64,000 nucleotides of DNA from Gerris lacustris (lineage: Eukaryota > Arthropoda > Insecta > Hemiptera > Gerridae), in assembly GCA_951217055.1 (NCBI GenBank), contig OX578276.1:31829505-31893504 (forward strand). Reading direction: 5' to 3'. A program made the position numbers and the translations under genes. The notes beneath the pieces were generated by a model that was given only the letters and a program-made list of their open reading frames with translations, was not told where the DNA came from and searched no databases. Positions 1-64,000 of this stretch are shown here, piece after piece; positions within the stretch are counted from its first letter, which is position 1; every line of letters begins with the position of its first letter.

Positions 1-290
1 CAAGACCTTTAGATTTATGTGTAACATGTCATAGTGACTAAAAACTTTTTTAGTCGCCCACCATAATGGCCGCCATCTTGAAAATAATAAGTGTAAAAAC
101 ACCAATAAGTATACAGTAGTCACAAGTGCCGAGATGCACCTGTGTGCCGATATAGTAGTTTATGAATTGAGTAGTAGTCCGATGTTCCTAGATATAGTAG
201 TTTATTAATTGAAATATGCCAACGGACAGACAGACAGACAGACTGAGCCGTTGTATAAGGTTTCTTTTCGTACTTCATACAGAAACCTAA
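1..290 (+). repeat. Family K repeat, partial copy
   Basis: This stretch resembles one arm of the foldback at 52219-53065: both contain an AGTC-rich block followed by GGCCGCCATCTTGAAAAT, then GCCGAGATGCACC, then GAGCCGTT and AGGTTTCTTTT. A (GACA)n microsatellite lies near 225-243, directly before a hairpin made by AGGTTTC and GAAACCT (about 259-289). A microsatellite next to a terminal hairpin is a layout shared with families A, B, H and J in this window. The left end is outside the window. Confidence 0.6.
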
Positions 291-507
291 AACTAAAAAA
301 TGAAATGAAAATACTTAATTTTATAATTCAGAGGTCCTAACATGTAAATCTATTGAAATTTCAAAATATTTCTCTTTACCATCACAATACCTTCTCTTTT
401 CAAAATATAAACCTACCTCGAATTCGAGAAAGTAAAAAACACGTGTCATTGTTCATTCAAATTTATAGCTAATATTAATTATTCGATTTTTCATTGGGGT
501 ATCATTT
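291..507. other. No recognisable feature
   Basis: AT-rich sequence. I see no coding potential or repeat boundary before the duplicated segment starts near 508. Confidence 0.4.
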
Positions 508-877
508 TTTTTTTAATATGTATGCCAAAACTTTTTTGGAAATCAGTTTTAACTCCACGCGTCTGTACATAAACTACAAACTATTTACACATTTTTTTTT
601 ACTGACATTTCGGGATTTTTGTGTTAATAGATTATTTTCTTCTACGACATAGGCTTGTCTGCAATTTGATGGCAAGAAACCCGATAACACTCAGTCAAGA
701 ATAGAAGTGTAATTTTTCTACTATGACATAGGTAGGAGTTTTTTTCAATTTTATAGCAATAAACCAAGTAATATACTCAGCCGGAAGTAGATGCTTCATA
801 TTTTTACTATGACATGGGCAGTCCTTTTTACAATTTTATTGATACCCAGCCAGATAAAGAAGAATAGTCATGAGTAC

Positions 878-998
878 CTCTTTTAACGAAGTCGAGTGCA
901 GTGATTTTGCCTATTCCAGTGTTGCTTCCTGTAATAATGGCAGTTTTGCCATCCAGCCTATTCTTGCTGTGGCATCTTTCACTCCAGAACCAGCCCAT
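878..998 (-). CDS. First coding exon of a retinol-dehydrogenase-like SDR, copy 1
   Basis: Read on the minus strand, an ATG at 998-996 opens 40 codons plus one base, ending at a GT donor (877-876). An AG preceded by a pyrimidine-rich run lies one base upstream of the ATG, so a 5' UTR intron may end there. The peptide starts MGWFWSERCH and contains LDGKTAIITGSNTGIGK. TGSNTGIG fits the TGxxxGIG cofactor-binding motif of classical short-chain dehydrogenases, and the RLDGKT lead-in is typical of retinol dehydrogenase 11-14-like proteins, membrane-associated NAD(P)-dependent oxidoreductases. The catalytic Tyr-Lys exons would lie to the left, outside the window. The family call is confident; the exact subfamily is not. 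Confidence 0.8.
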
Positions 999-1437
999 CC
1001 TGAAAACAATTACATGACCATTAATATATTTACATCATAGCCACATACAATAGTCTTTTTTTTCTCAGCAAGAACTTAAGTTATATTAAAGTTTTGGGTA
1101 AGAAGTAAGTCATAATACCATAATGTATTCGTATACTAGTCTTACAATTAGCTAACTCTGATAGCGCAGTTAGCCAACCTGTATGAAGGAACAAATAAAG
1201 CCACTAGACCTGTATGAGATACTCATTCGGTGAAATTTTTGTTTGTCTAGTTGGCCCTTCCTTCTAAACTTCAAAATCTCGAGTTCTCATTGGCTCCCCT
1301 CCACGTTTTTTCCGTTTTTCTCTCGCTTTCAGAGTAAACCATAATGGTAAGATCAGAAAAAGTACATTAAGCGTCATTATACATAAGCGTCATTAACACT
1401 AATAAAAAGTACATTAAGTAAAAAGTACATTAAGCGT

Positions 1438-1715
1438 CATTAACACTCATTTGTAGCGGAGTTTTCGACTAGTGAACTGCTCCTCCTGGACTGTAATAAA
1501 TCAGTATTGTGTAGATACTATAGTTTCGAATCAGGATTTGGGGGTGTCGAGCTGGTGATTGAAGGAATGCTTGATCAAAATTGCTCTAGACTATCAAGCG
1601 CTCCTTCAAGCCGCTTGACTCATTTAAACTTTCCATCAATCTCCGTCAAGGCTTGACTATCAATCATGCTTGACGTGATGTTTTGATCAACCGGCTTGAT
1701 CGTGTAGGGGCTGCT
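1438..1715. mobile_element. Truncated copy of the 385-bp inverted-repeat MITE
   Basis: It matches the right two thirds of the element at 7308-7692, including the terminal GATCGTGTAGGGGCTGCT. Its left terminal repeat is missing. It contains several CTTGA/TCAAG motifs that form internal inverted repeats. Confidence 0.55.
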
Positions 1716-1765
1716 TAATTCATTAGTTGTATTTTGTGCCGAATTAATTATTTCGGAAGGCGTAT

Positions 1766-3961
1766 CAGTGTCGGACTGGCCAGGTCGGCAAGTCGGCATT
1801 TGCCGAGGGCCCACGGGCTCAAGGGGCCCCAGTAAGGGCCCACGAAGTTAAACAAAATCATAGTTTTTAAAGATTTTTCTCCAATGCCGTAATCAATTCA
1901 ATTGAAATAAATTATCGATAAGCATAAATATCAAAGTAAATTCGATTAGTGGTGTAGTATGACTATTGACAAAACCATCTACGTACGTTATGAATATATG
2001 GAATGGAACTAAAACATGGATGGAAGAAACGAAGTGTGTGAGATATCGATAGTTTGAAAGAAAGACGGTGTGTGTCAACTGTTCCCCGTTCCAGCGTTTC
2101 TGTTGCAACTTATAAAATAACAAATGGCCGACGGCCGACTGTCAAGAGTCTAGACAGTAGAGTAGGCAGTATCTGTAGTTATAAACTGGTTGGTTCCTGA
2201 AATATTCGTTGATTTTTGCGATTGCTTTACAGTTCATCGATAAAATTAATAAACAGTCCAGGTCTAGTTCATCTGAATCTGGATATGATAGATAGTGGAG
2301 GACAGTAATGATGAAAATATTTCGACTCTATACATACTTAGCTTATTTTATAAGCCTAAATATCAAATGACTCTATTACCCAAATTAAAAAAATAAAATA
2401 AAAACACCCTAGGCCACTCGGGCCCCCTAATTGTAGAATATGTAATTGAAAAAACGATACTTTGAAAATTAATTAATAGATGGACCACGTATACTCATCT
2501 ATCCAATTCACGACTATAGAATCTCAGTTTGGCGGCCTGACGCTGGTGACACTGAATCTTTTAACAATCTATTTTTAGCAATCTGTGTCTTGTTAATATC
2601 AAAAATAAGACATTCTTTTGAAAAACTCACGTTGAACAGTTTACAGAACATTGTAAGAAGAAAACAAATGACAGAACTTAAGAAGTAAGAATTGCCGGGG
2701 AGTAAGAAGTAAGAAGAAACATTATTGTCTAAAACTTGTAACAATAAATTAATAAAGACTACAGGCAACATTAAGAGGAAAGTATTTTTAAAAGATTTAT
2801 CTTCAGTTTGATAATCGATTCTACACAAGATATGGCAGTCATGAACGAACTGGCTACCTGTGTTCAGTAAGTAGAGCTAGGTAAGGTCTATGAGAGACTT
2901 CTTGACTTGTGTGTCGTGTGTCGTACTACATTCCAGTGGGAAAACATTTTTGGCCACAAAAAATTAAACTAGATTTAACGAACTATGAAATCTCTCTGAC
3001 AGATGTAGCAGCTTGTTCTTTTGATGAAGCTGTCAACATGAAAGGTTGTTATTGCGTTATAATAGGCTACAAGCTCATCGCTCATCTGAAGAAAGAAAAC
3101 CCGAATTCGATATACACCCCCTGAATAATTTAAATCTAATGGTTATGATTCTACACTGATTTATCTTAAGGGCGAAAACGTATTTGGTCTGAAGGAATAA
3201 ATGGCTTGTTTCCTCAGTCAGTCCTAAAAAATAATTCATTTTTGGAAAGAAAACGCCAACAGTCATCAAGAAATACCATATAGACTACAAAAAATTGGCG
3301 CTACAAGATAGTAATGCAGGCAAAAATAATTTAGTTCAATAATTGATTTTGAACCATTTTCTGACGATTTTGACTGGTATTCTCTCGTCCAGGAATTTGT
3401 AAGTTATTTAATACTAATGAAATGTAAAAAGGGACTTAAACCAAAAATATTAACAAACGTGAAATAATAGATGCAATTGCGAGAGAAAATGTACAAGAGA
3501 TGTAAGAAGATGTACAAGAGACGAACTTAGGAAAAATCTAATGATGTGAATATCTTTTAACTATGTAAAGAAATTAAAAAAAAAAAAAATATTTCAAGCA
3601 CAGTCAGTTTCATTGTATTATGTAAGCCTACATTATTATTATTGCCCCCTTCAAAGTAATTTTCTTCAAATCAAGTTTGATTTTTCAATTATTATACATT
3701 GACATTATGTTGCAAAAAATGTATTAAAATTAGATTCTTACATTAAATAAAATGATATAACCATTCCCTCTTCTAAAAAAAAATAATAAAAAATGTATTG
3801 TTACCTAAGAAGGGCATATGATGTCATATTTAATTTTTGATAAATAATCCTCTACAAAATTAAAATTACCATGATGTATATTCAGTATAAAAATTAAAAC
3901 ATGGGAGAGGGCCCACGACTAAATTTTGCCGAGGGCCCAGAAAGCTGCCAGTCCGACACTG
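1766..3961 (+). mobile_element. hAT-type DNA transposon, decayed, with 8-bp target duplication
   Basis: The ends are a 15-bp perfect terminal inverted repeat, CAGTGTCGGACTGGC at the left and its reverse complement at the right. The flanks are the 8-bp direct repeat AGGCGTAT (1758-1765 and 3962-3969). An 8-bp duplication with CAGTG termini is diagnostic of hAT elements. The insertion split the family G leader ORF of copy 1; the corresponding site in copy 2 (about 7735-7745) is uninterrupted. Length is 2,196 bp. Only a fragment of transposase is recognisable (2909-3124). Confidence 0.9.
2909..3124 (+). pseudogene. hAT transposase fragment (ZMYM1/Tip100-like)
   Basis: A 71-codon open stretch inside the hAT element contains CSFDEAVNMKGCYCVI followed by KKENPNSIYTP. 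This resembles the block C-x-x-x-(Y/F)-D-x-A-x-N-M-x-G in the RNase H-like core of Tip100/ZMYM1-type hAT transposases, whose aspartate is part of the catalytic fold. The reading frame closes right after the block, where a CxxH segment would be expected. No intact DDE core or C-terminal dimerisation domain is visible nearby, so this is a relic. Confidence 0.6.
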
Positions 3962-3964
3962 AGG

Positions 3965-4009
3965 CGTATAATTCTCCTCATTTTCTTCATTATCACTTAA
4001 ATCACTCAT
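3965..4009 (-). pseudogene. Family G leader ORF, copy 1, split by hAT
   Basis: An ATG at 4009-4007 (minus strand) opens a short acidic leader, MSDLSDNEENEENYTP, which is interrupted at 3961 by the hAT element and resumes at 1765 with PSEIINSAQNTTNEL. It is the counterpart of the leaders at 7782, 11527 and 18542. Acidic leaders followed by a KERYE-like segment occur in insect Crypton-like tyrosine-recombinase ORFs, but too little is left here for a firm call. Confidence 0.4.
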
Positions 4010-4080
4010 TGTTTGTCTAAAAACTCGATATAAACAGTTACTTTAATCTAAAAAAAATTACTTTACATTTATATTTTTTG

Positions 4081-4772
4081 CTTCCGAGCTTATCATAAGG
4101 CGGAAGCCAAAAATGGCTTCAAACAAAAATGGCATGAAACAAAAATGTTCCCTGATGTCTGAAACGGATTTCTGTCTTGGAATTTTTGAAATCTGAGACT
4201 TAAAATATTTTCGTTCTTCAGAACGATCACATAGCTTCCGCCTTATGATAAGCTTGGAAGCAATGTGATCGTTCTGAAGAACGAAAATATTTTATGTCTC
4301 AGATTTCAAAAATTCCAAGACAGAAGTACGTTTCAGACATCAGGAAACATTTTTGGTTTCATGCCTGTCTGTCGCTCAATATTTGCAAACCAATACATAT
4401 ATTAAAAACTATACGTCAGATTTTAAAAAAAACGTGCGCTAGTTTGTTTCTTTTTTACATGCGCACAGACATACATTTATTTACACATATGGCTTCAAAA
4501 GTACTCATCTGATTTGTATGAAACTTTTATAGTTTATCGAAAGTGACCCTCAGATAGCCCCAGATTAATTTCAACCGTCTGCGCTCTTTAACTTTTGCTA
4601 AATCGTTACTTTAATTTATGTAAAATATCAAAGCAATTTTGAAAGATTAAAAAAACGGGGGAAAAATTAAACAAATTAGACAACAATAGCTTGTAAAAGC
4701 ATAAAATCAATAAACTACGTAATAGGATGCAAAAAAGCTATGTGCCACAACAATTGACAATCTATTTTATAA
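4081..4772. repeat. Family A repeats, head-to-head pair sharing a hairpin
   Basis: A hairpin end (GCTTCCG...CGGAAGC type) at 4081-4108 is followed by a short copy running towards a second hairpin at about 4232-4258, after which a longer copy runs away in the opposite direction to CAATTGACAATCTATTTTA near 4770. Motifs shared with other copies are CGTTCTGAAGAACGAAAATA, CAAAAATTCCAAGACAGAA and CATCAGGAAACATTTTTGG. The copy ends at an AT-rich segment also present in copy 2 of the duplication. Confidence 0.65.
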
Positions 4773-5000
4773 ACTAATATATTTTCTAATTTTAATAATA
4801 TTTTCTAATATTGTTTTTCTAAGTATAATAATTTCTAATCTCATTTCTAATTATAATGCATAATTCTAATCATATCTTAACTTATTTTATAAACCGAATT
4901 TATGAACTCAGCCGATATTAAATCGCTTTCGAGCTTATTACAAAGTTAATGAATCATTGTGATCATTTTGAAGTACGAAAATTTGTTTCTTCCTTATTCA

Positions 5001-5200
5001 NNNNNNNNNNNNNNNNNNNNNNNNNNNNNNNNNNNNNNNNNNNNNNNNNNNNNNNNNNNNNNNNNNNNNNNNNNNNNNNNNNNNNNNNNNNNNNNNNNNN
5101 NNNNNNNNNNNNNNNNNNNNNNNNNNNNNNNNNNNNNNNNNNNNNNNNNNNNNNNNNNNNNNNNNNNNNNNNNNNNNNNNNNNNNNNNNNNNNNNNNNNN
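5001..5200. other. Assembly gap (200 N)
   Basis: Two hundred undetermined bases. The round number suggests a placeholder rather than a measured length. It lies where duplication copy 1 would end, so a collapsed or unresolved repeat is likely. Confidence 0.95.
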
Positions 5201-5263
5201 CACAGGAAAAATATACAGAAGTTCATAATTAGATTTGCGCATGCGCAATTCGAAAAAATGGGG

Positions 5264-6040
5264 TAAACTCAAAAATTTATATTTTTTTAAATTTTTGAGT
5301 AGGGTATCAAATGAAAGCTGCTGAAGAGTAGGGCACAAATATATATATGATTTTTTCAATGTTGCTTTCCTTATTGGTTTAATAAATCAAAAAATACCCC
5401 AAAAAAAATTCCACCCCCCCCCCCCCAACCACTATAGATCGGCTGGCGCTAAAATTTTGAAATGATTCATGCTAATATCTTATTGTGGGGAGATGAAAAT
5501 TCCGGGAGTTCATCCCAAATTTTCAAAAATTTATTTTTTTTAAATTTTGAGTTGGGTATTAAATGAAAGCTTCTAAAGAGTAGGACACAAATATATATAT
5601 GCTTTATTAAAATTTGCATTCCTTATAGGGGAAAAAAATCAAAATATACCCCAAAAAAATTCCCCCCCCCCCCCGAACCACTATAGATCGGCTGGTGCTA
5701 AAATTTCGAAATAATTCATACTAATACCTTTTAGTGGGGCGATGATATTTCCGGGAGTTCATTCCCAGGTTTTAAAAATTACCAATTTTGTGAGCGAAAA
5801 TTTGGAGTGCGCCCAAAATTTTATTTTTTAAAAATTTTGAGTTGGGTATCAAATGAAAGCTGCTGAAGAGTAGGATACAAATATATATTTGCTTTTTTAA
5901 ATTTTTAATTCTTTATTGGTTTTATAAGTCAAAATATACCCCCAAAAAATCCCCCCCCCCAAATTTTATATAATGGCTGGTCTTAAAATTTTGAAATGAT
6001 TCATGGTTACACCGTATGGTTGGGCGATGAAAAGTTTCTA
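5264..6040. repeat. Family D tandem repeat, three diverged units of about 250-290 bp
   Basis: Three units each contain GGGTATCAAATGAAAGC, AAGAGTAGG, ACAAATATATAT, a poly(C) run, CTATAGATCGGCTGG (degenerate in unit 3), and ATGATTCATG. Anchor positions are 5299, 5551 and 5841, giving spacings of 252 and 290 bp. Poly(C) runs mark the same place in each unit. There is no coding potential. Confidence 0.8.
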
Positions 6041-6085
6041 AAAAATGTAATTTATCTTGTCGTTATTACCTATAAAAAACATTGT

Positions 6086-6175
6086 GACCTCCCGGGGGAT
6101 CGAACCCGGGACCCTTAGGATCGAAGAAAAAAGATCATAATTACATAACGGGTATGCTTAATCATCTACAAAACC
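6086..6175 (-). mobile_element. tRNA-derived SINE head
   Basis: On the minus strand an A-box-like TAGATGATTAAGC (6168-6156) is followed by a B box GGTTCGATCCC (6106-6096) inside a T-arm-like CCCGGG context. The spacing fits a tRNA gene, but there is no acceptor stem and the anticodon arm is not regular. It is therefore better read as the 5' head of a tRNA-derived SINE with an internal Pol III promoter than as a functional tRNA. Confidence 0.55.
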
Positions 6176-6587
6176 CTAAAAAGTACTTGGACGCAAGTAC
6201 TTCCCTGTGATTTTTTTTTAATATGTATGCCAAAACCTTTTTGGAAATCAGTTTAAGCTCCACGCGTCTGTGCAGACATAAACTACAAACTATTTACACA
6301 CTTTTTTTTTACTGACTTTTTGGGAATTTTGTGTAAATAAATTATTTTCTTCTACGACATACCATAGGCTTTTCTGCAATTTTATGGTAAGAAATCCGAT
6401 AACACTTAGCCAAGAATAGAAGTGTAATTGTTTTACTATGACATAGGTAGGCTTTTTTTTGTTGCAATTTTATAGTAAGAACCCTAATAATACTCAGCTA
6501 GAAGTAGAAGTTTCATTTTTTTACTATGACATGGGTTTACAATTTTATTGATACCCAGCCAGATAAAGAAGAATAGTCATGAGTAAC

Positions 6588-6708
6588 CTCTTTTAACGAA
6601 GTCGAGTGCAGTGATTTTGCCTATTCCAGTGTTGCTTCCTGTAATTATGGCAGTTTTGCCATCCAGCCTATTCTTGCTGTGGCATCTTTCACTCCAGAAC
6701 CAGCCCAT
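6588..6708 (-). CDS. First coding exon of a retinol-dehydrogenase-like SDR, copy 2
   Basis: The ATG is at 6708-6706 (minus strand) and the 40-codon peptide is the same as in copy 1, including TGSNTGIG; the one difference I noted, an Ile codon, is silent. The donor is GTTACTC instead of GTACTC, still with GT. I found no following dehydrogenase exons between here and copy 1 (about 5.6 kb), although a long intron reaching past copy 1 is possible. It could be an alternative first exon, a tandem gene duplicate with missing exons, or an orphan duplicate. The intact frame argues for recent duplication or constraint. Confidence 0.75.
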
Positions 6709-7307
6709 CCTGAAAACAATTATATGACCATTAATATATTTACATCATAGCCACATACAATAGTCTTTTTTTTTTCTCAGCAAGAACTTAAGTTATATTA
6801 AAGTTTTGGGTAAGAAGTAAGTCATAATACCATAATGTATTCGTATACTAGTCTTACAATTAGCTAACTCTGATAGCGCAGTTAGCCAACCTGTATGAAG
6901 GAACAAATAAAGCCACTAGGCCTGTATGAGATACTCATTCGGTGAAATTTTTGTTTGTCTAGTTGGCCCTACCTTCTAAACTTCAAAATCTCGAGTTCTC
7001 ATTGGCTCCCCTCCACGTTTTTTCCGTTTTTCTCTCGCTTTCAGAGTAAACCATAATGGTAAGATCAGAAAAAGTACATTACGCGTCGAGTGCGGAAAGT
7101 AGCATTTAGCATGCGAGTGTGGAGTTTGCACCCGAGTGACAGCGAGGGTAGTAAAACCACACAAGCAAAGCAAAATGCAGTTTTCGCACGAGATGCGTAC
7201 CGTATTTTATCTACGACTGTGGATTTTAATAATAAATACAGAAAAAAAATGTAATAAACTTCCTGTACGTAAGTATGTATTTCTCTTTTGATTTAAGATG
7301 ACATTAA

Positions 7308-7692
7308 AGCAGCCCCTACACGATCAAGCCGCTTGATCAAAAACATCGCGTCAAGCTGATTGACAAGAGCTTCAAGCCGCCTTAGGGCGCATCAAGCATC
7401 CCATTAATCTTTTCATCAACACTCATTTGTAGCGGAGTTTTCGACTAGTGAACTGCTCCTCCTAGACTGTAATAAATCAGTATTGTGTAGATACCATGGT
7501 TTCGAATCAGGATTCGGGGTGTCGAGCAGGTGATTGACGGAATGCTTGATCAAAATTGTTCTAGACTATCAAGCCGCTTGACACATTCAAATTCTCCATC
7601 AATCTCCGTCAAAGCTTGACTATCAATCATGTGTTGATACCATTGCTTGATGCGATGTTTTGATCAAGCGGCTTGATCGTGTAGGGGCTGCT
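7308..7692. mobile_element. 385-bp MITE with long terminal inverted repeats
   Basis: The left end AGCAGCCCCTACACGATCAA and the right end are reverse complements over about 35 bp, with one or two differences. The family G copies at 11440 and 18450 show the uninterrupted site (GGCATTAATTCATTAG). A TTA or TAA target duplication would fit that comparison and suggests a Harbinger-type origin, but the exact 3-bp boundary is ambiguous. Confidence 0.7.
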
Positions 7693-7734
7693 TATTTCAT
7701 TAGTTGTATTTTGTGCCGAATTAATTATTTCGGA

Positions 7735-7782
7735 AGGCGTATAATTCTCGTAATTTTCTTCATTATCACTTAAATGACTCAT
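7735..7782 (-). pseudogene. Family G leader ORF, copy 2
   Basis: The ATG at 7782-7780 opens MSHLSDNEENYENYTP, followed by SEIINSAQNTTNE and then a run into the MITE end. It is uninterrupted where copy 1 carries the hAT. The distal coding part is missing, so it cannot make a full protein. Confidence 0.4.
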
Positions 7783-7874
7783 TGTTTCTCTAAAAACCCG
7801 ATAAAAACAGTTACTTTAATTAAAAAAACAGCAAATTAGAATGTAAACAAACTCGCTAATCGTGCGTAAAGATA

Positions 7875-7922
7875 AAGAATTCCTATTATTTCCGACCTAG
7901 GGCGGAAAAAAGAGGAATTCTT
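7875..7922. repeat. Degenerate palindrome of family G
   Basis: AAGAATTCCT and AGGAATTCTT lie in inverted orientation around a CCTAGG centre, with several mismatches in the arms. It corresponds to the perfect 50-bp palindrome at 11631-11680. Confidence 0.7.
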
Positions 7923-8635
7923 CACGTCATTATAAACGCGCATGCGCAATGAATACAGCTACGAAAAGAATCACTTTCTATGCATCTAAACAGAGATATA
8001 ATGTTTATATTTGATATCAATCGTAAATAAAAGTACATTATGCTGATTTACATTCCTGCTTCAGAATAAAACAATATTTATTGATAATATATTCTCTAAT
8101 TGAAATGCAATCTTTCAAAATAACTTTTTTTAAAAAATTGGTGATACTAGAGGCCAAAATGGGTAAGACCCAGCTAGAAGCATCACTACCACTATTGTGG
8201 TGAATGGATAAATACGAGCAGAATGTCGATTCTCATCGACACACTCACAATGTTCATTCGGATTTTCAATTAGGCGCCTGTATATTTAAAAAATATTAAA
8301 AATAATTAATATAAAAATGCAATTTTTCAAAACTGGTCTTATTTTCAACTTTTTTTTTTTTTGGTTTCTGTATTCTTCACCTTAGCTGTATCTATGTGCA
8401 TTATTTGGGGAAGATTAAATGACGGGAAGTGGTTCAAAATTGGGAAACGGAAATGTGCGATGAAACAAAGCAAATTAATATAAGACCAGTAATGAAATTG
8501 AATCGATCAGTGCCATATAATTTGGACTGGTCTTTTTATATCCATCCCTGTGCTAAATGTTAATACTAAATCGAGTGGAAGTGGAAAAAAATATATTTCA
8601 ATTGAAGCATTTTCTTTTTACATTTATACTTTTTG

Positions 8636-8906
8636 CTTCCGAGCTCACCAAAGGTAACGGAAGCTATGTGATCGTTCTGTAGAACGAAAATATTCTATGT
8701 TTCCGATTTCAAAAATTCCAACACAGAAATGCGTTTCAGAGACCAGGGAACATTTTTGGTTTAGTGTCTGTCTGTCGGTCTGTCGCAAAGCAATTTTGAC
8801 AAATTAAAAAAAGTAGACAATATATAGGTTGTAAAAGCATAAAATCAATAAAGTACGTAATAGGATGCGAGGAAGCTATGTGCCACACCAATTGACAGTC
8901 TATTTT
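8636..8906 (-). repeat. Family A repeat, short copy
   Basis: It runs from the hairpin end (GCTTCCGAGCTCACC...GGTAACGGAAGC) through CTGTCTGTCGGTCTGTCG to GAAGCTATGTGCCACACC and GACAGTCTATTTTA. The middle is deleted relative to the copy of about 590 bp at 38312-38905. It belongs to duplication copy 2 and corresponds to 4260-4772. Confidence 0.75.
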
Positions 8907-9010
8907 ATAAACTACTCTATTTTTTAATTTTAATAATGTTTTCTAATCTCATTTCTAATTATAATACATAATTCTAATTATATCTTAACTTATTTTATAA
9001 ACCGAATTTA

Positions 9011-10039
9011 AGGTGGGATTCCTATGCTGCGTCTGACGCATGCGTCTAACGCACGCGTCAGACGCAGTGCGGCTGACGCAGGTTAGAGGGTTTCCTATGA
9101 ATACGTTCAATTGATCTGCGGCCTCGGTAGTGAGAGGGTGACAATAATGAGTGTCCGCGATTTGCTCTTCTATTTGAACTTAAAAGAGATTGAAGACAAA
9201 GACATTTTACTGGAACTAATAAGTCAGGCTAATGCTGCTGCACACCCTATTTTCAAATCAAAAATATTTGAGGAAGGTTGTTTTGAGACACGTATCAATC
9301 GGCACTTGTTAAAGGCTGAGAAAAAATTTCGGGAATATTTCAGGCAAAACAACGCAGTTCAGCTACATTCTCGATCTCGTAAAAGAAAAAAAAGAAAATA
9401 AATAACAGAAAATTTTGAAACAATATCCACCAACTTTTCATGTTCCTCAACTTTAAACAGTGCTTTATCCAACATAACTGATTTGATTAAAAAACGGTAG
9501 ATAAGCACTTGAACACCCACCTATTTATAATTGTCCGATGGACTTTTTCCGATGGGCCGTTTCTTTTTTTCTCTTTTCTTTTCTTAAACTGTTCCTTTCT
9601 ACAATTTAACAACTTTTAACCTGGCACCGTTTCGGTAAAATAAATAGTTTTTTAAAAATATATTTATATAAATATCCACTCACGTATATACGGGAAATAT
9701 TGAGAACCAAGGGGTTTATTAAGGATGGGGGATTACATATGTATTTAAGAAAACGATGTATTTAATTTAACGAAATGGTGGCTGATTAAAAATTGTAAAA
9801 AGGAATAGTTTAAAAAATAACCGAATTCAATCGGACAATTATAAAGTGGGTGTTAGAGTACATATTTACGACCTGTTATCTCCTTCGCGTCTGCGTCTAC
9901 ACTGCTCTCGAACCAGTACGGCCGCACGACCAGAGCGACCCAGCGTCAGCCGCATGCGTCTGACGCACCATAGGAATCCCTCCCATTGAATTACATTATA
10001 GCAGTGCTCTGCGTCAGACGCAGCATAGGAATCCCACCT
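9011..10039 (+). mobile_element. Harbinger-like non-autonomous element, TTA target duplication
   Basis: The ends are a terminal inverted repeat of about 30 bp, AGGTGGGATTCCTATGCTGC and its reverse complement, rich in TCTGACGCA repeats. Both sides have TTA (9008-9010 and 10040-10042), the TWA target of PIF/Harbinger elements. The paralogous segment at about 4895-4920 reads AACCGAATTTATGAACTCAG without the element, close to an empty site. Extra copies of the GACGCA motif lie inside both ends. Length is 1,029 bp. Confidence 0.85.
9111..9401 (+). pseudogene. N-terminal Harbinger transposase-like ORF fragment
   Basis: A 96-codon ORF lies just inside the left terminal repeat of the 9011-10039 element. 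It contains FETRINRHLLKAEKKFREYF, like the segment before the DDE core of PIF/Harbinger transposases (often ...FREYFRM). It ends in a basic tail, SRSRKRKKRK. No DDE catalytic core follows before the right end, so at most a truncated N-terminal protein could be made. An intact ORF in a deleted element could be chance preservation or a small DNA-binding product. The annotated start is the first in frame, and a second methionine in TIMSVRD is equally possible. Confidence 0.5.
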
Positions 10040-10330
10040 TTATAGTACCGAACTCAGCAGATTAAATCTCTTCTGAGCTTTTAACAAAGTTAACGAATAA
10101 TTGTGATCATTCTGAAGAACAAAACTTTGTTCTGTTCATATTCAAAATGTCCTAAACAAATATCCATCTTAGGCGGCCCATATCAACCATTATTTTTACG
10201 AACCTCCACATCTAAAAAATTACTTGTCCGATTTTAATAAAATTTGGATCATCATATCACGACAAAATTATCCTGCAGAAGTTTCCATAATTATATCAAC
10301 CCACTGACATCTTGCTCTTGCACACACACA

Positions 10331-10935
10331 ACTTTAGCTTCCTAACTCACTGTAGATAACAGAAGCTATGTGATCGTTCCGAAGACCGACATTTTTCTTT
10401 ACGTCTCCGATTTCAAAAATTCCAAGTCAGAAATCCGTTTCAGACATCAGAGAACATTTTTGATTCCGTGTCTGTCTGTCTGTCGGTATGGTTGCTCAAT
10501 TTTTGCGAACCAACATATCTTAAAAACTACACGTCCGATTTTAATGATATTTGTATGGTAGTTTATAATTAGCTCATTGTTGGTCCTATACTCTCGTATA
10601 AGTGTTAACCTTCTGCGCTTATTTCTTTCTCTTCTACATGCGCACAAAATTTATTTACACCAATAGCTTTAAAAATACTTATCTAATTTATATAAATATT
10701 TAGTTTATCGAAAGTAGTCCGCAGATAGCCCCAGATTAATTTCATCTGCGCATTTTACTTTTGCTAAATTGAAACTTTAATTTAAGTAAAAAAATCAAAG
10801 CAATTTTGACAGATTAAAAAAACACGGGGGAAACAATTAAAAAAATTAGACAATAATGGCTTTTAAAAGTTTAAAATTAAGTACGAGATAGGATGCGAGG
10901 AAGCTATGTGCCACTCCAATTGGCAGTCTATTTTA
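10331..10935 (-). repeat. Family A repeat, near full-length copy
   Basis: It starts near TAGCTTCCTAACTCACTG (hairpin end, degenerate), carries CTGTCTGTCTGTCGG at about 10470-10485 and TTTAAAAATACTTATCTAAT further on, and ends at GAAGCTATGTGCCACTCC and GGCAGTCTATTTTA near 10933. There is no coding capacity. Confidence 0.75.
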
Positions 10936-11377
10936 TAGATTATTAAAAACATGTATAGTGCTGGCTGTTATTTTTGCTGGGCCCTGGGCATAGAATAACA
11001 AAATATGGTCATTTCTTGATTATTAGTCGATTGTAGGAAGCACGTGTCGTCTTCAATGGAGGCTCTTCATATAAGTCCAAATACTATTAGATAACGATAA
11101 CAAAACGTATTTACCTAATAAGTTTTTAACATACATCTATAATGTTTAAAGTTAAATTGTTGTTTTCTTTTGACAATATTAGGTTGTATTTGACCAAAAG
11201 TAGGTTGAAATAGTACATTACGCGTCGAGTGCGGAAAGTAGCATTTTGCATGCGAGTGTGGAGTTTGCACCCGAGCGATAGCGAGGGTGGTAAAACCACA
11301 CGAGCAATGCAAAATGCCGTTTTCGCACGAGTTGCGTACCGTACTTTATCTACGATTGTTAGATTTAAATAATAAAT

Positions 11378-11527
11378 ACAGAAAAAAATAAACTTGCTGT
11401 ATGTAAGTTCGTATCTCTCTTTTGATAAAGATGGCATTAATTCATTAGTTGTATTTTTTTCTGAATTAATTATTTCTGGAGGAGTATTATTCTCCACATT
11501 TTCGTCAAAGTCACTTGATTCACTCAT
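11378..11527 (-). pseudogene. Family G leader ORF (Crypton-like N-terminus?)
   Basis: The ATG at 11527-11525 opens an acidic leader, MSESSDFDENVENNTPPEII, followed by NSEKNTTNELMPSLSKERYE and LTYSKF. The order acidic leader, then LMPxxSKERYExxYxxF, resembles the start of insect Crypton-type (tyrosine recombinase) proteins. After YSKF the frame continues into AT-rich sequence and then the terminal inverted repeat, so no recombinase core (R...HxxR...Y) is present. The frame stays open to about 11126 but the distal part is repeat-derived. This is a short remnant that may mark a non-autonomous derivative. Confidence 0.4.
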
Positions 11528-11630
11528 TGTTTTTCACTAAAAACTCGATATAAACAGTTACTTTAATATAAGAACAGCAAATTAGTTTTGTTAAATGTAA
11601 ACAAACTCGCTAATCGTGCGTAAAGCTAAA

Positions 11631-11680
11631 AAGAATTCCTCTTCTTTACCACGCTAGCGTGGTAAAGAAGAGGAATTCTT
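11631..11680. repeat. Perfect 50-bp palindrome without spacer
   Basis: The 25-base left half (AAGAATTCCTCTTC...CACGCT) is the exact reverse complement of the right half, with no central spacer. It lies about 100 bp upstream of the family G leader ORF start. The same position holds a 50-bp version with two mismatches at 18639-18688. Confidence 0.95.
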
Positions 11681-12014
11681 CAGAACTATGAGACGCGCAT
11701 GCGCAATGAATACAAGTACGTAAATAATCACTTTCTACGCATCTAAACATAGATATAATGTTTATATTTCGTATCAATCGTAGATAAAAGCATAAAATCA
11801 TTAAAGTATACGATATAGGACGAGATGAAGCTATATGCCAAACTAATTGACAGACTATTTTTTCTATTCAATTATGACTCTATGCATGGTTTTTCTATGT
11901 TAAATACAACTATAAATACAAAAAATATTTTGATACTTCAATAACTATTTAATATCGACTCAATCGATCTAGGTAATGCCGAATTATTACGAATGTCTTT
12001 AACATAACACTCAC

Positions 12015-12205
12015 CAGGTACTGTATTGTGGTTTAGGTCTTAAATCAACAACATTTTGGAGTAGAATTTTCGTTGTGTATCTTACTACAAGAAGGGCTGA
12101 CATCATCTGAAATTTAACAAAACCTCGCCTTGTACTAAATGTACAGATTCTCATTTCATAAGCTTCAACAGTCAAGGTCTTAACAAATACAATCACATTG
12201 AGGCA
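12015..12205 (-). CDS. Candidate internal coding exon, protein unidentified
   Basis: On the minus strand a strong pyrimidine tract ending in CTTCTAG (AG at 12207-12206) precedes a 191-base segment, which ends at CTG followed by GTGAGT (GT at 12014-12013). One frame is open throughout: 63 codons starting CLNVIVFVKTLTVEAYEMRI and continuing to VVDLRPKPQYST, plus two bases. It shows no similarity to the repeats in the window and looks protein-like, with alternating hydrophobic and basic residues. I do not recognise the family. It may belong to the dehydrogenase locus or to a different gene with long introns. A chance ORF between good splice sites cannot be excluded. Confidence 0.4.
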
Positions 12206-12417
12206 CTAGAAGGTAAAAGAAACTGAAAAGAAACCTAAATCTAGCTGCAGTAGTCAATTTTTTTATCAAATTCATCCATAGGAGGTCAATTTTTAAACAA
12301 AATTGTCCACTGCTAACTAGTTACATTTGTCAATTGTTATACGAATACACCTACAATAAGGTGCTCCCTATCGAATAAAGAAAGGACCCTCAACCTAGCT
12401 ATACAAAAGTCAATATA

Positions 12418-13154
12418 CAGGGTGGTCCAAAAGTCCCATTCTTAACTTTTGAACGGTTTGAGATAAATTATTGAAACTTGGGAGATCCGTACCATGTAAA
12501 GGGAAGTTTTATTTTCATGCTATCGCGCACTAGGGGCAACCCCCCACTTTGCCCCAGGCGATGAAATCTGCAATTTTTATACTTTTGCCCCATATAGGGG
12601 GCAAAATAAAGGAGATAGAAAAAAGTTTAAATTTAAAACATTCTTATTTTTTACCGAAAATCCAAAACTGCTATAAAAATATATACACTTCAATTTGATA
12701 TTTTGAAGTTGGGTGGACTGAGGGCAAAATGGGTAGTTGCCCCTACTGCACGATTGCATAAAAACCAACTTCCCTTTACATGGTACAGATCCCCCAAGTT
12801 CCATTAATTTATTCTCAACCGTTTAGATTTTATAAAGATATAAGTGTTACTGTTTTAATATTTTCGGAAGGGTTATTTTGCTATCTTTGCCTCCCTATAG
12901 GCGGCAAATTATTGGAAATAGAAAAAATGTTTCGAGCAAAATTTTATTATGTTTCACCGTAGAATCCAAATATGCTCTCAAAAATATACACTCTAATTTG
13001 AAATTTTGAAGTTTGGGTAGCCTGGGGCCAAAATGGGTGGATGCCCTTAGTGCAAACTTCTCTTTACATGCTACAGATTCCTCAAGTTTCATTAATTTAT
13101 CTCAAACCGTTCAAAAGTTAAGAGGGGGGGGGGGAAGACTTTTGGACCACCCTG
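12418..13154. mobile_element. Family C mariner-like MITE, 737 bp
   Basis: The terminal inverted repeat is CAGGGTGGTCCAAAAGTC and is flanked by TA on both sides (12416-12417 and 13155-13156). Inside are palindromic sub-units built from TTGAACGGTTTGAGATAAAT, GAAACTTGGGAGATCC and CATGTAAAGGGAAG and their reverse complements, each followed by GGGGCAAA-type blocks. There is no transposase. The TA duplication and end sequence suggest mobilisation by a Tc1/mariner-type transposase. Confidence 0.8.
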
Positions 13155-13306
13155 TACTGTACAATCAAATACAACCACAACAAGGAACTAAGATACATTT
13201 TTTAATCAAAAATTATCCTCAGCCTAGCTACAATTGTTAATTCCTTAAAGAAATACACCTATAGTAAAACACTTAGAGGTCAATTTAGAAGAAAAAAAAT
13301 ACGTGT

Positions 13307-13340
13307 GGTGTCGTGGGACACCCGGTAGGAACGAAGTTCC
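13307..13340 (+). repeat. Twin-hairpin module of family H
   Basis: Two adjacent perfect small hairpins: GGTGTC-GTGG-GACACC (13307-13322) and GGAAC-GAA-GTTCC (13328-13340). The same pair recurs at 55431-55464 with a base change only in the first loop. Confidence 0.8.
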
Positions 13341-13616
13341 TTACGCTTTTCATTAAATATAAATTATAAAATCTCTGTAATAACTACGTATACATGGCGG
13401 AGTTAGAAAAGAGACAAAATTAAAAGTAACTAACTATTTGTACTAACAGAGTTAAGGCAAAATTAAATGAAAATCTTTTTATTATCTTTGAAGCGAGCGT
13501 CTTTCTTCTTTATATTGAGAAAAAAGTTAATGATAAATTTATATTTATTTCTAAGTAGAGGATCCAGTTTAGGGTAGTAAGAAAGCGACTACAACTCTCT
13601 GATCATCATTCAAGAC

Positions 13617-15368
13617 ATGGCCCTTACTAAACGTTTTCTTCTAGAACACCCACAAATTTTAATAACGAAATCAGATAAAACTAATTCAACTGTTATCATA
13701 GATAAACATACGTATAACGATAAGATGATTGAATTACTTAGTGATAAAGGCACGTATAGATTACTGAGAACGGACCCCACGGACAAAATAAAAAAAGATT
13801 ATAAAACTATTATAAATAAACTTTTTAATAATAAATATATAGATAAACAAAAGCGTGCCGCTCTCAATAATATGAACACTTATTGCCCCAGAATATATGG
13901 ACTTCCCAAAACTCACAAAGCCAACCTTCCACTTAGACCAATTATAAGCCAAATTAATGCACCTCTCGAGAAATTCACTAAATTTATGAACCCCTCCTTA
14001 AACCAACTTAATAGAAACAATAATTATGACGTTGCTAATTCATTGGAAGTAAAGCAGAAACTTAAAGACATCACCATTGATGCAGACGAAAAGATGATTT
14101 CCATCGACGTAATGTCACTTTTTACTAATGTACCTTTGGAAATTTTTTATCAAATTATTAGGAACAATTGGGACCAAATTCTACCCAACACCCCAATCAA
14201 AGACAAAAATCTGTATGTGGAATGTTTGAAACTTATTCTCAATAATGGTACCTTTAAATATGACAACCAGTATTACGCTCAGAAGCACGGTATACCGATG
14301 GGGGGGGCCATCTCCGTCAACGTTTCCGGGATTGTTTTAAATCACATTCTTAACACTATAAGTAATAAATTCAAATTTAAAATTTTGGTCAAATATATTG
14401 ATGATTTATTCCTTATCATCCATAATAATGAGATAGAACCCCTTTTAAACCTTCTGAATGAATTTCATCCTAGATTAAAATTTACTGTTGAGGAAGAGAA
14501 TAATAATACACTTAATTTCCTAGACATCACAATGATAAGAAACAATAATGGCTCTATTTCAACTAGATGGTACGAGAAAAGTAATAAGAGTAGTAGATTC
14601 TTAAATTTCAGATCTCTGCATCCTACACATCAAATAACCAACTCTGCAAACAATCTTATTAAGAAAGCTATTTCACTTACTGATCATAGTCACCTTGAAT
14701 CAATCAAATATAAAATCTTCAACAAATTAAAAGATAATTTTTACCCCCAGAAGGTCATCAAAAAGCTCTGGTATAAACACACCCACATTAATAATGTCAA
14801 TGACAACACCACAGTAGGAATCAGTACATTAAGACCAATAAAACATGTAAGCATGCCATACATTAAGGGATTGTCGGACAAGGTCCAAAATCTAATGGTA
14901 AAATTTGATTGCCCCGAAATCAAATTCGGTTTTAAACCTCTAAACAAAACTGGGAGACTGTATCATAATTTGAAGGATAAAATACCTTTTGAACACACAA
15001 TAGGCACTGTTTACGAAATACCGTGTGGACAGTGTGATAAGTCATACATCGGGGAAAGTAATCAGCTCATTACTAATAGGATTGAGCAACATAAATACGA
15101 CCAAAATAAAGGTAATTCCAATACAGCGTTATCGAGTCACACCTTAGCCACTAATCACAAATTTGTATTTGAAGAGACGAGGATTATAGGGAGAGAGACC
15201 GCAACTAATAGAAGACGAATGATGGAAGCCCTCAACATCGCTATTAAATCAGAAAAGACGGTCAATATTAAAACAGATTCTAGGTCGCTTAATAAATATT
15301 ATAGTGGAATTTACTATGATCACTCGAATCGAAATCCCCGCCATGGACAATTAGCACGGCCTTCTTGA
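13617..15368 (+). CDS. Penelope-like reverse transcriptase with GIY-YIG endonuclease
   Basis: A 583-residue ORF. The RT region has the Penelope-specific YGLPKTHK (residues 94-101), motif A SIDVMSLFTNVP with Asp164, a B-like motif HGIPMGG (224-230), and the catalytic YIDD (260-263). The C-terminal endonuclease has TVYEIP (464-469) in place of GIY, CGQC (470-473), and YIG (477-479); His508 and His514 complete the CCHH pattern of these endonucleases. Arg488 and Glu538 could be the active-site pair. The protein nicks target DNA and reverse-transcribes its own RNA there. It is shorter than typical family members (often about 800 residues), so N-terminal residues may be missing. The ATG at 13617 is the first in frame after the inverted repeat. 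No stop or frameshift is seen. The antisense strand holds only chance ORFs. Confidence 0.93.
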   Translation: MALTKRFLLEHPQILITKSDKTNSTVIIDKHTYNDKMIELLSDKGTYRLLRTDPTDKIKKDYKTIINKLFNNKYIDKQKRAALNNMNTYCPRIYGLPKTHKANLPLRPIISQINAPLEKFTKFMNPSLNQLNRNNNYDVANSLEVKQKLKDITIDADEKMISIDVMSLFTNVPLEIFYQIIRNNWDQILPNTPIKDKNLYVECLKLILNNGTFKYDNQYYAQKHGIPMGGAISVNVSGIVLNHILNTISNKFKFKILVKYIDDLFLIIHNNEIEPLLNLLNEFHPRLKFTVEEENNNTLNFLDITMIRNNNGSISTRWYEKSNKSSRFLNFRSLHPTHQITNSANNLIKKAISLTDHSHLESIKYKIFNKLKDNFYPQKVIKKLWYKHTHINNVNDNTTVGISTLRPIKHVSMPYIKGLSDKVQNLMVKFDCPEIKFGFKPLNKTGRLYHNLKDKIPFEHTIGTVYEIPCGQCDKSYIGESNQLITNRIEQHKYDQNKGNSNTALSSHTLATNHKFVFEETRIIGRETATNRRRMMEALNIAIKSEKTVNIKTDSRSLNKYYSGIYYDHSNRNPRHGQLARPS

Positions 15369-15890
15369 TTAGTGTATGAGTGACGGCTGCGAGTACATTT
15401 TATCACATTATTTAATCTGACTTCCCCCCTTTTTTTGCAAGTTTTCAGTAAATATTCAGATTTTCTTAATCACATTATTAAGTTTTTATGTAATTTATAA
15501 ATTATAATTATGTTTTTTAAAGCTTCTAGTAACGTAAACCTACCGGTGATAACAGTGTGATAAGAGACTGACAATCTGTCACTCTCTCTCGAAATTTTAA
15601 TTTTTATCTGTGATATTCTTTGTAAAACGTATAATGTTACCCACTGTTATTTATGTTTTTAATTCTATGTTAGTATTGTTATTAAGTGTTGTTATCCTAT
15701 TTATGACGAATCAGTGGAATTGTTAGACGACGGAACTGTAGAGTTCCTATATTGTACACAATTTAACTTATTATAAAATGACTTCACTGACTCAAGTGCA
15801 AACCGCAAGGTATTTATAAGTAACATCTAGTCAATACTGGTGTTTTCTTCAGTGTTACGACACTTATATTGTAGTTAATAGCAAATATAT

Positions 15891-15938
15891 GATTTTAGGC
15901 TTGAAAATGGCCGGCTAGGCCGAAACGTTGCCGTAATC
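15891..15938 (+). ncRNA. Hammerhead ribozyme-like motif at the Penelope 3' end
   Basis: The order is GATT, TTA, GGC, then the core TTGAAAA, a single T, stem II GGCC-GGCTA-GGCC, GAAA, CGT, T, then GCC, GT, AATC. GGC/GCC and GATT/AATC can form stem I with a small internal loop, and A-CG-T gives a minimal stem III with U as the cleavage-site base before GCC. Compared with the consensus CUGANGA, positions 3 and 8 are U and A instead of C and G; these two bases pair in the active fold, so the change is compensatory. Activity is not proven. Confidence 0.55.
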
Positions 15939-16919
15939 AGAGAGTTGTAGTCGCTTTCTTACTACCCTAAACTGGATCCTCTACTTAGAAATAACGATAA
16001 TTAAGGGTACCCTACAGCCAATTTACTTGATAAATTTATAGTTAAAGCAGATGGTTGTAGAACGAAAAAGAACTGTCCTCCCAGACCCCGTCGCCATATT
16101 ACTCCAATTAAATATTAAAATAAAAAATATAAATCATTAACTCACAAAAACTTCTGCTTGTATCAAGTTGAAATGTTACATGCTTGTTTCAATTGTACTG
16201 TAGGTGATGTATACAAAGATTCATTTAAATCTTTACGTTAGAACGTAAGATATCGGTAAAAACGTTGTTTTCTTTATTTTAATCGGTTTGGTCCGCTTTA
16301 ATAAATTAAGCGATCTTTATCACTTCATAGTAGTGTCGGTGTTCGTTTTACTAAAAAAAATTATTTATAAAAGTTGTTTGTCTCATTAAATAGATGAAGT
16401 TAGAATTTTTTCCCGTCCAAAAATTCCCATTTTAAATTCGAAGCTTACGTTTACTCGAGCGTTGCGCGTGAACGCTTGGGCGGATAACGTTGTCCGACGA
16501 ACTTGTCCCGGACATTGGTAAAATGAACATGTGTACCAAATTTCAACTAAGTCGGTCAACTTTTACTCCAGTTATCGCCATCGGTAGATTTCGTGACGGA
16601 TTTTGCGTAACGGTGATTTTGTGACGGTTATTTTGTGACGGTGATTTGGTGACGGTTATTTTGTGACGGTTATTTTGTGACGGTGATTTTGGTCGTTTTT
16701 TTCGGATTCACTCCCGGGCTCCAGAACGTGCCATAAGGAACTTTGTTCCAAAATACCCTCAACTTTTTAAATAAACACACCACCCATAATAAGGCAATAA
16801 GAAGTAAAATTCGAAAATGCTGTAATTCTAATGTGTGGTAGAAATCCCGGCGGCATAGTGTCATAGTATTTGCCAGTAGATGCTAAATTATCTTTTTTAA
16901 ACAAAACCTAGTTAAATTC

Positions 16920-17240
16920 CCTTACTACAAATGAATCTTTTTAAAAAAAAGTTTATTTGAAGGTAAACTTAATACGAATTAAGTTTAATACAAATTAACA
17001 ACTACGCAAATTGCCTCAAAAATCTCTCTCTCTGTAGTGGAGACAACTCTTACAGGAACAGATAGATGTACAGAGTTAGATGTATAGTTATACAAATGGC
17101 AGAAATTTATAAAATGAAATGGGCTCTGCACTGGGTGTGGCTGGCTTATTTATATAAATTAGTGCTGAGGTCATGATTATACTGTGTTTGTGTGTGTTTG
17201 TTGGTATATCAATGTGTTACTCACTTCAGCAGTTTACTTA
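16920..17240 (-). mobile_element. Diverged solo LTR related to the LTR at 20547-20926
   Basis: Read on the minus strand it follows the same order as the better LTR: GTGTTAC and CAAACACACACA near the start, a TATA-like TTATATAAAT about 17150, AGCCACACCC, GTTGTCTCC, and AATAAAC-like sequence near the end (about 16950). Identity is low and the ends are unclear. It lies in the opposite orientation to its relative. Confidence 0.45.
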
Positions 17241-18225
17241 AATATAACTAAATTATGTTTAATACTATCTTATTTCGACCACTTTAGTTAATTATAAGCT
17301 CACTCACTAATTTCATTAAATTTAAAATAGTTATTGAGGCTAATATAAGTTGCCCGAGTTTTTGTTGTTTATAAGTCATATTTTATTTAATATGACTTAA
17401 TACTTTCAATAAATTATATAATATATAATTTTTAAATAACATAAAAATATGTATAAGAAAAATACCTTGTACCTTGCCGCGCTTGTGTGTCATTCTGAAG
17501 AATTTAATCATAACATAAACTTTAAGGATACTTCTATTTTAAAGAAAGAAAATAATAATTATAAAAGAAAACCTTTTAGAAGCCGCAATAATCTCTTTTC
17601 ACCCTAATACAATGAATTATAAAACAGACACGAAAGAGCTTAATAAGTTTTATTCAGGAGTTTTTGATAACAAACATATTTTTTTTTTAAAAAATAGTAT
17701 AGCTTTAATATGTTAAAAGTCTGTTTCTTTTGTCTGGTCATAGTTAAAAAATCAATTGTTATAAGTTTTGTATTGTTAAATATTGTTAATTTTCGTTATA
17801 ATAATTGTTAAACAAAGTTTTTTATATCTGAATCACAATGTAATATATTATAGTTTAAATAATATTTTAGTCAGCACTAAATGTTAAGTAAGTCAACTCT
17901 AACTCATATAGATTAGGTAAATTTTGTACAAATAAGAAAGCCAGCAATAGTTACCACAAAAAAATGAATGTACGTAGCACTTAGCACATGGTTTTTAAAT
18001 TTGTTTTTATTGTTAATTATTAAAATTTTAGTATGTTGTATGTCAAAATTAGTAGTGGATGGTGATAGATTAATATTAGGACATTTTTTTTATATTTGTA
18101 TAAAAAAAATTTTTTTTCCGTGGTAGGCTGTGAAATAGTAACTTTAGAGCCTAAAAAACATAGCTAAAATCCATTTTTACTTCCGGACTTAAAAAATCTT
18201 TTCATTACTCCTAGCTGTAAAGAAA
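17241..18225. other. AT-rich stretch without recognisable feature
   Basis: Very AT-rich sequence with short homopolymer runs. I see no open frame of interest and no repeat family recognised elsewhere in the window. Confidence 0.4.
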
Positions 18226-18392
18226 TTGTACATTACGCGTCGAGTGCGGAAAGTAGCATTTTGCATGCGAGTGTGGAGTTTGCACCCGAGCGATAGCGAT
18301 GGTGGTAAAACCACACGAGCAATGCAAAATGCCGTTTTCGCACGAGTTGCGTACCGAACTTTATCTACGATTGTTAGATTTAAATCATAAAT

Positions 18393-18542
18393 ACAGAAAA
18401 AAATAAACTTGCTGTATGTAAGTTCGTATCTCTCTCTTGATAAAGATGGCATTAATTCATTAGTTGTATTTTTTGCCGAATTAATTATTTCTGGAGGAGT
18501 ATTATTCTCCACATTTTCGTCAAAGTCACTTGATTCACTCAT
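18393..18542 (-). pseudogene. Family G leader ORF, third copy
   Basis: The ATG at 18542 opens MSESSDFDENVENNTPPEII, then NSAKNTTNELMPSLSRERYE and LTYSKF. It differs from the 11527 copy at two residues (A for E, R for K). The frame then runs into the terminal inverted repeat. The interpretation is the same: a possible Crypton-like N-terminal remnant without a catalytic domain. Confidence 0.4.
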
Positions 18543-18638
18543 TGTTTTTCACTAAAAACTCGATATAAACAGTTACTTTAATAAAAGCAAATTAGTTTTG
18601 TTAAATGTAAACAAACTAGCTAATCGTGCGTAAAGCTG

Positions 18639-18688
18639 AAGAATTCCTCTTCTTTACCGCACTAGTGTGGTAAAGAAGAGGAATTATT
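18639..18688. repeat. 50-bp palindrome, two mismatches
   Basis: Counterpart of 11631-11680; the centre reads GCACT/AGTGT and the right arm ends GAATTATT instead of GAATTCTT. Confidence 0.9.
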
Positions 18689-19191
18689 TAGAACTATGAG
18701 ACGCGCATGCGCAATGAATACAAGTACGTAAATAATCACTTTCTACGCATCTAAACAAAAATATAATGTTTATATTTCGTATCAATCGTAGATAAAAATC
18801 TTTTACGTCCTAGGAACTAAAAGATTTTTATTTTCCGGCGGGTATTTGTCAAAACTTCCGTCAGTAGCGCTGCAGTCTTTGTAGAAATCTTGTAGAAATG
18901 CTGTAAGAAATCTTTGTAGAAATGCTTAGTACGATTTAATTCCGCTAGATGTCAATGCGTTTTATTTATCTTTTCTTATAGTGTAACCTCTTTTTAAGGT
19001 TTCTTTTTTTAAATATTAAGTATGTACTAATATTTTTTATTATATTGATTATTTATTAATATTTAATGTTTTTTCATTTTCTGCTACCTCGGAAAAAATT
19101 GCATATGCTACGCGACTGTGAAGTGTTTTTTCTTTACCTTGGCAATATTTATTGCCAAGGTGTGTTATTTCAAGGTGTGTTATTAGTGTTA

Positions 19192-19251
19192 TTTCTTTAC
19201 CTTGGCCTGATGATGTCTCTAATGAGACGAAATATAGCCATTTTTAAGAAA
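19192..19251 (+). ncRNA. Hammerhead ribozyme-like motif with consensus core
   Basis: The order is TTTCTT, six-base loop, GGC, core CTGATGA (19207-19213), single T, stem II GTCTC-TAAT-GAGAC, GAAA (19229-19232), TAT, A, GCC, six-base loop, AAGAAA. All invariant core bases are present: C3 U4 G5 A6 G8 A9 and G12 A13 A14. GGC/GCC and TTTCTT/AAGAAA can form stem I across an internal loop. Stem III is reduced to one A-U pair, as in minimal type I hammerheads of Penelope elements and retrozymes. The geometry equals that of the motif at 15891-15938. No RT ORF is nearby. Confidence 0.6.
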
Positions 19252-19734
19252 TGAAGTAATTGTTTAATTCACTCCTCAAGACCCATCACAAAAAAATTAT
19301 AGAATAATATTATATGGGACCACAACGTTTGAAGAATACTCCAATTAAGTTAAAAAAAAACAAAAAAAAAAAAGTTCAATGTTTTTTTTTCACAATTTTA
19401 AATCCAACTAACTAAAAACTAAGTGAAAAGTGAAAAATTAGTATGGAAAAGTAATCGAATACTTAATTATTATCTACATCATTAAGGATTCTAGTAACCA
19501 TTATTTTGATTAAATAATTTAAAATTATCTATGTAAATTATTAGTATTTAAAATTAGAATTTATAAAATACAAAGAAATTATAATTTATGTATTTTGATA
19601 AGACAGTTTTATCTTAGTTGCCAATTTTTTTCCATTTTAATTATGATTTTTTAAAAAAATAATAAAAAATAGTAATGAACTAATATTGATAACATAAATT
19701 ATAAATTATAAGTATATGACTTTTTTGTTTTTGG

Positions 19735-20400
19735 AACGAAGTTGCTTATCTTATGACACGTTACAGCATCTGGAGCCCGGGAGTGATCCGACAAAAACGA
19801 CTGTCACGAAATCGACTCATGACGATAACTTGAGTAAATGATGACTTAGTTGAAATTTGGTACACTTGTCCATTTTACCAATGACTCAATGACCAGGCTG
19901 AGATACGTTATCAATCAAGTTAGTCAACGTTATCCGCCCAAGCGTTCGCGCTCAACGCTCGGGTAAATGTAAGCTTCAAATTTCAAATAGACATTTTAGG
20001 ACGGGAAAAATTCTAACTTTATCTATTGGATTTTTTTTTTTTTTAGTAAAACCAACACCGATACCGCTATGAAGTGTTAAAGATCGCTAAAAACATTAAA
20101 GTGGACCTGAACGTTTAATAGAGAAAACAATATTTTTGCCGATATCTTACGTTCTAACGTAACGATTTAAATGAAACTTAAATAACTTGAAACTGACATT
20201 TAAAATTAAGCAGAAGTTTTTGTGAAGTTAAGTGATATATTTTATAATATTTTAAATTTAGGCCGGGTAGGTAGGGAGCAGTCCTATTTCCCTCACACTA
20301 CAACCATCCCCTTTAACTATCAACTTTTCTTAATTAACTCTTTTCTCAATATTCAATACATATTTATTTCAAGACGCTCGATTCAATTATTAAAAAAAGG
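19735..20400 (-). repeat. Family H copy, inverted relative to 16016-16749
   Basis: It begins GGAACGAAGTTGCTTA and contains GGAGCCCGGGAGTGATCC, GACGATAACTTGAGTAAAT, ACGTTATCCGCCCAAGCG, TAGTAAAACCAACACCGA and TATCTTACGTTCTAACGTAA, ending near CACTACAACCATCCC. It is the mirror of the right part of 13301-16749. Confidence 0.7.
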
Positions 20401-20642
20401 ATAAAAAGATTAAAAGATTCAATGATTGTTTTCCATTTCATTTTTTTTGTATGTACATTTAATTATTATTGAACATTTCATGAAAATTTATCTTAAAAAT
20501 AATTTCTCCCAGGCGGGGAATAGAACCCAGGCTCTCTCCGTCCGCGAGTTATGTCAATATAGAATGCTGACTCTGTCAATACTTAAGTAACACTGACAAA
20601 CACATACACTCACAGTTTAATCATACGTCAGAGCCACCTTGT

Positions 20643-20650
20643 CTATAAAA
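20643..20650 (+). promoter_or_regulatory. TATA box of the solo LTR
   Basis: CTATAAAAGG lies about 100 bp into the LTR, in the expected place for the U3/R promoter, with the poly(A) signal 232 bp downstream. Confidence 0.6.
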
Positions 20651-20881
20651 GGCCGACCACACCCAAAGCTCGGTACATTATGATTTTAGCCTTTGCATAG
20701 GCAATATGATTTTAGACTTCTTATAATTATTAACTTCTCTTTCACTTAAGTATAAATGCACTTCATTTCTTTTGCCACTGTATTATTTAATACTTTTAAG
20801 GTAAGACGTTGTTGTCTCCAACTCTTACCAAATATATAAGAGTCAGTTTATGTAATTGTAATTTTTGTATGTTTATCTCAA

Positions 20882-20887
20882 AATAAA
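20882..20887 (+). terminator. Poly(A) signal of the solo LTR
   Basis: AATAAA followed by CTTTTTAAAAAAACAG, 40 bp before the LTR end. Confidence 0.55.
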
Positions 20888-21352
20888 CTTTTTAAAAAAA
20901 CAGTTCAGCGAGTGGTTCACATGATTCGCGTTTAAAGCTATTTTATCAGGAACTAGATTTTTTCCGGGAAAACGGCTTATATCGTTAGATCCGTATTTAA
21001 ATGGACTACATTTTAGAATTTTTTAATCAAAATCGTCGGAACCGTTTTCGAGAAATAATTTTTATTCACGTTTTTTCAGTTTTTGGGAAGTAGCGTCCCC
21101 AAATTAGGAGCTAAAATTCATTTCTCGATTTCGCCTCAGGGTATTATTTTTCTGAACATGTACGCCAAATTTCGTCAAAACCGGCCCATTAGTTTAAGCT
21201 CCAGGCGTCTCCACAGACAACAGACAGACAGATAATTTTACAAACCACTTTTTGGACTCAGGGGACCTTAAGACGTGTAAATCCATCAAAATCTGAAAAT
21301 CGAATTTTCCCGCCATCGCAATACTTTCTCTTTGTATGAGAAAATAAAAAAA

Positions 21353-22209
21353 TAATGAAGTAGGAAAACTCGGTAATGTTATTTACTCAAAAAGGGAGTA
21401 AAGTGAGTCATTTGTAGCCTGTGAACGATGAAGTCAATTCCTGAGGCGAAACCGTTATTATCACTCCGTTCATAATTATCGCTTAGGTACAATTGATATT
21501 TACTCCTGAGGTACGAACAAAATTTTATCTACAGACGGGAGAAACAACTAATTGAATGAGAATTTAGTTTTAAAGTATTTTATTTAACAAAAAGTAAATA
21601 TTTAGAGAAATATAGTGTTTGTAACCAAATAAATAAGTAACAAATCTTGTGCATTTTCACTAATAAATTACAGTACAATGCACTAAATAATAAAAACTAC
21701 ATTAATATTTTTAAACAGTATATACAAGTGTATTATATATTTTTTCTGGTCTTTATACAGATATTATGATTGTTCTATTATAATGTTTCGTCGAGTAATT
21801 ATTAGGATAATTCTGTTTTTCCTGACATTAATATTCCCATTATTTATTATGCACATAATTTAATGTTATTTCAATTTTTTTTAATTGTTATTATTTTCCC
21901 ATGATATTAAAACGTAAAGCATCCCATTAGAATCTAGGCTTTATTGCAGTTTAATTCATGTAATACAATAATACAGTGTAGACTATTTATATACGCGCAC
22001 ACGCGGAAGTGAAATTAATTATTTAATTGGATATGCAATTTGTTATGACCTTTACATATATCTGTACAACTGGTTTTACAAGTATAATTTTACCTATCAT
22101 TTACATTTGTACCTATTTTTACATAGAATATTCAAATATTTCTAACAGAGTAATCACGATTACACAGGGATTCCTCGAGTTGTAATCATTAAACATTGTA
22201 ACAAGTTTA
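21353..22209. other. No gene; family I-like fragment at 21375-21560
   Basis: Near 21390-21550 are blocks such as AAAGGGAGTAAAGTGAG, TTTACTCCTGAGGTACG and TTTATCTACAGACGGGAGAA that resemble the edges of the family I elements at 44857-45274 and 49422-50011. The rest is AT-rich and unrecognised. Confidence 0.4.
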
Positions 22210-22475
22210 CCTTGATGGTGAAGGTGAGCAATACGCAATTATTTTTAAAGCGATTGTTTTATTTTTTTTAAAAAAAAATGCGACCACTACAAGTAATTTA
22301 GCTAATTGTAGTTTAGGCTCCGTGTGTCTGCACAGAGCATACAGACAGATGTTGTTTAAAGAATTATTTATTTGAACTAAGGGGACCACAAAACATGTAT
22401 ATCCATCAAAATCGAATTTGAACGCCATGACAATACTTTCTCTTCATATGGAGACTAGACATATAAGAAAGTAAA
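22210..22475 (+). repeat. Family B repeat, truncated
   Basis: It contains TTTAGGCTCCGTGTGTCTGC, CAGACAGATG, AGGGGACCACAAAACATGTA, CATCAAAATCGAATTTG and ACTTTCTCTTCATATGGAGA near the hairpin end. Only the terminal half is present. Confidence 0.65.
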
Positions 22476-22550
22476 AAGAAAGGTGGCTTACCAAATAGGA
22501 CTACGGCATGAAGAATATTATCCTTTATATAAGATCCAAGCAAATCTCTA

Positions 22551-23721
22551 AAGCCCCGATAGTTGACGTGATAGTTACTGTCACGATAACCACTATCACG
22601 TCAACTATCACCGTGTAGACTACGTGATACATACTGTCACAATAGCAATATGAACTATCACACTATCTCGTCTGATGAGATAGTTGAGTGTACACAGCAG
22701 TCAGAGTACTCACGCGGCAGATTTAAGAACTACCACGATAGATACTAGATGCTTATTGACTTATTGTTTGTTTATACTTTTATATCACGTGATAACAGAT
22801 CTAATAATGAGTAGAACGAAAGTTATTAACAATTTTATAAAAATAAGTATATAAAACATAACCTAAAATAATCGGTCCGAGACAACTCAGACAAACTTTC
22901 TCATATACTAGTTCATAATTACTTAGCCAATGTTTTCCATTTATTAGTTTTAGTAAGTACGTTTAATTATTATTGAAAATTATATCAAAATTTACCATAA
23001 AAATAACTTCTCCAGGGCGGGGAATCGAACCCGGGCTCTCTCCGTCCGCGTTTTAAGCTATTTTCTCATGCAGGAACTAGATTTTTCCCGGGAAAACTGC
23101 TTATATCGTTATATTCGTATTTAAATGGAATTCATTTTAGAATTTTTTAATCAAAATCGTCCGAACCTTTTTCGAGAAATAATATTTTTTCACGTTTTTT
23201 CAGAGTTTTTGGAGGGTAGCGCCCCCAAATTTGGAACTAAAATTCATTTCTCGATTTCACCTCGGGACGCGTCTGCACAGACGACAGACAGACAGATTTT
23301 TTAAAAACCACTTTTTTGGACTCAGGGGACCTCAAAACGTGTAAATCCATCAAAATCTCAAAATCGAATTTTCGCGCCATCACAATGCTTTCTCTTTATA
23401 TGAGAAAGTAAAAAGGCAGCAAATATGATAGCTTGCTTCATTGTTATTTGTTATCAGATTTTGTTATTTTCGACAATATGAATATTCCGTTTGCTATACA
23501 TGTATAATATAACATTATGATATATTTAATGCTCTATTTTTGTATCCAAGTAAAAAAATGTGGGATATGGATATAACTTTGAGTACAAGACAAGTTTTGT
23601 ATTGTGTGTTGTATTTTTAACTCTCGCCGTGTATAGACTGAACACCTCCGCGATAGTTCTATGACGTTGACTAACATAATAGTTCTATCATGGGAGAACT
23701 ATCACCGTGTAAACGGGGCTT
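22551..23721. mobile_element. MITE with AAGCCCCG ends, containing a family B copy
   Basis: The outer ends AAGCCCCG and CGGGGCTT are followed inward by GATAGTT/AACTATC motifs, including the near-palindrome GATAGTTGACGTGATAGT...ACTATCACGTCAACTATC at about 22558-22604. The flanks AAATCTCT and AAATCTCA agree at 7 of 8 positions, suggesting an 8-bp duplication. A family B copy at 22872-23414 lies inside. Confidence 0.55.
22872..23414 (+). repeat. Family B repeat, complete copy
   Basis: It starts GGTCCGAGACAACTCAGAC and AAACTTTCTCATATACTAG, includes CAGGGCGGGGAATCGAACCC (T-arm/B-box-like on the minus strand), TTTTCCCGGGAAAACTGC, the GACAGACAGACAG microsatellite, CAGGGGACCTCAAAACG, and ends with ACTTTCTCTTTATATGAGAA. 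The start motif repeats half of the end hairpin. Confidence 0.8.
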
Positions 23722-23784
23722 AAATCTCACCTATAAGTTTTATCATTCATAATTTATGGAATTTGTGGCACACAGACCGACATA

Positions 23785-24633
23785 TGAGCCGGTCAGAGGA
23801 AGAGTGGTCTAACTGCATTTTTAACAACTTTTGGAAAATAAGGGTTTTGCGTTTAGTAAATCAAAAAATCAGGGTAATACATTTTTTGTAGGTTGTTATG
23901 TATTCCTAATCAAAAGAAGTTGAAGTTTCATATGATAAAAGATTCATAGCTATTGGGCTTAATTATAACAGTTAAATTAGGTCCCAAATCCAGAATACCA
24001 CTTTTCCGCTTAAAGTTTTGTTAATATTTAGGGAAAAATGGTTTAACTCAATGAGTTATACCATTTTTCCGTTTAACAAGCGATCAAAAAAACATTTTTT
24101 TTTTTTGTTAATGTCACTTACTTGATGGCAGCCTTTTAGTTTAAATATGTTTTTTTCTTATTAATATTATTAAAACCCCTTTAATTGGATTTCTGGTACA
24201 CACTACGTAAGTACGAGTACAAAAGTATCTTCGCTTCTTTAAAATTTAGGTATAAAAAAAACAACTTCGTTTTATAATAATAGCTAATCAAAATTGATTT
24301 ATTTTTTACTTATAGTAATACTGAACAACGAAAAATGCTAGTAAAGCACACAATAGCTTACATATTATTCTTGAAATAGGGAGGAAACACACTGTGAATC
24401 ACAGACTGAAGGGTTGTCTAGCCTAGAGCATCTTGAGTTATACCACTATTCCGCCAGGCGCATGACAATCTGTTTAGAGAAAAAACATTAGGGAGCCATT
24501 ATCTCGGTAACCAAAACAAATTGACTTATATCATTTATACACTAAACAGATAATACCCCTAGGAGCAAGAAAACCGGTATAACTCAAAATCTCAAAATTT
24601 TTCAGTTGGACCACTTTTCCTCTGACCGGCTCA
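23785..24633. mobile_element. TA-flanked MITE, 849 bp
   Basis: The terminal inverted repeat TGAGCCGGTCAGAGGAA extends to about 28 bp with one mismatch, and TA lies on both sides (23783-23784 and 24634-24635). Internal near-palindromes include TGGTTTAACTCAATGAGTTA about 24044-24064. The TA duplication points to a Tc1/mariner-type mobiliser. No transposase ORF is present. Confidence 0.75.
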
Positions 24634-25710
24634 TATAGAAATGTTATAAATCCCCCCCCAAAAAGCCTAACCTTGAAATTAGGGCTAAGTTCCAGACTCC
24701 CCCCCCCCTCCAAAAAAAGCAGCTTATCAAAGTAGTAATATCTAAATTGTGGCCGTCTGCTCTTTCTTTATAGTCCAAACCTCACTTCACTTCTACATTC
24801 ATAAGCAAGACTGATCTTTTATTTTAATGCTTAACAACCAATATTTAAACTCTCTTTGAATTTTCCCGTCAGTTATACGGCTACAGCTACAAGTGTGCCC
24901 TAATTTAATATTTCTACAGCTATCTTGAAAGTCACTTATCATTTTACTGAGTCAGTTCGTGTGTTACAAAAATGCAAACTTTGAAACTTTTCCTTTTTGA
25001 AAAGGCTTTATATTAAGGGTTAAATTGTTTACTTAATTCTTTGTGTCCTATCCTACTTATGCTTAATCTATGTTTCTAATTTCAAAAGCCCTCCTCAAGA
25101 GGAAGCAGAGATATGAGTTTGAGAAAAACCGGGTGAATTGGTTCAAGTAAAGATACACACTGCATGCTTACTAGAACTTGGCCTTGGGCACTGCCGGAGT
25201 CTTAATAGAGGAATGAAAAAGAAAAAAAAAATAGATACTTCCATAGAGAATGTATTAATGTATTTTTTAAGTATTTATAATCAATCTCAAAAAGTATTTA
25301 GTCATTTGTCGTAAGATATTATGGTAAGGTGAGAAAAATTTAATAATAGTTCAATTTAAAAATGACAGAAATAATTCATTAACAAATAGTTAAATTTCTT
25401 AATAACACGTCAACTGCGTATGTACCACTATCCATCACGTATTCCCTAATGACAACCACTACACTATTTAGCATTATATATGAGCAAAATAAGATTTATA
25501 ATAATGACTTAGGTGCCAAAGCTTGTTCGCTTTAAATTAATGGAATTTACTAGATAAGATTGGTGTCCTTGGTTGCTTCATAAGTATTCTAAGCTCATCC
25601 AAACTATAGTATTGTAGTGAAGTACCGTCTCTCTATAATGGCATTAACTTTTAACGAAATGTAAACAATCACCTGTTGAAAACTTTAAAAGTATGTTCAA
25701 TAATAAATGA
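24634..25710. other. No recognisable feature
   Basis: It contains short poly(C) runs near 24653 and 24703 and otherwise plain AT-rich sequence without repeat or coding signal that I can support. Confidence 0.4.
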
Positions 25711-25712
25711 TT

Positions 25713-25870
25713 TTGCTTCCGAGCTTACTGGAGGTAACGGAAGCTATGTGATCGTTCTGAAGAACGAAATTATTTTATGTCTCCGATTTCAATAATTCCA
25801 AGACCCCTTTTTTCTGTTTCAGACATCGCAGGGAACATTTTTTGTTTCTGTGTCGCTGTCGCTAGATTTT
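25713..25870 (-). repeat. Family A repeat, truncated
   Basis: The hairpin end GCTTCCGAGCTTACTGGAGG...GGAAGC is followed by CGTTCTGAAGAACGAAATTA and TTTCAGACATCGCAGGGAAC. It breaks off near the foldback that starts at 25909. Confidence 0.7.
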
Positions 25871-25908
25871 TTTTTCTACCTATTTATTTTTGCTATAATT
25901 TTATGCAG

Positions 25909-26382
25909 GCGGAAATAGGGGGCTCGGGGTACAAAATAGTATATACCCTTCATGATGCATGTCGTTGGAAAGCTCTTTAAGAGTACAGTAATTGTTGTTA
26001 TGTACACTTTTGTCATATTTTTAATGTTACATACATTTTTGTCTTATTTTCATTTAAGAGGGGGGTAAAATGTACCTCGGTACCATTTGTACCGAAAGTA
26101 CTAAATGTACACAAATGATTTCATAATCATGTTTCTGATAATAAAGCACGTATACCAATTTTCATTCATATCGGATCAAAAATAGTAGTATTTTTAATTT
26201 TTAACTAAAACTATTTTTTCCTGTTTTTCCATTTTATCCCCCTCTTAAATTAAAATATGACAAACGTGTATATAACAACTATTACTGTACTCTTAAAGAG
26301 CTTTCCAATGTCATGCATCATAATAGGTATATACTATTTTGACTTTTGTACCCCCCTACATCCACCTTCCGGACATTTCCGC
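25909..26382. repeat. Foldback element, about 474 bp
   Basis: The arms of about 140-180 bp are inverted copies of each other. Both contain GGTACAAAA...AATAGTATATACC, TGATGCATG, TTGGAAAGCTCTTTAAGAGT and TTAAGAGGGGG (or reverse complements). The loop is about 130-150 bp. Ends read GCGGAAAT and ATTTCCGC. There is no clear target duplication. Confidence 0.75.
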
Positions 26383-26975
26383 AAAGTTGGAGTAGCTTGC
26401 CTCATGTGCCCCAAGCGATTCAGTCTCGAATTGTTTCCGCACAAATTTACAGATTTACTGTACTATTAACAATGCGATAACAATATCAGTATTTGTTGTG
26501 AAGTGTTATATCAGTTCACTGCAACTTGTACCTTTAGATCTTATTGATTCCGTTCTGTTATAACATAACATTTGATCTGTTCTGTTATCTGAGCTGTAAT
26601 ATATACTAACTGTTAACTGTTATTTGATAACAGTTATTTTTCAATAAAATGTTATCTGACCAACTTTTATTCTCCAATGACATGTTAAAATACTCTTATG
26701 CTTTCTATACTAAATGCTTTCTTTAAACTATTTTCAAAACTCCGGGACTCATTTCTCTCGATTTGTTTAATTTGACTGGGCTACTATTTATTGCTAATTA
26801 TATATTATGTATTGTATTAGTAATCAGACATGTTGATTAGAAATTATTTATGATTTATTGTATGATAATTAGTATTTTATTTATTTAATCAATTGATTAG
26901 TCAATCTTTATTAGCATACAATAAGTATAATAAAATTTAGTAGAAGCGTACTTTCTATTTAGAGAAACTGAAATA
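26383..26975. other. No recognisable feature
   Basis: Unremarkable AT-rich sequence with several TGTTATCTG/ATAACAGTTA-type short motifs; no gene or repeat family recognised. Confidence 0.4.

Positions 26976-27047
<72 letters not shown>
26976..27047. repeat. (TA)n microsatellite
   Basis: About 70 bp of near-perfect TA repeats. Confidence 0.95.
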
Positions 27048-27051
<4 letters not shown>

Positions 27052-27172
27052 TTATTGATTAACTAATAATTGTGAAACATTAATATGTCATGCTAATGAG
27101 CAACTCTAGCGATGATTAAAGAACATGTTAGCATTGTCAAGTCTAAACTCTCACTTCTATAGTCTACAAATA

Positions 27173-28241
27173 CAGGGTGGTCCAAAAGTCTCCCCCCCCC
27201 CTTAACTTTTGAACGGTTTGAGATAAATTAATGAAACTTGGGGGATCTCTACCATGCAAAGGGAAGTTTGTTTTCATGCAATCGCCCACTAGGGGCAACC
27301 GCTCACTTTGCCCCCAGGCCACCCAACTTCAAAATTTCAAATTGGAGTGTTTATTTTTGATAGCATATTTGGATTCTACGGTGAAAAATAATAAACTTTT
27401 ACTAGAAAATATTTTTTTTATTTCCAATATTTTGCCCCCTACAGGGGGGCAAAGATGGCAAAATAACCCTTCCGAAATAGTAAGAAAATATCACTTTGAT
27501 CGTAATAAAATCTAAACGGTTAGAAATAAAGTAATGAAACTTGGGGGATCTGTACCATGTGAAGGGAAGTGCGTGTATTCATCCACTCGGGTACTAGGGG
27601 CAACCACCATTTTGCCCCCAGGCACTGAAATCTACGTTTTTTTTATAACTCTGCCCCTCTAGGGCATAGGGCATAGGGGGCAAAATATTGGAGATAGAAA
27701 AAAAAGTTTTAAGTAAAATATTTTATATTTTTTGCTTTAGAATCTAAATTTGCTATCAAAAATATACATTCCAGGACAACATTTTAAAGTTAGGTGGGCT
27801 GGGGGGAAAATGGGAGGTTGCCCCTACAGCGCAGTTGCATGAAAACAGACTTCCCTTTACATGGTACGGATGCCCTAAGTTTTATTAATATATCTCTAAC
27901 TGTTTAGATTTTACATCGTATTATCGGCAGGGTAATTTTGCTATCTTTGCCCACCTATAGGGGGAAAAATATTGGATATAGAAAAAATAGTTTCAAGGAA
28001 AAGTGTATTATTTTTTAACTGTAGAATCCAAATATGCTATCAAAAATATGCACTCCAATTTGAAATTTTGAAGTTGGGTGGCCTGGGGGCAAAGTGGGTG
28101 GTTGTCCCTAGTGGGTGATTGCATGAAAACAAACTTCCCTTTGCATGGTAGAGATCCCCCCAAGTTTCATTAATTTATCTCAAACCGTTCAAAAGTTAAG
28201 AGGGGGGGGGGGGGGAGGGGGGTGACTTTTGGACCACCCTG
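27173..28241. mobile_element. Family C mariner-like MITE, 1,069 bp
   Basis: Same termini as 12418-13154 (CAGGGTGGTCCAAAAGTC) with TA on both sides (27171-27172 and 28242-28243). It contains at least four inverted sub-units with GAAACTTGGGGGATCTGTAC-type blocks and GGGGCAAAATATTGGA-type blocks, so it is a longer multimer of the same palindromic unit. Poly(C) and poly(G) runs lie just inside the two ends. Confidence 0.8.
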
Positions 28242-29519
28242 TATGTATATTTGACTTCTGCGAATAAAGGGCAGTTGTTATTACATTTTGGGCTATGTTT
28301 AAATACTTTTTAGATTTAATTTTGCCTTTTCAAAGACAGTTACTCTAACTGCGTTAGGTTATTTTTATTGACATGTAATCAAAACCATTTCAAGAGAATT
28401 AAAAAATAAAGTTACTAATTATGTCATGGCCTTGATAATAATTATAAAGTATCACATTTAAATTAGAAGGGGGAGCTGTTAAAAAGCTGCCAATTTGTGT
28501 GGCGTTAAAAAAATCCTTAAAATGATGTTTCCCCATGTTTTTTTTGTGTTTCCATTTCAAGTGGGTTCATATTTACATATATTTCGATATTTAATGGGTT
28601 GAAATTAATATTTTTCCCCATCTCAATATGTGGGCCAACTTTGACTTACTATTCAAATTTCATTTTAATTGGACAAGTAGTTTTTAACAAATAGTATTTA
28701 AGATTTAAATTGTTGCCTCTTGTGTAAAGTGCATTAATGTTTTCTGCATTTATAAATTGGTTTATCTACTCTCGGCAGCAAAATTAAGCAATGTTGAACT
28801 GTTTTCAATCTGCAAAATGTCAATTTTCTATGTGACTTATAATAAAAATTGATCAAAACTGAAAGATAAAAAGTGTGATATTTCTTTGTCGTATAGTGTG
28901 TTAGACTAAATATCCCTTTTCCGTATAGTTATTTACTTTGTTACCAAGCTTACTTTTCAACATTTTATGGATATCAATTATAGGTGGGTAAAAAACTTAA
29001 ATGTAACTACTTTGAGGATGTGAACAGTGCGGTGCAATGTTTCAGGAGGAATATGTAGCTGAAAATCACATTAATATATGTAATCAGAGTTTTCAGAAGA
29101 AGGAAAAAGGAAAGGGATGATGTCTCTATACAGATTTAAACTACAGGGGTGCCTCGGTGCCTCTAGAATAGTTTATGCATTTGAGAAATTGCAATAGCTT
29201 CTCTCAGAGATAAGTAATATACCTATAGGTATAAATAATATATGGCTTCCCTTTTATCTCACACCAAACTACAACCAATTTATAACCACTCTTTGTTTAT
29301 AACCTTTTCGGTTCACCGCTGCCTTCAACTGGTCCTGTTCGGAAACAAGATAATTTCTTGATTTCAAGATTACTTTTATTTTGGTTGACCGGTTAGTGAT
29401 TCCACCTAGATGTTTTAATGTTTGGATCTTGCCATTTCAAGTTATTACGTTATCCACTTATCCCCGATTTTAACAGTCATTGTTTAATTAAATACTTTTT
29501 AACATTTTATTCTTTTTAG
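28242..29519. other. No recognisable feature
   Basis: AT-rich sequence without supported repeat or coding signal. Confidence 0.35.
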
Positions 29520-29967
29520 CACGATATCACGAGAACTATTCCTTTGATATCTGTAAGTGTGTCAGCTATATTAAAAGATGTATTGAGATAGACGTAAGAT
29601 ATTATTAATGTTATCATTGAGATAACCTCAAAAAAACAACGTTTATCAATTCTATCAGTCTTCCCTCTACCGAGTATGCGTGTAAAACCGATTTTTTTTT
29701 GTCTAACCTCCAGCTATATTATAGTACAGTTGCATTATAGCCAATTTTCATTTAATTTTTATTTAACTCTTCCAATAACCCAGGGTCGGGAAAATGCGGT
29801 TCTTTATTGAGTTAAGTGCGGCTCCCATTCAAAATGTATATACATTTTTTTACTTTTAAAAATTTAAAAGAAAATCGAAATCTATATTTGCATATTTTCT
29901 CAACCAATTTATTTGTGATGTTATTAAAGATAGATTACCAATTTCTGAAATAATAATTGTTGAACAA

Positions 29968-30260
29968 TTGCCTTAGAAATTTGAGTTATTAGAGGTGATA
30001 GAGAATCAGACATTGCAAATGCAGCACAGATCTACTTCCACAATTGAATTTTATAGTAACTCGTGCCTCAATGAAAATATGCAGACTTGAAGAAAGCTGC
30101 AGTGTAATTTCATTTTTTTTTGGTAGAACATATTGCTATGAATCATTGTATTCAACAATAAAGTTCATGGAGTCAATGTATCGTTCTTAGTTGACCATCA
30201 TCATCTCACAGATGTGCTGCGGGCGTATTTAACAACTCCAAGATTTGACCATAGTTCATC
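29968..30260 (+). pseudogene. Decayed hAT transposase C-terminus (SCAND3/GTF2IRD2-like)
   Basis: Across frames and with stops, the plus strand spells pieces like KFELLEVIENQTLQMQHRS, TIEFYSNSCLNENMQT, then (F)FGRTYCYESLYSTIKFM and HLTDVLRAYLTT. The order FGSTYxCExxFSxMKxxKSxxRSxLTDxHLxxxLRxxT is typical of the C-terminal dimerisation region of SCAND3/GTF2IRD2-type hAT proteins. Several frameshifts and a stop after the first block make it a relic. Upstream about 29785 the AATGCGGTTC/AGTGCGGCTCC motifs may be part of the same old element. Element ends could not be identified. Confidence 0.5.
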
Positions 30261-30343
30261 GCTCAACGTTTATTTAATTTTAATTTTTTAATTACAATTT
30301 TTAAATAATTATCTCACATTGTCTCTCTCTTAATTTTATTTTT

Positions 30344-30965
30344 TACTTTCTCATATAAAGAGAAAGTATTGTGATGGCACGAAAATTCGATTTTGATAGA
30401 TTTACACGTTTCGAGGTCCCATGAGGCCAAAAAAGTGGTTTTTAAAACATGTGTGTCTGTCGTCTGTCTGTGCAGACGCCTGGAGCCTAAACCTCTAGGC
30501 CGATTTTTACGAAATTTGGTATAAAATCGTGCAGAAAAATCATACCCCGAGCCGAAATCGAGAAATAAATTTTAGAACCAAATTTAGGGGTGCCAAAAAA
30601 ACTCTGAAAATGAGTGAAAAATTATTTCTCGAAAACGGTTCCGACGATTTTTATAAAAAAAAAAAATGAAATGTAATGTAGTCTACTTAAATACGAATCT
30701 AACGATATCAGCTGTTTTCCCGGGAAAAATCTAGTTCTTGATTAAATAGCTTTAAACGCTGAGGGAGAGTGGCCGGGTTCGATTCCCCGCCGAGGAGAAG
30801 TTATTTTAATGATAAATTTTGATAAAATGTTCAATTATGATTAAATGCACCTAGGAAAACTCGAAAACTAATTAATGGAAAACAGTGGGCTGAGTAATTA
30901 TGAACTCGAATATGAGAAAGTTTTTCTGAGTTTACTGGTACCGATTTTTTTTTTATCTGTACTTT
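30344..30965 (-). repeat. Family B repeat
   Basis: It begins with the hairpin ACTTTCTC-ATATAAA-GAGAAAGT and contains GTCTGTCGTCTGTCTGTGCA, CCGAGCCGAAATCGAGAAAT, CCCGGGAAAAATCTAG and CCGGGTTCGATTCCCCGCC (T-arm-like). It ends at AACTCGAATATGAGAAAGTT and TACTGGTACCGATT. Confidence 0.8.
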
Positions 30966-31741
30966 ACATATAACACTTAAGACTTGTGTAGAATATGAAA
31001 ACATATTAATTAAATTAAAGTTTAATTTATGAATTTTATATTGCGTAATTATATTGTGGTTTTTCTTTTTAATACATAAACAACCGGACTGCGTGTCTCG
31101 TTGACCTTGCATGCGTGTACCCCTGCAGTTGCCTCTTGGCTAGTTGCTTGTCTTAACCGTTCGTTTGCTTGTTTATCTCCCCTTGCAGCCCAAGCATTCA
31201 TGCCTTTAATTCATTCTTAATGAGCTTATAATCTTTGAAGGAAATTATATTTCGTACTCGAAAATTAAGTTTAGAGTCACTGATTAATATTGCCTTATTG
31301 ACACACGTCGCTAACTTGATAGACCGGTTACTCTCCTCAATTTTTAAGACGCCTAAAAATGTATGTCATTATTAAGTCGCTACACCATCCTACCAATGAT
31401 TAAAGAAAAAACATTATAACACTAAAATAAACCAAATTCTTCGCTCTGGTAAACTGAAGATGTCTTCTGTATTATTTTAGATGCCATTATATATTTAGAT
31501 AACTATTGTGATTTGCATAATTTCATGTTTGACACAGTGAATCATAATGGTTTTATTGTATTCAAATTTTCTACACCAATGTTTAAACGGCCTATTAAAT
31601 AATAATGAATTACATATAGTATTCATGTCTCTAATACTGTGTAACAATCTCTCTAATGGATGTAACAAGCCAATATCAAACTTGTTATTTATATTGTTTT
31701 TAGCATGTATTCTATGTTGTAACAATATTTAAAAAAAATAT

Positions 31742-31775
31742 TCTGTCAATTAGTGTGGCACATAGCTTCCTTGCG
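31742..31775 (+). repeat. Family A terminal fragment
   Basis: CTGTCAATTAGTGTGGCACA followed by TAGCTTCCTTGCGTTCTA is the end opposite the hairpin; the body is absent or diverged. Confidence 0.6.
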
Positions 31776-31847
31776 TTCTATTTTATATACTATGATTTTA
31801 TACTAGTAAAAACTATTATTGTCAAATTTATTTTATTTTCCCCCCTT

Positions 31848-32440
31848 TTTACTTTCTCATATAAAGAGAAAGTATTGTGTGTATGGGGCGAAAATTCGAT
31901 TTTGATGGATTTACACGTTTTGAGGTCCCCTGAGTCCAAAAAAGTGGTTTTTAAAAAATATCTTTCTAAAAAATTTCAGTTAGTTGTCTGTCTGTGTAGA
32001 CGCCTGGAACCTAAACTACAGGACCGATTTTGACGAAATTTGGCATACATGTTCAGAAAATCATACCTCGAGGCGAAATCGAGAAATGAGTTTTAGAAAT
32101 TCTCCATAGAATAGAAATTCTCCAAATTTGGGGGCGCTACCCCCAAAAACTTGAACATATTATTTCTTGAAAACGGTTCCGACGATTTTGAAATATAGTC
32201 TATTTAAATACGAATCTAACGATATGAGCCGTATTCCTGGGAAAAATAGATTTAAACGTGAACAGAGAGAGGCAGGGTTCGATTGCCCGCCGAGATGAAG
32301 TTATTTTTATGATAAATTTCAATAATAATTAAATCTACCTACGAAAACTAATAAATGGAACTAATAACAGGGCTAAGTAATTATTAACTCGTATATGAGA
32401 AAGTTTGTCTGCGTTGTCTCGGACCGATTATTATTTAACT
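31848..32440 (-). repeat. Family B repeat
   Basis: Complete-looking copy with the hairpin end at the left (ACTTTCTC-ATATAAA-GAGAAAGT), TAGTTGTCTGTCTGTGTAGA, GGCGCTACCCCC, CAGGGTTCGATTGCCCGCC, and GTATATGAGAAAGTTTGTCT at the right. Confidence 0.8.
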
Positions 32441-32444
32441 GTCA

Positions 32445-33058
32445 AAATTGTTTTGATTTTTTACATGATTTAAAGTATCAAGTTAGCAAAAGTTAAAGAG
32501 CGCAGACGCAGACGGTTGAAATTAATCTGGGGCTATCTGCGGCTACTTTCGACAAACCATCTAAATTCCATAAAAATCCGATAAATGCTTTTGATAATTT
32601 AGGTTTAAATAAACGTATGTTTGTGCGCATGTGGAAGAGAAAAAATAGGCGCAGAAGGTTGAAACTTATATGGGACCAACAATGGGCTAATTATGACCTA
32701 CCATACAAATTTCAATAAGATGATATGAATAGTTTTTAAGATATGTTGGTTTGCAAATATTGAGCGACGGATCGACAGACAGACAGGCATAGAACCAAAC
32801 ATTTTCCCTGATGTCTGAAACAGATTTCTGTCTTGGGATTTTTGATTTTTGACATTGGAGACATGGAGAATCTTTCGATTTTCAGAAGGATCTTATTCGT
32901 TCCGTTACCTTCGGTAAGCTAGGAAGCAAAATCAAAACAATTTTGACATAATAAATCGGGGAAAACAATTAAATAAATTAGACAATAATGGCTTTTAAAA
33001 TCAATATAGTACGAGATTATCGGAAGCTATGTGCCACACTAATTGGCAGTCTGTTTTA
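32445..33058. repeat. Family A repeats, two parts joined at the hairpin end
   Basis: The part 32445-32935 runs towards the hairpin (GTTACCTTCGGTAAGCTAGG), preceded by GACAGACAGACAGG and CATTTTCCCTGATGTCTGAA. The part 32936-33058 then runs away from it and ends at GCTATGTGCCACACTAATTG and GGCAGTCTGTTTTA. Confidence 0.7.
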
Positions 33059-33600
33059 GAAATGGAGTAGTCATGGCGGGAAAATTGAATATATATATAT
33101 TTTTTTTTTTTAATGTATACTATGCCTTTTACTCGCACTACATGCGGGGCTCATTTTAGTATTCAGTGACTCAATCATCATGTAGGCCAAGCAATTTACT
33201 GAAATATCTAAATAGTTTTATTTCCTCGAAGCCTTTAAAGAAAAAGAATCAAAACTATATTGTACATCACTCGTTTCATTGTACCCTATTAATCGCAGCT
33301 AGGAGGATATTTATTATATGCAATATTTCTCTATATTATTTAATGAGACACAATAAATAATAATTTTTCAATCAAGATTAAATTTAATCACTTAATGATC
33401 TTAATTACATAAAAATATTAGAAACCAAAATATTCCTATATCTTCACCTCAAGAGCTTTCGTATAGCAATGTCACAAAATTAAATACGTAATCAAATTAG
33501 TTCACAAGTTATTATTTTAAAAGAAAAACATGTTAAAATAAACAGTATAAATATGACGAATATTTGCTGTGCAAATGTAAAAAAACAAAAACAAGTTAAA

Positions 33601-34060
33601 TAAATAGTCTGACAATTAGTGGGCAACTTCCTCGCGTTATATTTCTTATACATTAATGTTTTTATGCTTTTTACAACCTATTTATGTAAAATTTATTTTA
33701 TTTTACCCCGTTATCTAAATCTGTTGTTTTTTACATAATTATAATATCAATTTAGAAAAATTTAAAGAGCGCGCAGACAGTTGAAATTAATAGAAGTAGC
33801 CCCTACTTCCGACAAACCATCCAATTTCATAAAAATCAGATGAGTACTTTTAATGATCTAGGTGTAAATTAATGTACATTTATATTTATGCGCATGTGGA
33901 TGAGAAAAAAAATGAGCGCAGAAGGTTAAAACTTATATGGAACCAACAATAGGATAATTATGACCTATTATCCAAATTTCATTAAAATCGGACGCTTAGT
34001 TTTTAAGAATTTTGGTTCGCAATAATTGAGTTCCATCAGTCCGACAAACCGACACTCAGA
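33601..34060 (+). repeat. Family A repeat, diverged and truncated
   Basis: It starts ATAGTCTGACAATTAGTGGG and GCAACTTCCTCGCGTT, with TTACCCCG, AGAGCGCGCAGAC and TTTGGTTCGCAATAATTGAG; it stops before the hairpin. Confidence 0.65.
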
Positions 34061-34189
34061 ACGTAAAAGTTTTCGTTTTTACAACATAACAAGCTATTTC
34101 TACTTAATTTTCATTTTTTTTTTTTTTTTTTTTTTAATAAAATTGTAAATAACACTTGTTCCACTCAATTAAGAAAAAAATGTATTTAT

Positions 34190-34430
34190 TATTTTATCTA
34201 TTATAATTTATTTCCACCTCCTTTTATAACTTTTTAGTTAACACAAACACACCAGATATATTTTAAAATATAATTATATTATTATAAGCTTTAAATGAAC
34301 TGGTTGTTTTATCTCTTATAATTTATTTTCACCTCCTCTAATAACTTTTTAGTTAACACAACAGATAGAGGTGGTTAGAGATTTTAAAATTTAATTATAT
34401 TATTATAAGATTTAAATGAACTGGCTTTTA
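34190..34430. repeat. Tandem duplication, unit about 115 bp
   Basis: Two copies of a segment containing TTATAATTTATTT(C/T)CACCTCC, ATAACTTTTTAGTTAACACA and ATTATAAG(C/A)TTTAAATGAA, starting near 34200 and 34315. Confidence 0.75.
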
Positions 34431-34439
34431 ATTATTTGT

Positions 34440-35460
34440 TTCTAATAAATAATTCAAGACTTACTTGGTTTTAATTACCCCAGGCACCGGGCGATTGAAG
34501 TTTAGTGTGAAGGGGGTAGTCGGATTATCGCTTAATTCAGGTGGTTCGAGTATAATACTATACCGCAATAAAAATGAAAAAATAATAACCTAGTATCTAC
34601 AGTCATACTAAACACGCGACATTACGAAGAAATATCTATTCTAAGATACTAAGCCCTCACTATTTCGTTGAACCTCCGAAATACATACTACTAATCTATT
34701 ATAATAAATATATAAGCTTAGTTTCAGATTACAAGAATGTTGATATTATTATTTCATATATTATATAATATTAAACGTATCAGACATGGTAAGTAATTTC
34801 CAATGTCAGGTTGATTTTACTTATTGTTTGTTTATCTTAAGCCAGCTCAAATAAGAAGTATGTTTTATTTATTATGAATAAACTTCCAAGTTCTCTAGTA
34901 TGCATAGCAAACTAAATCAATTTTTGTTTATTACTCATGCATCACGCAATATTAGCCACACATACGAATCATGTAAGGCTATAACATGCTATAAAATTTA
35001 TAGCATATTCCTTGCAATATTTATTATTGTAAGCAATTAGGGTACAACTTGTTCCTAGGAAATAAATAAAAAAATGTAATAAGAGAGTATATTTGCCTGT
35101 TAAATCAACAAAGATTCTGCCTATAAACTTATAAAACTGTATGTTTTCTAGAGGCAAAAATAGACAGCAAAAGCTAATAAATATTTGCCTTCGTTAATTA
35201 TACACATTGCACTATAAGACAAAAACTTTATAATTGGACAATGCCTATAGCTCCTTTGTTATGATATTGATTCGGAACCCAGTCAAAACTAGTTTTTGAG
35301 AAGTGCCTAAAACAAGAGACAGAATGAAGTTTCGTTTTAGTAAATTTATTGACCGGTCCAGGCCAAATCAATGTTAATAAGAGAGCTGAGCTTTATTCAA
35401 TTGTCAGGCGAGACGCCCTTCTTTTATGAAAGTGTTTCACTTTTTGACTAAATCTAGATG
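34440..35460. other. No recognisable feature
   Basis: AT-rich; no ORF or repeat that I can support. Confidence 0.4.
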
Positions 35461-35480
35461 TAAATTTCCATCTCTAGATA

Positions 35481-36740
35481 TGGATTGTCATTGCTTTCAA
35501 CTCTCTTAAATATTATTATTTGTACCTCTAGATATGGATTGTCATTGCTTTCAACTCTCTTAAAAGTTAGTACTGGAATCTCAACTTGGATTGTCATTGC
35601 TTTCAACTCTCTTAAACGTTATTATTTGTACCTCTAGATATGGATTGTCATTGCTTTCAACTCTCTTAAAAGTTAGTACTGGAATCTCAACTTGGATTGT
35701 CATTGCTTTCAACTCTCTTAAATATTATTATTTGTATATCTCTAGATGTGGATTGTCATTGCTTTCAACTCTCTTAAATATTATTATTTGTACCCCTAGA
35801 TATGGATTGTCATTGCTTTCAACTCTCTTAAATATTATTATTTGTACCTCTAGATATGGATTGTCATTGCTTTCAACTCTCTTAAAAGTTAGTACTGGAA
35901 TCTCAACTTGGATTGTCATTGCTTTCAACTCTCTTAAACGTTATTATTTGTACCTCTAGATATGGATTGTCATTGCTTTCAACTCTCTTAAATATTATTA
36001 TTTGTACCTCTAGATATGGATTGTCATTGCTTTCAACTCTCTTAAAAGTTAGTACTGGAATCTCAACTTGGATTGTCATTGCTTTCAACTCTCTTAAATA
36101 TTATTATTTGTATATCTGTAGATGTGGATTGTCATTGCTTTCAACTCTCTTAAATATTATTATTTGTATATCTGTAGATGTGGATTGTCATTGCTTTCAA
36201 CTCTCTTAAATATTATTATTTGTACCCCTAGATATGGATTGTCATTGCTTTCAACTCTCTTAAATATTATGATTTGTATACCTCTAGTTGTGGATTGTCA
36301 TTGCTTTCAACTCTCTTAAATATTATTATTTGTATCTCTAGATGTGGATTGTCATTGCTTTCAACTCTCTTAAATATTATTATTTGTATCTCTAGATATG
36401 GATTGTCATTGCTTTTAACAAGCAAAAATGATTATTATAATCTCTTAAAAATAATGTGGATTGTAATTATGTACTTTCAACTCTCCTAAAAATTATTTTG
36501 TGATTCTCTAAGCATGGATTGTCATTGCTAACAGCTCTCTTAAAATTTATTATTTTAATCTCTAGACATGAATTGTCATTGCTTTCAATTTTTAAAAATC
36601 AGTATTTAAATCTCTAGATGTGGGTTGTAATTTCTTTCAAGTCTCTTAAAAAATATTTTTTGAATCTCTAGATGTGGATTGTCATTACATTCAACTCTCT
36701 TATTATGTTCCAATCTCTAGTCATGGATTTCTATCAATTT
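35481..36740. repeat. Minisatellite, units of 52-56 bp
   Basis: About 18 highly similar units (starts at 35481, 35535, 35587, 35641, 35693 and so on to 36397) share TGGATTGTCATTGCTTTCAA and CTCTCTTAAA. They are followed by about six decaying units to 36740. Two unit types alternate irregularly: one continues TATTATTATTTGTACCTCTA, the other AGTTAGTACTGGAATCTCAA. Open frames across it are a by-product of the repeat. Confidence 0.95.
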
Positions 36741-37867
36741 TGACTTTCTTAAGTAAACTAATATGTTTACAATTTAAAGTAATGTTAAAGACACATAATG
36801 ATTTAATTATAATAAATACAATAAGGCTTATTTAAAACTTACCTTTGCTAGTTAGATGTTGTCAACGGTAAATACTGAAGATAAATAAACTTGTATAAAA
36901 AATGTCAATTCTGTTGAATCAATTTTACACCAATTATTCTTTCAATTTCTAAATGTAACTTAATTATCTCTGCAATATCATATAATAACAGGCTTCAATT
37001 CTTAACACTTAAATGATAATTGAGAAGAAATAAAAAGTTGTATAGGTATTTAGACGTTGTATTGTCATTTAAAAAAAAAAAATAATAAAAAGATAAATAT
37101 CTATAGTAATTGGTTTTGTAAAAACAATCAATGGTTTATTGTTGTCACTAATTGACCGGTAAAAATACAAATTATGGGGGAAAGAAATAAAATTAGTCCA
37201 AAAATCGATCGCTATAATCTAGTTAGAGAGAAAATAAAAACTATTATATTTAACTTTAGAATGAAAATAATATAAGATTTGTTAATTGTTTTTTTATAAG
37301 TAAATAGCGTTTATGATTTATAATATGTAAATTAACATTTATATAATTCTTATCTTTTGTGGTTTTATCAATACAAAAAAAAAATAATAATAATACAAAA
37401 AAATAATAATAAAAAAAATAAAATTAAAAAAAAAAAATTAAAAAGTGTTCATTAATAAAAATATTGAGGTGTGACAACACTGTGTTCAGACATTGAAGTA
37501 TTTGGGTGACGTAAAGCGCGGGTCGGATCCGTGTTTTTACGACGAGGTTGAAGCGGCTACTAGAGCGGGTTGAGTAAAACAATCCACCTTGAGTAGCCGT
37601 GAAACATTATTATGCAACTCGCCAGTTCAGATGGAGACTTGGAGATATTCAGCTCTGTTGTCACATCTCTCTTTAACCTCTATCATTTTTAAAGATAATG
37701 TTTCTTTATAGCTTCAATCTTTTGCTCAAACCATCATATCATAATTTGTTGTTTTTTTTTCTCCTGGGGGAGGGGATATTTCAAAAGGTATGCTGCAATA
37801 ATATCAATTGATTATTATAACTCAATGGCTTAAGGAGGGGGTAGCTAGGCCTCTTAACCCCCCTCTT
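36741..37867. other. AT-rich stretch without recognisable feature
   Basis: It includes long A-rich runs at 37375-37445. No coding or repeat structure is supported. Confidence 0.4.
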
Positions 37868-38260
37868 CAACGGACACTGGTGTAGACGATTGGTTAGCAC
37901 GATTACGCCTAATACCTGGGTCTAACACATATCTGATGAGTTCGAATCCCAGAGAGGTGAGACTTGTTTTACACTGATAATGACATTGTGTAGATGAGTA
38001 AAGTGGCTAATATTCTATAATAACTTATAGTCATGTGTTGATTGAGAGAGTGCAAGTCTCGGTACTCCGAGTTGCATGGGATCAGCACCACGAAAAGCTA
38101 AAAACCACGAACATTTTTGTGCCGAAAGGTTCTATTCTCTATGGTTACAATTGAACCTCGTAAACAAGAGAAGGTTATAACTTGTGAAGAAATGCGTTAC
38201 TGTATGGTATCTTACACGTTATGTTATCTTATACGTACTGTTTAGTATTTTTTCTTTATG
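37868..38260 (+). mobile_element. tRNA-derived SINE
   Basis: A-box-like TAGACGATTGGTTAGC (from 37883) and B box GAGTTCGAATCC (37938-37949) have tRNA-like spacing. They are followed by a non-tRNA body containing CACTGATAATGACATTGTGT, GAGTGCAAGTCTCGGTACTC and GTGCCGAAAGGTTCTATTC. The head carries the internal Pol III promoter. The right end is uncertain; no poly(A) or simple-repeat tail is clear. Confidence 0.65.
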
Positions 38261-38311
38261 ATAAATTATTTATAATTAATGAATAAATTAAATTGTAATA
38301 GTAATTTTTTT

Positions 38312-38905
38312 GCTTCCGAGCTTACCGAAGGTAACGGAAGCATTGTGTTCACTTTTGAGAACGAAAAACTTTTATGTCTCCGATTTTAAAAATTCCAAGA
38401 CAGAAATCCGTTTCAGACATCAGGGAACATTTTTGGTCTCGTGTCTGTCTGTCTGTCTGTCTGTCGGTCTGTGTGTCCGTGAATTATGAAACGTGCGACG
38501 ATAACTTGAGTAAATGTCGACCAATATTGATGAACTTTGGTAGACATGTTCATTTTACCAATGCCCAGGACGAGTTCGTTGGGCAACGTTATCCGTCCAA
38601 GCGTTCAGGAGCAACGCTGGCGTAAACGTGAACTTCAAATTTGAAATTGGAATTTTAGATTGGGAAAAAAATCTAACTTCATCTATTCAATGAGACAAAC
38701 ATTTTTTCAATTACAATTTTTTAGTAAAACCAACGGCGACTCCGCTATAAAGTGTTAAAGACCGCTAAAACTATTATCGTTTTTACACAATTAACAATAT
38801 TACAATAACGTAATATAACAATAATTTTAATGTTACTATAACAATAAAGTAAATGATAGGATGCGAGGAAGCTATGTGCCACACTAATTGGCAGTCTATT
38901 TTTAA
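38312..38905 (-). repeat. Family A repeat, full-length reference copy
   Basis: The left end is the hairpin GCTTCCG-AGCTTACCGAAGGTAA-CGGAAGC. Then come CAAGACAGAAATCCGTTTCA, (GTCT)n at 38440-38470, GACGATAACTTGAGTAAATG, CGTTATCCGTCCAAGCGTTC and GGATGCGAGGAAGCTATG. It ends CACTAATTGGCAGTCTATTT. The central part shares blocks with family H, so the two families are related or recombined. There is no ORF of substance. Confidence 0.85.
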
Positions 38906-39151
38906 TTCTTTTAATTTGTACAGCCAAAAAATTGCGAAACAGAAATATTTACAGCCATGAACCTAAATAACAGGAATCATTCGGAATTCGGAAGTAATAC
39001 ATTTTTCTTAAAACTATTTTGAACTTTGCTTGGCTAAGATTTATTTATTCTAAGATTTAGAATTCTAAGAATTCTAAAGAGACTGTTCTTTGTTTGAATA
39101 AAAATAAAGTATTTCGATAGTTCAATTTAGCTGAATAATATTCAATAGGAC

Positions 39152-39931
39152 TTATAATTGAAGCGAGCGTAGCGAGCTTCCTACATTCAACGAAATATGT
39201 TCCGTGTCTGTCTGTCTGTCTGTCTGTCTGTGAGTAACGTTCACGCGTGTGACGATAACTTGAGTAAAAGTTGACCGATTTAGTTGAAATTTGGTATACA
39301 TGTTCCTCTTACTAATACTCAGGCTAAGTTCGTTGGACAGCGTGATCCGTCCAAGAGTTCGCGCGCAACGCTCGCGTAAACGAGAGGTACAAAAATTAAA
39401 TTGGAATTTCAGGACGGGAAAAGATTCTATCATCATCTATTCGATGAGACGAACATTATTTACAAATAACATTTTTTAGTAAAACCAACAGCGACACCGC
39501 TATGACTTAATAAAGATCGCTAAAACTATTAAAGCGGACCTAAACGTTTATAATAGGGAAAACAACCTTTTTACCGATATCTTACGTTCTAACGTAACGA
39601 TTTTAATAAAACTTCATATACACCATCTAATGCACAATTGAAACAGGTATGCAAAATTTCGACCTGATACAAACAAAATTCTTTGCGTAGTGACGAGATA
39701 CATTTATAATAATTGTTTAAAAGCTACCGCGGGTGGTGAAGATTGTTATAGTCGTATAGAGTATAGGCTTGTTTAGGAAGTAAAGCTTTGTACCGAGTAC
39801 CCCCACTCTTCCCCCACACTACTCTTTTCCACTTATCTACAACTATGACATTCATCATGATTAATAAATTTCAATATTCAGTATTTCATTGCAATACGCT
39901 CGCTTCAATTATAGAGCCACGCGATGCCTAG
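39152..39931 (-). repeat. Family H repeat, complete copy
   Basis: The left end is a partly self-complementary GAAGCGAGCGTAGCGAGCTT (39160 on). Then come (GTCT)n at 39206-39232, GACGATAACTTGAGTAAAAG, TAGTAAAACCAACAGCGACA and TATCTTACGTTCTAACGTAA. The right end is ACGCTCGCTTCAATTATAGA followed by GCCACGCGATGCCTAG. The right end repeats, in inverse, the first part of the left hairpin. Confidence 0.8.
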
Positions 39932-40117
39932 TTTATTATGTCTTTAAGATAAATCCTACTCATTACTTTTAAAATACACTACTTATTATACCGCAGAGTA
40001 TAAAATAATGTTGATAAAATCACATTAACCTTTGAAATCAACAAAACAGCTCACCTAAATTTCATGACAGCTGCATTATTCCCTTTATTGTTATAAAAGA
40101 ATAAAATAAAGGAGAAA

Positions 40118-40210
40118 TAGACTGCCAATTTATGTGGCACATAGCTTCCACTCGTCCAATTTGCATTGTTGTAAATTTATTTAATTTTTCCCCGGTCAAC
40201 ATTGTTTTGA
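40118..40210 (+). repeat. Family A terminal fragment
   Basis: AGACTGCCAATTTATGTGGC followed by ACATAGCTTCCACTCG and TTTTTCCCCGGTC. Confidence 0.65.
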
Positions 40211-40471
40211 TTTTTTAACATGAATTACAACACTCTTTCACATTAATGAAATTCTGTAGAAATATATATCTGTAAATATATTCACAATTTAATACTGAAT
40301 TCTAGCTAAAGATAGTTATTTTTTTCTTTTTCGAGGTGTCTGTGTTCACACTAACGTTTTTAGTGTTTTTGCAGAACTCAAAAATTGGTAAAGTACGAGC
40401 TCTCTTTCTCACTATTTTCTTGAAAGGGCGTGAAAAATTTGTGATCAAAACAATATTTCTTTTTATTAAAA

Positions 40472-40585
<114 letters not shown>

Positions 40586-40625
40586 AGCCTATTGCAGTGT
40601 GCAAAAACACGGTATTACATTGCTG

Positions 40626-41164
<539 letters not shown>

Positions 41165-41478
41165 AGGAAGTGTTTCGTATTCATGCTGGTTCGCAAAAAT
41201 AAAGCGACAGACCTACAGACAGACACGGAACCAAATATGTCTGGTCCCTGATGTCTGAAACCTGATTTCTGTCTTGGAATTTTTGAAATCGGAGTGATAA
41301 TATATTTTCGTTCTTCAGAACGATCACATAGCTTTCGTTACCTTCGGTAAGCTCGGAAGCAAAATGGGGGAAACAATTAAAGAAAATAGTCAATAATGGC
41401 TTGTACAAGCATAAAATCAATAAAGTACTTGATAGGATGCGAGGAAGCTATGTGCCACACCAATTAGCAGTCTATTTT
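41165..41478. repeat. Family A repeat pieces around a hairpin
   Basis: The left part runs towards the hairpin (GTTACCTTCGGTAAGCTCGG, about 41338-41360), preceded by CGACAGACCTACAGACAGAC. The right part continues to GGATGCGAGGAAGCTATGTG and CCAATTAGCAGTCTATTTT. It resembles the joined arrangement at 32445-33058. Confidence 0.7.
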
Positions 41479-41981
41479 TTATCTGCATTAATTTGTTGTT
41501 TTTTTCCAACTGTAGCTTTTAATCTGTTTATTATTTACTTGCAAATTTTATGCAGCATCGCAAATTTTTTTTATCTCTAAAGTAAAATTAGCTACTTCTA
41601 ATGTTATTTTAATATTCAGCATAGCAATGTCAGACTCATGGATAAGTAAACTCGTGTATTGTTTTGAACGCCGCTTGAAGTTTGGGCACTCATGAATGTG
41701 GATTCACTGTAGGTAATACTAGCTTCTTCTGTATGCAGGTGTTGTATGACCACCCAGGTATGTGGATTAACTGGAGCTAATGCAATCCAGCTACTTTGAA
41801 TATATGTATTATTAACCTTCTCACAACAAATACTGGTACTAGGAAGTTCTCTCCTCTCTATCTCTGTCTTGAGGAAGGTGATAAACTATTGGGCCAATCT
41901 CACCGAGATAGATTGCCAAAGATAATGCTATAAAAATCTAATAAACCTTAATGAAGTACCGGTGTGGAAATCCCACACATG
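41479..41981. other. No recognised repeat; possible unique sequence
   Basis: Less AT-rich than its surroundings. A pyrimidine tract with CTGTATGCAG (41735-41740) and a following GTATGTGG (41759) could be splice sites bounding 18-19 bases. No ORF or family is recognised. Confidence 0.3.
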
Positions 41982-43030
41982 ACTTCCATGAAATGTTGTG
42001 GTGTCAATACGTGAGCAAGAGAGAACTCAGTATAAACTACATTTATTTATTATTACAAATTTATTAATCTTTATCCTTTATAACAAAAAAATTAATTATT
42101 CAATTTTTGTTTATTTGTTTACATTTTCTTTATACTTGTTTTTAACTATACGATATAAGAATATAATAATAAAAGAATTTAGAATCAGCTGATAAAAAAA
42201 AGTCGAAAATTTAACAAATAACTGAAAAACATGTCTCTATTTAAGGTAGAAGGGATGGTCCTACGACAAACAGTCATAGGACCAAAGTTGTAGATCTTTT
42301 AAAATCAGTTACCGCTGGTGTTATCCGCTTTTCGATACGACTTACAGTTTAGCCGCAATTTGGTTCCGAAATAAATCGGTCAATTATTTCGAATAATATA
42401 AGAGCTCAAAGTCGAAAATTTAACAAAAATGACTATTTAAGGTAGAAGGGATGGTCCTACGACAAAAAGTCATATGACAAAAGTTGTAGATTATTTAAAA
42501 TTGGTTAAACTGGTGTTATCCGCTTTTCGATACGACTTTCAGTTTAGCCGCAATTTGGTTCCGAAAAAACCTTTAAAAAAACACTAAAATACCAATATCT
42601 CCAAAACCGCTTGTCCGATTTTGCTCAAAAAGTATAGGTACAATCTACTATATAGGACACATATATACCCCAAAGGAAATTGAAATCAAATAAAGCCTAC
42701 TAAAGTTATCGTCGACAGACCGATTTCGTGCTTAAGTGACTGTAGCTCCGAAACGTCGTAAGCTACGATGTTCGGGTTTGCGCCATCAGTTTTCCGTCCA
42801 AAGTTCTAAAAAATGCCGAAAACCGCATCTCAATACGATGTCTTGAAGCGATGTTATAAAGGTTTTAAGTTCCGAACGAACGTACGTACGTACATACATA
42901 CGTACGCACAGACATACATGTATATGAAACGGATTTCAATGATACCCCCGGGTCCGTAAGACCCCTCCTTCACAGAGATCTCGGAATCACGTTTTGGAGG
43001 GGATCACCATACTTCCATTTTCATGGAAGT
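41982..43030 (+). repeat. Family J element with terminal hairpin and (ACGT/ATAC)n tract
   Basis: The left end ACTTCCATGAAATG matches half of the right-end hairpin ACTTCCAT-TTTC-ATGGAAGT (43011-43030). A microsatellite-like CGTACGTACGTACATACATA lies at about 42883-42905. Inside, a unit of about 210 bp (starting near 42201 and 42411) is duplicated, with TTAAGGTAGAAGGGATGGTC and GGTGTTATCCGCTTTTCGAT in both. The end arrangement equals that of families A, B, H and K. Confidence 0.65.
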
Positions 43031-43159
43031 AAAAAGTATAAAGCATTCCAGACATACACTGGATTTCCCAATACAACATTTTTTATCAAGAAGAATTAAC
43101 CTCGGATTAAGACCTCTTTTCTTCACTCATAAAAAATATTATACCATCATATACAGAAA

Positions 43160-43620
43160 TCCATTTTTAGCCCGTATGTTCAGCAAGCATGTGACAATTC
43201 CTTCTCTCCAATTTACAAATTTCTACTCTCCACATACATCAAACGAGAATGCTCATATGGAAAAAACGTATCATAATCCAAATTAGACTTGCATCTCCTA
43301 ATTCACTTAACACCTACAAGAAACAGCTACATCTTTGACTCCTCTCAAAATTACCTAACGGGACCAATAGAACTTGATATCTTCGATCAGTAAGCTGCTA
43401 TATTATATATTATGTCCTTATAGACTCAGATCCATTTTTAGCCTGTTTATTCAGCAAGCATGTGACAATTCCTTCTCTCCTATTTACAGACAAATGTCTA
43501 CTCTCCGCATACATCAAAACGAGAATGCCCATATGGAAAAAATGTATCATAATTCAAATTAGACTTGCATCTCCTAATTTTAACACCTACTACAAGAAAC
43601 AGCTACATCTTTGACTCCTC
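43160..43620. repeat. Tandem duplication, unit about 271 bp
   Basis: Two units share TCAGCAAGCATGTGACAATT (43181 and 43452 anchors), GAATGC(T/C)CATATGGAAAAAA, AGACTTGCATCTCCTAAT and GAAACAGCTACATCTTTGAC. Short ORFs in it are not conserved between the units. Confidence 0.8.
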
Positions 43621-43634
43621 TCAATATTAAAAAA

Positions 43635-43641
43635 CAATAAA

Positions 43642-43682
<41 letters not shown>
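43635..43682. repeat. (AAT)n microsatellite
   Basis: About 48 bp of AAT/ATA repeats. Confidence 0.9.
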
Positions 43683-43683
<1 letters not shown>

Positions 43684-44298
43684 AACGTGCCACATAGAAC
43701 TGATACCTTCGTTCAGTATGCTGCTATCTGTCCTAAGAGCTGAGATGCTTAGAACACCTTAGCATCTTTGTTAGCTCACCTGGACCCTCAAAAGATAGAT
43801 AAATTATCAAAGTCCATAGGTAATTAATAAGTCAGAGGCCAACATCTTAATTTTGAAAATACAATCCACATTTCTGTTTTTAAATTATAAGGGAGAAGTT
43901 CTATTTTTTATTTCTATCAATAATTACAGTGTTCGCTATCTTATCTTTTGTCGAAGTGCTAATGAACACATTTTTTTTTTCTTTGAGTTCAATATTAACA
44001 TTATCTACTTTTTAAAACATTTTATTTTTCTATTTTTAGGCTAAGAATATTAAAATTAATTCGAATATTGTTGAATAAATTAATACCTATGTAAAACGTT
44101 TAAAAAAGATAAAAAAAAATAAAAATTATTATAAATAAATCATAGAGATAGTACTTGGATGACATATTCAGAATTATCTTCTTTTTTTTTCTTGAAAATT
44201 TGTACACATTTTCATTGAAATGGGTGGTTTTATTGAAAGTGGTTTAGGCTCCACGTTTATATTGAGACGACAAACGAGTAACGGTCCAAATAAATTAG
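43683..44298. other. No recognisable feature
   Basis: AT-rich sequence without supported features. Confidence 0.4.
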
Positions 44299-44590
44299 GG
44301 GAGCTAGCGTGGCCGTGTGGTTTAAACCACGTCTGCTCAGCCATCAATGGATCAGGAGGTCGGGGTTCAATCCCTCACCGTGATACTCTGATTCACATGG
44401 CTCACTAATGATCACATCATACTGATCATACTCGCTTCGGCGGTACTATGTACAGAGGTATGATGGTGTGAAGTGGCTGGAACTCTCTACCACGGGGCTA
44501 GTAAAAAGGGCCCGAATGAAGGCCTAATTGCTAGGTTCTAACAAGTGGTTCGTCATACACGTACCTTACTACTTATACTACTACGGCCCA
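44299..44590 (+). mobile_element. tRNA-derived SINE (Ser/Leu-like head)
   Basis: GGGAGCTAGCGTGGCCGTGT includes an A-box-like TGGCCGTGTGG (44310-44320), and B box GGTTCAATCCC lies at 44364-44374. The TGGCCG(A/T)GTGG form is characteristic of serine/leucine tRNAs. The body includes CTCGCTTCGGCGGTACTATG and GGAACTCTCTACCACGGGGC. An internal Pol III promoter is implied. There is no acceptor stem, so it is not a functional tRNA gene. Confidence 0.7.
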
Positions 44591-44856
44591 AATAACAGAT
44601 TTGGATGTAAACGGACCATGAACGTCTAAATCCTTCTTACATTTTGATGCATCACAATTCTTGCTCTCTATGATATAATACTTCCTATAAGCAAAAGTAT
44701 AAATTGGAACCAAAATTAAATCTTTATACTTGGAAAATAGACGTTTCCTGAGAAAGCAACTTGTATGCGGTTCGAGTAGTATTTAAAATAACTAAATTTG
44801 CAACTACAGAGAGTAAAAATATAATATTTGTCGAAAACGATTCCGGCTTTTTTTTT

Positions 44857-45274
44857 TATCTCCAGTAGGGAGAATAAGTTATGATTTTGGATTAGTTTAG
44901 AGGGGCTAAAGTAAGTCTTTTCTTCCCTGAACTCAAAACGTAGGGAGAAAAAGTAAAAGTAGGAAGAAAAAGTAAAACCAGGGAGAAAAAGAAGGATTGC
45001 CAAATTAATAATTTTATAAATAGTAGGGAATGAATGGCTAATGTAGTGAAGTTGTTGAAATCAGGTTAGCGACACTTGCTTTTTTGTAATTTGCGCTTAT
45101 CTTTGTTTAAACCTGCGTCTAAATACCCTTCTATTTGAGTTTAATTGCAATTCTTATTTGTTTTTAATATTGAATCTGATATATTTACTATTAAAAGTGC
45201 TAACAATTATTGTTATTTATTAAAGTAATAAATAAAAACTGTGCAATGGTTATGTTTTCTCCCTACTGGAGATA
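44857..45274. mobile_element. Family I MITE, 418 bp
   Basis: Perfect 18-bp terminal inverted repeat TATCTCCAGTAGGGAGAA, extended by flanking TTTT/AAAA. There is no ORF. A related element lies at 49422-50011, and partial edges appear at 21375-21560, 45255-45440 and 58575-58690. Confidence 0.75.
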
Positions 45275-45440
45275 AAATTAATATTGTATGTACCTCGGGA
45301 GTAAAGAGCTATTATTCGCCTTGCTATAATTATCTCCCTCGGCTATGCCTCGGAATTTAGAGACTATGGTTCCTTCGGCTTTGCCTCAAGAACCAACTTA
45401 TTCGCTCAGGGAAATTTTAGCTTACTTTACTCCCTAGGTG
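45275..45440. repeat. Family I-associated edge sequence
   Basis: It contains CCTCGGGAGTAAAGAGC, CTCGGCTATGCCTCGG, CTTCGGCTTTGCCTCAAG and TTTACTCCCTAGGTGC. Similar CTCC(C/T)...GGTAC motifs flank the other family I copies. Confidence 0.45.
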
Positions 45441-45469
45441 CATAAATATAACTATTTTATTTAAACAAT

Positions 45470-45760
45470 CTAAAATGTTTTCCATTTAAATACAAATCTA
45501 GCCATATAAGCATTTTCCCGGGAAAAATATAGTTTCCGAGATATTTTATAAAAATAAAATTAATTGTAAAGGGTGAGAGGTCGGGTTCGATTCTCCGCCA
45601 GAGAGGAATTATTTTTATGGTAAAACTTAATATGTTGAATAATAAATAAATGTAACTGTGAAACCCCGAACAACTAATAAATGGAAAACATTAGACCAAG
45701 AAATTATGTATATGAGGTGGTTTAGTGTGAGTTTATGAGACAGGTCTATATTTTAGGGCT
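45470..45760 (-). repeat. Family B repeat, partial
   Basis: It contains TTTCCATTTAAATACAAATC, TTTTCCCGGGAAAAATATAG and GGTCGGGTTCGATTCTCCGC (B-box-like), then AATGGAAAACATTAGACC and ATATGAGGTGGTTTAG. The hairpin half is missing. Confidence 0.65.
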
Positions 45761-46651
45761 CAGCAACCCTAAATTTATTGCCATCTTGGTTTATTATTTG
45801 TATATATGTTTTTACTATATTTTATCGACAACGGTCCAGTAGTTGTCTCAATACGTGTCGTAAGTTGTAAGTTCAATGAACTTTATACGATAAAATCTAT
45901 CTTTGCATTTTTAAACTCTGTTCAAAATTGAACCTTTATAAATGAATAATATTGAAATTAATCTAATTAATAATTCATATCACTAAATTAGAGTTGCAGA
46001 TGAAGAATGACAAAAAGATAAAAATTCACTTCATATTATTTTAATTTATTTTAATGCATTCTAATAATATGTTTTATTAATTTCTAAAGTAAATCATTAT
46101 AGTGCTATAAGAGAATATACTGCGTTATCTTCTTATCTTAAAATGAGACTATTTAGTATCAACTATATTTGTAATCAATGTATCAAGCATTGCATAATTT
46201 CTCATTTAATTCTTATTTCTTAATGATTGTTATCAATCAATTAATATTATCTTTTCCGCATTTGTAAAAATACAAATTTTATTATATGGATTTGTGGTCT
46301 CGGTCTCAAATCTTTTTGTTTTAAGGGCCGGATCTGGATAGAATTGTCTGCAGTGTTCACCCTAAGGTATCGATCCAAAATAGGGTCGGGAAATTTCGAG
46401 AAAATATAATAAGTAAATATGATCAATGGAATTAAAATAGGTATGTACATTTAATTTAATAAAGTAAAAATAATAAAATTGTTTTGATAAATTCAAAAGA
46501 ATAAAGGAATGTTTTTAGGAAAAGATAATAACTAGTGTACTTAAAAGGATTACAAAAATAAAGCGACAAAATAAGGGCCAATGACAACGAGGAGTAATAA
46601 AAACTTCCTACAAGCTTTAAGCTCAAGCTAGAATTTTGTGTATAACGTGTC
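45761..46651. other. No recognisable feature
   Basis: AT-rich; short ORFs show no family features. Confidence 0.4.
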
Positions 46652-47090
46652 TTTTGGTGCCTTATTAAGAATATGTGGCCGGCTAAGTTCGTCTGCGGGA
46701 CATAGCTTGGCAATAAGCATTTGAAACAAATACAAACCGGCGGAGAGCGGCCATGTCTCGAAATTTTTGGTGGACAATGTGATTTTCATGATCCAGAGTA
46801 CGAAATTAGTTAGTAGACCAATAATCAAGTTGATGGTAGTTTGTTACTTAATAGGTGACCTATTTGATTTCGAGGAATATTTGACTAACTATTAAGTGGA
46901 AAACTACCATGAACTTGATTATTAGTCTACTAAGTTCGTACACAGGTTCATGAAAATCACATTGTCCACCAAAAAGGGCAAGGCGTAGCCGCTCTCCACC
47001 GTTTTTTTTTTTTTTTTTTAAATGCCTATAGCCAAGCCAAGTCCCGCTGACGAACTTAGCCGACCACATATTCTTAAAAGGCAGGTGCCT
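46652..47090. repeat. Foldback element, arms about 190 bp
   Basis: TTTTGGTGCCTTATTAAGAA and TATGTGGCCGGCTAAGTTCG at the left appear inverted at the right (CGAACTTAGCCGACCACATA, TTCTTAAAAGGCAGGTGCC). The inner arms share TGGACAATGTGATTTTCATG and ACTACCAT...TTGATTATTAGTCTACTAA-type blocks, and meet near 46870. A poly(T) run of about 18 lies in the right arm. Confidence 0.8.
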
Positions 47091-47380
47091 CCCTAAAAGA
47101 GGATGATTTAAATAGAGAGTTGTGTAGTGTAGAACAAGGTGCCTCCCTAAAATAGGATTATTTGAATAGAGAGTTGTGTAGTGTAGAACGAGATGCCTCC
47201 CTAAAAGAGAATGATTTGAATAGAGAGTTGTTTAGTGTAGAACCAGGTGCCTCCCTAAAAGAGAATGATTTGAATAGAGAGTTGTTTAGTGTAGAACCAG
47301 GTGCCTCCCTAAAAGAGAATGATTTGAATAGAGAGTTGTGTAGTGGAGAACCGGGTGCCTTTCTATCCCATTCTATACTT
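47084..47380 (+). repeat. 54-bp tandem repeat, about 5.5 units
   Basis: Units start at 47084, 47138, 47192, 47246, 47300 and 47354 with a constant 54-bp period (18 codons). Each carries GGTGCCTCCCTAAAAGAG and AATAGAGAGTTGT. From 47162 the frame encodes repeats of NRELFSVEPGASLKENDL; an in-frame TAG in the second unit closes the frame upstream. I have no evidence that it is translated. Confidence 0.85.
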
Positions 47381-47520
47381 AAAAGCCCTGGACATATCCA
47401 TTTTAACTATTATAAATGTATCATTTCACTACACAAAAACTTCTACTTGGCAAGTTGAAATTTTACATACATGTTTCAATAATACATTATAGTATAAAAT
47501 TTAATCGAAACATATCTCTT
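47380..47520 (+). repeat. Family H fragment
   Basis: TGTATCATTTCACTACACAA, CAAGTTGAAATTTTACATAC and ATGTTTCAAT match the corresponding part of 50990-51060. Confidence 0.5.
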
Positions 47521-47695
47521 CATTTGAGTGGTAACATGATCAAGGAAGGGGGGGGGGAGGAAGAAGGAGTAGAAGTGTAAGCACATCAGAAATATAACAA
47601 CTGGTGGAGTAAAAGGAATAGAGCGAAAATTATTGTAGTCTTTTTTACCGGGACTGAAAAAACATTATCAATTACACCTATTCGACGAATACATG

Positions 47696-47697
<2 letters not shown>

Positions 47698-47745
<48 letters not shown>
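47698..47745. repeat. (AT)n microsatellite
   Basis: About 48 bp of AT repeats. Confidence 0.95.
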
Positions 47746-47748
<3 letters not shown>

Positions 47749-48261
47749 TTTTGTGTATTGAGACGTCTTTTTACAAATCATACATTTTGGCGTCCTCATG
47801 AAATAACAACATTTTTAATAATTTGCTTTCAATTATAAGGTACTGCGGGTTAATATAGAGTTTTGATCGCAAAAAATTTTAATATATATGTTTATTAGCA
47901 ATATACATTTTCTCATAACTCCGCTTATATTTTTACACCATTATGACAACTTTTTAAATTACCGCCGATGTGGCACTATATGTATATTCTGTCCACTGAT
48001 AAGTTAATATCACGTCCAACTCTATATACTTTTAGTAAACTGCACCAATAAGACGTCCAGCGGTGTTGCCAAATCTTAATTCATTTTTATTAGGTATATA
48101 GTCCAGCCGTCGTATACTTAACCTTCGAGCGCTCGCGCCTTTTGTACACAAGAACACTCGCGTGGGGGTACTTACACCGCCATCAGTTTTAAATAGTGTT
48201 ATACTCTTATGCATTGCTATTAGGGGTAAATTTATCAAAACTTAATTAAAACATAAAAAAA
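47746..48261. other. No recognisable feature
   Basis: AT-rich; the minus-strand short ORF at 48032-48238 has no family features. Confidence 0.35.
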
Positions 48262-48835
48262 TAGACTGCCAATTAGTGTGGCACAAAGCTTCCTCGCATC
48301 CTATCATGTACTATAACAATTATTGTTATATTACTTTATTGTTATATTGTTTATTTGTAAAAACTATTAATAGTTTTAGCGATCTTTAACACTTCAAAGC
48401 GGTGTCACTGTTGGTTTTACTAAAACATTGTATTTGAAGAAAATGTTTGTCTCATTGAATAGATGAAGTTAGATTTTATCCCCGACCTAAAATTCCAATT
48501 TTAAATTTAAAGTTCACGTTTACGCGAGCGTTGCTCGTGAAAGCTTGGACGGATTACGTTGTCCAACGAACTCGTCCTGGGTATTGGTAAAATGACCATG
48601 TCTACCAAATTTCATCAAAATCGGTCGACATTTACTCAAGTTATCTTCGCACGTTTCATAATTCGCGGACACACAGACCGATAGACAGACAGACAGACAG
48701 ACACGAGACCAAAAATGTTCCCTGATGTCTGAAACGGATTTTTGTCTAGGAAATTTTGAAATCGGAGGCATAAAAGTTTTTCGTTGTCAAAAGTGAACAC
48801 AATGCTTCCGTTACCTTCGGTAAGCTCGAAAGCAA
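48262..48835 (+). repeat. Family A repeat, first of a tandem pair
   Basis: It runs from AATAGACTGCCAATTAGTGT to the hairpin GCTTCCGTTACCTTCGGTAA...CGAAAGC. CAGACAGACAGACAGACACG lies at about 48687-48706. Confidence 0.85.
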
Positions 48836-49375
48836 TAGACTGCCAATTAGTGTGGCACATAGCTTCCTCGCATCCTATCGTGTACTTTATTGTTATATTA
48901 ACATTAAAATCAATGTTAAATGTTAATTTTAATAAAATTATTGTTATATTACTTTATTGTTATATTGTTTATTGTGTAAAAACTATTAATAGTTTTAGCG
49001 ATCTTTATCACTTCATAGCTGTGTCGCTGTTGGTTTTACTAAAAAATGTATTTGAAAAAAATGTTTGTCTCATTGAATAGATGAAGTTAAATTTGTTTCC
49101 CGTCCTAAAATTCCAATTTTAAATTTGAAGTTCACTTTTACGCGAGCGTTACTCGTGAACGCTTGAACGGATAACATTGTCCACCGAACTCGTCCTGGGC
49201 ATTGGTAAAATGAACATGTCTACCAAATTTCATCAAAATCGGTCGACATTTACTCAAGTTGTCGTCACACTTTTCATAATTCGCGGACTCACAGACCGAC
49301 AGACAGACAGACACGAGACCAAAATTGTTCCCTGATGTCTGAAACGGATTTCTGCCTAGGAATTTTTAAGTTAAT
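48836..49375 (+). repeat. Family A repeat, second of a tandem pair
   Basis: The first base follows the previous hairpin directly (AATAGACTGCCAATTAGTGT again). The copy stops at TCTGCCTAGGAATTTTTAAG before its own hairpin. Direct head-to-tail joining without spacer fits rolling-circle-type replication or unequal exchange. Confidence 0.8.
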
Positions 49376-49421
49376 TATCGCGAGGGTGCAAGTAATTTTT
49401 ACTCCCAAGGTACGTACAAGA

Positions 49422-50011
49422 TTTTACCTCCAGAAGGAAGAAACAAATATGGAAAGATTTTAATTTTAAATTACCATATTCAACAAAAAATATAGTTAGA
49501 TATAATATTAACAATTCTCTAAATAAGTTTAATCACGTTAAATTATAGATAATAATTATTTGAATTTCAATGCTAAAATTAAATGGGAGAATCAGCTGGA
49601 AGCTGAGTCTGAGTCGTGTATATTGAATGGTGCTGACAATTGATGTATTTAAATATGGATTAGTTAATCTACATTTAGAAATTATGTTTCCACTTTTAAC
49701 TTGTTTGTTTCTTTTACTGATGAATCACTGTGGCAACTGTGGAGGTTACATGACATGTGTGAAGATGACATTATAGATTTCGACATTAAACAAAAGTTAG
49801 TAAATGAAATGTGTATTAATACCAACCTAATTCACTTGTGCTTTATCTAGGGCAACACTGGAGGGAATCATGAACTTTCATGATTACTCCCTTACTTATT
49901 TTTCACTACTCCCTGTTTAACCCGACCACCCGGTCGGGTTAAACAATGAGTAACTTCCTTCCCTATAAACTAAGGAGGAAAGATAAATTTTTCTCCCCGC
50001 TGGAGGTAAAA
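49422..50011. mobile_element. Family I MITE, 590 bp
   Basis: Ends TTTTACCTCCAGAAGGAAGA and its inexact reverse complement TTCTCCCCGCTGGAGGTAAA. It contains a 12-bp-stem hairpin at 49916-49943. Related to 44857-45274. Confidence 0.6.
49916..49943. repeat. Short perfect hairpin, 12-bp stem
   Basis: TTTAACCCGACC-ACCC-GGTCGGGTTAAA: a GC-rich stem in an AT-rich setting, inside a family I element. Confidence 0.85.
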
Positions 50012-50034
50012 ATTATTTTATATGAATGATAAAA

Positions 50035-50170
50035 TTGTGGACAGACTGACGGACAAACTCGAACCAGAAATGTTTCCTGGTGAGTGCAACGGATTTCTGT
50101 ATTGGAATTTTTGAAATCGAAATTGGAGACATAAAAATGTTCGTTCTTCGGAACGATCGCATAGCTTCAA
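50035..50170 (+). repeat. Family A fragment near the hairpin end
   Basis: GACAGACTGACGGACAAACT, GAAATGTTTCCTGG, TTCGTTCTTCGGAACGATCG and CATAGCTTC; it stops before the hairpin. Confidence 0.6.
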
Positions 50171-50788
50171 TTCAAAAATAAATCAATAACACTGCCCAAA
50201 TATATACGTGAATAAATCATGTTCTCGTTTTCTTCCATTAAAACTCGGTGTAAGGGGCGGCTTTTTTTATACTAATTTGTGAAATTCACATTATTACTTT
50301 TACACAACATATTGAGAATTTGTTTAATATTAAGTAATTAATTTTTATCATAACCTTAAGAAAAAGGCCGGTATTTTTGCAAATACCGGGTATATGATTA
50401 TAATTATTATGTGTTTATGACAGTGCAATAAACATTTAAATCCAATATATAGTACCGTTAAATTGATGCGTGTAATATTTAATTATTTTATTAATTAGGC
50501 TAATAAATAAATAATTTTAAATAAATTATTAATTTCCCCTTTGTTCAATCACTCTTAAAAGAGAAAGCTAAATACATAATATAAGCAATAAGCAAAGTCA
50601 ATTGACAGAGATGTATGTAGATATGACTAGTTAAGTTTAAGGGACACATTTCCTTATCAAGTAAAGCTAATTCATATTCACATCAGATTAGATAAGATCT
50701 CTACAAAACTCGTAATCAAATTATACTTTTCGTCACAATCTTCCCAGATTTTATATCTACTACTATTTGTACTCAAATAATAATATTA
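50171..50788. other. No recognisable feature
   Basis: AT-rich; CCGGTATTTTTGCAAATACC GG-type short palindrome near 50368-50390, nothing else. Confidence 0.4.
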
Positions 50789-51435
50789 CTAGGCATCGCG
50801 TGGCTCTATCATTGAAGCGAGCGTAATGGAATAAATATTAGATAGTTAATCATGATGAGTTGATATTATAAGAATATGCAAGTAATAGAGAGTCGTGCAG
50901 TGGGGGAGAAGGGTTAATTCTACTATTCCTTAACTCTTCTACACGTCCCGGCCATTCCACTTCAAACTTCAATTATGTATTATATAAATTGTATCACTTC
51001 GATGCGCAAAAACTACTGTATGTATCAAGTTGAAATTTTACATGCCTATTTCCATTGAGATTTAGATGGTGTATATGAAGTTTTATTAAAATCGTTACCT
51101 TAGAACGTAAGATATCGGTAAAAAGGTTGTTTCCTTTATTTTAAACGTTTAGGCCAGCTTTAATAGTTTTAGCGATCTTTATTAATTCATAGCGGTGCCG
51201 TTGTTGGTTTTACTAAAAAATGTTATTTGTAAAAAATGTTTGTCTCATCGAATAGGCGATGATAGAATTTTTTCCCGTCCTGAAATTCCAATTTTAAATT
51301 TGAAGCTCACGTTTACGAACTTAGCCCGAATATTAGTAAAAGGATCATGTATACCAAATTTCAACTAAATCGGTCAACTTTTACTCAGGTTATCGTCGGA
51401 CACGTAAACGTTAGACACAGACAAATCGCTGGCTT
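50789..51435 (+). repeat. Family H repeat, left member of an inverted pair
   Basis: It starts CTAGGCATCGCGTGGCTCTA and ATTGAAGCGAGCGTAATGG, and contains TTAGAACGTAAGATATCGGT, ATAGCGGTGCCGTTGTTGGT and TTTTTTCCCGTCCTGAAATT. It stops near GACACAGACAAATCGCTGG without the hairpin end. Confidence 0.75.
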
Positions 51436-51632
51436 CTGTACGATTAAGTTAAGTGTAAGGACAGGATATGATAATTAACCGACTTGACTGCCGAGGCAGG
51501 CAATGAATAAATGAGGCAGAAATGTTTCCTTTGCTGCCTTGTTGCATACATTTTATCTAAGGGCGGCAGAAAAATGAAACTGCTAACATATCATCTTTAT
51601 TAATATAACATAGTTAATTACTATGTTACATT

Positions 51633-52162
51633 AATTGAAGCGAGCGTAGCGAGCTTCCTACATTCAACGAAATATGCTCTGTGTCTGTGTGTCTGAAACG
51701 TACGACGATAACTTGAGTAAAAATTGACCGATTTTGATTAAATTTGGTAGACACGTTTATTTTACTAATGCTCAGGACGAGTTCGTTGGACAACTTTGTC
51801 TCGTCACATGGAATTTCAGGACGGGAAAAGATTCTACCATCATCTATTCGATGAGACAAACATTTTTTACAAATAACATTTTTCAGTAAAACCAACAGCG
51901 ACACCGCTATGAATTAATAAAGATCGCTAAAACTATTAAAGCGGACCTAAACGTTTAAAGATTGTGTGGTTAGAGGAATAGTAAGAAGGATATAAGAAGT
52001 ATAGTAAGAATGCAGGGTTGTTCCCTTACTACTAGCCGCTGTACTACTATCATACCATATATCTATCAACTCATCATTATTCATGATTATCTATTTTTTC
52101 AATATTCAATTCATATTTATTACCATACGCTCGCTTCAATGATATAGCCACGCGATGCCTAG
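51633..52162 (-). repeat. Family H repeat, right member of an inverted pair
   Basis: It starts with the hairpin end ATTGAAGCGAGCGTAGCGAG and ends TAGCCACGCGATGCCTAG. With 50789-51435 it makes a 1,374-bp unit whose two outer ends are both the CTAGGCATCGCG end. Confidence 0.75.
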
Positions 52163-52218
52163 TAAGATAATAACATACGTATTAACTAAAATGAATGTTC
52201 ATAAAGAAAAAATAGTAT

Positions 52219-53065
52219 TTAAACAATACAGTGTGGCCTACGGACCCTCGCTGTGTGCTGACTAGCACACACTTGACCTGTTTATTTTATATTTGTAAGG
52301 TTTATTTTGTAAAAATTGTATATTGCCTTTGAACCAATGATACTCATTTATAGAGCTCGTATTTTTATGTTTTGCACATTATATTACTATTACTGCAAAA
52401 TGCATTTTAAGCTTCTGCACGAAGTACAAAAAGAAACCTAATATAACGGCTCTAGCTCTGTCTGTGCGTAGCTTGTTTCTATTAATAAACTACTATAGCT
52501 AGGAACGAAAAATTCAGCACTCAGGTGCATCTCGGCATTTGTGTCAACCGGACACTTTTTCGATTTTTTACACTTAATATTTTCAAGATGGCGGCCAATA
52601 AGGTGGGTGACTAAAAAAAATGTTTTAGACATTTGATATATAACATGTCATATGGTGTCTAAAACATTTTTTTTAGTCTCCCGCCTTATTGGCCGCCATC
52701 TTGAAAATATTAAGAAGGTATTAAGTGTGAAAAATCGAAAAAGTGTCCAGTTGACACAAATGCCGAGATGCACCATCCAGAGCCGTTATATTAGGTTTCT
52801 TTTTGTACTTTGTGCAGAAGCTTAAAACGAAATAAAATCACCATCTATGCAAAGAAATGTATAGTATTGCATCTAATGCACAAACATATGAATTTAATAG
52901 TAAAATGTGCAAAATATAAAAATACGAGCTCTATAAATGAGTATCATTGGTTCAAAGGCAATATACAATTTTTACAAAATAAACCTTACAAATATAAAAT
53001 AAACAGGTCAAGTGTGTGCTAGTCAGCACACAGCGAGGGTCCGTAGGCCACACTGTATTGTTTAA
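52219..53065. repeat. Family K foldback, about 847 bp
   Basis: The outer arms, about 165 bp from TTAAACAATACAGTGTGGCC inward, are inverted copies with about one mismatch. Inner arms around the centre (52640) also pair over AATATTTTCAAGATGGCGGC and AAAAAATGTTTTAGAC. Between them the arms differ in length. The hairpin-like AGCTTCTGCAC...AAAGAAACCT region matches the partial copy at 1-290. Confidence 0.85.
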
Positions 53066-54023
53066 GTAGTACCCTATTGATGGTGTTTTTTAAAATGCTA
53101 AAAAGCTTACTGGGTCTGGGTCTGATATTCTCAAAACACATAAACAAACTTCTGATAAAGTATTTTTTTGCCACTGAACCGGACTACAACCATATAAATA
53201 CATGAAAAAAACATAATTAAAAAAAAGACCATAATTATGAAAAAAACGTATTTTGTGAATAAAAAATAAAATAATATCTTTTTCGAAATTTCCAAAAAGT
53301 GGTATCTTTACTTTTGGTTGAAGAACGAATAAAGCCAAAGAGCTGGTTTTAGTGGTTTAGGAAATTTTATCAGTTTTTTTTTTTATCAAAGGGATTTTTC
53401 TCTAGGATGCGACGTTTCGGAGTTATAAGCGAAAAACTAAAACAACTTCCGATTTTTTATGATTTTCGCCATTTTATTATGGTGAAGCCAAATCCGAAAC
53501 TCGTCAATAATGAGATTTTCAGATTCAGCACCTCAAAAACGTAAAGATCCGTCAAGAAAAATTCTTCAGCAATTTTTTCCTGTCCAAACTACCAAATGAC
53601 TGGACTATTAGAATAGAACTGGCAAGAAAAAAAGTCTAGAAGGTTGATTCACTCACACCTTATCAGAGATACAAGCGTAAAGGGTTTGAATGTTGGAGGT
53701 GGGGTATTGGGCGGCAAAACCTTGCATTGTTGCCCGATCTGCGGAGTTCCGATTATCCGTCGACTGTACAAAAATATACATTTCTAGATATACATTCACA
53801 GCACTACCGCCCCTATAGGAAATAAGTCAAACTAAAAATATACATTTTTTTTCAATTTTCGACCATTATTACTTCCCTCTCAGATTTCAAACATAGCTTA
53901 TTTGAAGCTTTTAGAACGAAATTAACACGGGTTGTAAAGTGACGTCCGGTATACGGAGTTCATATTGTCCCGGACGTCATATTGATGGTAAATCCCTAAT
54001 GTATGGACGTCATAATGGTAGGA

Positions 54024-54024
<1 letters not shown>
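53066..54024. other. No recognisable feature
   Basis: AT-rich; no supported gene or repeat family. Confidence 0.35.

Positions 54025-54073
<49 letters not shown>
54025..54073. repeat. (TA)n microsatellite
   Basis: About 48 bp of TA repeats, followed by broken TA-rich blocks to 54165. Confidence 0.95.
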
Positions 54074-54081
<8 letters not shown>

Positions 54082-54424
54082 TATATAATATATGTATATA
54101 TATATATGTATATATATATTGTGTTAAATATATATATGTATATATATATTGTGTTAAATATATAATGATGGAATATAATTACATCTTTTCTGTTTATACT
54201 CCATGTTATAATTAAAAATTCATATTCTGTAACATTAGATGCCTCAGAAAATATCGAATGACTTGATATACTCGTACACTTGATGTACTCCATAACTTTT
54301 TTTTTTTTTATAAAAGATTAGATTTCATTTTATTTAGTCTTTGTTTTACTTATTAGTTTTGGAATAATAACACGTCTACTTGATTTTGTAAAAAAAAAAA
54401 AGTTTGAAGTTTTTTTTGTTAATT

Positions 54425-54870
54425 TGCATCCGAGCTTACCAAAGGTAACGTAAGGTATGTGATCTTACTGAAGAACGAAACATTTTTATCTCTCCGTTTT
54501 TAAAGCCCCAAGATAAATCTGCCTCAGTAATCATGGAACATTTTTGGTTCCGTGTTTTCTGTCACTCAATTTTTGCGAACCAATATGTCTTAAAAACTGC
54601 TCGTCCTATACAAATGAATTTTAGATAATAGGTCATATTGTAGGTCACATATTAAGTTGAACTGCTGCCTGCGTCCACATGTTTCTCTTCCACATGCGCA
54701 GAAACATACTTTTTTTTTTTTTTTTCACCTATATCTTTAAAAGAACTCATTTGATGTTTATGAAATTTAGATGGTTTGTCGAAAGTTGCCCACAGATAGT
54801 CGCAAATTAGTTTATCCGTCAGCGCTCTTTAAATTTTTCTAAATTGACACTTCAATTCATATAAAATAGT
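54425..54870 (-). repeat. Family A repeat, diverged
   Basis: It runs from the hairpin end TTGCATCCGAGCTTACCAAA...GTAACGTAAGG, via TCTTACTGAAGAACGAAACA, to the shared CCAATTAGTGTGGCCC junction near 54870. Confidence 0.65.
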
Positions 54871-55423
54871 CTGCCAATTAGTGTGGCCCATACTTAGGAT
54901 AATTTTATGCTTTTACACCTATTATTGCTAAATTTATTTTACTTTGCCCTGTTTTTTTATTAAAACTATCAAAATTATTATTTTTTTTTTTTTTACATTG
55001 AATTGAAATTGATCTGGGACTACTTTCGACAAACCATCCAAATTTTATAAAAATCATCAGATGAGTACTTTTGAAGATGAGGTGTAAAGTACTGTATGTT
55101 TGTGCACATGGGGAAGAGAAACATATGGATACACGGTTATGTTATAACCAGAGACGGGACGTTTATGACTTTTATTTTTCCATTTCATGACCTTTATTCT
55201 ATGACTTTTATGACTTTTATTATCCTGTTTTATGACGTTTATTTTAGAAAATCGGTTGTTTTATGACCTTTTAGCCAAAAGTATGACGTTTATTTTCTGT
55301 GAAAATTTAGCCTTTATGTGAAGCATTTCGTTATTTTGGAGGGAAACAGTTCAAAAGAGATTTCAATATTTCATAGATACAAAATTATATTTACAATATA
55401 TGTAATAAATGATAAAAAAAAAA

Positions 55424-55838
55424 TACGTGTGGTGTCGCGGGACACCAGGTAGGAACGAAGTTCCTTACATGATTACTATTTTACATGATTATATTTTATT
55501 TATTTACAAAACAAAGTGACATTTTTGACATATATAACAAAAATAATCAAAACAAGTCAAGTAACAGGCTTCCTTAATAACACTTTTTCCCGTCTTTTAA
55601 AGCTTACGTTTACGCGAGCGTTGCGTGTGAACGCTTGAGCGGATAACGTTTTCCGACGAACTTAGCCTGGGCATTGGTAAAATGAACATGTGTACCAAGT
55701 TTCATTTAACTTGGTGAGCTTTTACTCAAGTTTTCGTCATCTGTAGATTTTGTGACGGTGATTTTGTGACAGTGATTTTGGTCGTTTTGTTTGGATTCAC
55801 TCCCGGGCTCCAGAACGTGCCATAAGGAACTTCGTTCC
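55424..55838 (+). repeat. Compact family H derivative inside the hAT
   Basis: It starts TACGTGTGGTGTCGCGGGAC with the twin hairpins at 55431-55464, contains TTACGCGAGCGTTGCGTGTG, CATTGGTAAAATGAACATGT, GTGACGGTGATTTTGTGACA and CCCGGGCTCCAGAACGTGCC, and ends TAAGGAACTTCGTTCC. The two ends carry TAAGGAAC-type inverted repeats that are themselves palindromic. Confidence 0.75.
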
Positions 55839-55845
55839 AATAATT

Positions 55846-56464
55846 AACATTGTAAAAAGTAATCATGTGTTGTTCTATATTCTCCAGCGTTAAATTGGTT
55901 CTTTTGTCCGTCAATAGAATTTTAAACTTGGAAAAAGACCTTTCGGCGTCGGCAGATGAGGTGGGAGCAAATTTCATGCATGACACGTCATTTGCTTTTG
56001 CTTTTGCACGCCCTTCAACCGGGCAGCTATGGCCTGGGCGTGTTCCCACCCAGGATTCCTTGAGAGAACAGCAGTGAACTTTTCTTTCACCTTTTCCCCC
56101 ACTCTTCCAACCCAATCAGTACCGCAAAGGGTCTTGATTTTTTCGACGCCGTTTGGAAATAGTATATCCTGTTTTTTTAAACCTTTTATTATGTCAGGAA
56201 GTGTCCCAAAGTTGTCGTTGATGTAGTTCAGGTGGGTTTCCAGTCCTGGAGCCTTTAGGGCTTCTTTTGCATTGCGAATTGACGGCGCCTCTCCAGCATC
56301 CAATGAAGCTAAGACCTTGAAGACTCTAGATACAAAGTAGGTGTAGAACTTACCTGCTTATCACATGGCTTACAGAAGAATGTCTCACCTTCTAAAGAAA
56401 AGTCCACCTCCTCTGGCACCCACTTACGCTTAAGCGTTAATTTGTTTGCAGGAGTTTTCGGCAT
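55846..56464 (-). pseudogene. Internally deleted hAT transposase
   Basis: The ATG at 56464 opens MPKTPANKLTLKRKWVPEEV with a CKPC pair in FFCKPCDKQV, like the N-terminal zinc finger of CGGBP1/BED-type hAT proteins. After a gap, 56303-55974 encodes a helical pre-dimerisation region with LCGTDWVGRVGEKVKEKFTA and SRNPGWEHAQAIAARLKG. A frame change near 55980 then gives CMKFAPTSSADAERSFSKFK and ILLTDKRTNLTLENIEQHM, the hAT dimerisation motif (P-x-S-S-A-x-x-E-R-x-F-S). The DDE catalytic core is missing, so the element is non-autonomous. Codon use looks less AT-biased than the surroundings. Confidence 0.8.
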
Positions 56465-57385
56465 TCTGACACGAGTAGAATATATTAAGAAACTAGTTAC
56501 ACTAGTAAAATTAATCAAGAAACAAGTAACACGAGTTTCTTATTCGTGTTACTTGTCATGAAATGAGCAATTAAACTATATACAAAAATTTAATTATGGA
56601 ACAGCCAATCAGGAGACTGCCCAATCCAATGGGTTAACTATTGGCTGACTGGAGAATCTATCTTGAACTTCCTGGATTCTAATCGGAGGAGTTGTTCAAA
56701 GAAGGAGCCGATCAAGAGCCCTATTTTGGAATTAGGGATGACCGTCGGTGCCTCCCTGGTTGTAGGTATGCATAAGCGCATTAGTTAAGTCCGAAAGTGG
56801 TCAGGGAATTAAGAGCCCAGGTCTATCACTAAGCTGGTGTAAGGGTTTTTTGTTCGAACTGCACTTTTACCTGGAACCGGACCACAAATGTTCAATTTAA
56901 ACATTTTCTTTATAAAAAAAAAAAAACCTTTTTGCTAAACATTCGGCAAAAAAAGGCCATTTTATGACGTTTATTCCAAGAAACCCCTATTTTATGACGT
57001 TTATGCGTAAAATGGCTATTTTATGACAAAATCATATGACTATGACGTTTATGACTTTTTCCCGTCTCTGGTTATAACATATGTGACCAATAGTGAGCTA
57101 ATTATGACCTATTATCCAAAATTCATTAATATTGTCAAAATTCATTATGTTATAACCGTGTATCCATATGTGACCAATAGTGAGCTAATTATGACCTTTG
57201 TTAAGTGTTCTTTTAGATATATTGGTTCGCAAAAATTGAGCGACAGACAGACCGATATACAGGGAACCTAAATACTGAGACGGATCTTTCTGTCTTGAAA
57301 TGTTTGAAATCGGAGACTTAAAAAATGTACGTTCTTCATATCCGAACGACCACGTAACTTTAGATACCTTCGGTAAGATCGGAAG

Positions 57386-58569
57386 CAAAAGTAAAATTAA
57401 ATATTAATATGTAGAGGTTATGTTTCCTTGTGCTAAAATACTGCCGAAAAATAAATTCCATAGATGGCTAAAGCTATTAAATAAAATTATAAAATAGTTT
57501 CGTTTCGAATATCTTCATAAAGACTAATCAGGACTACGTGTATCATTCATTTAGTTATTAAGAATAAAATAGCATGTGAATCGCCATTTAAAGGTTAATT
57601 ATTTCTTGCCTAGTTCTAGTTTGAATTTAATCCCACAAAGATCTTAAAAATATGTGTGTAAATTTTTTTTAGATGTTCTTAATCAAACAAAGCATTAAAA
57701 TCTTTCTTATAAATGGGGGAAAATGATTTAGATATTATGAAAAGTAAATTTAAGTTGGTTTGATAGGTAAACTCAACGTCCGCCTTATTATGACTGGGAA
57801 GTGGGACCATGTTATGCAGTATAGCTACTTAACATAAAGGAGCAACTTGGCATATAGATAAGAATTATTAGTTTATGTACACTTTTTTAACTTCACTTGA
57901 TTGTGAGGTAGAAATTTTTGGATACATTTTAAACCCAATATGTAAAAACCTAGAAAAAATTTATGAATTATTATGACCAAATTTGTTTTTTTTTTAAAAA
58001 AAGAGAAATTGTTTTCATGAAAAAAATCATAACCAAAAATATTTTTAAAAAATAACGTGCTTGGGAAAGCAAAACATTATTATTCTATATTATATTTCTA
58101 TGAAAGAAAGCCTTAAACATGCGCCACATGTTATCGCCAATTTGTAAGTAGGACTTACGCCGCGCCATGAAATTAATACACACAGATAGATATATCTATC
58201 TGAACATTGATTAGATTTGCTAAATGTTCGGTACTTGTTTATTACTACGAAAACCAAAATCTGTTCTGTTCTTATTGAAATATTGTATTCTAAAGTATTT
58301 TTGAAACTGCAATTTTGCCGTACTAAAACTTATTTAGTAAAGGAATATGTACCAATAATGTTAAAGCGTATTGAATAATGGTCTAAGGTATGAAATAATA
58401 ACACATACAATGGGAATTCATTCTACTAGACCCACAATACATTTAAGATTGTCTGGTTAGGTAGTTTTCTAATTTACCAGAACTCGATTGCCAATGTTTC
58501 CATACATTAAAAACAATATTGAATTTATTTTATTTTTTTTTCAATTAATTTTTAATAAATATTATAACA
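57386..58569. other. No recognisable feature
   Basis: AT-rich with no coding or repeat signal that I can support. Confidence 0.4.
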
Positions 58570-58574
58570 GATCA

Positions 58575-58690
58575 CAGACTTTATCTCCAGAAGGGAGAAA
58601 AAGTGAAATTCTCTTCCAAGTTTATTGTAAAACTCAACTGTTTACTCAGGTTGAACAGGGAGTAATGGAAAATAATAGCCGCTAATACAA
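58575..58690. repeat. Family I-like edge fragment
   Basis: CTTTATCTCCAGAAGGGAGA and GGTTGAACAGGGAGTAATGG resemble family I end sequences; no second end is present. Confidence 0.45.
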
Positions 58691-58841
58691 TTTAAAGGTA
58701 AATTTGATAATCCGAACCACCCCCAGTTCCGATTAGTTCGGATTTACAAGGTTCTACTGTAGGTACCTATAAAATTGAATTATTATCAAACAGCAAGCGA
58801 AATAGGACTCCCAACTTTATTTATTTATTTTTAATATAAAG

Positions 58842-59186
58842 CGGCATTTAGACGATCAACTTAGTTGTCAACCAAATTGACATTTAAGTTGACAAAATTT
58901 AACACAGACATAACTTTTTACTAAGTTATCTACACAATCTACAGTTTCTTCAAGTTCTTTGGGTGAGGATTTTGGGTTTAAAATAAGTGAAGAATTGTTA
59001 TACCTCGTTATTATAGGAATTATGTTGAAGAGGCTCATCCCACATGATTTTTTTTTTTTTTATTTCTCTCCAATCTGTGGACCAACATCAAATTTCAACC
59101 ACCAACCTATCCACAGACGATAACATTGTCTTCAACATGGCATATTGGCAACAAGGTTGACAATCAAGTTGGTCGTCTAAACGACG
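58842..59186. mobile_element. MITE, 345 bp, about 32-bp terminal inverted repeats
   Basis: The left CGGCATTTAGACGATCAACT and the right end (reverse complement CGTCGTTTAGACGACCAACT) match over about 32 bp with five or six differences, both continuing into TTGTCAACC. Internal GTTGACAA motifs repeat. No clear target duplication. Confidence 0.65.
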
Positions 59187-59233
59187 TTTTACATTTACAT
59201 ACTGTGTATGTATAAGTTCAATGAACTTCTTAA

Positions 59234-59530
59234 GGCCCCCATACACATTTCAACTTGTTGTCCAACTTGGTTGAGTTGAAGTTGAAGTTGGAGTGTGTAT
59301 GGGCAGGTTGAGAGACCAAATCACAAGTTGAACAACCATGTTGAACTCACCAAAACCCTTTTGATATTTGTGGGTGGAGTTTAATGTTGTGTCAACCTGT
59401 TGGAGTGTGTATGGGCAGGTTGAGAGACCGAATCACAAGTTGAACAAACACGTTGAACTCATCAAAACCCTTTTGATATTTGTGGGGGGAGTATAATGTT
59501 GTGTCAACCTGTTGGAGTGTGTATGGGCAA
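59234..59530. repeat. Inverted-repeat element with 112-bp tandem units
   Basis: GGCCCCCATACACATTTCAA at the left and TTGGAGTGTGTATGGGCA at the right are inverted. A 112-bp unit starting GGAGTGTGTATGGGCAGG occurs at 59290, 59402 and (partly) 59514. GTTGAAC/GTTCAAC motifs are dense. The LINE ends about 50 bp downstream. Confidence 0.7.
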
Positions 59531-59666
59531 GGTGTTCAACCTGACTGTCAACATCAGTCTGCTCAGCTTCTCACGAGGTTAGTAGTAGTAGTAGTAGTAA
59601 GGGGGCGGGGAGGCCAATCCTGGCAACTAGACCGCACTCGGGTCCTTTTTGCCAACCCCTGGTTTT

Positions 59667-62600
59667 TCACGCCCATCGAACCACCTCAGTCTTACCCTCA
59701 AGTCTCCTAGTTTGGGTAATAAAGGAGAGGATATCCTGCCACTTAAGTGTGACAAGTTCCTCCTCTCTGATAATCCCTGATCCTAAGGTGTGAAAGCGTA
59801 GTCTCCCATGTCCTTCGCAAGCTCCCACCAGGTGGTAGGCTGTTTCCTCTTCTTCACCACATACTGGGCATGTGGGGTTCTCTTCAATCTTTAATAGTGC
59901 CAGATGTCTATTTAGTTGACAATGACCTGTTAAGACCCCCACCATTTTTCTTAGGTTGGGTCTACTCAGTCCCATGAGCCATCTGGTTTTCCCTTTATCT
60001 AGCTTAGGCAGCATCATCTTAGTCTGCCTGCATCCTTCAGTTCTTGTCCACACCTTCCCTGCTTCCTCCCAGATCCACATTTTGATGGCCGATTTGGTTT
60101 GACCTCTGGACCAGTCAATAGCGGGCTCTGGTCCACAGAATGGCATGGAGGCACCCCTTTTTGCTATTTCATCTGCTTTTTCATTTCCCGGTACTCCTGT
60201 GTGTCCAGGAACCCAAAGCAGAGTAACCTTCTTTAACTCTGCAAGCGTCTCTAAGGCCTCTTGGCATTCTTTGACCAGTGCTGAGTCTGCACTGGGAGCG
60301 CAGAGTGCCTTAAGTGCTGCTTGACTATCCGAGCATACTACTACTTTTTTAGTTCTCGCCTCTACCACCTCTTGCCTTCTTGCCACCTCTAGGATGGCGT
60401 AGACTTCAGCCTGGAAGACTGTGGTAAATATTCCTAGTGGGAAACTCTCTTGGGTGCCGGACCTTTCTAAGTAAAGTCCCGCACCTGACATACCATTCTC
60501 ATTCTTTGAGCCGTCCGTGTATGCCACCAGAGTCTCTGTATCAAATTTAATATCTCCTGATTCCCAATCGGCTCTGAGTGGGATTTCTACCTCATATCTC
60601 CTTTTCAGTTTAAGCTGATGGTCCACTCCTTTAGTTCTGATCCCCGTAAGTGGGACCTTAAGTTCAGAGAACCTTCCTATGTCCAAGTGTCCTATAATGG
60701 ACCTTTCACCTAGCCATTGTCCGTTGTCTCTTAGTCTGACATACGAGGCGATGGCTTCTCCTCTGATCCATAGCTGGAGAGGGGGGACTCCTACTAAGGC
60801 TTCCAAGGCTGCCGTAGGTGTAGTCCTCATGGCCCCTGTTATACTACGGCAGGCTAACCTCTGGACCTTGCTAAGCCCCTTAGTCGAGCTGGCAACCTCA
60901 GTCCTAGGCCACCACACTAGGGATCCGTAATGAATCCTAGGTCTAATAACTGCGGTGTACAGCCACTTGAGGATTTTCGGGGACAGTCCCCATGTCTTCC
61001 CTACTGCTCGTCTAAGTTGCCAGAAGGTTATCGTAGCCTTTTCTACTACCTTGTCCAAGTGTGATTTCCAAGTTAGTTTTTGGTCTAAGGTAATACCTAG
61101 GTATTTTACCTCGTTGGCCAAAGTAAGCTCATGCCCCAGCAATTTGGGAGCTTTGAAATCCACAAGTTTCCTTTTCCTAGTGAAGATTATCATCTCAGTC
61201 TTTGATGGATTGACTGAGAGTCCTACCTCTCTACACCATCCTTCAATTATCCTACAAGCTCGTTGCATCCTTTCACAGCAGGTACTTAGGAACTTGCCTC
61301 TAATCAGGACTAGTCCATCATCTGCATATGCCTGCAAATAGATATCCTCCTCGGTCATTTTCCTCATAAGTCCATCCATCACCAGGCACCACAGATGTGG
61401 CGAGAGGCAGCTGCCCTGGGGGCACCCTCCTGACACCACTCTAGATGCTTTAGTGCCGGTCATTGATGAACTAACTTTCCTCCCTTTTAGGGAGGATATT
61501 ATCCAATTGATGATGACCTGGGGGGTATTCCTCTGCGTCAGTTCCTCCTTTATATTACTAGATTTTGCCTTATCGAAGGCTCCTTCTACATCAAAGAAGA
61601 GGGCTAAAGTGTAGTCTCCTTTGTGCATTGCCTTTTCTATCCTAGAAGTGGCCGCGTGGAGAGCTGTTTCAGTCGATTTCCCCTTTGAGTATGCATGCTG
61701 ATTGGCATGCAGCGGCTTTCTGGGTAGAATTTCCTCTATTATGTATTTATCTACTATCCTTTCAAGGGTCTTTAGCATGAAGGATGTAAGGCTTATAGGT
61801 CGGAAGGATTTAGCCTGTGTATAGTCCTTCTTGCCTGGTTTAGGGATAAAAACTACCCTAGCTGCTTTCCACACTTCCGGTACCACGCCCATAGCTATAC
61901 TGCCCCTGAAAGTTGCCTCTATACTGGATAATAGACGATCCATACCCCTTTGTATTAGTGCTGGGAATATTTCGTCTTGTCCAGGTGCCTTAAATGGGTG
62001 AAATTTGTCGACGGCCCATTTTATGGCCTCTCTGGTTACTAGGCGGGTCGCCAGGTCCCAGTTCGTCTCTACGCCTGGAGCCTCTCCTAGTGAGTCACCG
62101 ACCTCGTTTCCTTCTCCTGGGAAGTGGGTGAGTAGGAGGTACTCTAGTGTTTCTTCTACACTGAGAGTCCAGGTACCGTCTAGCCTTTTAATGGAGCCTA
62201 AAGTTCTACCATTACCCTCACCACTTAAGATTCTTGCCAGTCTGGTTGCCTCTGGTAGGGACTCAATTCCCTTACAGAAGTCTCTCCAGCCAGCTCTCTT
62301 GCGATTCCTTATTTCTTTTTTGAATTCCCTCCTAGCCCCCCTGAAGCTGTCCCATAGCTCCTCTCCTGGTTCTTTTTTCTTGAAGGCCTTGTTAAAGGCT
62401 TTTCTCGCTTTACTACGGAGCTTATCTAGTCCTTTGTTCCACCAAGTGGCTACCTTTTGGACAGTAGTTTTGGGGGGACAAGCTTCTTGGTAGGCTTCCC
62501 TTATATACAAGCTCAGTTCCGCTGCCTTCCTTTCCAGAGCTTCGGGGTCAGTCAATGCCTCTTTGGTCACTCCTTGGAGGTTTCCGAGTTCCCTGTCAAA

Positions 62601-63341
62601 GGTTTCCCAGTCCGTCCTCCTTGGGTGCCTCTGCGGTGTTACCTCTACTTCATCTATCTGGATACAGAAGCTGACCATGCGATGATCAGACAGCAGAATA
62701 TCTGATGTTAAGTGCCAGCCCTCAATTTTTCCAGATATCCTCCTAGATGCCATTGTGACATCTATTACCTGTGAACGGATTCTGTTTATAAAAATTGGTT
62801 CCGTTCCCCTATTCATTACCTCTAAATCTGTGGATGCTAAGAATTCCAACAGCGCATCACCTCTGCTGTTGCAGTCAGTGCTGCCCCAGGCATGGTGATG
62901 CGCGTTAGCGTCGCAACCAATTATTACTGGAATGGCCTTCTCCTCTGAGAATCTGACAATATTGGTCAGTTCCCTTGTTGGGGGAAGGTCTTGCCTGTCG
63001 TATGGCAAGTATAGACTTGCCATGATCACCTTATTAACTAAACCTTTAACCTTATACTCCAGGATAATTGCTGTGGCGTCTCGGGTCCCTAATTGGGGTA
63101 TGGGTGTTACCTTCAGGTCCTCCGATGCCACTATACAAGTCCTGGGGTTCGCCTCGTCTGGTCCTTCGTTTCCTCCTACCACGAGCCTCTGACCAGACCT
63201 CCTCATCCCTCTCACCTCACCTCTATAAACATAAGGTTCCTGAATTAACACTATTAATGACCCTATTCCAGTCAAGGCTCTCTGTAGTTCTCCTACAGCG
63301 TCTTGACTGTGCTGTAAATTAATGTGTTTTACCTCAATCAT
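59667..63341 (-). CDS. LINE ORF2: APE endonuclease, reverse transcriptase, RNase H
   Basis: 1,224 codons without interruption. The APE-type endonuclease spans residues 1-230: QEPYV (Glu35), GCDANAHHHAWGS (Asp143, Asn145) and LLSDHRM (Asp219-His220). RT spans about 480-780: FRPISL, motif A FFDVEGAFD (Asp584), GCPQGSCLSP and YADD (672-675). RNase H spans about 935-1065: YTDGSK (Asp943), QAEVYA (Glu979), CSDSQAA (Asp1005), VPGHTGVPGNEKAD (Asp1057), so all four catalytic acids are present. A C-terminal CPVC...H...C knuckle lies at 1158-1175. The protein nicks target DNA, primes reverse transcription there and could degrade template RNA. The ATG at 63341 lies within four bases of the ORF1 end, suggesting coupled or re-initiated translation. 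Antisense ORFs are shadows. Confidence 0.96.
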   Translation of the reverse strand: MIEVKHINLQHSQDAVGELQRALTGIGSLIVLIQEPYVYRGEVRGMRRSGQRLVVGGNEGPDEANPRTCIVASEDLKVTPIPQLGTRDATAIILEYKVKGLVNKVIMASLYLPYDRQDLPPTRELTNIVRFSEEKAIPVIIGCDANAHHHAWGSTDCNSRGDALLEFLASTDLEVMNRGTEPIFINRIRSQVIDVTMASRRISGKIEGWHLTSDILLSDHRMVSFCIQIDEVEVTPQRHPRRTDWETFDRELGNLQGVTKEALTDPEALERKAAELSLYIREAYQEACPPKTTVQKVATWWNKGLDKLRSKARKAFNKAFKKKEPGEELWDSFRGARREFKKEIRNRKRAGWRDFCKGIESLPEATRLARILSGEGNGRTLGSIKRLDGTWTLSVEETLEYLLLTHFPGEGNEVGDSLGEAPGVETNWDLATRLVTREAIKWAVDKFHPFKAPGQDEIFPALIQRGMDRLLSSIEATFRGSIAMGVVPEVWKAARVVFIPKPGKKDYTQAKSFRPISLTSFMLKTLERIVDKYIIEEILPRKPLHANQHAYSKGKSTETALHAATSRIEKAMHKGDYTLALFFDVEGAFDKAKSSNIKEELTQRNTPQVIINWIISSLKGRKVSSSMTGTKASRVVSGGCPQGSCLSPHLWCLVMDGLMRKMTEEDIYLQAYADDGLVLIRGKFLSTCCERMQRACRIIEGWCREVGLSVNPSKTEMIIFTRKRKLVDFKAPKLLGHELTLANEVKYLGITLDQKLTWKSHLDKVVEKATITFWQLRRAVGKTWGLSPKILKWLYTAVIRPRIHYGSLVWWPRTEVASSTKGLSKVQRLACRSITGAMRTTPTAALEALVGVPPLQLWIRGEAIASYVRLRDNGQWLGERSIIGHLDIGRFSELKVPLTGIRTKGVDHQLKLKRRYEVEIPLRADWESGDIKFDTETLVAYTDGSKNENGMSGAGLYLERSGTQESFPLGIFTTVFQAEVYAILEVARRQEVVEARTKKVVVCSDSQAALKALCAPSADSALVKECQEALETLAELKKVTLLWVPGHTGVPGNEKADEIAKRGASMPFCGPEPAIDWSRGQTKSAIKMWIWEEAGKVWTRTEGCRQTKMMLPKLDKGKTRWLMGLSRPNLRKMVGVLTGHCQLNRHLALLKIEENPTCPVCGEEEETAYHLVGACEGHGRLRFHTLGSGIIREEELVTLKWQDILSFITQTRRLEGKTEVVRWA

Positions 63342-63344
63342 CCT

Positions 63345-64000
63345 CTATTGGCTCTGCCTGCGGCTACCACCCTCACGGTGTGGTGGTCTGCCGCTAGCAC
63401 TCTGCCTCCTTTTCTCCCTGTCCTCGTCGGATCTCTGGTGACTCCTCTCCGTCCTCCTAGAGGGGAGGGGCAGTGCCATGCAGGGCCGGCGATCCGACTT
63501 AAAGTCGTCCCTGGGTCTCCGGTGGCTCTCTGCCCTCCTGGTGGCCGGGAGTTCCCTCCGGCTTCTGTCCTCAGTCCTCCTTTCGCCCTCCTCAACTCTC
63601 CTTCTAACCTCAGTCCTCCTGGCTGCTGGTGGGGGGGGGGGGGGGGGGGGGGGTGGGGCTGGTCCTCCTCGGACCCGATGAACCACCATGGAGATCAGGC
63701 CCAGGAAGACGCGCCACTTAACCTCATCGAGGGCCCTAACCGAAGCTCTGGGGATCCACATGAGGACGTGCCAGTTTCCCGGCTCACCAGCAATGTGGTC
63801 CAGCTTCCAGTCTAGGGCCCCCGGAATCCTGTTTCGAAGATGCATTTCTAGCCTGATTTCTTCGGGATCAGGCTTCTCCTCCTCTCTGATGTTGATGCCG
63901 ATCTTCGTCGGCCAGGGAGCATCCTTCTGTGAGAAGACCTTAAATGTGATCTCCTCGATGGGTGTTGGCTCCCAGTTCCGAATCGTCCAGTCTCTCGATT
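63345..64000 (-). CDS. LINE ORF1, C-terminal part, runs off the window
   Basis: The minus-strand frame is open from the window edge (SRDWTIRNWEPTPIEEITFK at the start) to TAG at 63347-63345, so the first methionine at 63845 is not the real start. The region with ALDWKLDHIAGEPGNWHVLM and SVRALDEVKW resembles the DUF4780-like domain found in some insect retrotransposon ORF1 proteins. A run of prolines from the 23-base poly(C) tract follows, then an arginine/glutamate-rich tail such as RRTEVRRRVEEGERRTEDRS. It probably binds the element RNA. No zinc knuckles are seen. An alternative frame (63595-63338) ends in TGA overlapping the ORF2 ATG. Confidence 0.75.
   Translation of the reverse strand, partial: SRDWTIRNWEPTPIEEITFKVFSQKDAPWPTKIGINIREEEKPDPEEIRLEMHLRNRIPGALDWKLDHIAGEPGNWHVLMWIPRASVRALDEVKWRVFLGLISMVVHRVRGGPAPPPPPPPPPPAARRTEVRRRVEEGERRTEDRSRRELPATRRAESHRRPRDDFKSDRRPCMALPLPSRRTERSHQRSDEDREKRRQSASGRPPHREGGSRRQSQ
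63631..63653. repeat. Poly(G)23 tract inside LINE ORF1
   Basis: Twenty-three G on the plus strand, then T and four more G. It encodes polyproline in the ORF1 frame. Length changes here would shift the frame of the arginine-rich tail, and the run length may also be a sequencing uncertainty. Confidence 0.9.

Follow-up and report, generated by a model that had tools for sequence, protein, structure and literature searches.

Minimal type I hammerheads of Penelope-like elements (PLEs) are reportedly the subject of work by Cervera and De la Pena in 2014 and by Luense et al. in 2017. Near the 3' end of a truncated PLE copy in Gerris lacustris lies a short motif with the same layout, in which core positions 3 and 8 are U and A. 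Does this motif belong to the PLE hammerheads, and is the exchanged core pair an accident of one copy or the property of a lineage? These questions were addressed in the window, i.e., the whole 64-kb stretch of DNA analysed here, in the remainder of the same genome and in more distant relatives.

The motif and its element

The motif consists of the following parts.

15898..15932 (+): minimal PLE-type type I hammerhead motif without stem III (from the letters, the fold and a descriptor scan)
15898-15900 / 15930-15932 (+): stem I, GGC/GCC, 3 bp
15901-15907 (+): core UUGAAAA, i.e., U3U4G5A6A7A8A9
15908 (+): single unpaired extra U after A9
15909-15912 / 15918-15921 (+): stem II, GGCC/GGCC, with a 5-nt loop
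15922-15924 and 15925 (+): GAAA, comprising G12A13A14 and A15.1
15926-15927, 15928 and 15929 (+): CG, U16.1 and H17 (U15929)
15925..15928 (+): palindrome ACGU (A15.1-C-G-U16.1) in the position of stem III, a candidate shared stem III between tandem copies
15929..15930 (+): predicted self-cleavage site U15929/G15930, from the hammerhead numbering

C3 and G8 are replaced here by U3 and A8, which can still pair, and the motif keeps U4, G5, A6, A9, G12, A13, A14, the A15.1-U16.1 pair and an allowed H17. A strict type I core consensus does not accommodate it (U3, A8, the extra base after A9); a relaxed consensus with a paired 3-8 does. The core is flanked by stems I and II with conserved pairing, the covariation coming from stem II alone, and the lack of stem III, the palindromic loop and, in sister families, the occurrence in tandem copies are those of a PLE-type minimal hammerhead. 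A preliminary description of the locus had read the minimal type I layout from the letters and proposed structure prediction as a check. The letters bear it out, and the MFE fold of 15889-15942 shows the same arrangement with an added U15908-G15922 wobble (-16.6 kcal/mol, equalled by 5/200 shuffles). The outer GATT/AATC helix of that description forms in the window copy but is not conserved, since in 20 of the 21 sequences of the structure test described below (L056 left out) it did not outperform shuffled flanks (mean z +0.36). It was thus ruled out as a conserved part of the motif; a T-rich tract resembling a splice acceptor lies there.

Within the 64 kb, a descriptor that accepted every Watson-Crick combination at 3-8 and at most one extra base matched twice, at this motif and at 19207. 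The expectation per window, for both strands under a dinucleotide model, is 0.053 matches with a stem II of 3 bp and 0.013 with 4 bp. In a scored scan, two-mismatch matches with an intact 3-8 pair were expected 0.025 times, and after random double changes in the core all of its pairs would still form in 1.2-1.8 % of cases.

Rfam gave no match for the window motif at gathering, nor did its hammerhead models at E<=10. The canonical core at 19207, which acts as a positive control, reached 17.8 bits with Hammerhead_3 against a gathering threshold of 48.5, and nothing was returned at gathering for six motif-bearing loci, the canonical L102 and L104 included. Since canonical-core PLE hammerheads also fall below gathering, the silence of Rfam on the window motif says little.

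The element copy around the motif has these features.

13531..13543 (+): 5' copy of the TSD TGATAAATTTATA, 13 bp
13539..13603 (-): inverted 5' arm, a copy of tail 15936-16000 (97 % over 65 bp), its first bases overlapping the TSD
13544..16027 (+): 5'-truncated PLE copy (TSD on both sides, protein homology, other copies in its own genome)
13617..15368 (+): open RT/GIY-YIG frame, 583 aa, by homology
15810..15898 (+): short intron of 89 nt predicted from the sequence, CAAG/GT...TTTTAG/GC, its last base being the first G of stem I
15930..16027 (+): tail, the transposon unit starting past the cut; ends of other copies near 15993 or near 16029
16028..16040 (+): 3' copy of the TSD TGATAAATTTATA, 13 bp

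Some 100 nt separate the motif from the 3' end of this copy, which is not in tandem. The 583-aa frame lacks about 280 N-terminal residues, i.e., the N-terminal third, of the 855-863 aa frames of sister families. Pfam found RVT_1 in the protein and did not detect GIY-YIG; the GIY-YIG region was recognised by aligning the protein with relatives, the Pfam domain being present in some of these. The element thereby combines a telomerase-like RT with a C-terminal GIY-YIG nuclease. Of the hallmarks of PLEs given in excerpts of PMC3846280 (pLTRs, an inverted 5' repeat, an optional tail of 30-40 bp and a TSD), the truncated copy is without the direct 5' pLTR. An inverted repeat had been described as abutting the motif with a length of 59 bp; it is present, but measures 65 bp at 97 % and begins at 15936, which is 6 nt beyond the cut.

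Copies of the family end in two clusters, at query 393-405 (22 copies) and 427-441 (11 copies), matching the pattern of two starts known from PLE tails; the window copy reaches 481 because it is itself the query. Run-off of reverse transcription from cleaved RNA, by which the inverted arm would end at the ribozyme cut, was considered and rejected, as the arm ends show no clustering. In the nine of 28 loci with both orientations, the inner arm ends lie at query 1, 1, 68, 193, 224, 267, 312, 333 and 364; with the window, whose inner arm ends at query 337 for a cut at query 331, two of ten ends are close to the cut. In eight of these nine loci one end derives from the short start (near 395) and the other from the long start (near 430).

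The match at 19207 belongs to other features of the window.

17431..17671 (+): frameshifted GIY-YIG remnant of a second PLE, about 1.5 kb upstream of the 19207 motif
19204..19239 (+): second hammerhead motif, of the decayed PLE, with a CTGATGA core (19207-19213), an extra U, a 5-bp stem II, GAAA and the palindrome AUAU

That remnant and motif form one element is suggested by their order, their common strand and the analogy to the first element; a 0.58-kb repeat (18222-18797), also found at 11207-11789, lies between them. This second PLE is flanked by a large imperfect inverted repeat (16100-16970 / 19770-20910), pieces related to which recur at 38.3-39.7 and 48.2-52.0 kb, and a 14-bp tandem repeat of the TTTTGTGACGGTGA type is found at 16587-16705, in the repeat adjoining the PLE. 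Two more canonical-core hammerhead-like motifs stand beside copies of the first family (L032:2298-2355 and L010:1932-1991). Further away, a 1224-aa open frame on the minus strand (59667-63341), with weak RT similarity to PLE proteins, is probably part of another retrotransposon.

Conservation of the core and its lineage

A search of the own genome (937 Mb, 69 contigs) with the window's family gave at least 48 matches at 30 loci, 40 of 1,901 candidates being scored. The motif is covered by 38 aligned copies, or 34 including the window copy once two overlapping loci are dropped, and U3 and A8 are kept in all 34; one copy (L012) carries G12A. In the 33 non-window copies the motif shows 2 differences in 1,584 bases vs 146 in 8,852 upstream (Fisher 2e-8, the copies not being independent). 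Private decay of one copy is ruled out by the fixation of U3/A8 in the family.

Beyond the family, a protein search (75 of 6,810 candidates scored) gave at least 76 matches of 100 to 64 % identity, and about twenty sister families were found in the same genome, many with long open frames of up to about 900 aa. Some form tandem arrays with a period of 3296-3354 nt and one motif per unit. The motif is present in 34/34 loci L034-L067, in 7/7 short loci and in 19/20 further loci (none in L076). The core reads U3/A8 in 59 of the 60 clade loci and U3/G8 in one (L064), tandem neighbours and near-copies being included in a count that is not of independent loci. The claim that U3 and A8 would preserve the core pair thus holds in the window and in nearly all clade loci read, and the alignment of sister copies, which had been suggested as a way to detect a core drifting without covariation, revealed no such drift. 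Other positions are less constrained: N7 is A, G or T and H17 is U or C, and stem II occurs as GGCC/GGCC, GGCU/AGCC, GGCA/UGCC, GACC/GGUC and GGCU/GGCC, with the fourth pair unformed in L067. The dinucleotide before U16.1 is CG throughout the clade loci except L088 (CA); six places in the genome-wide U3/A8 list also deviate (AC, CA, CC, CA, AG, CT). The families of L065, L067, L089 and L094 carry UCGANAA, i.e., U4C beside U3-A8.

A structure test was carried out on 21 of 40 distinct sequences. Left out were the 54-nt L071, the near-copies L019, L033, L050, L080, L086 and L088, the members of other clades (window 19195, L100, L102, L103, L104, L107, L108 and L114) and the further hits L010, L032, L045 and one of L067; in L094, L098, L099, L107 and L114 the motif was placed by eye, for L099 from a row that matches the L098 row exactly. 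In the 21 sequences 99.5 % of the structure cells are paired (slid controls 7-57 %), and 8 cells are changed on both sides vs 1.7 in shuffles, with 0/500 shuffles as high. Two of five covariation measures, both-side-changed pairs and further pair types, were not above shuffles, 153 and 174 of the 500 shuffles scoring at least as high. All double changes fall in stem II, stem I being invariant in the clade, and pair 3-8 is UA in 20 sequences and UG in one, without a double change; its covariation is visible between clades only. G5, A6, A9, G12, A13, A14 and A15.1-U16.1 are invariant, while N7 and loop II vary.

Patterns were also counted over the whole genome with stem I fixed as GGC/GCC, copies of one family not being independent. 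U3/A8 was found at 1,676 places, U3/G8 at 356, U3/C4/A8 at 661 and the mismatched C3/A8 at 55, as raw counts over these four combinations; the reversed control gave 0 in each case. The mismatched core is uncommon in a genome in which paired U3 cores have been amplified.

More distant families were reached by a search with P0007 (56 matches), for which 20 regions upstream of frames were read. Thirteen contain the motif and seven do not. The core is canonical C3-G8 in L098, L099, L102-L106 and L108, A3/G8 in L100, and U3-A8 in L107, L110, L113 and L114, the family of L110 falling inside the clade of the window motif. Between A9 and stem II every tabulated motif has one extra base; the tabulated families have a self-complementary dinucleotide before U16.1 (CG, GC or TA), from which single copies deviate. 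On an RT tree of 38 rows, 30 of them from the own genome and with a long-branch warning, all 23 U3 rows and four database proteins stand on one side of a 100/99 branch and the own C3-G8 rows on the other, which amounts to one independent C3-G8/U3-A8 contrast among the families of this genome. With U3/A8 in 59 of 60 loci and canonical C3-G8 in distant families, the compensatory 3-8 change is, as judged from the sequences, a trait fixed in the lineage.

A scan of genome contigs yielded three distant loci, one of them with the motif: L001, a contig of a mussel gill-symbiont assembly, carries a U3-A8 motif at position 1103, 270 nt before a PLE frame (0/1,000 null hits). No relative was found in the viral contigs scanned. 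L001, which is far off on a long branch in a second tree, is likely of eukaryotic origin, contaminating the symbiont assembly, and hints at a second independent U3-A8 switch.

Relation to known hammerheads

That hammerheads are known in PLEs, as the preliminary description had it, agrees with the consulted parts of two reviews (PMC7761336, PMC6466107). According to these, PLE hammerheads lack helix III, occur in tandem and may cut as dimers, which require a palindrome in the stem III loop; their role is called unknown in the part of PMC7761336 available. The window motif resembles them in its pLTR position, the lack of stem III, the tandem copies and the dimer-suited palindrome. It differs from them in that pair 3-8 is U-A clade-wide; the unpaired base after A9, present in every tabulated motif, is listed as a further difference but may be usual there.

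The exchanged core pair itself is not new. Natural U3-A8 hammerheads were reported in 2011 by Perreault et al. (excerpts of PMC3088659), according to whom in vitro activity had already been proven for covarying 3/8 cores and U4C lowers activity considerably. The expectation that a natural U3-A8 version would be unusual therefore stands as to rarity, but not as to novelty. The compensatory core change is the same here as in that work; however, as far as the excerpts go, the 2011 survey has several examples, with cryptic mutants in repeats set aside, whereas here the change is shared as a lineage trait by a clade of amplified retroelements. A literature search found no PLE clade with U3-A8, a weak result, key PLE hammerhead papers being outside its coverage.

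Another close system is Poseidon (PAc) of Anolis carolinensis, for which excerpts of PMC11167929 describe a hammerhead that cuts 26 bp past the start codon, with reverse transcription starting 111-118 bp into the ORF. It cuts only with the protein and is dispensable for insertion in vitro. Both hammerheads lie at the ORF-start end of the pLTR, with a similar tail length and two RT start sites. In the window, the motif AUG is at 15907; the predicted cut follows after 23 nt and the element ends at +121, and this correspondence in position argues for a PLE hammerhead. PAc differs, in the same excerpts, in having C3, G8 and an ORF that starts at stem II, whereas the main ORF of the sister families measured starts about 170-215 nt past the motif AUG.

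Cleavage, alternative readings and meaning

The motif is genuine, being neither a chance match nor the decay of a single copy. It is probably a type I hammerhead of the Penelope type, without stem III, in a lineage that has switched its core pair from C3-G8 to U3-A8 and with putative self-cleavage in tandem; we infer the direction of the switch. Architecture, position, conservation, covariation in stem II and near-fixation of U3/A8 in the loci read support this reading, while the lack of an Rfam match, the single C3-G8/U3-A8 contrast, the 3-8 pair without a double change inside the clade, the seven motif-free distant regions, the protein dependence and dispensability of the Anolis hammerhead and the A3/G8 of L100 count against it. 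In a tandem transcript, two motifs would pair via their palindromic ACGU to form a 4-bp shared stem III, each copy is predicted to cut after U15929, and cutting would yield RNA of unit length that begins in the tail. The dimer MFE fold pairs the copies through stem II and not through ACGU, so that folding energy lends no support to the shared stem III. The short stem I (3 bp), the extra base and the U4C of sister families speak against strong activity. As for the history of the core, the odds are about even that the amplified clade replaced a near-universal C3-G8 by U3-A8, with U3-G8 as a possible step, U4C as a further change and the switch perhaps repeated in L001.

The motif could also descend from a hammerhead but have lost the ability to cut, its core having relaxed to U3-A8 and then U4C, and its hairpin being kept for binding of the PLE protein or for positioning reverse transcription. 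U4C is abundant (661 places), its families are interspersed with U4 families on the RT tree, and Anolis insertion in vitro needed no hammerhead activity (excerpts of PMC11167929). However, the invariance of the seven core elements named above, together with an H17 limited to U or C, is not predicted for a mere binding hairpin, which makes loss of cutting rather unlikely.

A third explanation attributes the conservation to a splice acceptor and an upstream start codon (TTTTAG/GC ... AUG). A leader intron occurs in Drosophila Penelope. All 21 sequences have a T-rich tract with an AG whose G is the first base of stem I, and an AGGTA donor lies 79-93 nt upstream in 15/22 rows; L038 has a donor on a separate reading. 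Splicing from 15809 to 15899 would leave the GGC of stem I intact because the exon ends in G, and the predicted acceptor may explain why outer stem I is not conserved. This explanation nevertheless accounts for the upstream tract only, and for neither the covariation of stem II nor the fixed GAAACGUHGCC. The motif AUG was moreover rejected as a conserved coding start, as the short frame that it opens is not conserved: its stops differ among the 21 sequences, the loop of L071 differs in length and L110 has no AUG. Taken as the whole cause of the conservation, splicing and the start codon are very improbable. Chance resemblance or private decay, for which the missing Rfam hammerhead match might be invoked, is hardly credible given the null expectation of 0.013-0.053 per window and the fixation of the motif across copies and nearly all sister loci.

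If the clade did replace its core pair in this way, its families document successive natural steps in the evolution of a catalytic core. Few RNA active sites are as strictly conserved as the hammerhead core, and the 1,676 U3/A8 places counted in this genome would escape a search restricted to the strict core. A U3-A8 clade, partly with U4C, and its canonical relatives in the same genome make the tolerance of the core testable with natural sequences, and such a clade would show whether the hammerheads of Penelope-like elements are kept for cutting.
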